DNA of 42,469 nucleotides from Dehalococcoidia bacterium. Lineage in GTDB: Bacteria > Chloroflexota > Dehalococcoidia > GIF9 > AB-539-J10. A program made the position numbers and the translations under genes. The notes under the pieces are model-generated. The model was not told where the DNA came from and made no database searches. It was given only the letters and a program-made list of their open reading frames with translations. Location: positions 1 to 42,469 of the forward strand of contig PUON01000019.1 of NCBI GenBank assembly GCA_003552125.1, in the 5' to 3' direction. Each line of letters opens with the position of its first letter. Positions within the stretch are counted from its first letter, which is position 1. This document shows positions 1 through 42,469 of this stretch, piece by piece.

Positions 1-1255
1 CAGTGACGCTGCCACGTTCTGAAGGAGTGTCAAGCCGCACTCCCTGCAGGCGGCCCTCCATGGCTTTGGCTACTGTCACGCTCTCGCGCACCTCGTCCTC
101 GAACGTATCGACAAGTGCGATCCTCGGCACGTCCGGCGGCATCTCCCTGTCAAAGGCGAGTGTGGCTGCGGCGGTGGAGCCCATGATGATGATGAGCGCG
201 TGAGGGATTGTCCCTACAGGCTGAATTCCGGCGAGATGTGCACCGGCTGTACTGGCACACCCGGTGCACCCTCCCACGATGGCGGAGTATTCCATGACCG
301 CTACTACAGAAGGATGTACGTGGCGGGCGCCGAAACTGAGCACCGGAATGCCTCTTGCGGCCTGCACGCACTCCCGCGCAGCCGTCGCCCAGCCGCTGCA
401 ATGCGCCAGTATTCCAAGATAGCATGTCTCATACAGCCCAAACGACTGGTATGGGGCGGTGATGCGAAGAGCGACCTCTTTCCTTCTGAATCGCTCTCCC
501 TGTTCGAGAGCCCACACTTCTGAGCGATCGGCGGGCAACACCTGCGTGAGGAGCGATTTCACTTCCTCAATGCCGCAGAGAATGCCATCCTGCCGGGGGA
601 ACACCTCCATGGTGACAACCGGGTTAGCTCCTTCCTTCTTGAGTATCTCCACCGTGCGCATGAAATAGATGTCGGCCGTTTCGCCGTCGAGCCAGTTCTG
701 CGGAATAGGCCACTCTCGGCGAACCTCATGATGGGGGGCGGGGTATACGAGACGGACCCCCAGGATCTTTTCCATGTGATCGAGGGCACATATATGCTGT
801 TTTGGGTCGAAAGAGGCGACGCAATCGACAGGAACCTCAACCTCGAAGCCAGCCTCCCTCGCGGCTGCCGCCGTGTACAGTACGCAGATGTCGGTGCAGA
901 CGCCGCAGAGGATGAGGGTATCTGCGCTGCTATCCTCCAGTGCGCTGGACAGGCCGGTTCCTGTGAACGCGTTGAAGTGTTGCTTTGGTATCACCTGCCC
1001 CTGGAACTCGGAGAGCTCGTCAATGACCTCTGGCTCATGAGTGTTCTCGACACAGTGCGGGGGAAACCGCTCGAACTCGGGGTCGTCGGATGCGTGCTGG
1101 TCACACGCGAAGAGGATAGATGATCCCTTCGCAGCCTCATCACGAAGCAGCTTCTGAACCGAGGGTATGATTCTGCGCGCCTGGTCTCCACAGTAGAGTG
1201 GATGGCCCTCCTCGAGGAAGCCACGCACCATGTCTATGACCAGTACAGCTCGCAC
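1..1255 (-). CDS. Fused nicotinamidase / nicotinate phosphoribosyltransferase (3' end off window)
   Basis: One uninterrupted frame of 418 visible codons joins two NAD-salvage enzymes. Residues 1-170 form an isochorismatase-fold nicotinamidase: catalytic D8, K91 and C124 (in GVCTDICV), and metal ligands D52 and H54 (DQH) with H67 (PPHCV), the same spacing as known PncA proteins. From about residue 188 a nicotinate phosphoribosyltransferase begins (TADIYFMRTVEIL), with FGARHVHP at 308-315, GTIPHA at 348-353 and LVDTFEDE at 381-388. Together they would turn nicotinamide into nicotinate and then, with PRPP, into nicotinate mononucleotide in the cytoplasm. The start is a GTG preceded by GGTGGAG; an in-frame ATG lies at codon 9 but would cut off the catalytic Asp. 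The gene lies 42 bp behind purH and is probably co-transcribed with it. The C-terminal part is outside the window. The fold assignments are strong; coupled activity is inferred. Confidence 0.88.
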   Translation of the reverse strand, partial: MRAVLVIDMVRGFLEEGHPLYCGDQARRIIPSVQKLLRDEAAKGSSILFACDQHASDDPEFERFPPHCVENTHEPEVIDELSEFQGQVIPKQHFNAFTGTGLSSALEDSSADTLILCGVCTDICVLYTAAAAREAGFEVEVPVDCVASFDPKQHICALDHMEKILGVRLVYPAPHHEVRREWPIPQNWLDGETADIYFMRTVEILKKEGANPVVTMEVFPRQDGILCGIEEVKSLLTQVLPADRSEVWALEQGERFRRKEVALRITAPYQSFGLYETCYLGILAHCSGWATAARECVQAARGIPVLSFGARHVHPSVVAVMEYSAIVGGCTGCASTAGAHLAGIQPVGTIPHALIIIMGSTAAATLAFDREMPPDVPRIALVDTFEDEVRESVTVAKAMEGRLQGVRLDTPSERGSVT

Positions 1256-1297
1256 AGTGTCACAACTCCACCAGGCTGGTTACGAGTCAGGCGCACT

Positions 1298-2821
1298 TCA
1301 GTGCCTGAAGTGGCGCATGCCGGTGAATACCATTGCAGCATCATACTTGTCGACTGCCTCAACTACCTCGTCATCCCGGACGGAACCACCCGGCTCGATA
1401 ATTGCGGTGATACCGGCTTGAAGCGCCAGTTCGGGGCCATCCGCAAACGGGAAGAAGGCGTCGCTCGCGAGCACGGCACCCATCGTTCTGTCTCCAGCCT
1501 TCTTGAGCGCGATGGCGACTGATTCCACCCGCGAGGGCTGGCCTGCACCCATGCCCAGCAACACCGAGTCTTTGGCAAGGACGATGGCGTTAGACTTGAC
1601 GGATTTGACCGCGTGCCATGCGAACAGCATGTCGTCCATCTCCGCATCAGTTGGTGATCTCTTGGAGACCTGCTTAGGCGACAGCTCTTCTTCTGCAATG
1701 CAGTCTCGCGTCTGCACCAGAAACCCTCCTCGTACGTGGCGGAACTCGAGTGCATCGTCCTCGCGTTCCGGAAATGGCACACTGACGATTCTGAGGCTCT
1801 TCTTCTGCGAAAGCAGTGCCAGCGCATCGTCGGAGTATGCTGGAGCGATCACAGCGTCGTAGTGAGTCTTTGCGATCTCTTCGGCAGTAGAACCATCGAT
1901 TGGCCGGTTGCTGGCGACCACGCCGCCAAACGCCGCCACCGGATCGCCGGTGAGCGCGAGCACGTAGGCCTCCGCCAGCGAGTCCCTGCTGGCCAGTCCG
2001 CACGGATTCGTGTGCTTGAGTATTGCCACCGTAGGGCGAGCGAACGGGGCCAACGCGTTCACTGCGGAGTCGAAATCAAGCAGGTTGTTAAACGAGATCT
2101 CAGGCCCACTGTGCACAGTGAGTGTGCCGAGCCCCCTGTCGCTCGTCTTCACATCCTGCACTGTGTAGAAGCATGCGTTCTGCCCGGGGTTCTCTCCGTA
2201 ACGCAGGCTGAGTGCCTTCTCCAAGGCAATGGTCATGTGCTCGGGAAACATCTCATCACAGAGGTATCGGGAGATCGCCGTATCGTAGGATGCCGTATGT
2301 TGGTAGGCCTTCTGCGCAAGTCTCATTCGTGCGCCTGAATCAAGCGCGTTCTCTTTCAACTGATTCAACACCCGATCGTAGTCCGCAGGATCTACGACCA
2401 CCGCTACCGATTCGTAGTTCTTGGCTGCAGAGCGGATCATAGTTGGACCGCCGATATCGATGTTCTCGATGGCCTCTTCCAGAGTGACGCCGCTGCGGGT
2501 CACCGTCTCCACAAATGGATAGAGGTTGACTACCACTATATCGATGGTGGTAATGCCTGCCTCTGCCAGTGCAGACATGTGTTCTGGCAGATCGCGGCGT
2601 GCAACTATCCCTCCATGTACAGAAGGATGAAGCGTCTTCACACGTCCATCAAGTATCTCCGGAAAGCCGGTTAACGTGGAGATGCTGTCAACAGCGATGC
2701 CTGCATCGGCGATTGCCTTCTTGGTACCGCCAGTGCTGTACAGTTCAACTCCCAATTCGCGCAGGCCGCGCGCGAAGTCGACAACTCCGGTTTTGTTGGA
2801 GACACTCAGAATCGCTCGCAT
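1298..2821 (-). CDS. purH: Bifunctional AICAR transformylase / IMP cyclohydrolase
   Basis: This 507-residue protein catalyses the last two steps of de novo IMP synthesis: formylation of AICAR with 10-formyl-tetrahydrofolate and ring closure to IMP. The N-terminal MGS-like cyclohydrolase domain opens with LSVSNKTG and carries STGGTKKAI and GRVKTLHP; the transformylase half contains the catalytic ILKHTNPCG (Lys and His). Length and both domains are normal for the family. The ATG has a strong GAGGGA ribosome site, and the gene follows purM by 9 bp, so it is translated from the purF-purM-purH message. Confidence 0.97.
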   Translation of the reverse strand: MRAILSVSNKTGVVDFARGLRELGVELYSTGGTKKAIADAGIAVDSISTLTGFPEILDGRVKTLHPSVHGGIVARRDLPEHMSALAEAGITTIDIVVVNLYPFVETVTRSGVTLEEAIENIDIGGPTMIRSAAKNYESVAVVVDPADYDRVLNQLKENALDSGARMRLAQKAYQHTASYDTAISRYLCDEMFPEHMTIALEKALSLRYGENPGQNACFYTVQDVKTSDRGLGTLTVHSGPEISFNNLLDFDSAVNALAPFARPTVAILKHTNPCGLASRDSLAEAYVLALTGDPVAAFGGVVASNRPIDGSTAEEIAKTHYDAVIAPAYSDDALALLSQKKSLRIVSVPFPEREDDALEFRHVRGGFLVQTRDCIAEEELSPKQVSKRSPTDAEMDDMLFAWHAVKSVKSNAIVLAKDSVLLGMGAGQPSRVESVAIALKKAGDRTMGAVLASDAFFPFADGPELALQAGITAIIEPGGSVRDDEVVEAVDKYDAAMVFTGMRHFRH

Positions 2822-2830
2822 GGTCCCTCC

Positions 2831-3868
2831 CTAGCTTAAGACTACCTGTTCGCCGTCATTCCGGCGGACGATGCTGCCAATAGTGTATGCCTCGGGGATG
2901 ACTTGCGCCAGTTGGGGCGCATCGTCAGAAGAGACGACCATAACCATGCCGATCCCCATGTTGAAGACGCGGTACATCTCGTCCTCCGAGATGTCACCGG
3001 CATCCCGTATCATGTCGAAGATCGCCGGAACCGTCCATGATTCGCGGCGCAGTGCCGCCGCAGTGCCCTCAGGAAGAATGCGACAGACATTGCCTTGGAA
3101 CCCTCCGCCGGTGATATGCGCAAGTCCCTTGATGAGATTGAGGTGTGGTTTGAGCATGTGATGATATGCTCGATGTGGTTCCAGCAGGGCGTCGCCCAGT
3201 GAGCGGCCGAGTTCCGGGTAATAATGGTTGAGGTTGGACGGTCTTTCGTCGATGTTGAACACGCGGCGCACAAGTGAGTAACCGTTAGTATGCAGGCCGG
3301 ATGAGGGAAGGCCGAGCAGCACGTCCCCCGGTGTGATAGTGCGGCCGTCTATCACGCGGGTTCGTTCGACAATGCCGACAATGAAGCCCACCAGATCGTA
3401 GATTCCCTCCGTATAGAATCCGGGCATCTCTGCCGTCTCGCCGCCGATGAGGGCAAGGCCACCATCGCGGCACGCATTGGCAAGCCCCGCCACAATATCG
3501 GCCACCTGTTCCTGGTCAAGTCGCGCCATGGCGATGTAGTCCATGAAGAACAGTGGCATCGCACCGCAGCAGAGGATGTCATTGATACAGTGATTGACGA
3601 TGTCGTAGCCAACGGTACGGTTGCGGCCGAACAGTTTTGCCAGTTTGAGCTTGGTGCCCACTCCATCGGCACTTGATACCAGCACCGGGTCCTCATAACC
3701 TTCAAGGTGGTACAGCGAACCGAACGAACCGACACCGAGGCACCTCGCGTCCAGTGTCGAACTCAGCGACTGTTGGATGTGCTCCTTGATGTGATCCGCG
3801 CCGCCAATACTGACTCCGGCTGCGGCGTAGGATTGTACCCGCTCATCAGGGCTCCCATTCTGGCTCAT
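2831..3868 (-). CDS. purM: Phosphoribosylformylglycinamidine cyclo-ligase (AIR synthetase)
   Basis: The 345-residue product closes the imidazole ring of FGAM with ATP to give AIR, step five of purine synthesis. The N-terminus YAAAGVSIGGAD, the SSADGVGTKLK segment, the GGETAEMPG loop and the later ITGGGFQGN glycine-rich loop are family landmarks. I place the start at the ATG whose last two bases form part of the purF stop (ATGA overlap); a longer frame reaching 3940 lies inside purF and has no good ribosome site. GGAAGCGAG precedes the chosen start. The 4-base overlap implies translational coupling to purF. Confidence 0.96.
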   Translation of the reverse strand: MSQNGSPDERVQSYAAAGVSIGGADHIKEHIQQSLSSTLDARCLGVGSFGSLYHLEGYEDPVLVSSADGVGTKLKLAKLFGRNRTVGYDIVNHCINDILCCGAMPLFFMDYIAMARLDQEQVADIVAGLANACRDGGLALIGGETAEMPGFYTEGIYDLVGFIVGIVERTRVIDGRTITPGDVLLGLPSSGLHTNGYSLVRRVFNIDERPSNLNHYYPELGRSLGDALLEPHRAYHHMLKPHLNLIKGLAHITGGGFQGNVCRILPEGTAAALRRESWTVPAIFDMIRDAGDISEDEMYRVFNMGIGMVMVVSSDDAPQLAQVIPEAYTIGSIVRRNDGEQVVLS

Positions 3869-5253
3869 ACGCGCTCGCTTCCAGCGGTGAGACTGGTGAG
3901 GCCCATCTGGACGGGAAGCGGGTAGTCTCCTTCGAAGCACGCCAGACAGAGCAAATCCTGTGGCAGCGCGACCGCCTCAACGAGGCCCGGTACGCTGGTG
4001 TAACCAAGGGAGTCGACACCCAGGTAATCTGCTATCTCCGAAACGGACATGCGGGCGGCTATGAGCTCCCATTCAGATGCCATGTCGACGCCCAGAGCGC
4101 AGGGGTGCCTGAGTGGAGGGGCACAGATGCGGAGGTGTACTTCTCGCGCTCCTGCCTGTCGCAACAGATTGACCACTCGAGGCGTGGTCGTGCCGCGCAC
4201 AATGCTGTCGTCCACTACGACCAGGCGTTGTCCCTTGATGAGACTTGCCATTGGGTTGAACTTCAACTGTACGCCGAGATCGCGCAACCTCTGATCCGGA
4301 GCGATGAACGTCCTCCCCACATAGCGGTTCTTGAGCAACCCTTCGCGATAGGGTATACCCGACGCGCGGGAGTAGCCGATGGCGGCAGCGGTTGCCGAAT
4401 CAGGCACGCCCAGAACCAGGTCCGCGTCGACAGGATGCTCTTCGGCGAGTTTCGCGCCCATGGCCAGCCTCGCCTCGTATACAAGACGGCCTTCTACGAC
4501 ACTGTCCGGTCTTGCGAAGTATATATGCTCAAAGACACAGAAAGCGCGTCGCCCGTTGCGCCCGAAGTGAAGAGAAGAGGTCTCGTTGTTCAGGAACACG
4601 ATCTCCCCGGGATTCACGTCACGAATGAATTTCGCGCCGATGTGGTCGAGGGCACATGTCTCCGATGCCGCTACCAAACCTCCATTGAGAGACCCGAGGG
4701 ATAGTGGGCGCACGCCCATCGGATCGCGCGCTGCGATCAGCATGTCAGGCGTGAGCGCGGTGATCGAATACGCGCCTTGCAGCCGTTTCAGGGCGGATGA
4801 GGTCTTCTCTTGCCAGGTCGCGCCGTGACTGCTCACGATGAGCTTGGCAATGAGTTCGGCATTGCTGTCTGACGCGAAGTGCTGCCCCGAAGCCTCAAGG
4901 GATTGGCGCAACGATGCTGAGTTGGTGATATTGCCGTTGTGAGCAACGGCGATGCTCCACGGTCCGTTTCGCTCCAGAACGGGTTGGGGAGTGGCTGGTC
5001 TCCTGGCATTGCAGGTCGAGTAACAGGTGTGGCCGATTGCTGCATGTCCACGCATGCCTGCGAGGTCTTCCTCGGTGAAGACCTGGGCAACGAGTCCCGG
5101 TTCTGCATGAAGATGAACTTCATTGCCATCGCACACTGCGATGCCAGCGCACTCCTGTCCCCGATGCTGTAGCGCAAACAGCGCGAAGAACACCAGTCGC
5201 GCGTTATCGAGTCCAGGGGCGTAGACGCCAAATATGCCGCAACTCTCGTGCAT
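3865..5253 (-). CDS. purF: Amidophosphoribosyltransferase
   Basis: This 462-residue enzyme commits PRPP to purine synthesis by transferring glutamine ammonia. It resembles the Bacillus type: a short MHES propeptide before the catalytic C5, the LQHRGQE and AHNGNITN glutaminase motifs, the PRPP loop VVVDDSIVRGTT, and four cysteines placed like the 4Fe-4S ligands (FCVFEHIYF, RHPCALG and CLACFEGDYP). One key position is odd: the conserved glutaminase motif GHxRYST reads GHTCYST, so C77 stands where the glutamine-binding Arg (Arg73 in E. coli) is expected, and the next residues, CNARRPATPQP, also differ from the usual AG-rich loop. It heads the minus-strand purine operon behind a consensus-like promoter. 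Confidence 0.96.
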   Translation of the reverse strand: MHESCGIFGVYAPGLDNARLVFFALFALQHRGQECAGIAVCDGNEVHLHAEPGLVAQVFTEEDLAGMRGHAAIGHTCYSTCNARRPATPQPVLERNGPWSIAVAHNGNITNSASLRQSLEASGQHFASDSNAELIAKLIVSSHGATWQEKTSSALKRLQGAYSITALTPDMLIAARDPMGVRPLSLGSLNGGLVAASETCALDHIGAKFIRDVNPGEIVFLNNETSSLHFGRNGRRAFCVFEHIYFARPDSVVEGRLVYEARLAMGAKLAEEHPVDADLVLGVPDSATAAAIGYSRASGIPYREGLLKNRYVGRTFIAPDQRLRDLGVQLKFNPMASLIKGQRLVVVDDSIVRGTTTPRVVNLLRQAGAREVHLRICAPPLRHPCALGVDMASEWELIAARMSVSEIADYLGVDSLGYTSVPGLVEAVALPQDLLCLACFEGDYPLPVQMGLTSLTAGSERV

Positions 5254-5270
5254 GAAAGGCCTTGCGTCTG

Positions 5271-5299
5271 ATTATAGTAGCCTGCATCCATGTGGTCAA
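5271..5299 (-). promoter_or_regulatory. Promoter of purF operon
   Basis: Read on the minus strand, TTGACC (5299-5294) and a perfect TATAAT (5276-5271) are separated by 17 bases. Transcription should begin near 5264, leaving a leader of about 11 bases with AAGG before the purF ATG. The leader is too short to hold a riboswitch, so control would have to act on the promoter itself. The -35 overlaps the -35 of the divergent rpsO promoter. Confidence 0.8.
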
Positions 5300-5321
5300 T
5301 CTGGAGGGCCTATGCTACAAT
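5293..5321 (+). promoter_or_regulatory. Promoter of rpsO-pnp, probably giving a leaderless rpsO
   Basis: TGGTCA (5293-5298), a 17-base spacer and TACAAT (5316-5321) with an extended TGC just before it form a sigma70-type promoter. The predicted first base, near 5328, is almost at the rpsO ATG at 5330. The -35 overlaps that of the divergent purF promoter by five bases, so the two polymerases would compete for the same site. A GGAGGG at 5303-5308 before an in-frame ATG at 5312 offers a competing reading of the same sequence. Confidence 0.55.
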
Positions 5322-5329
5322 GGCCCATT

Positions 5330-5596
5330 ATGTTGCAGACTGAGAAGAAACAGGAACTCATTAAGAAGTTCGCCGCGAAAGAAGGGGACACTGGGTCGGC
5401 ACAGGTGCAAATCGCACTTCTGACTGATCGAATTACCGGGCTCACGGAGCACCTCAAGGCGAACAAGCAGGACCACAACACACGTAGGGCGCTGCTAAGG
5501 CTGACGGCGCGGCGACGCAGGTTCCTCTCGTATTTGTATCGAAATGATCACGCGAGTTATCTGCAAGTGGTGCGCGAACTGGGTTTGAGGAGGTAG
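5330..5596 (+). CDS. rpsO: 30S ribosomal protein S15 (uS15)
   Basis: The 88-residue protein is a normal-length uS15, which binds the central domain of 16S rRNA early in 30S assembly. DTGSAQVQIALLT, HLKANKQDHNTRR and LLRLTARRRRFLSYL are typical. I chose the ATG at 5330 because MLQTEKKQELIKKF matches family N-termini. An in-frame ATG 18 bases upstream has a better ribosome site but would add MLQWPI and would lie upstream of the predicted transcription start. pnp follows after one base. Confidence 0.95.
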   Translation: MLQTEKKQELIKKFAAKEGDTGSAQVQIALLTDRITGLTEHLKANKQDHNTRRALLRLTARRRRFLSYLYRNDHASYLQVVRELGLRR

Positions 5597-5597
5597 C

Positions 5598-7781
5598 ATG
5601 GTCCAAGTCGTGCAGCGCTCAATCGCTGGGCGAACGCTCAGCATGGAGACGGGCAGGCTTGCCGGGCAGGCGAATGCGGCTGTCCTCGTTCGCTACGGCG
5701 ATACCATTGTGCTCGTGACCGTCTGCGCAGCCGATGAGGCTGTCGGAGGAATGGATTTCGTTCCATTAACGGTCGATTACGAAGAGAAACTGTATGCTGC
5801 CGGCAAGATCCCTGGCAGTTTCATCAGGCGAGAGGGCAGGCCGACAGAGGATGCGACGCTTACTGCCCGACTTGTGGATCGTTGTCTGAGACCTCTGCTG
5901 TCCAAGCGGTTCGGACGCGAGACCCAGGTAGTTGCGACCGTCCTCTCCGCTGACAAGGAGAACAACCCTGATACATGCGCGCTCATTGGCGCGTCCACTG
6001 CCTTAAGTATCTCCGAGATCCCGTTTGCCGGACCTGTATCTGCAGTGCGTGTTGGTTGCGTCGATGGGCAACTGGTGGTCAATCCCAGTATGTCTGTGAT
6101 GGAAGACAGTCAGCTTGACATCGTAGTGGGAAGTACCCGAGATGCGGTCGTCATGGTTGAGGCAGGTGGGGAGCAGGTCAGTGAGGAGACGATCCTTGAG
6201 GCGATACGTTTGGGACACGAAGCAAACCTGGAGATCCTTGGACTCCAGGACGAGATGGCAAGCCTTTGCGGCCAGCCTAAGATTGAAGTGACGCCCTACA
6301 CGCCACCTGCTGATATGGTGGCAGGTATCTCAGCCATGCTAGGAGAGAAGGTCGCCCATGCGTTGAGAAGACCCGGCAAGGGTGCGAGATCTGTTGCGCT
6401 GGATGAAATCAGGAGCGCAGTTCTTGCAGCCTGGGGCGAGAAGTATGCGGAAGACGAGGTGGAGTACGTCTACAACTCACAGCTGAAGGAACACATTCGG
6501 CGGCATGTCCTGCAGACGCGTCAGCATATCGATGGACGCCCCCATGATGAGATTCGGCCGGTCTCTACCGAAGTAGGTGTACTGCCGTGCACCCATGGCT
6601 CGGGTCTGTTTACCCGTGGTCAGACTCAGGTATTGACGGTTACCACTCTTGGGTCCGAACGGCAAGAGCAGATGCTCGATGGCCTTGGCCTTGCGGAGAC
6701 CAAGAGGTTCATGCACCACTACAACTTCCCGGGCTTTTCCACGGGAGAAGTCAGACGCCTTCGAATGCCGGGCAGACGTGAAATCGGACATGGTGCGCTC
6801 GTTGAACGCGCCATCACACCGGTGATACCCTCCGAGGAAGAGTTCCCCTACACCGTGCGGTTGGTCTCCGAGGTGCTCAGTTCCAATGGCAGTTCCTCAA
6901 TGGCGAGTGTGTGTGGCTCGACATTGTCGCTGATGGATGCCGGCGTTCCGATCAAGGCTCCTGTGGCGGGCATCGCCATGGGCGTTATCAGTTCGGATGA
7001 CGGCGGGCATGTGATCCTGACTGATATCGAAGGTATGGAAGATGCGCTGGGTGACATGGATTTCAAGGTCGCCGGTACCTCTGAAGGCATCACTGCGTTG
7101 CAACTGGACATCAAGATGCAGGGCATTAACACGGCCTTGCTCGAAGAGGCAATGACCCAGGCTCGTGCGGCCAGGCTATGGCTGCTCGACAAGATGGCCG
7201 AGACTATCAGCACGAGCAGGGCTGAACTAAGCCCCTTTGCGCCGAGGGTTCTGGAACTGAAGATCGATATCGACAAGATCGGGGCACTGATAGGACCCGG
7301 AGGACGGAATATCAGAGCCATTATCGAGGAGACCAAGACCACCATCGACGTCAAGAGCGATGGCCGTGTCATGATTGGCTCTGCAAATGAGGAGTCCACA
7401 CGCCGTGCGGTCAAGATGGTGGAAGATCTGACCCGTGAGGCCAAGGTAGGCGATATATATACCGGCAAGGTGACGCGAATACTGGATTTCGGAGCCATGG
7501 TTGAGATCCTTCCCGGCAAGGAAGGGTTGGTACACATAAGCGAACTCGCGACGCATCGGGTTCCCTCTGTCCAGGATGAGGTTGAGCTGGGGGACGAGGT
7601 GACGGTGAAGGTGATCGAGATCGACAGCCTGGGTCGCATCAACCTGTCGCGTCGCGCCGTGTTCGCTGGCGAGTCGGACGATCGCCCGCCGAGACAGTCC
7701 AGGCCACAGCCATCTCGCCCCCCGAGGCACGGACCGCCACCCAGACATCGCCACGATCAGGGTGGGCCGAGGCGATCGTAG
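5598..7781 (+). CDS. pnp: Polyribonucleotide nucleotidyltransferase (PNPase)
   Basis: The 727-residue PNPase degrades RNA 3' to 5' with phosphate and can add 3' tails. Two RNase PH domains carry IPGSFIRREGRP in the first and the catalytic LGDMDFKVAGT with its Asp pair in the second. A KH domain (IGALIGPGGRNIRAI) and an S1 domain (GKVTRILDFGAMVEILPG) follow. The last 35 or so residues form a low-complexity tail rich in Pro, Arg and His. GAGGAGG sits just before the ATG, and the rpsO-pnp pairing is the common bacterial arrangement, in which PNPase often controls its own message. Confidence 0.98.
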   Translation: MVQVVQRSIAGRTLSMETGRLAGQANAAVLVRYGDTIVLVTVCAADEAVGGMDFVPLTVDYEEKLYAAGKIPGSFIRREGRPTEDATLTARLVDRCLRPLLSKRFGRETQVVATVLSADKENNPDTCALIGASTALSISEIPFAGPVSAVRVGCVDGQLVVNPSMSVMEDSQLDIVVGSTRDAVVMVEAGGEQVSEETILEAIRLGHEANLEILGLQDEMASLCGQPKIEVTPYTPPADMVAGISAMLGEKVAHALRRPGKGARSVALDEIRSAVLAAWGEKYAEDEVEYVYNSQLKEHIRRHVLQTRQHIDGRPHDEIRPVSTEVGVLPCTHGSGLFTRGQTQVLTVTTLGSERQEQMLDGLGLAETKRFMHHYNFPGFSTGEVRRLRMPGRREIGHGALVERAITPVIPSEEEFPYTVRLVSEVLSSNGSSSMASVCGSTLSLMDAGVPIKAPVAGIAMGVISSDDGGHVILTDIEGMEDALGDMDFKVAGTSEGITALQLDIKMQGINTALLEEAMTQARAARLWLLDKMAETISTSRAELSPFAPRVLELKIDIDKIGALIGPGGRNIRAIIEETKTTIDVKSDGRVMIGSANEESTRRAVKMVEDLTREAKVGDIYTGKVTRILDFGAMVEILPGKEGLVHISELATHRVPSVQDEVELGDEVTVKVIEIDSLGRINLSRRAVFAGESDDRPPRQSRPQPSRPPRHGPPPRHRHDQGGPRRS

Positions 7782-7835
7782 AGGCCGCTTGGGCCGTCCG
7801 GTTGGCGAACAGGTAGTTGTCAGGGGAGGTCGATC

Positions 7836-8630
7836 GTGCCTATACGAGTGGTCGTCAATGGGGCTCTCGGACGCATGGGTCATGAGGTCGTGCGGGCTGT
7901 TGTGGCCGATCCCGAGTTGAAGCTCGTCGGCGCGATTGAGAAGAATGCGCCTCAGCCGTATCTGCCCATTCCGGATCATCCGGACCTCATTCCGTTCTCA
8001 CCGTCACTCGGTTCTCTCATAGAGAAGACCTGTCCTGACGTCGTCGTGGATTTCACTTCGGCGTCTGTGGCTATGGCGGTGGCCCGCGTCACCTTATCGT
8101 CGAAGGTGTGCCTCGTCACTGGGACGACTGGTCTTGCGGAGAAAGAGTTCGACGAAATAGCTGAACTGTGCGCACGTCACGAAGTAGGAGCCGTCGTCGC
8201 GGCGAATTTTTCTCTGGGTGCCGTATTGCTCATGCACCTCGCTGCTATCACCTCCAGGTTCTTCTCGACTGCTGAGATACTTGAGATGCATCACGACAAG
8301 AAGCTGGACGCGCCATCTGGAACCGCACTGGCTACGGCTCGCAAGATGGTGGAGGCTCGAGGTCGGGACTTTGTGCATCCCCTCACGGAGAAGGAAGTAC
8401 TTGATGGTGTCAGAGGGGGTGAATCTGGAGGCGTAGGTATCCACAGCGTTCGTATGCCCGGAGTGATGGCAACTCAGGAGGTGCTCTTTGGAGGTCAGGG
8501 ACAGACGTTGATGCTACGGCACGACGCCACCAGTCGTGAATCCTATATGCCAGGGGTGATTCTGGCGGTAAAAGAAGTGGTCAAGTCCAGAAGTTTGATC
8601 CGTGGTCTTGATAAGCTGCTGGGTCTGTAG
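7836..8630 (+). CDS. dapB: 4-hydroxy-tetrahydrodipicolinate reductase
   Basis: This 264-residue enzyme reduces the DapA product with NAD(P)H to tetrahydrodipicolinate on the way to diaminopimelate and lysine. The N-terminal nucleotide loop is NGALGRMGHEV, and the substrate site EMHHDKKLDAPSGTAL contains the catalytic His and Lys. VDFTSASVA and the GTTGL turn are also standard. The start is a GTG behind a strong AGGGGAGGT. It opens a three-gene cluster with the Asd homologue (one-base overlap) and dapA, 54 bp after pnp with no clear terminator between. Confidence 0.96.
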   Translation: MPIRVVVNGALGRMGHEVVRAVVADPELKLVGAIEKNAPQPYLPIPDHPDLIPFSPSLGSLIEKTCPDVVVDFTSASVAMAVARVTLSSKVCLVTGTTGLAEKEFDEIAELCARHEVGAVVAANFSLGAVLLMHLAAITSRFFSTAEILEMHHDKKLDAPSGTALATARKMVEARGRDFVHPLTEKEVLDGVRGGESGGVGIHSVRMPGVMATQEVLFGGQGQTLMLRHDATSRESYMPGVILAVKEVVKSRSLIRGLDKLLGL

Positions 8631-9673
8631 TGGTGATGGAATCTGTCGACATAGGCATCCTGGGAGCAGAAGGGCTTGTTGGACAGGAACTCCTCAAAAT
8701 TCTTGAGGAGCGCAGGTTTCCAGCAACTTCCGTTCGCTTGTTCGACACCGATCGAACACCGGGTGCGGAGTTCTTCTTCAGCCACAAGAGATTGGAGGTT
8801 GTTGAAGCCACACCGGATGGGTTCCGCAATCTCGATGTCATGTTCTTCTGCGATGGCATCGATTCGAGTCGTCGCCTGTTGCCGTCCGCGCTTCAGGCTG
8901 GTGTGGTGGTTGTGGACGACAGTGGAGCCGTCGCCAACGATGAGTCGGTACCTCTCGTGGTTCCGGAGGCTAATGCCGAGACGATCCTGAAGCACAAGGG
9001 CGTCCTTGGAAGCCCGGGCAGTTCTACAATCCAACTCGTTGTTGCACTGGCGCCGCTGCATCGAGTGAATCCGGTCAGAAGGATTGTGGTAAGCACTTAT
9101 CAGCCGGTGTCGTGCAGCGGTACGACGGCGGCGTTGAAGGAACTGACTGCCCAGGCAAAGCGTGTCCTGGAGGGTCGGCGTGTGTGCCCTCACATGTACT
9201 CGCATCAGATCGCTTTCAACGTGCTCCCGGAGATAGATGTGTTTCTGGACAACGGGTATACGAAGGAAGAATGGCGGATTGTCCAGGAGACGCGCAGGGT
9301 GTTGGGGGACAGCGCAATCGGCATCTCGGCCACTTGTGTCCGCGTGCCGGTGTATTTCGGTCAGAGTCAGTCGGTGAACGTAGAGTTCGATGCTGCAATG
9401 ACTCCGGACGAGGCCCGCAGGATTCTCGCACAGGCACCGGGTATACGGATCCTCGATGACCCGAGCGTCAGCTTCTATCCTCAACCGTGGGCTGCAAGTG
9501 GTTTGAATCACGTCTTTGTCGGCAGAATCAGGCGAGACTCATCCCGCCTGAATGCCCTGTCGATGTGGATTGTCTGTGATAATCTGCGCAAAGGTGCTGC
9601 GCTCAACGCGGTCCAGATTGTCGAAGAGGGTTTGCGGCGAGACTGGATCAAGTCTAAGAAAAGGAGGGCCTGA
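8630..9673 (+). CDS. asd: Aspartate-semialdehyde dehydrogenase homologue with altered active site
   Basis: Length (347 residues) and overall sequence are those of ASADH: GAEGLVGQELLKILEER at the nucleotide fold, LDNGYTKEEW, SATCVRVPV and NLRKGAALNAVQI. The active site is not. The catalytic motif PNCSTIQ reads PGSSTIQ, with Ser at 131 in place of Cys, and the conserved GHSE reads GQSQ, with Gln at 245 in place of the catalytic His. The NADP/phosphate-binding segments are also changed (FDTDRTPGAEF for the usual SxRSxGK region; SGAVAND for the usual SSxFR). Q158 and R238, which match Gln162 and Arg267 of E. coli, remain. It sits between dapB and dapA, and a ribosome site six bases before dapA suggests co-expression. 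It is probably a non-catalytic paralogue, comparable to USG-1, or has new chemistry. GTG at 8630, GTG at 8633 and ATG at 8636 are all possible starts. Confidence 0.85.
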   Translation: MVMESVDIGILGAEGLVGQELLKILEERRFPATSVRLFDTDRTPGAEFFFSHKRLEVVEATPDGFRNLDVMFFCDGIDSSRRLLPSALQAGVVVVDDSGAVANDESVPLVVPEANAETILKHKGVLGSPGSSTIQLVVALAPLHRVNPVRRIVVSTYQPVSCSGTTAALKELTAQAKRVLEGRRVCPHMYSHQIAFNVLPEIDVFLDNGYTKEEWRIVQETRRVLGDSAIGISATCVRVPVYFGQSQSVNVEFDAAMTPDEARRILAQAPGIRILDDPSVSFYPQPWAASGLNHVFVGRIRRDSSRLNALSMWIVCDNLRKGAALNAVQIVEEGLRRDWIKSKKRRA

Positions 9674-9674
9674 G

Positions 9675-10571
9675 ATGCCGGCATTTGGAAGGCTCTTGAC
9701 CGCTATGGTCACCCCATTTGATGAGAATGGTGAAGTGGACTATCCACAGGCGAGGAGACTGGCACGTGCGCTGATGCAGTCTGGCAGTGATGGTTTGGTG
9801 GTGTCCGGTACCACGGGAGAGTCGCCCACGCTCACCATGGAGGAGAAGCTGCGCCTGTTTGGGGAGATCAAGGATGAACTGGGCGAGGCAGGCGTGGTGG
9901 TTGCCGGTACCGGGAACTACAGTACTCGTGAGAGTATTGAGTTGACCCGTGAAGCTAAGAAGATGGGTGTCGATGCGTGTCTACTCGTGGTTCCCTACTA
10001 CAATCGGCCGACCCAAGAGGGACTGTACCGGCATTTCAGCACGATCGCCACTGCGTGCGATCTGCCCTGCATTATGTACAACGTGCCATCAAGGACCTCG
10101 TGCAACCTTGCGGCCGAGACCGTAATACGCCTCAGCGCGGTTGATAACATCATTGGAGTAAAAGAAGCCAGTGCGAACTTCCGGCAGATCTCAGAGATCA
10201 TACAGGGTGTTCCCAATGACTTCCTGGTATACAGCGGTAATGATGGCGATACCTTTCCGCTGATGGCCATGGGAGGCTACGGTGTGGTGGGTGTGGTTAC
10301 GCATCTGGTGGGCCTCCAGACAAAAGACATGATGGAGAAGCTTCTTGACGGAAGAACCGAGGAGGCAGCCGTGATTCATCGACACCTCCTTCCGTTTGTG
10401 GATGCGATGTTTCTGGTGGCGAACCCAATACCGTTGAAGTTCGCGATGAATCGCCTGGGCTTTCGCGTGGGGCCAACACGATTGCCTCTGTGTGAGCCTG
10501 ACGAAAAGACCGCAGCAACAATCTCAACCGCACTGGAAAGCGTCAGAATTGATCTGTTGCTTCCCGGTTGA
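9675..10571 (+). CDS. dapA: 4-hydroxy-tetrahydrodipicolinate synthase
   Basis: The 298-residue class I aldolase condenses pyruvate with aspartate semialdehyde, the first step specific to lysine/diaminopimelate. SGTTGESPTL supplies the Thr pair, YNVPSRT the Tyr and substrate-binding Arg, and GVKEAS the Schiff-base Lys. I start at the ATG preceded by AGGAGG, one base after the upstream stop codon; a frame extending back to 9552 overlaps the previous gene and has no family similarity. All catalytic residues are present, in contrast to the Asd homologue next door. Confidence 0.96.
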   Translation: MPAFGRLLTAMVTPFDENGEVDYPQARRLARALMQSGSDGLVVSGTTGESPTLTMEEKLRLFGEIKDELGEAGVVVAGTGNYSTRESIELTREAKKMGVDACLLVVPYYNRPTQEGLYRHFSTIATACDLPCIMYNVPSRTSCNLAAETVIRLSAVDNIIGVKEASANFRQISEIIQGVPNDFLVYSGNDGDTFPLMAMGGYGVVGVVTHLVGLQTKDMMEKLLDGRTEEAAVIHRHLLPFVDAMFLVANPIPLKFAMNRLGFRVGPTRLPLCEPDEKTAATISTALESVRIDLLLPG

Positions 10572-10604
10572 TGGTGTGCAGCAGTTGTGCCGGCCAGCTA
10601 TGGG

Positions 10605-11882
10605 TCAGGGGTTCACTTCGATCATCTGTTCGCGCTTGGGACCCATCGAGACGAGTGAAACCCTGCAGTCGAGCAGGTTGGATATAGTATCGACGTACTT
10701 GCGGGCGTTGACCGGGAGTTGTGAGTACTCACTGATCTCCTCTGTGCACTCCTGCCATCCCGGCAGTTCTTCGTACACTGGTTCGCAACGCTCCACCCTT
10801 TCGATCTGGGCAGGAAACTCGGTCGTAAATGCTCCATCAATACGGTAGCCCGTGCAGATCTTGATTGATTCGAATCCATCGAATATGTCCAGGTGTGTCA
10901 GTGCAACCTCTGTCATGCCATTGATTCTGACGCTGTACATTCCAGCTATTGCGTCGAACCAGCCGCACCTTCGTGGTCGCCCTGTTGTTGCCCCGTACTC
11001 CCTGGCCTTCTCCCTTATAAAATCTCCCATCTCACCCTTCAGTTCCGTAGGCATCGGGCCACTGCCGACTCGCGTGGCATATGCCTTAAACACACCTATT
11101 ACCCGCTCAATCTGAGTAGGGCCGATTCCACTGCCCAGTGTGGCGTTGCCAGCCAGTGGAGACGACGATGTTACATACGGATAGGTTCCGAAGTCGGTAT
11201 CGAGCAGAGCACCTTGTGCGCCCTCGAGCATAATCCTGTCGCCCCTCTTCAGCGCCTGGTGGATTATTGGTAGGGAGTCGACTACGTGCGGGCGCATCTG
11301 CTCGGCAAACTCAATATACTGGTTGAAGACCTCATCCACCGACATTCCAGGGTGGCCATACAGAGAAGTGAGGAGTGCATTCTTCTGCTCCATAACCAGT
11401 TCAAGGCGCGCACGAAATACGGCACTGTCCATGAGGTCGCCTACCCGTATTCCTATTCTGGCGACCTTGTCCACGAATGCGGGACCGATTCCCCGTTGTG
11501 TGGTGCCTATAGCGCCACGCCCCCTACGATCTTCTTCGAGGCTGTCCAGCAGTGTGTGGTAGGGCATGATCAGATGGGCTCTGTCGCTGACGAGGAGATT
11601 GTGGGTCCCAACACTATGCTCACGCAGTTCCGAGATTTCGCGCATCAGCACCGCAGGATTCACTACCACGCCGTTGCCTATGATGCAGGTAACCTCAGGA
11701 TAGAAGATTCCGGAGGGAATCAGATGGAGTCTGAAGGTACCGTGAGGATTCACGGTGGTGTGGCCGGCATTGTCTCCGCCAGCGTACCTTACAACCATGT
11801 CGGCATTGGCGGCAAGCGAATCGATTACCTTGCCTTTCCCCTCATCTCCCCACTGACCTCCCACAAGCGCGAGAACTGACAT
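10605..11882 (-). CDS. purA: Adenylosuccinate synthetase
   Basis: This 425-residue enzyme uses GTP to join IMP and aspartate, the first step from IMP to AMP. GGQWGDEGKGKVID holds the catalytic Asp and the P-loop, NAGHT the catalytic His, GTTQRGIGP the IMP loop and GRPRRCGWFD a C-terminal base-binding segment. The ATG overlaps the stop of the upstream phosphatidyltransferase gene by one base (TAATG), so the two are probably coupled. It faces dapA tail to tail across 33 bp in which I see no clear terminator. Confidence 0.97.
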   Translation of the reverse strand: MSVLALVGGQWGDEGKGKVIDSLAANADMVVRYAGGDNAGHTTVNPHGTFRLHLIPSGIFYPEVTCIIGNGVVVNPAVLMREISELREHSVGTHNLLVSDRAHLIMPYHTLLDSLEEDRRGRGAIGTTQRGIGPAFVDKVARIGIRVGDLMDSAVFRARLELVMEQKNALLTSLYGHPGMSVDEVFNQYIEFAEQMRPHVVDSLPIIHQALKRGDRIMLEGAQGALLDTDFGTYPYVTSSSPLAGNATLGSGIGPTQIERVIGVFKAYATRVGSGPMPTELKGEMGDFIREKAREYGATTGRPRRCGWFDAIAGMYSVRINGMTEVALTHLDIFDGFESIKICTGYRIDGAFTTEFPAQIERVERCEPVYEELPGWQECTEEISEYSQLPVNARKYVDTISNLLDCRVSLVSMGPKREQMIEVNP

Positions 11883-12481
11883 TATTCTCCGGGCTCCTTT
11901 CCTTCACGATAAAGATACAGCAGTCGTTCGACGACAGTTATTGAGGCGCCGACTGCCACCACTGAAACTGATATAAATACGAAGCCTGTAAACAGTCCCA
12001 GCGCCAATACTATAACCCTCTCCGTTCGCGTAAACAAACCCACTGTGCACTCGATACCGATCACCTCTCCACGGGCGCGAATATAGCTCACGAGGAAAGA
12101 GGAGATCAGTGCGACCAGGGTGACCATAAGGGCAGTGCTGTTGCCCGATTGACCGAACCAGATGCCAATCCCGGCGAGCAATGCGCCCTCCGACACGCGG
12201 TCGCCTGTAGAATCGAGGATCGACCCGAAGCGGGAAGTCTTGCCAGTGGCGCGTGCCAGGGCACCGTCAAGCGTATCGAATATCGCTGCCCCACCAAGCA
12301 CCAGCCCCGCTGCCAGGAATCTCCCCTCTGAGGCCAGCCACGCAGCCCCAATGGTTACTACTACACCGGTGATGGTAAGCGCATTGGGAGGCACCCTGCA
12401 CCACTCCAGTGCTCGCACGAGCGGAGCGGCTATCATGGCGCCAGCCTTTCTTCGCAATCTGTGCAGATTCGCCATCGACAT
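11882..12481 (-). CDS. pgsA: CDP-alcohol phosphatidyltransferase, probably phosphatidylinositol-phosphate synthase
   Basis: A membrane enzyme of about 199 residues that transfers a phosphatidyl group from a CDP-lipid to an alcohol. The full family signature is visible, DTLDGALAR then G, D and D at the expected spacing (GSILDSTGDR). Several hydrophobic segments surround it, for example ALMVTLVALISSFLVSYI and VIVLALGLFTGFVFISV. The gene follows ino1 closely, so the likely acceptor is inositol-3-phosphate, giving phosphatidylinositol phosphate as in actinobacteria; a glycerol-phosphate acceptor cannot be excluded. The start is uncertain: ATG at 12481 lacks a ribosome site, while a TTG at 12520 has AAGGG and would add 13 residues that read through a strong hairpin. 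Confidence 0.85.
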   Translation of the reverse strand: MSMANLHRLRRKAGAMIAAPLVRALEWCRVPPNALTITGVVVTIGAAWLASEGRFLAAGLVLGGAAIFDTLDGALARATGKTSRFGSILDSTGDRVSEGALLAGIGIWFGQSGNSTALMVTLVALISSFLVSYIRARGEVIGIECTVGLFTRTERVIVLALGLFTGFVFISVSVVAVGASITVVERLLYLYREGKEPGE

Positions 12482-12486
12482 GCTAC

Positions 12487-12506
12487 GGGCCCGCGCATGC
12501 GGGCCC
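12487..12506. repeat. Perfect 8-bp GC-rich hairpin at the phosphatidyltransferase start
   Basis: GGGCCCGC, a GCAT loop and GCGGGCCC make a perfect stem six bases upstream of the ATG at 12481 and within the possible TTG-initiated extension. On the ino1-pgsA message it would form next to the start codon. It could mask or position the start or mark an RNA processing point. No T-run follows, so it is not an intrinsic terminator. Confidence 0.75.
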
Positions 12507-12535
12507 GGTAAATCATTCAAGGCCCTTATATGCGG

Positions 12536-13660
<1,125 letters not shown>

Positions 13661-14102
13661 ATTATTGCCAGCCTCCTTAGGTTGCGGTTATCGTCATCTT
13701 GGCGACTTTCTCTCACCGGTCATCTGCATGGACTATATAAGGAGCAGTTCGTCCGCGTGCGGTGAATCACTATTGGAAGCGCAAGCAATGAGCATCCCCG
13801 GAGCCTCCACGGCTTACCCGCAAAGCGGGACGAGGTGTGAGCAGGATGAGCAACACGCTTCTCGCGCACGTCTTCATGTGCGACACTGACAGCTTCGTCT
13901 TCTGTCGTTGTCGCCGCTGTACTTGAAATACCCCGTGACCCATCAACATTATCTCATGACATCCTTCGTGTCAATACGTATGAGTGCGTGGCGTCGCAGC
14001 AGGTGCTGGATAGGAGGAAGAGACGGTCTGCCCCTGTTTTCACGGCGAACATAAGAGGGTACACTTACGGGGTCAACAGAATCTGGCTGAGGAGGGACAC
14101 GT
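13661..14102. other. 442-bp divergent intergenic region with nested hairpins
   Basis: Holds the upstream regions of ino1 (minus) and the acyl-CoA dehydrogenase (plus). On the plus strand three stems nest: CATCC/GGATG (13793-13797 with 13844-13848), CCTC/GAGG (13804-13807 with 13832-13835) and CCCGC-AAA-GCGGG (13817-13829). A separate hairpin, CGCAC/GTGCG, spans 13865-13882. A 26-codon frame starts at 13846 within GGATG and ends at 13926, encoding a Cys-rich end (FCRCRRCT); it has no homologue that I recognise. No known riboswitch signature fits. A clear ino1 promoter was not found; ACTATA at 13732-13737 (TATAGT on the minus strand) is the best -10. Confidence 0.4.
14037..14065 (+). promoter_or_regulatory. 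Weak candidate promoter of acyl-CoA dehydrogenase gene
   Basis: TTTTCA and TACACT with a 17-base spacer match the sigma70 consensus at four of six bases each and lie 37 bases before the ATG. Spacing and position are right, but the match is weak enough to arise by chance. Confidence 0.3.
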
Positions 14103-15239
14103 ATGGATTTCCATCTGACCGAGGCGGAGCAGATGCTCCAGGCGACAGCTCGTGAGTTTGCCAAGAACGAGATTGAGCCAGTTGCTGCGGCCGTGGACAG
14201 GGCCGAAGTGTTCGCGATGGATAACTTCAAGAAGCTCGCTGAGGTTGGCTTCACCGGACTCGCGATACCCGCAGAGTACGGCGGAAGTGGTGGTGACATC
14301 ATGTCGCTGTCCATTGTAATGGAGGAAGTCGCGAGAGCCTGTGCATCAACCTGCGACATAGTCGACGCTCACATAAGCCTGTGTGCACGACCGATCCTGC
14401 TGTACGGCAATGAGGAACAGAAGAAGAAGTATCTGCCCCCTTTGTGTTCCGGTGAGAAGGTCGGAGCCTTTGCCATAACCGAGGCTGAGGCCGGTAGTGA
14501 CATCGCGAACATCAAGACTACTGCAGTACGTGACGGAGACGACTACGTACTGAACGGTTCCAAGCTCTTCATCACGAATGGACCAGCCTGCGATACCATC
14601 GTTGTGTTCGCCGGCATACCCGACCTGGCGCCACGAGGTATGACGGCCTTTATCGTTGAGGCTGACATGCCCGGGTTCAGTCGAGGTCCGCAGTATGAGA
14701 AGGTAGGTATGAAGGGGGCTACTAACGCCGAACTCGTGTTTGACAACATGCGTGTTCCTGCGGCTAATCGACTGGGAGAAGAGGGCAAGGGCATGAAGAT
14801 CTGCCTCGGCACCCTCGACGAAGGCCGCATCGGGATCGCCTGCCAGGCTGTTGGCATCAGCCAGGCAGTGCTGGAGCACTGCGTTGAGTATGCGAAGGAA
14901 CGCAAGCAGTTCGGCAAGCCTATTGCTGAGAATCAGGCGATTCAGTGGATGCTGGTGGACATGGCCTGCCAGATCGAGTCTGCCCGGCTGCTTATGTACA
15001 AGGCCGCGCGCATCATGGACGAGGGTGGTAACCCGTCACGAGCGGCGGCCATGGCGAAGCTGGTAGCTAGCGACAGTTGTATGCAGATCGCTGTTAACGG
15101 TATTCAGATTCTTGGTGGCTACGGCTACATGATGGATTCACCTATGCAACGCTACTTTCGCGACGCCAAGCTCACTCAGATCTACGAGGGAACTTCGGAA
15201 GTCCAGCGCATGGTCATCGCACGCGATCTCTTAAGATAG
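14103..15239 (+). CDS. Acyl-CoA dehydrogenase (short-chain/butyryl-CoA type)
   Basis: This 378-residue flavoprotein introduces a trans-2 double bond into an acyl-CoA, passing electrons to an electron-transfer flavoprotein. AFAITEAEAGSD and FITNGP form the FAD/substrate region, and ERKQFGKPI and ILGGYGY are family signatures. The catalytic base is E362 in QIYEGTSEVQR, the position used by short-chain, butyryl and glutaryl-type enzymes. GAGGAGGGA precedes the ATG. The next gene encodes 4-hydroxybutyryl-CoA dehydratase, whose product crotonyl-CoA is what a butyryl-CoA dehydrogenase makes or consumes, so a C4 substrate is a reasonable inference. Sequence alone does not fix the chain length. Confidence 0.92.
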   Translation: MDFHLTEAEQMLQATAREFAKNEIEPVAAAVDRAEVFAMDNFKKLAEVGFTGLAIPAEYGGSGGDIMSLSIVMEEVARACASTCDIVDAHISLCARPILLYGNEEQKKKYLPPLCSGEKVGAFAITEAEAGSDIANIKTTAVRDGDDYVLNGSKLFITNGPACDTIVVFAGIPDLAPRGMTAFIVEADMPGFSRGPQYEKVGMKGATNAELVFDNMRVPAANRLGEEGKGMKICLGTLDEGRIGIACQAVGISQAVLEHCVEYAKERKQFGKPIAENQAIQWMLVDMACQIESARLLMYKAARIMDEGGNPSRAAAMAKLVASDSCMQIAVNGIQILGGYGYMMDSPMQRYFRDAKLTQIYEGTSEVQRMVIARDLLR

Positions 15240-15269
15240 TCCCACGCGTCTGTGCATAGCTTAGAACGG

Positions 15270-15305
15270 CTCCCTTCGCAGTGGTGGCCACCACCGCGAA
15301 GGGAG
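15270..15305. repeat. 36-base inverted repeat between acyl-CoA dehydrogenase and abfD
   Basis: A perfect 10-bp stem, CTCCCTTCGC (15270-15279) with GCGAAGGGAG (15296-15305), encloses a second palindrome, GTGGTGGCCACCAC (15281-15294), with one A-C mismatch between them. It lies 31 bases after the dehydrogenase stop and is followed by no T-run. It could be a 3'-end stabiliser, a processing site that sets different levels for the two genes, or a Rho-assisted terminator. Confidence 0.8.
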
Positions 15306-15388
15306 TGTCTGTCCTGCGGTGGGGTTTCCGCGCGGTGGCTGTTCACATGGGCCGGAGGAAGTAACGAAGCGGCGACCGGAGGTTTGAG

Positions 15389-16816
15389 GTGAAGACCAAG
15401 CAGCAGTATATCGACAGCCTCAGGCGACTCAATCTCGAAGTGTATCTGTTTGGCGAACGAGTCTCCAACCCTGTTGACCATCCGATGGTGGTGCCGTCTA
15501 TGAACGCGGTCGCTGCCACGTATGAACTTGCGCAGGGAGACGTGATGACAGCGATCTCCCATCTCTCCGGAGAGCGCATCAATCGCTTCACTCACATCCA
15601 CCAGAGCACTGAAGATCTCGTCAGGAAGTCCAGGATGGAGAGGTTGATGGGTGCGTATACCGGGACGTGCTTTCAGCGGTGCGCGGGGATGGACGCGCTC
15701 AATACGCTGTCCGTCGTCACGTTCAATATCGATCGTGCACATGGGACACGCTATCATCAACGGTTCCTCGACTTTCTGCACTATGTCCAGAAGGACGATC
15801 TCGTATGCGACGCTGCTATGACGGATGCCAAGGGGGATCGGCGTTTGAGGCCGGCGGAACAGGCTGATCCGGACATGTACACGCGAATAGTGGGTGAGGA
15901 TCGCGAGGGTATCGTGGTGAGGGGAGCGAAGCTGCACCAGACGGGGGCTCTCAACTCGCACGAAATTATCGTTGTGCCGACGCGAGCGATGCGGGAGGAA
16001 GACAAAGACTATGCGATATCGTTCGCCATTCCGAGCGATACCAAGGGTGTGATCTACATCTATGGCCGCCAGCCGAGCGATACGCGAAAGCTGGAGGGTG
16101 AAACGTATGATGTGGGCAACCTCTCATATGGCGGACACGAGTGCCTTGTGGTGTTCGATGACGTGTTCGTGCCATGGGAGCGAGTCTTCATGTGTCGGGA
16201 GTATGACTTCGCATCGCAACTGGTGGAAACGTTCGCTTCATACCATCGGCAGAGCTACGCCTGCAAGTCGGGGATGGGAGATGTGCTCATAGGGGCCACG
16301 CAGACGATCGCCGAGTACAACGGCATTGCGGATGCGCCACACGTCCGTGACAAGATCGTGGAGATGAACCACTTGAATGAGACGATCTACTGTTGCAGCC
16401 TGGCCTGTGCGTACGAGGGAGCCCCCGAACCTTCCGGTACGTACTACGTCAATTCTCTTATGGCGAATATCACTAAGCTGCACGTGACAAGAGTGCCATA
16501 TGAGCTTGCCCGGATGGCGCATGAGATTGCGGGTGGCGCTGTGGTGACGGTGCCCTCTGAAAAGGACCTCAGGAATCCGCAGATCGGCCGCTTTGTCGAG
16601 AAATACATGAGGGGATCCCCGGACGCGCCCGCTGAGAACAGGATGCGGGTGCTGAGGCTTATCGAGAGCCTCACCATGGGCATGGGGGCCTCATGCTATC
16701 TTCCGGAATCCATGCACGGAGCAGGCTCCCCGCAGGCACAGAAGATCATGATCGCCAGGCAGGTGAACCTCGGGCTGAAACAGAAGGCTGCCGGGCGTCT
16801 GTGTGGCATCATATGA
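15389..16816 (+). CDS. abfD: 4-hydroxybutyryl-CoA dehydratase / vinylacetyl-CoA isomerase
   Basis: The 475-residue product matches the [4Fe-4S] flavoenzyme that dehydrates 4-hydroxybutyryl-CoA to crotonyl-CoA by a ketyl-radical route. Cluster ligands C94 and C98 (TCFQRC), H286 and C292 (YHRQSYACK) are present, as are RGAKLHQTGALNSHE, LNETIYCC and ESMHGAGSPQAQ. Compared with my recollection of the Clostridium aminobutyricum enzyme (His292, Cys299), the gap between His and Cys is one residue shorter, and a short segment after TYELAQ is also missing. The start is a GTG behind GGAGG. The pathway could be aminobutyrate or succinate fermentation, or part of a 4-hydroxybutyrate cycle; the window does not decide. 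Confidence 0.9.
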   Translation: MKTKQQYIDSLRRLNLEVYLFGERVSNPVDHPMVVPSMNAVAATYELAQGDVMTAISHLSGERINRFTHIHQSTEDLVRKSRMERLMGAYTGTCFQRCAGMDALNTLSVVTFNIDRAHGTRYHQRFLDFLHYVQKDDLVCDAAMTDAKGDRRLRPAEQADPDMYTRIVGEDREGIVVRGAKLHQTGALNSHEIIVVPTRAMREEDKDYAISFAIPSDTKGVIYIYGRQPSDTRKLEGETYDVGNLSYGGHECLVVFDDVFVPWERVFMCREYDFASQLVETFASYHRQSYACKSGMGDVLIGATQTIAEYNGIADAPHVRDKIVEMNHLNETIYCCSLACAYEGAPEPSGTYYVNSLMANITKLHVTRVPYELARMAHEIAGGAVVTVPSEKDLRNPQIGRFVEKYMRGSPDAPAENRMRVLRLIESLTMGMGASCYLPESMHGAGSPQAQKIMIARQVNLGLKQKAAGRLCGII

Positions 16817-16843
16817 TGCCACACAGAACCGATCAGTCGGTTC
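16799..16843. terminator. 28-bp perfect palindrome plus second hairpin between convergent genes
   Basis: Bases 16799-16826 form a perfect palindrome with arms CTGTGTGGCATCAT and its complement, spanning the abfD stop codon. It abuts a second stem, GAACCGA-TCAG-TCGGTTC (16826-16843), which includes the stop of rbfA on the other strand. Two back-to-back stems at a convergent junction are what a bidirectional terminator would look like, but neither side has a run of Ts. The structure is certain; termination is inferred. Confidence 0.6.
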
Positions 16844-17180
16844 CGGTGACCTGATCGATGAGATGCAGAAGCGCAGCCCCGCGCTCGATGGAATCGTCAT
16901 ACTCGAACGCGAACTCCGGCGCATGCTTCATACGCAAGTTGGTAGACACTTCCTTCCGAATGAAGCCGGTGGCCGCGCGGAACCCTTCGATCGTCTGTGC
17001 CTGAGTCTCGGTATCTCCCATCACGCTGACATACACACGCACGTGTCTGAGGTCTTCAGTGATCGAAACCTCAGTTATGGAGATGAGATTCGAGAGGCGA
17101 GGATCGTTGAGGTCTTTCTCCAGCAGACGGCTGATTTCCTGTTGTATGGCCCGGTTGAGCCGCAGAGTTCTTCTTGACAC
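16833..17180 (-). CDS. rbfA: Ribosome-binding factor A
   Basis: RbfA is a small KH-fold protein that helps mature the 5' end of 16S rRNA and the 30S subunit, especially in the cold. The 115 residues contain SRRTLRLNRAIQQEISRLL, DPRLSNLISITEV and the C-terminal PEFAFEYDDSIERG, all typical. I choose the GTG at 17180 because GGGAGG lies five bases before it; an ATG four codons upstream would add MGGG and disrupt that site. It ends the nusA-ylxR-infB-rbfA operon. Confidence 0.93.
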   Translation of the reverse strand: MSRRTLRLNRAIQQEISRLLEKDLNDPRLSNLISITEVSITEDLRHVRVYVSVMGDTETQAQTIEGFRAATGFIRKEVSTNLRMKHAPEFAFEYDDSIERGAALLHLIDQVTGTD

Positions 17181-17229
17181 GCCACCTCCCATTGCAGGTG
17201 CGCGCTTCTTTCACGCGTACGAAATTGTG

Positions 17230-19080
17230 CTAGCTCGTCTTCTCCCTGCGGTACAGTTCGATTACATCACCCACCTGAGTGTCTCCGAAAGGCTGGAGTC
17301 CGATGCCGCACTCGAGTCCTGCCGTCACCTCGTTGACGCTGTCCCTGAAACGGCGGATACTCACGATCTGTGGCTCGTTCACCACCTCGCCGCCACGCAC
17401 GACACGTACTCGGTGTGCGCCTTTCCAGAGGCGCCCTTCGCGTACGAGGACCCCTGCCACTCGTCCCTGTTTTCCGGCGGGGAAGATAGCGCGGACCTCA
17501 GCGCGGCCTGCGAGAGTCTCAACGAATGCTGGCTTGAGCAATCCAGCGAGTGCCGCCTCGATGTCTTCCTCGAGGCGGTAGATGATGTCGTACCTCTGAA
17601 TAGCCACACCCTCCTGCTCGGCAACTTGCTCGGCGCCTGGGGCGGACTTGGTGTTGAAAGCGATTACGATGCCCTTATGGGCGGCAGCGAGAAGCACATC
17701 GTTCTCAGTTACGGCGCCGCTGGCTGCGAGTACGACCTTTGGTCGCGCCTGTTCGCTACTGAGGCCTTCGATGCTGTTTCGTATGGGATCGATGCTGCCC
17801 TGGACATCGGTCTTGAGTACTATGCTCAGTTCCTTGATCTGTCCCTCACCGATCTGATTCGACAAAGTCGAAAGGCTCAACTGAGACCTGCCTGCCTCCT
17901 GCTGCCGCGCCTCGGCTGTACTGCGCGCTTCCTTGTCGTCGGCCATTGCAGTGAACAGCTCTCCGGCGAGTGGCACACCGGACAGACCCAGTACCTCAAC
18001 TGGAGTCGACGGGCCCGCCAAGGCGATCCGTTCGCTCTTATCGTTGAACATGGCCTTGAGCTTGCCCCACGTCGAACCTGCAATAACCGTATCGCCAAGT
18101 TGAAGAGTGCCCTGTTGTACCAGGAGCGAAGCAACCGCTCCTCGCAACTTGTCCAGTCGTGCTTCAATCACGACGCCCTCAGCGGGTCCTGTCGGAACTG
18201 CCTTTAGATCGTTGACGTCGGCTACCAGAAACAGGTTTTCCAGCAACTCCGGTACGCCTTCACCGCTCTTGGCGGATATCGGCACGCACACTACATCGCC
18301 TCCCCATTCTTCAATGACCAGCCCCGCCTCTACAAGCTGTCGCTTCGTTCGCTCGACGTCTGCTTCGGGTCGGTCTACTTTGTTGATCGCCACCACTATC
18401 GGCACACCGGATGCCTTGGCATGGTCAATAGCTTCACGAGTCTGAGGCATGACACCATCGTCAGCTGCCACGACAAGGATCACTATATCCGTTGCGTGGG
18501 CCCCCCTGGCCCGCATCTCGGTGAATGCCCTGTGGCCCGGCGTATCCAGGAAGGTGATGAAACGGTCTTCGATGATCGCCTGATACGCTCCAATGTGCTG
18601 AGTGATCGCACCGGCCTCTCGGGCGGTGACATTCGTGTTACGGATAGTATCGAGAAGCGTCGTCTTGCCGTGATCGACGTGCCCCATCACAGTGACCACT
18701 GGGGGTCGCGTGACAAGGTTCTCTCCGTCCATGGACTTCCGCGATTTCTCGGCCCCCTGTTCCTTTCTGCGAACAACTTGAAAGCCCAGGTCCTGTGCGA
18801 CACGTACAGCTGTCTCGAAGTCGATCACATCGTTGACGCTGGCCATCACTCCGCGTCTCATGAGTTGCTTGACGGTCTTAGCAATATCGACACTGAGAGT
18901 TTCGGACAGTTGCTTCACCGTCATTGAGCCACTGGTGTGGAACTCCACCTGTGTGGGGCGACCGGTGTCGGCCTTCCTTGGAGGTGGGGTCGACACCTCG
19001 GCCGCAGCCTCGGGTCGTTGCCGTGTCCGCCGTTTCTGCTGTGGCCGGGCTCTATTCCTGTTCGGTGAAAACTTTGCCAT
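17230..19080 (-). CDS. infB: Translation initiation factor IF-2
   Basis: The 616-residue GTPase delivers initiator fMet-tRNA to the 30S subunit and drives subunit joining. After a short Arg/Pro-rich start comes the IF2_N helix region ([12 protein letters not shown], 53 on), then G1 GHVDHGKT (133-140), G3 DTPGH, G4 NKVD, and the C-terminal beta-barrel and fMet-tRNA domains ending in [11 protein letters not shown]. The N-terminal region is far shorter than the E. coli form and near the minimum. The ATG has AGGAG about 13 bases upstream and overlaps the end of ylxR by 29 bp. Confidence 0.98.
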
Positions 19081-19360
19081 TAGTATCAGACTCCTGGAGT
19101 GAACTCATGTATTGTAGCAGAGCCGCCCTGCTCCCCGCGGTGAGCGTGGTGCGGAGGCGGTGTTCCAGCCGGTTACCCTTGAGTGCCTTGTTCCAACACT
19201 CGACATTGGGGCAGATATAGGCACCTCTGCCGCTGGAACGGCCCCCGCCGATGGTCAGTCCGGAGTCCGGATCCTGCACGATGCGTACGAGTGATTTCTG
19301 CTCTCTTCTTGTGCCGCATGCAACGCACATGCGCTGAGGCGCCTTCTTAAGGCGTGTCAT
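19052..19360 (-). CDS. ylxR: YlxR/RnpM-family RNA-binding protein (DUF448)
   Basis: A 102-residue member of the YlxR family, which sits between nusA and infB in many bacteria; a B. subtilis member has been reported to bind RNase P RNA and modulate its activity. QRMCVACGTRRE (C12, C15) and YICPNVECWNKAL (C50, C55) flank the conserved GRGAYIC. I prefer the ATG at 19360, which has GAGG six bases upstream, over the ATG at 19366. It overlaps nusA by 14 bp and infB by 29 bp, so all three are coupled. Confidence 0.9.
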   Translation of the reverse strand: MTRLKKAPQRMCVACGTRREQKSLVRIVQDPDSGLTIGGGRSSGRGAYICPNVECWNKALKGNRLEHRLRTTLTAGSRAALLQYMSSLQESDTNGKVFTEQE

Positions 19361-20831
19361 CCGCATCCTCGCTGTAGGTGCGGCGCCTCTTCTTCTTGCC
19401 TCTGTCGCTCTTACCACCTCTTCTGCCGCCGGGAAGGATAACTTCTGCAAATCTGAGAACAGAGAGGGAATCCTTGCCGGAGTCCTCTTCAAATCTGAAT
19501 ACCTCGCTTGCGAGCAACTGCTCGAGGGTTTCGCCTTCCTCAGGCTGTTCTTCAGCTTTCTCTGCGGCACCGCCCGTGCCTATCTCCTGGACATCATGGC
19601 TCCTGTCTTCAGTCTCCCGGTCCCCGGCGACAGCCGGCGTTTCGGGCTCGGTATCGGCGGCTGGTTCAGGCGCCTCCACCTTGTCCGGCTGCTGCTCTTC
19701 AGCAGGGCTTTCGGGCGCTGCCTGTACTGTCTCAGCCGGCTGCGGAGGGGCATCTGCTTTCGCCGCAGCACGGGCCTCAACCATCTCAGCCTCTGCGGCT
19801 GAAGTGCTCTTGATATCTATTCTCCAGCCGGTGAGCTTCGCGGCAAGACGCGCATTCTGGCCGCCCCGGCCGATAGCCAGCGAGAGTTGCCTGTCCGGCA
19901 CCACTACCATCGCAGTACGGGCATCCTCGTTCAGTGAAATATGAGCCACCTGTGACGGACTCAATGCGTTGGCTATGAACACGCGCGGATCAGGATCCCA
20001 TTCCACGACGTCAACTTTTTCGCCGTTCAGATGATTAACGATGCTCTGGAGGCGAATACCTCTGGGGCCGAGACATGAACCGATTGGCTCCACCGACTCC
20101 TGTCTGCTGGAAACGGCTACCTTGCTTCTTTGTCCGGGGTCCCGAGCCACCGAGCGCACCTCTACAACGCCGCTATGCACTTCGGGAATTTCGATCTCAA
20201 AAAGGCGGCGCACCAGGTTGGGGTGAGAACGCGATAACATGACTCGAGCGTTGCGTCCTTCCTGGGTCGTCTGCAGCAGGTAGAAGCGAAGTTGCTGTCC
20301 CTGGTGGTAGCGCTCGTTAGGAAGTTGTTCGCTGCTTGGAAGGATCGCTTCGCGTCGCCCGATATTGACGTAGACAGCGTTCGGTTGGGCGAACTGGACG
20401 GTTCCCGTGACTACTTCTCCCTCTTTGCCCACGAACTGCTCGAAGGTAGCGTGGTGTTCAGCCTCTCTCAGACGCTGCAGTACCACCTGCCGCGCAATCT
20501 GCGCTGCAATGCGGCCAGCCTTTGCACCCTGAGGGGTTGCTTCTATCTCGATTGTGTCGCCCACAGCGACGTCCTTCCGCAGTTTGCGGGCCTCACCCAG
20601 CTCCATCTCCTGCTCTGGGTCGGTCACTTCTTCGACGACCGTCTTCAGAAGGTAGACATGGATCTCACCGCTGAACGTGTCAATCTTGACGGCTATATCC
20701 TGTTCCTCGGTGAACACCTCTTTCTTGTACGCAGATACCAGCGCCGCCTCGAGTGCCTCGAGAATGACCTCCTTGGGGAGGTGGCGCTCCGATGATAACT
20801 GGGCAATCGCCGACATGAACTCGGTCTTCAT
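19347..20831 (-). CDS. nusA: Transcription termination/antitermination factor NusA
   Basis: NusA binds RNA polymerase and nascent RNA to tune pausing, termination and antitermination. The 494 residues hold the N-terminal polymerase-binding domain, an S1 domain (TGTVQFAQPNAVYVNIG), and two KH domains (GSCLGPRGIRLQSI and GRGGQNARLAAKLTG). After about residue 350 comes an unusual tail: roughly 100 residues rich in Ala, Glu and Pro, then LEQLLASEVFRFEEDS, then a very basic stretch (GGRRGGKSDRGKKKRRR). The tail does not resemble the E. coli acidic repeats. No rimP precedes the gene, although rimP-nusA is the usual order. A leader terminator lies in front (see 20876-20898). Confidence 0.96.
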   Translation of the reverse strand: MKTEFMSAIAQLSSERHLPKEVILEALEAALVSAYKKEVFTEEQDIAVKIDTFSGEIHVYLLKTVVEEVTDPEQEMELGEARKLRKDVAVGDTIEIEATPQGAKAGRIAAQIARQVVLQRLREAEHHATFEQFVGKEGEVVTGTVQFAQPNAVYVNIGRREAILPSSEQLPNERYHQGQQLRFYLLQTTQEGRNARVMLSRSHPNLVRRLFEIEIPEVHSGVVEVRSVARDPGQRSKVAVSSRQESVEPIGSCLGPRGIRLQSIVNHLNGEKVDVVEWDPDPRVFIANALSPSQVAHISLNEDARTAMVVVPDRQLSLAIGRGGQNARLAAKLTGWRIDIKSTSAAEAEMVEARAAAKADAPPQPAETVQAAPESPAEEQQPDKVEAPEPAADTEPETPAVAGDRETEDRSHDVQEIGTGGAAEKAEEQPEEGETLEQLLASEVFRFEEDSGKDSLSVLRFAEVILPGGRRGGKSDRGKKKRRRTYSEDADDTP

Positions 20832-20875
20832 ATGTCTATTATGCCTTATGTACCCACCAAATCTCTGGCAACAAC

Positions 20876-20898
20876 AAAAAAGTGGGTTGAACCCACTT
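20876..20898 (-). terminator. Leader terminator/attenuator upstream of nusA
   Basis: On the minus strand AAGTGGG-TTCAA-CCCACTT is followed immediately by a run of Ts. It has the form of an intrinsic terminator and lies 45 bases before the nusA ATG, downstream of a candidate nusA promoter. No gene ends here, so it must act on the nusA leader. GTGGGT at 20851-20856 on the minus strand can pair with the ACCCAC arm as an alternative fold. Confidence 0.7.
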
Positions 20899-20927
20899 CT
20901 TGCACACGTATTCAGAGGAACAATACA

Positions 20928-20956
20928 ACTATATCAGGAAAGATGGCATCGCGCAA
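20928..20956 (-). promoter_or_regulatory. Candidate promoter of the nusA operon
   Basis: On the minus strand TTGCGC (20956-20951), 17 bases, then TATAGT (20933-20928). The -10 matches five of six consensus bases; the -35 only three. The predicted start, near 20921, is about 25 bases before the leader terminator. Confidence 0.45.
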
Positions 20957-21020
20957 GCACTGCCGGGCGGTTATCGATTCTGGTTTTCGCGCAGTCTGGT
21001 GGCTCAGCGAACGACGGGCT

Positions 21021-21049
21021 TTGACAACGGTCGTGCGTGGTGATACAGT
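21021..21049 (+). promoter_or_regulatory. Promoter of the rpsL (str-S10-spc) supercluster
   Basis: A perfect TTGACA, a 17-base spacer and TACAGT (four of six) lie 150 bases before rpsL. The predicted start, near 21056, leaves a leader of about 145 bases, long enough for structure-based control. Confidence 0.75.
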
Positions 21050-21102
21050 GTACCGTCGCAGTCAGCTGCTAGGCATTGGTTTCTCTTCGAATCGTTAGCG
21101 CG

Positions 21103-21168
21103 GAGCCAGCTAGTTAGGGCTTGGGGGAGTGTGGAAGTGGACCCGCGGCATGACTAGCCGGCTCTTTT
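21103..21168 (+). promoter_or_regulatory. Long hairpin with T-tract in the rpsL leader
   Basis: GAGCC-A-GCTAGT (21103-21114) pairs with ACTAGC-C-GGCTC (21153-21164) with a single A-C mismatch, enclosing a G-rich 38-base loop and followed by TTTT. It sits between the promoter and the rpsL ribosome site. It may be an attenuator, or a binding site for an autogenous ribosomal-protein regulator. The short T-tract makes termination uncertain. Confidence 0.5.
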
Positions 21169-21201
21169 GATTGCCCAAGCATATAGCGAGGTGTGGTACG
21201 T

Positions 21202-21615
21202 ATGCCGACCATCAATCAGCTTGTAAGAAAAGGAAGGAAGCAGCTTTCCACGAAGACGAAAGCTCCTGCACTCCACTACATCCAGAACGCGTCCAGGACG
21301 CGAAGTAAGTGGACCAAAGGCGCTCCGTTCAAGCGAGGGGTGTGCATCCAGGTGAAAACGGTAACACCGAAGAAGCCGAACTCGGCCCTTCGCAAAATAG
21401 CTCGCGTTCGGCTGACCAATCAGATGGAGGTGAATGCCTACATTCCCGGAGAGGGTCACAACCTGCAGGAACACTCGGTCGTCATGATTCGAGGCGGTAG
21501 AGTGAAGGACCTTCCCGGTATCCGCTACCACATTGTTCGCGGCGTCCTCGATACGCAGGGTGTCGCGAATCGCAAGCAGGGTAGAAGTCTATATGGCGCC
21601 AAGCGCCCGCAGTAG
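21202..21615 (+). CDS. rpsL: 30S ribosomal protein S12 (uS12)
   Basis: uS12 lies at the decoding centre. The 137-residue protein has [13 protein letters not shown], the streptomycin-site motif [11 protein letters not shown] and [12 protein letters not shown]. Between residues about 27 and 45 it carries a longer segment ([19 protein letters not shown]) than the usual short LxxCPQKRGVC join; similar insertions occur in some Chloroflexota and a few other phyla as I recall. The ATG has GAGGTG upstream; a GTG three codons earlier is not needed. Confidence 0.97.
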
Positions 21616-21636
21616 TTGCCGTCGAGGTGTGAGAAC

Positions 21637-22110
21637 ATGCCCAGAAGAGCAAAACGAGTAAAGAAGCACGTGATAGTGCCGGACTCCAAGTACGGTAGCG
21701 TCGATGTGTCGAAGTTCATCAACAGGATCATGTTGAAGGGCAAGAAGTCGACGGCAGAACGAATTGTATACGGGGCGATGGAGTTAGCGGCACAGCAGAG
21801 TGATGGCGACCCCGTCGAGGTGTTGACCAAGGCGATCGATAGCTCCACGCCGCTTATTCGCGTGAAGCCCCGACGCGTCGGTGGCGCGACATATCAGGTG
21901 CCTATGGAGGTAGACAAGCGTGTGGGGCGGGCACTGGCAATGCGGTGGCTGATACTGGCGGCGCGTGCGCGCAGCGGCAAGTCTATGCAGGATAAGCTGG
22001 CCGCCGAATTGACCGATGCCATCCAGGGCAGAGGGTCGGCTGTCAGGAGACGGGAAGAGATTCATCGAATGGCGGAGGCCAATAAGGCGTTAGTTCACTA
22101 TCGCTGGTGA
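21637..22110 (+). CDS. rpsG: 30S ribosomal protein S7 (uS7)
   Basis: The 157-residue uS7 nucleates assembly of the 30S head and contacts E-site t[39 protein letters not shown] and the C-terminal [10 protein letters not shown] are standard. I start at the ATG with GAGGTG nearby rather than at a TTG at 21616. It follows rpsL by 21 bp. Confidence 0.97.
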
Positions 22111-22156
22111 CATGGCTGCAGTGAAGGCTGTTCAGGTAACCAAGAAGGAAGAAGCA

Positions 22157-24223
22157 ATGACCCGCTCTATTGCCATGGAGAAGGTGCGTAACATTGGTAT
22201 TATCGCGCATATCGACGCCGGTAAGACCACTGTAACTGAACGCATCCTTCATCACACCGGCCGGACTTACAAGATCGGCGGTGTGGACGAGGGCACGGCT
22301 GTCATGGACTGGATGGACCAGGAGCGTGAGCGGGGTATAACCATAATGGCTGCCGCGACGACGTGTCAATGGGACGATCATCGTATCAATATCATAGATA
22401 CCCCCGGGCACGTGGACTTCACTGCGGAGGTGGAACGGAGCCTGCGTGTGCTGGACGGTGGTGTGGTTGTCCTCGATGCGGTGGCGGGGGTCGAGGCGCA
22501 GTCCGAGATGGTCTGGCGTCAGGCCGATCGCTATCGTGTCTCCCGGATCTGTTTCGTTAATAAGATGGATCGTGTTGGTGCCGATTTCTTCCGCACTATC
22601 TCGACCATAGAGTCCCGGCTTGGCGCAGTCGCCGTTCCTGTCCAGCTCCCGCTCGGCTGTGAGGCGAACTTCCGCGGGGTAATCGACCTGATTCAACAGA
22701 AGGCGCTCGTATTTCAGGATGACCTTCAGGCACCGCTTCGCGTTGAGGAAATACCCGATGCTGAGATTGAGGCAGTAGCGAAGTGGCGACAGCATCTCGT
22801 GGAGAGACTTGCTGAAAACGATGATGTGCTGCTGCTTCCGTACCTGGAGGGACAGGAGTTATCGGCTTCGGATATTCAGAATGCGCTGCGACGGGCCGTC
22901 GCAGCAAACAAGGTCGTTCCTGTGATGTGTGGCAGTGCTCTCAGGGGCAAGGGGATCATACCGCTCCTCAACGCCATTGTGGACTATCTTCCGTCCCCAC
23001 TTGATGTGCCCCCGGTGGTTGGCCAGGATCCTACGGGAGAGAAGGAGATTCCGTGTTCCCCGAGCGATGATGAGCCGGTTGCTGCCCTCGCGTTCAAGGT
23101 CGTATCAGACCCGTTCATGGGGCGTCTGATCTACATGCGAGTTTACTCCGGCTGCATCCAGTCAGGCACGCAGTTGTTGAATACTGCCAAGGGCAAGCGT
23201 GAGCGTATTGGCCGCCTGTACCTTATGCACTCCAACCGTCGTGAGGAGTTAACAGTGGCTGAAGCCGGCAGCATCGTTGCTGCAGTCGGTCTGCGCGGCA
23301 CCTCAACCGGCGATACGCTCTGCAGTCCCGCCCGACCGGTCGTGTTCGAGTCCATACGATTCGCTGAGCCGGTGTTGTCAATGGCTATTGAGCCAAGAGC
23401 AAAGGCCGACGCCGAGAAGCTGGAGGACGTGCTGGGCAAGCTCGTTGACGAGGATCCGAGCTTCAAAGTTCGACAGGATTCCGAAACTGGCCAGGCGCTC
23501 ATCATGGGCATGGGTGAGCTCCACCTGGAAGTGATGGTGGAGCGCATGGCGCGTGAGTTCAGCATACGGGTCAACGTTGGTAAACCCCGTGTGGCCTATC
23601 GCGAGGCTATTACGCGTGAGGTCGAGTCCGAGGGCAGATTCGTTCGCCAGACAGGTGGCCGGGGGCAATTCGGTCACGTGTGGCTCAAACTGGCGCCGGG
23701 AGAGCGTGGCGATGGCTTCAAGTTCGTGGATGCCATCAAGGGCGGTGTTGTTCCTCGTGAATACATATCCGTCATTCAGTCGGGTGCTCGCGAGGCTCTC
23801 GAAACTGGCGGACCAGCCGGGTATCCGGTGGTGGATGTAACGGTAACCGCATTTGATGGTAGCTATCATGAGGTTGATTCCTCGGAGCTCGCATTCAAGA
23901 TAGCCAGCTCTATGGCAGTTAAGAACGGTTTGCCGAAGGCGAAGCCAGTGCTGCTGGAACCTATCATGAAGCTGGAGATCACCACCCCGTCGCAGTTCAC
24001 CGGCGAGATGATTGGCGACCTGAACGCCCGGAGGGCCAGGATAGAGCGAATTGATACGCAGGGTGACTCAACCATTATCGGGTGTCATATACCTCTTGGT
24101 GAGACGTTCGGAATTGCCACGGCGTTGCGCTCGTTGAGCCAGGGAAGGGTTACTCATACCATGGAGTTCTTCCGCTATGAACAGGTCCCGGCAAGCGTTG
24201 CCGAACAGTTAACAAAGAGCTAG
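22157..24223 (+). CDS. fusA: Elongation factor G
   Basis: The 688-residue GTPase drives translocation. G motifs are AHIDAGKT (17-24), [18 protein letters not shown] and CGSAL; the domain IV loop [10 protein letters not shown] and the C-terminal domain V are complete. I choose the ATG at 22157, which has AAGGAAG upstream and gives the usual short N-terminus before [11 protein letters not shown]. An ATG at 22112, two bases after rpsG, would add 15 residues with no counterpart in the family. tuf does not follow; rpsJ comes next. Confidence 0.97.
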
Positions 24224-24247
24224 GACAAGAGGGCAGGAATCATCGTG

Positions 24248-24556
24248 ATGACCAGTCAGAAGGTACGTGTAAAGGTGAAAGGCTTTGATCATCGACTTGT
24301 CGACCAGGCGGTACGACAGATAATCGAGGCGGTTGAGAGCGCAGGCGGAATCGTAGTTGGCCCTGTGCCTCTACCGACTAGGATTGAGAAATTCTGCGTG
24401 ACCCGCTCGTCGAATATAGATAAGGACAGCCGCGAGCAGTTTGAGATACGTACCCACAAGAGGCTTATCGACATACAGGAGCCGACCGCCAAGGCGATCG
24501 ATGCGCTGACTCAGATCAACGTCGCGTCGGGTGTCGAGATAGATATCAAGCTGTAA
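24248..24556 (+). CDS. rpsJ: 30S ribosomal protein S10 (uS10)
   Basis: The 102-residue uS10, also NusE in antitermination complexes with NusB, has KVKGFDHRLVDQ, GPVPLPTRIEKF and the RTHKRLIDI segment. It is the first S10-operon gene but follows fusA by 24 bp, so the str and S10 groups form one run. GTG at 24245 is an alternative start three bases earlier. Confidence 0.97.
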   Translation: MTSQKVRVKVKGFDHRLVDQAVRQIIEAVESAGGIVVGPVPLPTRIEKFCVTRSSNIDKDSREQFEIRTHKRLIDIQEPTAKAIDALTQINVASGVEIDIKL

Positions 24557-24578
24557 GTACGCGAGTGAGGAGCATCCC

Positions 24579-25190
24579 GTGCGTGGCATCATTGGCAAGA
24601 AGATTGGTATGACACAACTGTTCCTGGAGAACGGTGAGTGTGTCGCTGCAACTGCTATTGAGGCAGGTCCTTGTACTGTCATTCAGGTAAAGACCCGGGT
24701 GAAGGACGGGTATGAAGCGGTGCAGCTGGGGTTTGGTAATTCGAAGCGACTGAACAGGGCGGAGAAAGGTCATCTGCGGGGATTCGGAGATCACTCGCAC
24801 CTTCACGAATTCCGCTCTCCTGCGGATGGAGCTGAAGTCGGCCAGAAGGTGGACGTCGGTATCCTTCAGCCCGGCGATTTGCTTAAGGTGACGGGCCGCT
24901 CCAAGGGCAAGGGCTTCGCGGGTGGCGTGAAACGCTATCACTTTCGTGGTGGTCCCAAGACGCATGGTCAGTCTGATCGCCATCGAGCCCCCGGATCGGT
25001 GGGAGGCGGAACCTTTCCCGGTCGGGTCCTGAAAGGAAAGAGGATGGCCGGCCACATGGGAAATGAGCGTGTGACGGCATTGAATCTCAAGGTATTGAGC
25101 GTCGACACCGATCGTAACCTGCTACTGGTCCGTGGCGCGGTGCCTGGCGCTAACGGTGGCGTTGTCATCGTGGAAAAGGTGGGTGAGTAA
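24579..25190 (+). CDS. rplC: 50S ribosomal protein L3 (uL3)
   Basis: The 203-residue uL3 begins MRGIIGKKIGMTQLF and contains the long extension near the peptidyl-transferase centre, GGPKTHGQSDRHRAPGSVGG. GNERVTALNLKVL near the end is also typical. The start is a GTG with GTGAGGAG upstream. rplD starts two bases after its end. Confidence 0.97.
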   Translation: MRGIIGKKIGMTQLFLENGECVAATAIEAGPCTVIQVKTRVKDGYEAVQLGFGNSKRLNRAEKGHLRGFGDHSHLHEFRSPADGAEVGQKVDVGILQPGDLLKVTGRSKGKGFAGGVKRYHFRGGPKTHGQSDRHRAPGSVGGGTFPGRVLKGKRMAGHMGNERVTALNLKVLSVDTDRNLLLVRGAVPGANGGVVIVEKVGE

Positions 25191-25191
25191 C

Positions 25192-25839
25192 GTGAAGATT
25201 CCTGTACATAATCTCAAAGGAGAGTCAGTCGGCGAAGTGGATGTCGAGGATGGTGTCTTTGATGTCCCGTTCCGTCCGGCTGTAGTTCACCAGGCTGTCA
25301 CGTGTCTGCTTGCCAACAGGAGACAGGGAACGGTTGCGACCAAGACCCGCGGCGAAGTCTCCGGCAGTAATCGCAAGCTGTATTCCCAGAAAGGCACAGG
25401 ACGGGCGCGTCGTGGCTCCATCAAGTCGCCTCTGCTGCGAGGTGGTGGCATTGTATTCGGGCCATCGCCGCGGTCTTACCGCCAGCGATTGCCGAAGAAG
25501 ATGCGCCGATTGGCCTTGCTGTGTGCGCTGTCCGAAAAGACTCGCGAGGGTGCGTTGTGGGTGATCGACAGTCTTGAAATGGAGAGGCCGAAGACTAAGG
25601 ATATGGCGAACCTCGTGGCAAATGCCGGGAAGCCTTCGTCAACCCTCATCCTCGTGCCGGAGTCTCAGCCTGCACTTGCGCTGTCAGCAGAGAATATTCG
25701 CGGTGTGAAGGTAAGGCCGTGCTCCATTTTGAACACACTTGATGTGATGTCAGCCCAGAAACTGATCGCGACAGTTGCGGCGCTCCGCAGAATCGAGGAG
25801 ATATGGGGCGGCAACGGGAGTTCCGATGAATCTGCATGA
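25192..25839 (+). CDS. rplD: 50S ribosomal protein L4 (uL4)
   Basis: The 215-residue uL4 lines the peptide exit tunnel with its loop ([20 protein letters not shown] and [13 protein letters not shown]), and in some bacteria represses the S10 operon. I choose the GTG at 25192 ([11 protein letters not shown]); longer frames overlap rplC. Its end overlaps rplW by 14 bp. Confidence 0.96.
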
Positions 25840-26110
25840 TATTATTCGGCGGCCATTGATTACCGAAAAGGCGGCTGACCTTCAGGCACAGGACAAGTAT
25901 GTGTTTGAGGTTGCCCGCACTGCCAACAAGGTACAGGTCAAGAGTGCTGTCGAAAAGGCGTTCAACGTCAAGGTTGTTGACGTGAATGTCATCACAATAC
26001 CAGGAAAGATGCGACGCAGCGGGCGGCGCTTCGTACCCACTTCTTCGTGGAAGAAGGCTATCGTCAAACTCAAGCACGGCGACACAATCACATACTTCGA
26101 GGGTGTTTAA
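25826..26110 (+). CDS. rplW: 50S ribosomal protein L23 (uL23)
   Basis: The 94-residue uL23 sits at the tunnel exit and docks trigger factor and [33 protein letters not shown] and VVDVNVI are characteristic. The ATG lies inside the end of rplD behind GGGAG. Its TAA shares one base with the ATG of the next small gene. Confidence 0.96.
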   Translation: MNLHDIIRRPLITEKAADLQAQDKYVFEVARTANKVQVKSAVEKAFNVKVVDVNVITIPGKMRRSGRRFVPTSSWKKAIVKLKHGDTITYFEGV

Positions 26111-26205
26111 TGGGATCAGTACTCAAGTGGCGCAGGAAGAAGATCAGGAAGCACCAGCACAAGAAGCTGCTGAAGAAGACGCGATGGCAGCGACGGCATG
26201 GATAA
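26110..26205 (+). CDS. bS22 / AURKAIP1-COX24-domain microprotein
   Basis: A 31-codon gene starting in the rplW stop (TAATG) encodes MGSVLKWRRKKIRKHQHKK, continuing LLKKTRWQRRHG. This matches the tiny basic AURKAIP1/COX24 domain (mitochondrial mS38), known in mycobacteria as ribosomal protein bS22, whose members also begin MGSV and end KLLxxTRxQRR. It would bind 16S rRNA in the small subunit. The product carries 17 Lys/Arg residues and no acidic residue. Placement between rplW and rplB, with tight coupling, supports a ribosomal role. It is short enough that automated callers may miss it. Confidence 0.88.
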   Translation: MGSVLKWRRKKIRKHQHKKLLKKTRWQRRHG

Positions 26206-26251
26206 TCCAGGGTGGTGACGACCCTGAGACGCATTAGAGGAAACGGTATTC

Positions 26252-27073
26252 ATGGCTCTCAAGAAATTTAAGCCAACATCTGCCGGCAGGAGAGGCAAGG
26301 TAGCGGTCGTATCGGAGGAATTAACCAAGACTCCTCCCACGAAATCGCTGCTGGAGCCGCTCAAGAAACATTCAGGCCGCAACAATCGCGGCGTGGTCAC
26401 GGTCCGGCATCGTGGCGGTGGAAGTAAGCGCAAACTGCGCATCATTGACTTCAAGAGGAATAAGCCTGGTGTGCCGGGCAAGGTTGCCAGTGTCGAGTAT
26501 GATCCCAATCGCACGGCCCGGATCGCGCTGATCAACTACGCGGACGGTGACAAGCGATACATCCTGGCACCGCTTGGCCTCAAACCGGGTGATACAGTTG
26601 TGGCGGGACGCGATGCGCCCATTAAGGCGGGCAATGCTTTGCCCCTCGGGGCTATCCCCATCGGAACACAGTTGCACAACCTTGAGTTTGTGCCGGGCAA
26701 AGGCGGGCAGATTGTGCACAGCGCGGGAGCTTCCGCTCAGCTTATGAGTCGCGAAGGAAATTACGTGGTGGTGCGATTGCCGTCTCAGGAGTTGCGACGG
26801 ATCCATTGCGAATGTATGGCGACTGTCGGACAGCTTGGTAACATCGACCACAAGAATGTGAAACTGGGAAAGGCCGGTGCCAGCAGGTGGCGAGGCAGGC
26901 GACCGGCTGTGAGGGGCTCGGCGATGACACCCAGGGATCACCCGCACGGGGGTGGTGAAGGGCGTGCTCCTCTGGGCATGCCGCCCAAGACACCATGGGG
27001 CAAGCCCGCTCTTGGTGGCAGGACTCGCCGGAGGACGGTTTCCGATCGCTTCATAATCAGGCGGAGAAAGTAG
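26252..27073 (+). CDS. rplB: 50S ribosomal protein L2 (uL2)
   Basis: The 273-residue uL2 is needed for subunit joining and supports the peptidyl-transferase centre. [15 protein letters not shown], the SH3-like middle and [12 protein letters not shown] with the conserved His are present. The ATG follows AGAGGAAA. The gap from the bS22-like gene is 46 bp. Confidence 0.98.
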
Positions 27074-27074
27074 T

Positions 27075-27347
27075 ATGTCAAGATCACTGAAGAAGGGTCC
27101 TTACTGTCACCCGAAGCTCGAGAAGAAGATAGACGCGCTGAATAAGGTCGGCCAGAAGAGTATCATCAAGACATGGGCGCGGTCATCGACCGTACTTCCC
27201 TCCATGATTGGGCATACGCTGGCGGTTCATAACGGCAGAAAGCACGTGCCCATATTCATCACTGAAAACATGGTGGGACATAAGCTGGGAGAATTCGTGC
27301 CTACGTACACTTTCAGAGGCCACGTAGTTAAGAGCAAGAAACGGTAG
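27075..27347 (+). CDS. rpsS: 30S ribosomal protein S19 (uS19)
   Basis: The 90-residue uS19 of the 30S head has [15 protein letters not shown], the [14 protein letters not shown] motif and [18 protein letters not shown]. It starts one base after rplB. All features are normal for the family. Confidence 0.98.
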
Positions 27348-27361
27348 GATACTGAGTAATA

Positions 27362-27694
27362 ATGAACGTGAAGGTCGTAGCTAAAGACATCGGATTGCCG
27401 CCCCGAAAGGTGAGGCGCATTGTGGACATGGTGCGAGGCATGAGAGTGGAAGAGGCCCTGTCGGTACTGCAGTTTATGCCGAGCCCCGGCGCCCGTGCGG
27501 TTGCCAAGGTCATCAGATCGGCAGCTGCTAACGCCGAGAATAATCATCAGACACCTGCTCAGGCTTTGCGCATCTCATCTATTTATGCTGATGAGGGGCG
27601 GACTCTGAAGAGGTATCGACCTCAGTCAAGGGGCAGGATCAGCCCCATTCTGAAGCGGTCGAGCCACGTCACCGTGCAGGTTGAGGAGGCCTAG
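27362..27694 (+). CDS. rplV: 50S ribosomal protein L22 (uL22)
   Basis: The 110-residue uL22 forms part of the exit-tunnel constriction with uL4. LPPRKVRRIVDMVRG, the KVIRSAAANAENN helix and the beta-hairpin RPQSRGRISPILKRSSH are present. It follows rpsS by 14 bp. Confidence 0.97.
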   Translation: MNVKVVAKDIGLPPRKVRRIVDMVRGMRVEEALSVLQFMPSPGARAVAKVIRSAAANAENNHQTPAQALRISSIYADEGRTLKRYRPQSRGRISPILKRSSHVTVQVEEA

Positions 27695-27696
27695 AG

Positions 27697-28368
27697 TTGG
27701 GTCAGAAAGTTCATCCCGTTGGATTCAGACTTGGAATTACCAAAGAGTGGCAGGGCAGGTGGTATGCCGGCAAGGATTACGCCAAGATGCTGCACCAGGA
27801 CCTGCAACTGCGGAAGGTGCTTGATCGACGTGCACGTGAATGCGGCATTGCCCGCGTTGATATCGAGAGAACCGGCAGCGAGATATTCGTAACGGCATAC
27901 TCGGCTCGGCCCGGTATTCTCATCGGGCGCGGTGGCCAGAATGTCGAATTGCTCCGCAAGGAACTGGAGTCCGTTGCCAATGACCGTGTCCGCCTCACCA
28001 TTCGAGAGGTGGATCATCCGGAACTGGTGGCCAAGCTCGTTGCGTTCAACATTGCGGAGAGACTCGAGGCTCGTGTGCCGTATCGCCGCGTCATGAAGCA
28101 GGCATCTTTCCGTACTATGCAGGCCGGCGCGCAGGGCATCAAGATCCAGGTGGGTGGACGACTGGGCGGTGCCGAGATCGCTCGATCACAGACAGTTCAC
28201 GAGGGCAGGATGCCCTTGCATACCCTGAGGGCGGACATAGACTATGGTTTTGCCGAAGCCCGCACCCTGATGGGGCGCATCGGTGTGAAAGTCTGGGTCT
28301 ACCGCGGGGAGATCCTGCCTGAGGCGAGGAGGCGAAGTGTTACAACCGAAACGAGTGAAGTATCGTAA
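27697..28368 (+). CDS. rpsC: 30S ribosomal protein S3 (uS3)
   Basis: The 223-residue uS3 helps form the mRNA entry channel. [17 protein letters not shown] at the start, a KH domain with [15 protein letters not shown] and the C-terminal [13 protein letters not shown] are standard. The start codon is TTG behind GAGGAGG, two bases after rplV. rplP begins inside its 3' end. Confidence 0.97.
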
Positions 28369-28762
28369 AGTCCAGCGTGGGCGAAGAACCGGCTCCGCGC
28401 ACAGTGGCAACACTGTTGCGTTCGGCGAATACGGACTTTGCGCTGATGGAAACGCCTGGATTACTGCCAGGCAGATCGAAGCGACACGGCGTGTATTCGT
28501 GCGCTTTCTGCGAAACCAGGGAAAGCTCTGGATCAGGGTGTTTCCCGACAAGTCGATAACCAGGAAACCGGCCGAGACAAGGCAGGGTGGTGGTAAGGGT
28601 GCGCCGGATGAGTGGGTGGCCGTTGTCAAGCGTGGACGGGTGATGTTCGAGTTGTCCGGGATTAGCGAAGACGTTGCTAAGCGGGCTGTTCGACTGGCAT
28701 CACACAAGTTGCCGATCGGCACGAAGTTCGTGACGAGAGAGGTGGCAAAGGTTGAAGACTGA
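28337..28762 (+). CDS. rplP: 50S ribosomal protein L16 (uL16)
   Basis: The 141-residue uL16 contacts tRNA in the A site. [31 protein letters not shown] and [17 protein letters not shown] are typical. It starts with GTG behind AGGAGG and overlaps rpsC by 32 bp and rpmC by 11 bp, an unusually deep double overlap. Confidence 0.97.
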
Positions 28763-28949
28763 AGAGATTCGCATGCTATCCGATGCGGAGATACGAAAGA
28801 AGCTCGACGAGTCGGACCGGGAACTGGTTAACCTGAGTATCAGGGTTGCCAGCAGGCAGCTCGTGAACCATCGTGAACTCATGAAGGTGAAGCGGCGCAT
28901 GGCCCGACTGAAGACTATTCTTAGAGAGAGAGAACTGGGGATCAGGTGA
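28752..28949 (+). CDS. rpmC: 50S ribosomal protein L29 (uL29)
   Basis: The 65-residue two-helix uL29 sits next to uL23 near the exit tunnel. I use the TTG start giving [14 protein letters not shown], which matches family N-termini; the ATG at 28773 would remove the first seven residues. [13 protein letters not shown] ends the second helix. Confidence 0.94.
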
Positions 28950-28954
28950 ACGCC

Positions 28955-29236
28955 ATGGCCAAGAAGGACACAATCAAGGGCAGAGTGGTGAGCAACAGGA
29001 TGGACAAGACGGTGGTCGTCGCCGTCGATACAGTAGGCCGGCACCCATTGTACAAGAAGGCGATTCGCCGCATACGGAAGTACATGGCTCACGATGAGGC
29101 CAGCGTGTGCAACGTGGGTGATACTGTTGAGATTATCGAGGTTCGTCCTCTGTCCAGGCACAAGCGGTGGTGTGTGGTGAACCGCGTGGAGGGACAGGAT
29201 GCCGGCATGACGTCCGGTGAAGGCGGTACAGAATGA
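28955..29236 (+). CDS. rpsQ: 30S ribosomal protein S17 (uS17)
   Basis: The 93-residue uS17 is a primary 16S rRNA binder. [36 protein letters not shown] and [13 protein letters not shown] are present. The ATG at 28955 has AGGTGA at the right distance; a GTG at 28946 would overlap the rpmC stop. The short tail after NRVEG is poorly conserved. Confidence 0.96.
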
Positions 29237-29601
29237 TTCAGACAGAGACACGATTGAAGGTTGCTGACAACACCGGCGCAAAGGTCGTGATGTGCATCAA
29301 CATACCCGGTGGAAGCCGCCGACGCTATGCGCATGTGGGCGATATCATTGTTGCCACCGTGAAGCAGGCCATGCCACATGGAGCGGTTAAGAAGGGAGAT
29401 GTCATCAAGGCGGTAATCGTCCGTGAGGCGCGACCCTTCAGACGCGCAAACGGCACTTACGTGCGGTTTGATGAAAACGCTGTCGTGGTGCTGGGCGACA
29501 AGAACAACCCTAAGGGGAGTCGTGTATTTGGCCCGGTGGCGCGGGAGTTGCGCGACAAGGCGTTTACGAAGATCATTTCGCTGGCTCCGGAGGTGGTCTG
29601 A
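29233..29601 (+). CDS. rplN: 50S ribosomal protein L14 (uL14)
   Basis: The 122-residue uL14 lies at the subunit interface. [32 protein letters not shown] and [13 protein letters not shown] are clear. It overlaps the rpsQ stop by four bases (ATGA). Confidence 0.98.
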
Positions 29602-29602
29602 A

Positions 29603-29914
29603 GTGAGAATCAGGAAGAATGACACCGTACTCGTGATCTCCGGGAAGGATCGCGGCAAGAAGGGGAAGGTACGCCGGGCGATGCCGAAGGGCGAGCGCGT
29701 GTACGTTGAAGGGTTGAATATGATCAAGCGGCATTCGCGTGCACGACGCGCCGCGAGACAGGCCGGAATTGTGGAACTCGAGGCGCCTATTCACGTGTCG
29801 AATGTCAAGCTGGTGTGCGAGAAGTGCAAGAAGCCGACACGGGTCGGAATCAAGACTCTTGAAGACGGCCGTAAGATGCGGTACTGCCGCGCATGCCAGG
29901 AACCGATTGACTGA
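29603..29914 (+). CDS. rplX: 50S ribosomal protein L24 (uL24)
   Basis: The 103-residue uL24 starts early 50S assembly. [20 protein letters not shown] is the KOW motif; [12 protein letters not shown] follows. The end carries paired CxxC motifs (CEKC and CRAC) typical of the zinc-ribbon-like form. The start is a GTG one base after the rplN stop. Confidence 0.96.
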
Positions 29915-29928
29915 GGAGAGCGACCATC

Positions 29929-30471
29929 ATGCTTGGTGCAAGAGAGAGATACCAGAAGGAAGTCCTCCCCGAGTTGAAGAATCGACTCGGCTATGAGAAC
30001 GTGATGGAGCTTCCTCGAATACAGAAGATCGTGGTCGGAATTGGGCTTGGTGAGGCGATTCACAACGCCAAGGCGCTGGAATCTGCCGAGAAGGATCTTG
30101 CCACTATCACCGGGCAGAAGCCGGTTGTGACTCATGCTCGCCGGTCGATCGCTGCCTTCAAGCTCAGGGCGGGAATGCCCATAGGAATGATGGTCACGCT
30201 GCGCGGAAAGCGCATGTGGGACTTCTTTGACCGACTCGTTGGCATCGTGCTTCCCCGCATTCGTGACTTCCGAGGGGTTTCAGCGAATGCCTTCGATGGG
30301 CGTGGAAACTACAGCCTCGGATTAAAGGAACAGATCATGTTCCCCGAGATTGACTATGACAAGATCGAGAAGATACGTGGGTTGCAGGTGACCATCGTGA
30401 CCAGCGCGAAGCGGGATGACGAGGCGAGGATCCTGCTGAAGCTCATGGGAATGCCGCTCGTGGGAGACTAG
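29929..30471 (+). CDS. rplE: 50S ribosomal protein L5 (uL5)
   Basis: The 180-residue uL5 binds 5S rRNA and forms a bridge to the 30S head. [51 protein letters not shown] and [13 protein letters not shown] are all present. Length is normal, and rpsN follows after two bases. Confidence 0.98.
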
Positions 30472-30473
30472 TT

Positions 30474-30659
30474 ATGGCGAAGAAATCCAAAGTAGCAAAG
30501 TCGAATCGACCGCCCAAGTTCGCGGTGCAGTCGCATAACCGGTGCCGCCGTTGTGGGAGGCCGCGCGGCTTCATCCGAAAGTTCGGGCTGTGTCGTATTT
30601 GCTTCAGGGAACTGGCAGTGCTTGGCTATATCCCTGGGGTGAGGAAGTCGAGTTGGTAG
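30474..30659 (+). CDS. rpsN: 30S ribosomal protein S14 type Z (uS14)
   Basis: The 61-residue zinc-binding uS14 carries C24, C27, C40 and C43 (CRRCGRPRG and CRICFREL), so it is the short C+ form rather than the long zinc-free form. The end, [11 protein letters not shown], is canonical. Confidence 0.97.
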
Positions 30660-30670
30660 GAGTGCGCACG

Positions 30671-31063
30671 ATGGTTAACGACCCCATTGCCGATATGCTC
30701 ACGAGAATCAGGAACGCTGTGATGGTCGGCCACGAGAGTGTGCTTGTTCCTCACTCGCGGGTTAAGGTGGCTGTAGCGAAGATCCTCAAAGAGGAGAATT
30801 TCATTGACGACTACGAGATCGTGAAGGCGAAACCTCAGCAGATGATCAAACTGCAATTGAGGTACGTGGACAAACAGCCGGTGGTCCTCGGCCTTGAACG
30901 GGTAAGTCGCCCCGGACTGCGTGTCTATGCGGGGAAGGCTGAGATACCAAGGGTGTACGGAGGTCTCGGAGTCGCCATCATATCAACATCTCAGGGAATC
31001 ATGACTGGAAAGCAGGCGTGGCGCAAGAAGCTCGGAGGCGAGGTTCTGTGCTACGTCTGGTAG
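30671..31063 (+). CDS. rpsH: 30S ribosomal protein S8 (uS8)
   Basis: The 130-residue uS8 binds the central domain of 16S rRNA and represses the spc operon in E. coli. [13 protein letters not shown] starts the protein; [20 protein letters not shown] ends it. The ATG has GTAGGAG seven bases before it; frames extending further upstream overlap rpsN. Confidence 0.97.
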
Positions 31064-31086
31064 GTCGAATGCGGGGTAACAGGTAA

Positions 31087-31638
31087 ATGTCTCGAATTGG
31101 ACGAATGCCGATACAAGTGCCTGGGGATGTCCAGGTTTCGATATCTGAGGACAATGTGGTGGCCGTCAGTGGGCCGCGCGGCAAGCTGAGTCGGTCCTTG
31201 AATCGTGACATGCGTATCACGTTGAGGGATGGCTTACTTACCGTTGTGCGACCCACGGATAACCGGGTGCACCGGTCGATGCACGGCCTGACACGCACTC
31301 TTCTCGCCAATATGGTGCAAGGCGTGAGTGGTGGATTCGAGCGGGTATTGGAGGTCAATGGCGTGGGTTACCGCGTGCAGAAGACCGGCAATGACCTCGT
31401 CCTCCAGGTTGGCTACAGCAGTCCGGTGCAATTCTCACTGCCCGAAGGTGTCGATGCAGTGGTGGAAGGGACAAATCGTATCCGCCTGTCTGGGCATGAT
31501 AAGGAAGTCGTTGGCCAGACAGCTGCGCGCATTCGGGCAGTCAGAGTATGTGACCGGTATAAGGGCAAGGGCATCAAATACGCTGAGGAAAAGCTGCGAC
31601 TGAAGCCTGGCAAGGCAGGCAAGGTCACAAAAGGATAG
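31087..31638 (+). CDS. rplF: 50S ribosomal protein L6 (uL6)
   Basis: The 183-residue uL6 stabilises the factor-binding region. MSRIGRMPIQVP, VSGPRGKLSR, VNGVGYRVQ and the C-terminal YKGKGIKYAEEKLRLKPGK are typical of both halves of this duplicated fold. Confidence 0.98.
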   Translation: MSRIGRMPIQVPGDVQVSISEDNVVAVSGPRGKLSRSLNRDMRITLRDGLLTVVRPTDNRVHRSMHGLTRTLLANMVQGVSGGFERVLEVNGVGYRVQKTGNDLVLQVGYSSPVQFSLPEGVDAVVEGTNRIRLSGHDKEVVGQTAARIRAVRVCDRYKGKGIKYAEEKLRLKPGKAGKVTKG

Positions 31639-31644
31639 TGTGAC

Positions 31645-32010
31645 ATGGCGAGGAATAACCCTACTGTGATGCGGAAGATTCGACACCAGCGCGTGCGTCG
31701 CAAGATCCATGGGACTGCCGCCCGCCCGCGGCTTGCCGTATACAGGAGTCTCCAGCATATCTATGCCCAGGTAATCGATGATGATCGTCAACACACGATG
31801 GTCTCGGCAAGCACCCTTGACGCGGGTGTCATCGGTGAGGGAGATAAGAACTCCAAAACCGATGCGGCCAGGCGCGTGGGTGAACTCGTCGCCCAGCGGG
31901 CATTGGACCAAGGCGTGAAGCAGGTAGTATTCGACCGTGGCGGCTTCATGTACCACGGTCGTGTGCGTGCGCTGGCCGATGAAGCGCGAAAAGCTGGACT
32001 CGTGTTCTAG
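31645..32010 (+). CDS. rplR: 50S ribosomal protein L18 (uL18)
   Basis: The 121-residue uL18 binds 5S r[30 protein letters not shown] and the closing [20 protein letters not shown] are standard. It follows rplF by six bases. Confidence 0.97.
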
Positions 32011-32054
32011 ATGACCGTCACAGCGCAATCTAAAAGAGTAAAGGGTATCTCGTT

Positions 32055-32606
32055 ATGAAGGCAGTTACTAAGACAAGTACCGGATTTGAGAGGATCGACT
32101 CCTCAGACCTGCAATTGGAAGAGAAACTAATGACAGTCGATCGCGTCACCAAGGTAGTGAAAGGTGGTCGACGGCTTCGCTTCAGGGCCTTGATGGTTGT
32201 GGGCGACAGTAACGGTCATGTGGGCGTGGGTCTGGCCAAGGCCACGGGCGTACCCGAGGCCATTCGTAAGGCTGGGGCCATGGGGCGTAAGCAACTTGTC
32301 AGTGTGCCCATCGTGAATGAAACGATCCCGCACGAGGCACTGGCAAAGTATGGCTCGTCTGTGGTTCTCATCAAGCCTGCAGCGCAGGGTCGTGGCATGA
32401 TCGCAAGCAATACGGTGCGAACGGTGCTGGAGCTGGCAGGTATTCGCAATGTGGTGAGCAAGTCGCTCGGCAGTCAGAACCGGATCAATGTAGCGCGCGC
32501 CACTGTTCTTGCACTGAGGTCGCTCAGACTCGCAGAACAGGTGTCCGAGCAGCGTGTAGCGGGAAAGAGTACTTCGCATTCGGAGGCCACTGATGCAACT
32601 GAATGA
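32055..32606 (+). CDS. rpsE: 30S ribosomal protein S5 (uS5)
   Basis: The 183-residue uS5 contributes to decoding accuracy and mRNA unwinding at the entry. VVKGGRRLRFRALMVVGD, GVGLAKATGVPEAIRKA and GSQNRINVARATVLALR are present. The N-terminus (to about residue 25) and the Ser/Thr-rich C-terminus are variable. rplO begins 14 bp before its end; there is no room for rpmD, which usually follows. Confidence 0.97.
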   Translation: MKAVTKTSTGFERIDSSDLQLEEKLMTVDRVTKVVKGGRRLRFRALMVVGDSNGHVGVGLAKATGVPEAIRKAGAMGRKQLVSVPIVNETIPHEALAKYGSSVVLIKPAAQGRGMIASNTVRTVLELAGIRNVVSKSLGSQNRINVARATVLALRSLRLAEQVSEQRVAGKSTSHSEATDATE

Positions 32607-33033
32607 ATTGGGTCCTGCAGAGGGCTCTAAACGCCGAACTCGTCGAGTTGGCAGGGGCGACGGTAGCGGCCGCGGCACATACTCCGGTCGTGGAATGAAA
32701 GGCCAGAAGGGTCACCACAAGGGAGTCCGCCTTGGCTTTGAGGGAGGACAGTTGCCTCTGATCAAGCGGCTGCCGCGTAAGCGCGGGTTCACCAACGTGT
32801 TCAAGATCGAATTCAACGTCGTGAACGTTTCCGCACTGAATGCCTTCCCGGAAGGCGCTGAAGTGACGCCCCAACATATGAAAGATGCCGGCCTTATTCG
32901 CTCTCTCGATCGCCCCACCAAGGTCTTGGGGCACGGTGAACTCGAGAAGAGCCTCACCGTTCAGGCGGAGCGCTTCTCCGCCACAGCCGAAGAGAAGATC
33001 AGAGCCGCGCAAGGAACGGTGAGGAAGGCGTAG
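32593..33033 (+). CDS. rplO: 50S ribosomal protein L15 (uL15)
   Basis: The 146-residue uL15 has RRVGRGDGSGRGTYSGRGMK, KGQKGHHKG, FEGGQLPLIKRLPRKRG and the later KVLGHGELEKSLTV. It overlaps rpsE by 14 bp. The gene for L30, which normally lies between the two, is absent. Confidence 0.97.
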   Translation: MQLNELGPAEGSKRRTRRVGRGDGSGRGTYSGRGMKGQKGHHKGVRLGFEGGQLPLIKRLPRKRGFTNVFKIEFNVVNVSALNAFPEGAEVTPQHMKDAGLIRSLDRPTKVLGHGELEKSLTVQAERFSATAEEKIRAAQGTVRKA

Positions 33034-33034
33034 T

Positions 33035-34348
33035 ATGCAGCAGAAAGAGGGTCAGCCACGTCTTATTCAGGCAATGCGGGACGCGTTCTCGCTGCCGGAC
33101 CTCAGGCAGAGGATTCTGTTCACATTTGGAATACTCGTTGCTTTTCGGTTCCTGGTTCACGTGCCTTTGCCAGGCGTGGATCCCCGCGCATTGAGTGAAT
33201 TCTTCGATCAACATGCGCTGCTGGGAATGCTTGACCTGTTCAGCGGGGGCGCAATGCGGAATTTCAGCATTGCCGCCATGGGCGTCTATCCATACATCAC
33301 CGCCTCCATTATCATGCAATTGCTTGTCCCGGTCATCCCGAGACTGCAGGCGATTTCACAGCAGGGCGAGGCCGGACAGCGGCAAATCAACCGCATCACC
33401 CATTTCCTGGCGGTTCCGATGGCAGGACTGCAAGGCTACTCGCAGATTGCGTTGCTGACCAGTCAGAATGTCATCGCTCATCCTGATGGCCTGACGACTG
33501 CAACTATCATATTGTCGATTACTGCAGGGACGATGTTTCTGGTCTGGATGGGGGAGCTCATCACGGAGCGCGGCATCGGTAATGGAATCTCCATTATTAT
33601 CTTTGGGGGCATTGTCGCGTCGCTCGTCGAGTCCGTGGGACGGATCGGGTTTGCTTTTCAGGAGAATCCCATTGGAACGATCGCGTTTGCCATCTTTGGC
33701 GTAGCTATCCTGATGATTATCGTGCTCTTCATCGAGGCACATCGCAGGATTCCCGTTCAGTATGCGAAAAGCACCTTCCGAGGCGGCCGCATGTATCGCC
33801 AGTCGGGATCGACGTATATACCGCTTCGCGTGAACACAGCCGGTATGATCCCGCTGATCTTCGCGATTGCAATGATGCAGATGCCACGTTTGATCGCGAG
33901 CTACTTCGTGAACCCACAATCGCCCGGTTTCTGGGATTCGGTGTACAACGCGTTCGATCCATTACTTGGACTCCCTGGTGGGTTGCTCTACTGGGGTGTG
34001 TATTTCCTTCTGGTCTTCGGGTTCACCTTCTTCTATACGATGGTGATATTTGAGCAGATGAATCTCCCGCGTACCCTGCAGCAGCAGGGGGGGTTCATTC
34101 CCGGAGTACGTCCAGGGAAATCGACTTCGGATTACCTCACCGGTGTGAGCAGGCGGCTTACTTTTGGCGGAGCTTCGTTCCTCGCACTGGTGGCCATCTC
34201 TCCGTTCGTAGCTCGCCTGGTCACAGGGGTGACACTGCTTGAGATTCAGAGCACTGCCGTACTTATCGCGGTCGGTGTCGCGCTCGATACCATGAAACAA
34301 CTGGAGTCACAGTTGACCATGCGACGCTATGATGGATTCCTGAAGTAG
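33035..34348 (+). CDS. secY: Preprotein translocase subunit SecY
   Basis: The 437-residue membrane channel forms the Sec translocon with SecE and SecG. Ten transmembrane segments can be traced from the first (ILFTFGILVAFRFLVHVPLP) on. FSGGAMRNFSIAAMGVYPYI is near the plug, GMIPLIFA and the cytoplasmic loop LPRTLQQQGGFIPGVRPGK are highly conserved. It follows rplO by one base. Confidence 0.98.
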   Translation: MQQKEGQPRLIQAMRDAFSLPDLRQRILFTFGILVAFRFLVHVPLPGVDPRALSEFFDQHALLGMLDLFSGGAMRNFSIAAMGVYPYITASIIMQLLVPVIPRLQAISQQGEAGQRQINRITHFLAVPMAGLQGYSQIALLTSQNVIAHPDGLTTATIILSITAGTMFLVWMGELITERGIGNGISIIIFGGIVASLVESVGRIGFAFQENPIGTIAFAIFGVAILMIIVLFIEAHRRIPVQYAKSTFRGGRMYRQSGSTYIPLRVNTAGMIPLIFAIAMMQMPRLIASYFVNPQSPGFWDSVYNAFDPLLGLPGGLLYWGVYFLLVFGFTFFYTMVIFEQMNLPRTLQQQGGFIPGVRPGKSTSDYLTGVSRRLTFGGASFLALVAISPFVARLVTGVTLLEIQSTAVLIAVGVALDTMKQLESQLTMRRYDGFLK

Positions 34349-34355
34349 GGGGACA

Positions 34356-35012
34356 ATGATGAATGTCGTTTTGCTGGGAGCACCGGGTGCAGGAAAGGGA
34401 ACTCAGGCAGCTGTCCTGACGAAGCAGCTGGGCGTCGTTCACGTCGCCTCAGGCGATCTCTTTCGCAAAGCGCTTTCCGAGAACACCGAGCTGGGTCTCC
34501 TGGCGAAGTCCTACATGGAGAAGGGAGACCTCGTCCCGGATGAGGTGACCATTGAGATGGTCCTCGAGAGGATCCGACAACCCGATTGTGCACCTGGCGT
34601 CCTATTTGATGGATTCCCGCGCACGCTGAGCCAGGCGCAGGCGCTGGACGAGAAGCTGGACGGCGAGGGCAAGAGGATCGACAGGGCGGTCTATATTGAA
34701 GTGCCTGAGGAGGAGCTGGTTAAGAGGCTCAGCGGGCGGTGGATATGCCGTGAGTGTCAGACACCCTACCACTCTGAGAGTTCTCCTCCGAAGGTCGCCG
34801 GAAAGTGTGATGTGTGTGGGGGCGAGCTGTATCAGCGAGCAGATGATACGGAAGAAACAGTGCGTGAGCGGCTCAAGGTGTTCTTCTCGCAGACTTTGCC
34901 CATCGTGGAATACTACGAAAAGCAGGGGAAGCTGCTGCGGGTTGATGGCGACAGGGACATCGAGGAGGTGTCGGCAGCGATTGCCCGCCTGCTTGAGGCG
35001 GGGAACGCTTGA
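34356..35012 (+). CDS. adk: Adenylate kinase, zinc-binding LID type
   Basis: The 218-residue enzyme equilibrates ATP and AMP with two ADP. The P-loop GAPGAGKGTQ is at 8-17, FDGFPRTLSQAQ binds AMP, and the long LID carries C131, C134, C151 and C154, the four-Cys zinc site of many Gram-positive-type enzymes. Two consecutive ATGs follow GGGGGA. Position after secY and before map and infA is the common arrangement. Confidence 0.97.
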   Translation: MMNVVLLGAPGAGKGTQAAVLTKQLGVVHVASGDLFRKALSENTELGLLAKSYMEKGDLVPDEVTIEMVLERIRQPDCAPGVLFDGFPRTLSQAQALDEKLDGEGKRIDRAVYIEVPEEELVKRLSGRWICRECQTPYHSESSPPKVAGKCDVCGGELYQRADDTEETVRERLKVFFSQTLPIVEYYEKQGKLLRVDGDRDIEEVSAAIARLLEAGNA

Positions 35013-35749
35013 TTGTAGTGAAGTCGCCCGAAGAGATCGAGGCGATGCGTGAGTGCGGCGGCATCCTTAGAGAGTTGCTGACACTTGTGCAGAATGAGGT
35101 GCATGCCGGAGTCAGTACACGCGCAATCGACAGGTTCGTGGAGGACGAGATGAGGCGGCGAAGAGTCGTTGCATCGTTCAAAGGGTACCATGGCTTTCCG
35201 GCGAGTGTGTGTGTCTCGATCAATGATGAAGTGGTCCATGGCATCCCGGGAGGCCGGGTTATCCGAAATGGCGATATTGTGTCGCTTGACCTTGGTGTTT
35301 ACCATAGGGGATTCCACACTGATGCTGCGGTTACCCTTGGTGTTGGCACGATAGTCGGTCAATCTGCTAGTCTGATTGAGGTTACGCGTCGTGCCCTTGT
35401 CGAGGGTGTGGCGCAGGCGCGAGCCGGTAATCGCGTGGGCGATATCTCACGCGCCATACAGGAGTGCGTCGAAGATGGCGGTTTCTCCGTGATTCGGGAG
35501 TATACGGGACACGGCGTCGGTCGTGAATTGCATGAAGAGCCTCAGGTCCCGAATTTTGAGGGCGACGGAAATGGCCCGCTGCTCCGGGCAGGTATGACAT
35601 TGGCGATTGAGCCCATGGTCACGGCCGGACACTGGCGCACAAGGGTTGGTAGCAATGGGTGGACTGTGCTGACCGCGGATGGCAGTGTCTCTGCTCATTT
35701 CGAGCACAGCATAGTCGTTACCGAAGGCGAACCGTTGGTGTTCGCGTAG
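35009..35749 (+). CDS. map: Methionine aminopeptidase type I
   Basis: The 246-residue metalloenzyme removes initiator Met from new proteins. The five metal ligands are D94, D105, H168, E201 and E232, and H77 lies in VVHGIP. There is no N-terminal zinc extension. It starts with TTG overlapping the adk stop (TTGA). IVVKSPEEIEAMRECG is a normal N-terminus. Confidence 0.97.
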   Translation: MIVVKSPEEIEAMRECGGILRELLTLVQNEVHAGVSTRAIDRFVEDEMRRRRVVASFKGYHGFPASVCVSINDEVVHGIPGGRVIRNGDIVSLDLGVYHRGFHTDAAVTLGVGTIVGQSASLIEVTRRALVEGVAQARAGNRVGDISRAIQECVEDGGFSVIREYTGHGVGRELHEEPQVPNFEGDGNGPLLRAGMTLAIEPMVTAGHWRTRVGSNGWTVLTADGSVSAHFEHSIVVTEGEPLVFA

Positions 35750-35759
35750 GTTGTAACGT

Positions 35760-35978
35760 ATGGCGAAGAAAGAAAAGATCGAAGTCGAGGGCAAGGTCAC
35801 CATCTGTCTGCCGAACACGATGTTTCGGGTGGAGTTACCGAATGGTCATGTCGTGCTGGCGCATATCTCTGGGAAGATGCGGAAGCACTACATCAAGATA
35901 CTTCCTGGAGACCGCGTGCTCGTGGAGTTGTCTCCGTATGACCTGTCCCGAGGCCGGATCACATACCGGCTGAAGTAG
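35760..35978 (+). CDS. infA: Translation initiation factor IF-1
   Basis: The 72-residue OB-fold factor blocks the A site during initiation. [20 protein letters not shown] and [19 protein letters not shown] are canonical. It lies directly between map and rpmJ. Confidence 0.98.
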
Positions 35979-35987
35979 CGCCGTGCT

Positions 35988-36016
35988 TTGACACGTACGC
36001 GCTAATCACGTATTAT
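35988..36016 (+). promoter_or_regulatory. Internal promoter before rpmJ
   Basis: A perfect TTGACA, a 17-base spacer and TATTAT lie in the 65-bp gap after infA. The predicted start, near 36023, leaves about 20 bases before the rpmJ ATG. It would give the rpmJ-rpsM-rpsK-rpsD-rpoA-rplQ group its own supply of transcripts in addition to readthrough. Confidence 0.8.
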
Positions 36017-36043
36017 AGTAAGGTTTGTGTATGGTGAACCGAT

Positions 36044-36157
36044 ATGAGAGTTAGTTCGTCTGTTAAACGACGTTGCCACAAGTGTAAGATAGTCCGCCGC
36101 CGAGGCGTGGTGCTGGTTATGTGTGAGAACCCCAAGCATAAGCAGAGGCAGGGCTAG
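36044..36157 (+). CDS. rpmJ: 50S ribosomal protein L36 (bL36)
   Basis: A 37-residue protein, [19 protein letters not shown] onward, with the complete zinc set C11, C14, C27 and H32 of the common C+ bL36 (CHKC and CENPKH), ending KQRQG. GGTGA lies before the ATG. Placement between infA and rpsM is the usual one. Confidence 0.97.
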
Positions 36158-36197
36158 TTCTTTCTGTTGACTGAGCCTTTCTGAGGAGCTTTGAGTT

Positions 36198-36584
36198 ATG
36201 GCCCGTATTGCTGGTGTTGATCTGCCGAGGGATAAGCGTATCGTTATCGGACTGCAGTACATCTACGGCATCGGTCCGACTGCGGCCAAGAAGCTGCTGA
36301 AGACTGCCGATGTTGACGAAGACGTGAAGGTTAAGGACCTCAGTGAGGAACAAACCACACGAATACGCAATGTACTTGATGCAGACTACAAGGTGGAGGG
36401 TGACCTGCGTCGCGAGGTTCAATTCAATGTGAAGCGGCTTATCGACATCGGGTGTGTGCGTGGTTTGCGGCATAAGCGGAGCCTTCCGGTTCGGGGTCAG
36501 CGCACGCGCACGAATGCGCGAACGCGACGTGGTACGCGGAAGACGGTTGCGGGCAGGGGTCAGCGTCGTGGCGGCAAGAAGTAG
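36198..36584 (+). CDS. rpsM: 30S ribosomal protein S13 (uS13)
   Basis: The 128-residue uS13 of the 30S head has [31 protein letters not shown] and [20 protein letters not shown] with a basic tail that reaches the P-site tRNA. The ATG follows GAGGAG. Confidence 0.98.
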
Positions 36585-36621
36585 CGACTAGTATTTGATT
36601 AATTGGCAAGCGTGAGGAAAC

Positions 36622-37017
36622 ATGGCGAAGAAGGCAACTAAGGGACGAACCAGAAGACGAGTGCGTCGAAATGTGGCTGAAGGTAAGGCCTTCATACAGT
36701 CCACATTCAATAACACCATCGTCACCATCACCGACCCATCCGGCGCGGTGATCGCGTGGGGTAGTTCCGGCAAGGCCGGTTTTAAGGGATCGCGAAAGGG
36801 AACTCCGTACGCAGCGCAGTTGGCGGCGCAGGATGCCGCCCGCCAGGCTCAGAATGACGGCATGCGGCGCGTAGAGGTCTACGTCAAGGGCCCGGGTGGT
36901 GGTCGCGAAGCCGCGATCAGATCGCTGCAGGGCGCAGGTCTTATGGTGACCAGCATTCGTGATGTGACGCCGATTCCTCACGATGGCTGTCGGCCTCGCG
37001 GCAGGAGGAGAGTGTAG
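36622..37017 (+). CDS. rpsK: 30S ribosomal protein S11 (uS11)
   Basis: The 131-residue uS11 lines the mRNA exit at the platform. [33 protein letters not shown] and [15 protein letters not shown] are standard. The C-terminal motif reads [13 protein letters not shown]; most bacteria have PHNGCRP, and the E. coli Asn at this position is reported as isoaspartate in mature ribosomes. Here the codon is GAT, so Asp is encoded directly. Confidence 0.97.
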
Positions 37018-37020
37018 TCT

Positions 37021-37650
37021 ATGGCGCGGTATACTGGCCCACGATGTGAATTGTGTCGCTACATTGGCGACAAGCTTATGCTGAAGGGCGATAAGTGCAC
37101 CAGTCCGAAGTGCGTGTTTGAGCGCAGAGGGAACGTGCCTCCCGGTGGAAGACCGAAGATGCGTCGCCGAATATCCGATCGCGGCATGCAGCTTCGTGAG
37201 AAGCAGAAGGTGCGTTTCAGCTACGGTGTGCTGGAGGCGCAGTTCCGCAGGTTTTTCGGCGAAGCTAAACGGCGTCCGGGCATGACCAGCGATAATCTGA
37301 TGATCCTGCTGGAGAGACGCCTCGACAACGTCGTGTATCGGCTCGGGTTTGGCGATTCGCGCGCGCAGGCCCGACAGATTGTTCGTCACGGTCATATCAG
37401 AGTGAATGACCGGCGTGTAAACATTCCCTCGTATCTGGTGGAAGCCGGAGACGTTATCAGCTGGCGCCCTCAGAGTTCCAAGACCACCCTCTACAAGGTC
37501 GTTGCCGAGCGGGTGGAAGCTCGCAATGTGCCGACCTGGTTGAAGCTCGATGAGCAGCAAATGAAGGGGACGGTGGCAGGACTGCCGACAACGGAGGACG
37601 TTGATAGCGGTCTGAGCGGCAAGGCTGTCGTTGAGTACTACTCCAGGTAG
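37021..37650 (+). CDS. rpsD: 30S ribosomal protein S4 (uS4)
   Basis: The 209-residue uS4 initiates 30S assembly and in E. coli represses the alpha operon. It has the zinc-binding N-terminus (C9, C12, C26, C31) and the S4 RNA-binding domain (LERRLDNVVYRLGF and ARQIVRHGHIRVN). Length is normal; it follows rpsK by three bases. Confidence 0.98.
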   Translation: MARYTGPRCELCRYIGDKLMLKGDKCTSPKCVFERRGNVPPGGRPKMRRRISDRGMQLREKQKVRFSYGVLEAQFRRFFGEAKRRPGMTSDNLMILLERRLDNVVYRLGFGDSRAQARQIVRHGHIRVNDRRVNIPSYLVEAGDVISWRPQSSKTTLYKVVAERVEARNVPTWLKLDEQQMKGTVAGLPTTEDVDSGLSGKAVVEYYSR

Positions 37651-37668
37651 CGAGAGGGAGGATGTGCA

Positions 37669-38616
37669 GTGAGTGAGATATCCGTTCCTGTCGTAACGTG
37701 TGTTCAGACAACCGGGTCCTATGGTCGATTCGCGGCGGAGCCGCTGGAAATCGGCTTTGGCGTGACCCTCGGCAACGCTATGCGGCGCGTTCTGCTGAGT
37801 TCGTTGCCCGGGGCTGCAGTTACCTGGATCAAGATAGAAGGCGTGCAGCACGAGTTCTCGACCATTCCTCACGTGCGTGAGGATGTCATGGAGTTCCTGC
37901 TGAACGTCAAGGAACTCAGGCTGAAGTCCTTGACGCGCACCGAGGGCAAGCTGTTCCTCGATGTCGAGGGCGAGGGTCCTGTGTCTGCGGCTGATATACG
38001 CGCTACGGGCGATTTTGAGATTGTGAATCCTGACCTGCCCCTCGCAAGCCTGGATTCCGCCGAGGCGAAACTCCACGTGGAATTCAACGTTGAGCTGGGC
38101 AGAGGATATGTTCCGGCGTTGTCGGCGGATGGACTTCCGGTTGGAGCTTTGCCGGTGGATGCCGTCTTCTCCCCCGTTCGAAAGGCGAACTTCGCCGTAG
38201 AACCGATTAATCCAGGGGAAGAGAGGAGCCCGGAGCGTCTCATCCTGGAGGTGTGGACGGACGGCACCATCACGCCATGGGAAGCCATGACGCAGAGCGC
38301 GCACATCCTGATGCAGCAATTTGCGGCATTCAGGGGCATAGAATCGTCGACGACTGAGCAGGCTCGTGCGGCGTCGGGCATCAGCATCCCTCCCGAGCAG
38401 TACGATACGCCGCTTGCCGACATTGGCCTATCGACACGCGCGCACAACAGTCTGCGTCGCGGCGGTATCATGACGCTCGGACAACTGATTGAGAAGACCC
38501 GTGAAGGTCTGCCACCGCTGCCAGGTTTTGGCGACAAGTCCCAGGTTGAGGTAGTAGAGCTGCTGAACAGCCTTGGCTACCCCATACCTGACAAGACAAA
38601 GGGGAAGTCGAAGTGA
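37669..38616 (+). CDS. rpoA: RNA polymerase alpha subunit
   Basis: The 315-residue alpha subunit dimerises through its N-terminal domain (EPLEIGFGVTLGNAMRRVLL) to start polymerase assembly, and its C-terminal helix-hairpin-helix domain (LADIGLSTRAHNSLRRGGI, LPGFGDKSQVEV) contacts UP elements and activators; the Arg in STRAHN matches E. coli Arg265. It starts with GTG after GAGGGAGGATG. rplQ overlaps its end by four bases. Confidence 0.98.
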   Translation: MSEISVPVVTCVQTTGSYGRFAAEPLEIGFGVTLGNAMRRVLLSSLPGAAVTWIKIEGVQHEFSTIPHVREDVMEFLLNVKELRLKSLTRTEGKLFLDVEGEGPVSAADIRATGDFEIVNPDLPLASLDSAEAKLHVEFNVELGRGYVPALSADGLPVGALPVDAVFSPVRKANFAVEPINPGEERSPERLILEVWTDGTITPWEAMTQSAHILMQQFAAFRGIESSTTEQARAASGISIPPEQYDTPLADIGLSTRAHNSLRRGGIMTLGQLIEKTREGLPPLPGFGDKSQVEVVELLNSLGYPIPDKTKGKSK

Positions 38617-38966
38617 GACACCGAGTTTCAGGGAGAAAACTGGGTAGGCCTACCGAGCACCGGATGGCCTTGTACCGCAATCAGGTGGGCGAACTCATCG
38701 ATCACGAAAAGATCGTCACGACGATTGCAAGAGCGAAAGAGGTTAAGAGCCTGACCGAGCGTGTTATTACGCTGGGCAAGGCTGGTGATCTGGCTGCGCG
38801 GCGCCGTGCCATCGCATTTCTACCTCAGGAGCGTTTGGCGAAGAAGGTATTCGACGATCTCGCACGACGCTACGCCCAGCGCGATGGTGGTTACGTTCGA
38901 CTCATCCGCATCGGGCCACGTCGTGGAGATGCGGCTGAGATGGCCCAGCTTGAGTTGGTTGAATAG
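38613..38966 (+). CDS. rplQ: 50S ribosomal protein L17 (bL17)
   Basis: The 117-residue bL17 begins MRHRVSGRKLGRPTEHR and has LIDHEKIVTTIARAKEV and GGYVRLIRIGPRRGDAAEMA. It starts with GTG in a GTGA overlap with rpoA and is followed without a gap by truA. Confidence 0.98.
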   Translation: MRHRVSGRKLGRPTEHRMALYRNQVGELIDHEKIVTTIARAKEVKSLTERVITLGKAGDLAARRRAIAFLPQERLAKKVFDDLARRYAQRDGGYVRLIRIGPRRGDAAEMAQLELVE

Positions 38967-39734
38967 GTGGGAAGTTACAAGATCGCACTACTGATCGAAT
39001 ATGACGGTACCGGGTTCAGTGGGTACCAGTTGCAGGGGGAAGGTCGTACAGTCCAGGGAGAATTGGAAGGGGCTTTGAAGAAGTTGTCGGGCGCGGCGGT
39101 TAGAGTGTATGCGGCTAGCCGGACCGATGCCGGGGTACACGCCTGCGGACAGGTTGTCAGCTTCTGGATTAGGGAAGAATTGGCCCCAACAGTAGTGGTC
39201 AGAGGTTTGAATCATTTCGTGGCGGAAGACATTGCGGTCAGAGGGGCATGTGTGATCGATGGCGATTTCGATGTGCGGCGGAGGGCCGTGTCGAGAACCT
39301 ATCGCTATGTGATCACTCGCGCGGCAACGAGATCGCCGCTTCGCGAACGCTTCAGTCTTCATGTGAGGGAGTCGCTCGACGTGCCGGCAATGCGAAGTGC
39401 CGTTCGTTTACTGCAGGGTATGCATGATTTTGCGTCGTTCGCTACGTCGCTTGAAGATGGCGAACCTACGGTGCGCACCGTATATGAGGCGCGTATAGTT
39501 GAGATCGGCGATGACACCGTCGTGATCAGTATGTGCGCGAACGCTTTCCTTCGGCACCAGGTTCGGAATACCGTCGGCCAGTTGCTGCGTGTAGGGCTCG
39601 GGAAGTGTTCTGTGGATCGATTTGTCGAGTTGATGTCGCGTCCGTGCAAAGGTGCCGCAGGTCCTGCGGCTCCATCGCATGGGTTGTCTCTTATGCAGGT
39701 ACGGTATCAGCCCGCGTTGCCTTTTGCGGCGTGA
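38967..39734 (+). CDS. truA: tRNA pseudouridine(38-40) synthase
   Basis: The 255-residue enzyme modifies uridines 38-40 of the anticodon arm. The catalytic Asp is D54 in [24 protein letters not shown] and the [13 protein letters not shown] segment are family motifs. It begins with GTG directly after the rplQ stop. Its position between rplQ and rplM is common in Gram-positive-type clusters. Confidence 0.96.
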
Positions 39735-39762
39735 GGCAGAGACGCGTTTGGGAGTTGAACTG

Positions 39763-40197
39763 ATGCGAACTTATAGTCCGAAACTCAAGGAAATTCAGCG
39801 TGAGTGGCACGTGATAGACGCGGCAGGGTGTACTCTCGGCACTGTTGCCGAGCGTGCCGCAGTTCTGCTGCGAGGTAAGCACAAGCCGATGTTTGCTACG
39901 CACATGGATACCGGCGATTACGTTGTAGTTATCAATGCTGGCAAGGTCGTTGTGACAGGGAACAAGAAGAGCCAGAAGATGTACTACAGGCACTCCGGCT
40001 ATCCTGGAGGCCTGCGGGCACGCACGTTTGAGGAAATGATGGAGCGGGATCCCAGACGCGTGATCGAACTCGCGGTGAAGGGAATGCTTCCGAAGACAAG
40101 TCTTGGGCGCAGCATGTACAGGAAGCTCAGGGTATATGCCGGAGCTGACCACCCCCATCAGGGACAGGTTGTGCAGAAATTGGAGAATGAGCTATGA
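39763..40197 (+). CDS. rplM: 50S ribosomal protein L13 (uL13)
   Basis: The 144-residue uL13 has [39 protein letters not shown] and [13 protein letters not shown] choose the ATG at 39763 with GGGAG before it; a frame back to 39652 overlaps truA. Its stop overlaps the rpsI start. Confidence 0.97.
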
Positions 40198-40589
40198 ATG
40201 AAGCAGCATACGTGTGGGGTACTGGCAGGCGCAAGTGCGCCGTTGCGCAGGTGCGCCTGTACGCAGGTGAAGGCGGCATCACCGTTAACGGAAAGCCGTA
40301 TACGGAGGTATTCCCGCGACTGCAGCACCAGAAGATGATAGAGGCTCCTCTGGCGGTGACCGAAATGGCAGGCAAGTTCCGTGTAGAGGTCAAGGTGACT
40401 GGCGGTGGTCCCAGTGGACAGGCGGGGGCCATTCGTCATGGTATTGCGAGGGCGCTGGTTCGGGAGAGCGAGGTTCTGAAACCCACCCTGCGCAAGGATG
40501 GGCTACTGACGCGGGATCCTCGCACGAAAGAGCGCAAGAAGTACGGACTTCGCAGGGCACGCAAGGCTCCTCAGTACACCAAGCGTTAG
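40194..40589 (+). CDS. rpsI: 30S ribosomal protein S9 (uS9)
   Basis: The 131-residue uS9 reaches the P-site tRNA with its C-terminal tail ([12 protein letters not shown], ending in the conserved KR). [14 protein letters not shown] and [19 protein letters not shown] are typical. It overlaps rplM by four bases (ATGA) and closes the long plus-strand cluster. Confidence 0.98.
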
Positions 40590-40905
40590 TATCACATCAG
40601 CGTGTTTTCAAATCGTTGTCAGGTGGCAGCTGGATTCCAGCTGCCACCTTTGCATTATCGCTGGCCGAAGAGGAGAGGGCGAAGGACAGCTCCGAAACCA
40701 TTGAGTGTCCGGTTCGAATGGCGTAACATGGTGCATTGAGCGCAGTGAGGCGCCAGGTCGGGGACGTATCCCACCGTCAACTTCTGCGGGGTGACGTCCA
40801 ACATGCGGTAATCCTCGTCATGGTCGTGTATTCTCTTGCGTTCGTGGCGTGATCATCTGCCCGTTGGGCGAGCACTGCGGTCTTATTGAGGAGGACTCGC
40901 ATAGA
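40590..40905 (+). other. Intergenic region between rpsI and the small protein gene
   Basis: Contains the rpsI terminator at 40621-40649. The remaining 250 bases hold no gene I can support. A loose pairing of GGACGT with ACGTCC around 40765-40800 is too weak to call. No clear promoter for the following gene was found. Confidence 0.5.
40621..40649 (+). terminator. Terminator after rpsI
   Basis: AGGTGGCAGCTGG, an ATT loop and the perfect 13-base complement form a very stable stem 31 bases after the rpsI stop, followed by TT and then GCATT. The stem is strong but the T-tract is poor, so release may need help. It marks the natural end of the ribosomal cluster. Confidence 0.75.
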
Positions 40906-41199
40906 ATGGGAACGAATAGAGCCTGGCTCAGGTTCACAAGGGACAACGCTGAGAGAGCACCCAATACGCAGGGGATTTACGAGATATGCAGTCTGACGTC
41001 GCAAGGGAAGAAGCTGTGGCGCCTTGGAAAGGTACCGGATCTGCGTAAGCGACTCGTGTTACGACTCACAGAACCTCCTCCGCCAGCGAACTGCTATTTC
41101 CGCTATTATGAGGCAGGGTTGTCGCACGACATCGATGAACTGGCGGGCAAACTATTCGACAGTTACAACGAACGCTCGGGTGAAGCCTGGGAAGGGTAG
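40906..41199 (+). CDS. Small protein with degenerate GIY-YIG-like motifs
   Basis: A 97-residue product starting at an ATG that has GAGGAGG about ten bases upstream; an alternative GTG at 40849 would add 19 residues. NTQGIYEICSL followed by WRLGKVPDLRKRL resembles the GIY and YIG motifs of GIY-YIG nucleases, including the conserved Arg after the second motif. However, the YIG Tyr is replaced (RLG) and I cannot place the catalytic Glu with confidence. It may be a non-catalytic nucleic-acid-binding relative, or the likeness may be superficial. The C-terminus (IDELAGKLFDSYNERSG) looks helical. It stands alone between the terminator and tRNA-Ile. I do not recognise a named family. Confidence 0.55.
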   Translation: MGTNRAWLRFTRDNAERAPNTQGIYEICSLTSQGKKLWRLGKVPDLRKRLVLRLTEPPPPANCYFRYYEAGLSHDIDELAGKLFDSYNERSGEAWEG

Positions 41200-41254
41200 C
41201 GGTCGCGCAGCAACCCCAGTAATACCAGTTTGGGAATCAGCGCGAATAGAAAAG

Positions 41255-41328
41255 TGGGCCATTGTGGACTCGAACCACAGACCCCGGTCTTATCAGGACC
41301 GTGCTCTAGCCGACTGAGCTAATGGCCC
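41255..41328 (-). tRNA. tRNA-Ile (GAT)
   Basis: A 74-base cloverleaf on the minus strand. The acceptor stem GGGCCAT pairs with ATGGCCC before the discriminator A; the D-arm is AGCTCAGTCGGCTAGAGC, the anticodon loop TGATAAG gives anticodon GAT, and the T-arm is GTGG-TTCGAGT-CCAC. CCA is not encoded. It stands alone, not within an rRNA operon, and reads ATC and ATT. Confidence 0.97.
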
Positions 41329-41334
41329 GCGAGC

Positions 41335-41370
41335 ACTATACTATACCGTGTTTTGGGTACGTGCTGTCAA
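41335..41370 (-). promoter_or_regulatory. Promoter of tRNA-Ile
   Basis: On the minus strand TTGACA (41370-41365) and TATAGT (41345-41340) are separated by 19 bases; a second overlapping TATAGT (41340-41335) is farther away. The -35 is perfect and the position, 11 bases before the tRNA, is right. The spacer is slightly long. Confidence 0.6.
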
Positions 41371-41394
41371 GGTGAACGTGGATAAGGACAAGTG

Positions 41395-41619
41395 CTAACC
41401 CTCTTCGATCGATACTAATGCGTCACCGATCTGCACCGTAGCCTCCGGGGTTACCGACACCTCCAGAACGGTTCCGGACACGGGCGCTACTATCTCGTTC
41501 TCCATCTTCATTGCCTCGATGGTGAGTAGCAGTTCACCTTCCTTGACTGTCTGACCCTGGCTGACGTTGACGTTCACTATCTTGCCAGGTAGCGGTGAAG
41601 TCACTATCTCTGCAGCCAT
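41395..41619 (-). CDS. Biotin carboxyl carrier (biotinyl-domain) protein
   Basis: A 74-residue single biotinyl domain with the biotin-accepting Lys in LTIEAMKMENEI, and LPGKIVNVNVSQGQTVKEG before it. It would carry carboxybiotin between a biotin carboxylase and the carboxyltransferase encoded just upstream. I choose the ATG at 41619, which has a perfect AGGAGG. A GTG at 41733 overlapping the carboxyltransferase stop (GTGA) would add 38 residues that do not look like a carrier N-terminus. Confidence 0.9.
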   Translation of the reverse strand: MAAEIVTSPLPGKIVNVNVSQGQTVKEGELLLTIEAMKMENEIVAPVSGTVLEVSVTPEATVQIGDALVSIEEG

Positions 41620-41729
41620 GTTCCTCCTGTCATCTATCGTAGTATATATTGTGTCATAGCCTGGTCTCACATGGTAGGGTCCGACAGCTGTTCCAGGCCG
41701 CCCAACCAATCTGCTAAGCATGATGTGCC

Positions 41730-42469
41730 TCACAGGGGTATGTTGCCATGCTTCTTTTCGGGGTAGACCTCGTGCTTTGTGGTGAGCGAGTCGAACACCT
41801 GTGCCAGCTTTTTGCGGGTATCCTTCGGGTCGATGATATCGTCCACAGAACCACGTTCTGCAGCCCTGTACGGGTTGGAGAACTGGTCTTTGTACTCCTG
41901 GATACGTTTGGCTCGTGTTCGCTCAGGATCCTCCGAGTTCTTGATCTCTCGTGCGAAAACGACCTCAGCGGCACCGCTTGCCCCCATCACGGCGATTTCT
42001 GCAGTTGGATACGCGAGTACCACATCGGCGCCAAGATATCTTGAGCACATGCCAATGTAGGCGCCACCGTAGGCCTTGCGCAGAACGAGAGTGACCTTTG
42101 GTACTGTCGCCTCCGAGTACACGTACAGCAGTTTGGCGCCGTGACGGATGATGCCACCGTGTTCCTGTGTCGTTCCCGGCATATAGCCAGGAACATCCAC
42201 CAGCGTCAAAAGGGGTATGTTGAAGCAGTCGCAGAACCTGATGAAACGAGCTGCTTTGTCCGATGCGTTGATGTCGAGGACGCCAGCCATGAATTTCGCC
42301 TGGTTGGCGATGATGCCGATGCTGCGTCCATCAATCCGCGCGAACCCAACAACGATGTTTGGTGCGTAAAGGCGATGCACCTCAAGGAATTCTCCGCCGT
42401 CAATGATCCTTGTGATAATATCTTTCACGTCGTAAGGCTTATTGGTGTCTGATGGGACCAGATCACGTA
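41730..42469 (-). CDS. Acyl-CoA carboxyltransferase subunit (propionyl/methylmalonyl-CoA type; 5' end off window)
   Basis: The 246 visible codons are the C-terminal half of a carboxyltransferase of the PccB/MmdA family, which moves CO2 between carboxybiotin and an acyl-CoA. IANQAKFMAGVLDINASDKAARF, PLLTLVDVPGYMPGTTQEH, RKAYGGAYIGMCS, AVMGASGAAEVVF and the closing KKHGNIPL are all family motifs. The frame continues beyond the window edge (RDLVPSDTNKPYDVKD at the limit). A biotinyl protein follows 110 bp later. It could be propionyl-CoA carboxylase, methylmalonyl-CoA decarboxylase or a transcarboxylase; acetyl-CoA carboxylase is less likely. Confidence 0.93.
   Translation of the reverse strand, partial: RDLVPSDTNKPYDVKDIITRIIDGGEFLEVHRLYAPNIVVGFARIDGRSIGIIANQAKFMAGVLDINASDKAARFIRFCDCFNIPLLTLVDVPGYMPGTTQEHGGIIRHGAKLLYVYSEATVPKVTLVLRKAYGGAYIGMCSRYLGADVVLAYPTAEIAVMGASGAAEVVFAREIKNSEDPERTRAKRIQEYKDQFSNPYRAAERGSVDDIIDPKDTRKKLAQVFDSLTTKHEVYPEKKHGNIPL

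Follow-up and report, generated by a model that had tools for sequence, protein, structure and literature searches.

A dap-operon Asd homologue of Dehalococcoidia without catalytic cysteine and histidine: a probable pseudoenzyme

Introduction

Bacterial ASADHs work with an essential cysteine and a histidine helper (PMC12060211). The closest parallel to the gene described here is E. coli Usg (USG-1, b2319; the P. aeruginosa protein is PDB 2hjs), an Asd homologue encoded in a pdxB-usg-truA operon, with a true asd elsewhere in the genome. It has been treated as a putative ASADH (PMC6358828). Literature searches on ASADH pseudoenzymes and on USG-1 found nothing on mechanism, and no paper linking ASADH with the word pseudoenzyme was found in the literature searched. 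Some dead paralogues kept in a biosynthetic setting, such as HisZ and the SAM decarboxylase prozyme, have been proven to activate a specific enzyme.

Here we describe asd', an asd_B-type Asd homologue without the catalytic Cys and His, in a window of 42,469 nt (the whole stretch of DNA that was analyzed) from a dehalococcoidian MAG (G000; a 2.09-Mb draft, 94% complete). Its nearest named relatives were MAGs of Dehalococcoidia, in the phylum Chloroflexota. Of the six closest, three have isolate names with the prefix CSSed, which is also found in the literature on soda-lake sediment. The locus was compared within the genus of the window genome (g1, seven genomes) and within a family sample of 52 genomes.

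Results

Gene and neighborhood

The asd' gene (8630..9673, + strand), identified from its translation, family models, and residue mapping to E. coli Asd, had a frame open from GTG at 8630 to TGA at 9673 (347 aa); the likelier start is the ATG at 8636 (residue 3), where a Met was common to the seven-species alignment. The product scored 372 bits against NCBIfam NF011456 (cut-off 223) and 356 bits against TIGR01296 (cut-off 324), and it carried both Pfam domains of ASADH. The predicted structure was an ASADH fold (pLDDT 86; TM-score of about 0.9 to solved ASADHs).

Immediately upstream, dapB (7836..8630, +) retained its catalytic HH..K and SGT motif, and its stop codon shares one base with the GTG of asd'. 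Downstream, dapA (9675..10571, +) retained the GTTGESP, YNVPSRT, and GVKEAS motifs. The original prediction of an intact frame between functional dapB and dapA was borne out. Together with pnp (5598..7781, +) as upstream gene, the locus belongs to a conserved rpsO-pnp-dapB-asd-dapA block, an order seen in the seven g1 members and in relatives. In the family loci read, the pnp-dapB-asd order was constant wherever the contig reached, with dapA sometimes missing. The ribosome-binding site of dapA (AAAAGGAGG, window 9655-9677, AGGAGG) sits in the last codons of asd', and the conservation of the C-terminal KKRRA of asd' may partly reflect this site.

Catalytic and ligand-binding residues

Residues of asd' were mapped by alignment with E. 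coli Asd as reference. The nucleophile C135 was replaced by S131 and N134 by G130, both within SPGSSTIQ (residues 128-135; 9011..9034, +), which is NPNCSTIQ in active relatives. The catalytic H274 was replaced by Q245 within FGQSQ (residues 243-247; 9356..9370, +), where active relatives in the family have FGHSE and where Q247 stands for Glu. Both replacements, Ser131 for the nucleophilic Cys and Gln245 for the catalytic His, were as originally predicted, and the predicted changes in the phosphate and NADP contact segments were found as well. The phosphate-binding R102 was replaced by A102 in DDSGAVA (residues 96-102; 8915..8935, +; DNSxAFR in active relatives), a motif that also carried N97D. 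The nucleotide-binding loop GAEGLVG (residues 12-18; 8663..8683, +; GATGLVG in active relatives) showed the T14E change from GATG to GAEG, which was present in all seven g1 members; of 78 active sequences, 77 have T at this position. The NADP 2'-phosphate loop DTDRT (residues 39-43; 8744..8758, +; ASERS or ASDRS in active relatives) carried A39D, and further NADP or substrate motif changes were S74C/A75D and G162C plus a one-residue insertion. The added acidic residues suggest that asd' may no longer bind NADP.

Retained residues were Q158, E213, and R238 (Q162, E241, and R267 of E. coli Asd, the last being the substrate carboxylate Arg). The original prediction had listed the fold, Q158, and R238 as kept. 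This held for the fold, in the predicted structure, and for both residues in the window protein; genus-wide it failed for Q158, which was Glu in three of the seven g1 genomes. A residual ASADH, in which Ser131 and Gln245 would give a slow turnover that supplies DapA locally beside a second asd, would fit the retention of R238, E213, and Q158 in the window protein. However, N130, R102, C131, and H245 were lost together and position 245 is Arg in another g1 genome (G002), so that we regard such turnover as very unlikely. A Cys-to-Ser change abolishes ASADH turnover, and the solved H. influenzae C136S mutant (1pqp) was among the structures matching the asd' model.

Distribution of residue loss in the genus and family

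The comparison with relatives that the original prediction had proposed showed that none of the seven g1 genomes retains the catalytic His (six have Gln and G002 has Arg) or the phosphate Arg, position 102 being A, S, L, or V. The Cys was gone in three and survived in four. Sequencing or assembly error as the cause of residue loss was rejected, as the seven genomes agreed on the loss of His and phosphate Arg. In the tree, g1 was monophyletic (SH-aLRT 100) with a long stem branch (0.43), and its three Cys-less species formed one subclade (95); His loss was therefore earlier than Cys loss in g1, and it also predates the divergence of species sharing 77% identity.

E14, D39, C74, D75, G127, and G130 were fixed across all seven g1 species, which indicates a pocket that was remodeled and then held rather than plain drift. 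Changes common to all g1 members affected 10 of 38 motif columns versus 6 of 92 other conserved columns (Fisher P = 0.006, with a post hoc motif list and kinship ignored).

Outside g1, Cys or His was lost in four genomes of the family: Cys to Ala in G036 and G417, His to Asp in G017, and Cys to Ser in G024. The tree required five Cys/His changes when L138, a sequence from outside the family, was counted. L138 (LJUA01000054.1, Dehalococcoidia SM23_28_2, 3457-4458) is an Asd that independently has Ser for Cys (IPNSST) and Asn for His (VANSAA); it adjoins dapA, and dapB lies elsewhere. The SM23_28_2 draft had a homoserine dehydrogenase, but a search of it yielded no second asd and no aspartokinase above the cut-off.

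A second asd

According to the original prediction, a second, active asd would be needed elsewhere. The genome search found one further ASADH in the window genome, a TIGR00978 protein (archaeal/fungal type) on contig C168 with intact PNCTT and GHTE, and absence of a second asd was rejected. This genome also encodes ArgC. Besides the second asd, it carries genes for aspartokinase, homoserine dehydrogenase, DapA, and LysA, so that these steps do not depend on asd'. All seven g1 genomes had the second asd with intact motifs, the copy in G006 being only partial. In several genomes of g10, a sister genus, it shared a contig with aspartokinase and was not more than a few kb away. Two nitrilase-like genes were observed near the second asd of the window genome (L178 16-954 and 9018-10061, G000:C168). 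In three g10 genomes, a broken partial copy stood directly beside the intact one (G033:C20:36015-36326, G035:C4:110767-111075, and G416:C64:1382-1699). DapA-family matches numbered three to six in the window genome and other g1 genomes versus one in relatives having dapA.

Family-wide, the dap-operon copy was eroded in every genus with the second asd, and it was canonical or nearly so in genera without it. Motif erosion differed between the nine genera with and the five without the second asd (Mann-Whitney P = 0.004, kinship ignored and motif list post hoc); an independent-pairs test of residue loss versus second asd gave P = 1, with only three pairs.

Selection on asd'

Mean pN/pS within g1 was lowest in asd' (0.146), followed by dapA (0.167), pnp (0.178), the second asd (0.190), and dapB (0.217); synonymous sites were near saturation for most pairs, and the ranking weighs more than the values. 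In the one close g1 pair (L067 and L069), omega of asd' was 0.11, between dapB (0.08) and dapA (0.21). The divergence of asd' in g1 was 0.98 relative to dapA and 0.76 relative to dapB; in genera that lack the second asd, the corresponding values of the active enzyme were 0.93 and 0.74. Because these ratios are those of the active enzyme, asd' is not decaying, in agreement with the original view that decay was unlikely. The pseudogene reading was rejected on pN/pS and intact frames.

A recent inactivation that leaves asd' on its way out would resemble the situation in g10 members with an intact lysine pathway, in which asd was relaxed relative to its neighbors (asd/dapB ratio of 1.23 versus 0.74 in active genera). 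In g1, however, the ratio equals that of the active enzyme, the His loss predates the species split mentioned, and no frame is broken. We consider a recent inactivation extremely unlikely, and for g1 it is refuted by the selection data. Retention of the frame only for translational coupling, its loss lowering dapA expression via the ribosome-binding site, would be consistent with the overlap between the dapB stop and the asd' start and with the dapA AGGAGG inside asd'. Coupling requires an open frame but not conserved amino acids, which is at odds with the pN/pS of asd', and asd was conserved at loci without dapA; we give this explanation only a slim chance.

The ratio of divergence in ligand motifs to that in the rest of the protein was 0.40 in active relatives, 1.19 in g1, and about 1.5 in g10. 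The dimerization domain (PF02774, residues 140-321 by Pfam; 9047..9592, +) was the most conserved part of the protein in g1, with a divergence of 0.126 versus 0.232 in the active set, whereas divergence of the NAD domain was similar (0.257 in g1 and 0.294 in the active set). The NAD/dimerization domain ratio was 2.03 in g1 versus 1.26 in active relatives. Constraint has moved from the ligand motifs to the dimerization domain in g1.

These data also bear on whether asd' is a neofunctionalized enzyme, with a remodeled pocket, another ligand, and a reaction needing neither Cys nor His; D39, which ends strand 2, hints for example at a switch from NADP to NAD. The six residues fixed throughout g1 are in line with such an enzyme, as is the persistence of R238, E213, and, in most species, Q158. 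On the other hand, position 102 drifts freely, Q158 varies, the ligand motifs taken together change faster than the remaining protein, and acidic side chains added to the cofactor pocket should repel a dinucleotide. A new catalytic function is, on balance, rather unlikely.

Retention of asd without the lysine pathway in g10

In a part of g10 other than that with the intact lysine pathway, eight genomes whose neighborhood was read had no dapA between asd and purA (L189-L195 and L180; G033, G414, G408, G386, G413, G418, G246, and G027), and it was also missing at the locus in G036 and G417. At the eight g10 loci the dapB and asd frames stayed open and asd was the most constrained gene (0.174), compared with purA (0.213), pnp (0.216), and dapB (0.229). 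H159 or H160 of DapB was lost in six of the eight genomes, and in g10 Asd both Cys and His mostly survived.

Genome-wide, no DapA, LysA, aspartokinase, or complete homoserine dehydrogenase was detectable in the 90-95% complete drafts G027, G413, G408, G414, and G033. The second asd was absent in all of these but G033, which also had a homoserine dehydrogenase fragment of 84 aa. A cell that lacks aspartokinase does not make the known substrate of Asd. Incompleteness is hard to blame when five drafts of this quality lack the same four functions. Draft MAGs can miss a single function, as in G010 (94% complete), which had no detectable aspartokinase although the rest of the pathway was present.

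Discussion

The results suggest that asd' is probably a pseudoenzyme with a noncatalytic, oligomeric or binding role outside aspartate-semialdehyde synthesis. As is required of a pseudoenzyme, the fold is kept (in the predicted structure), the catalytic residues are lost, and the gene is under purifying selection. We propose that the ancestor of asd' was the ordinary Asd of the dehalococcoidian dap operon, which in this family would have had, or gained, a role needing no ASADH chemistry. Once a second ASADH (TIGR00978) had taken over the reaction, the old copy would have been free to lose catalysis, with g1 as the end point. Its retention would then depend on the dimerization domain and the surface. 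The conservation of that domain points to a dimer or tetramer that may act by binding a candidate partner. Against a noncatalytic reading, the Cys survives in four of the seven g1 genomes, some g10 proteins with surviving Cys and His could act on another substrate, and the genome absences rest on draft MAGs.

The leading candidate partner among the pathway enzymes is DapB, as dapB is the only pathway gene co-retained in every neighborhood read; our confidence in any named partner is much lower than that in a noncatalytic binding role. A weaker case can be made for the neighboring PNPase. An exclusive link to DapA is disfavored because sister-genus genomes without detectable DapA, LysA, and aspartokinase conserve asd and dapB. 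Asd and DapB might even have a joint role in the family that is independent of lysine synthesis, with the pair selected after the pathway was gone, a suggestion that we make tentatively and hold to be doubtful. If true, both proteins of an Asd-DapB pair would be in simultaneous transition to pseudoenzymes, with the dimerization domain of Asd as the working surface.

Family models name asd' an active Asd with high scores, automatic annotation would follow them, and pathway reconstructions would wrongly count it. The clade forms a natural series, from an active single copy through presence of a second asd, an eroded copy, and a fully dead copy to a copy without the pathway. It is therefore a tractable case for the question of whether a second function preceded the loss of catalysis in an enzyme, and its sequences may point to a further role of Asd and DapB proteins.

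Compared with asd_B-type ASADH (TIGR01296 / PRK14874), asd' shares the fold, length, both Pfam domains, and operon position; solved bacterial members of the type are about 36-42% identical to it and match it with a TM-score of about 0.9. It lacks, however, the active-site Cys, His, and Asn and the phosphate Arg, and its constraint lies on the dimerization domain. The second asd belongs to the same superfamily and presumably performs the original reaction; it differs from asd', with which it shares 31% identity, in its intact motifs and is presumed to be the working enzyme. HisZ and the SAM decarboxylase prozyme resemble asd' as dead paralogues, but the enzyme that they activate is established, whereas the partners of asd' are candidates. 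The likeness to USG-1 put forward in the original prediction is supported, as the Cys (PDS in Usg) and phosphate Arg are lost in both, although the residue sets differ: in Usg the His is still present and Gln162 and Arg267 are gone, and the usg operon is a different one. In addition, asd' scored below the cut-offs of the USG-1 models (PRK08040, 199.6 bits, cut-off 273; PRK05671, 239.8 bits, cut-off 284), and it represents a lineage separate from USG-1.
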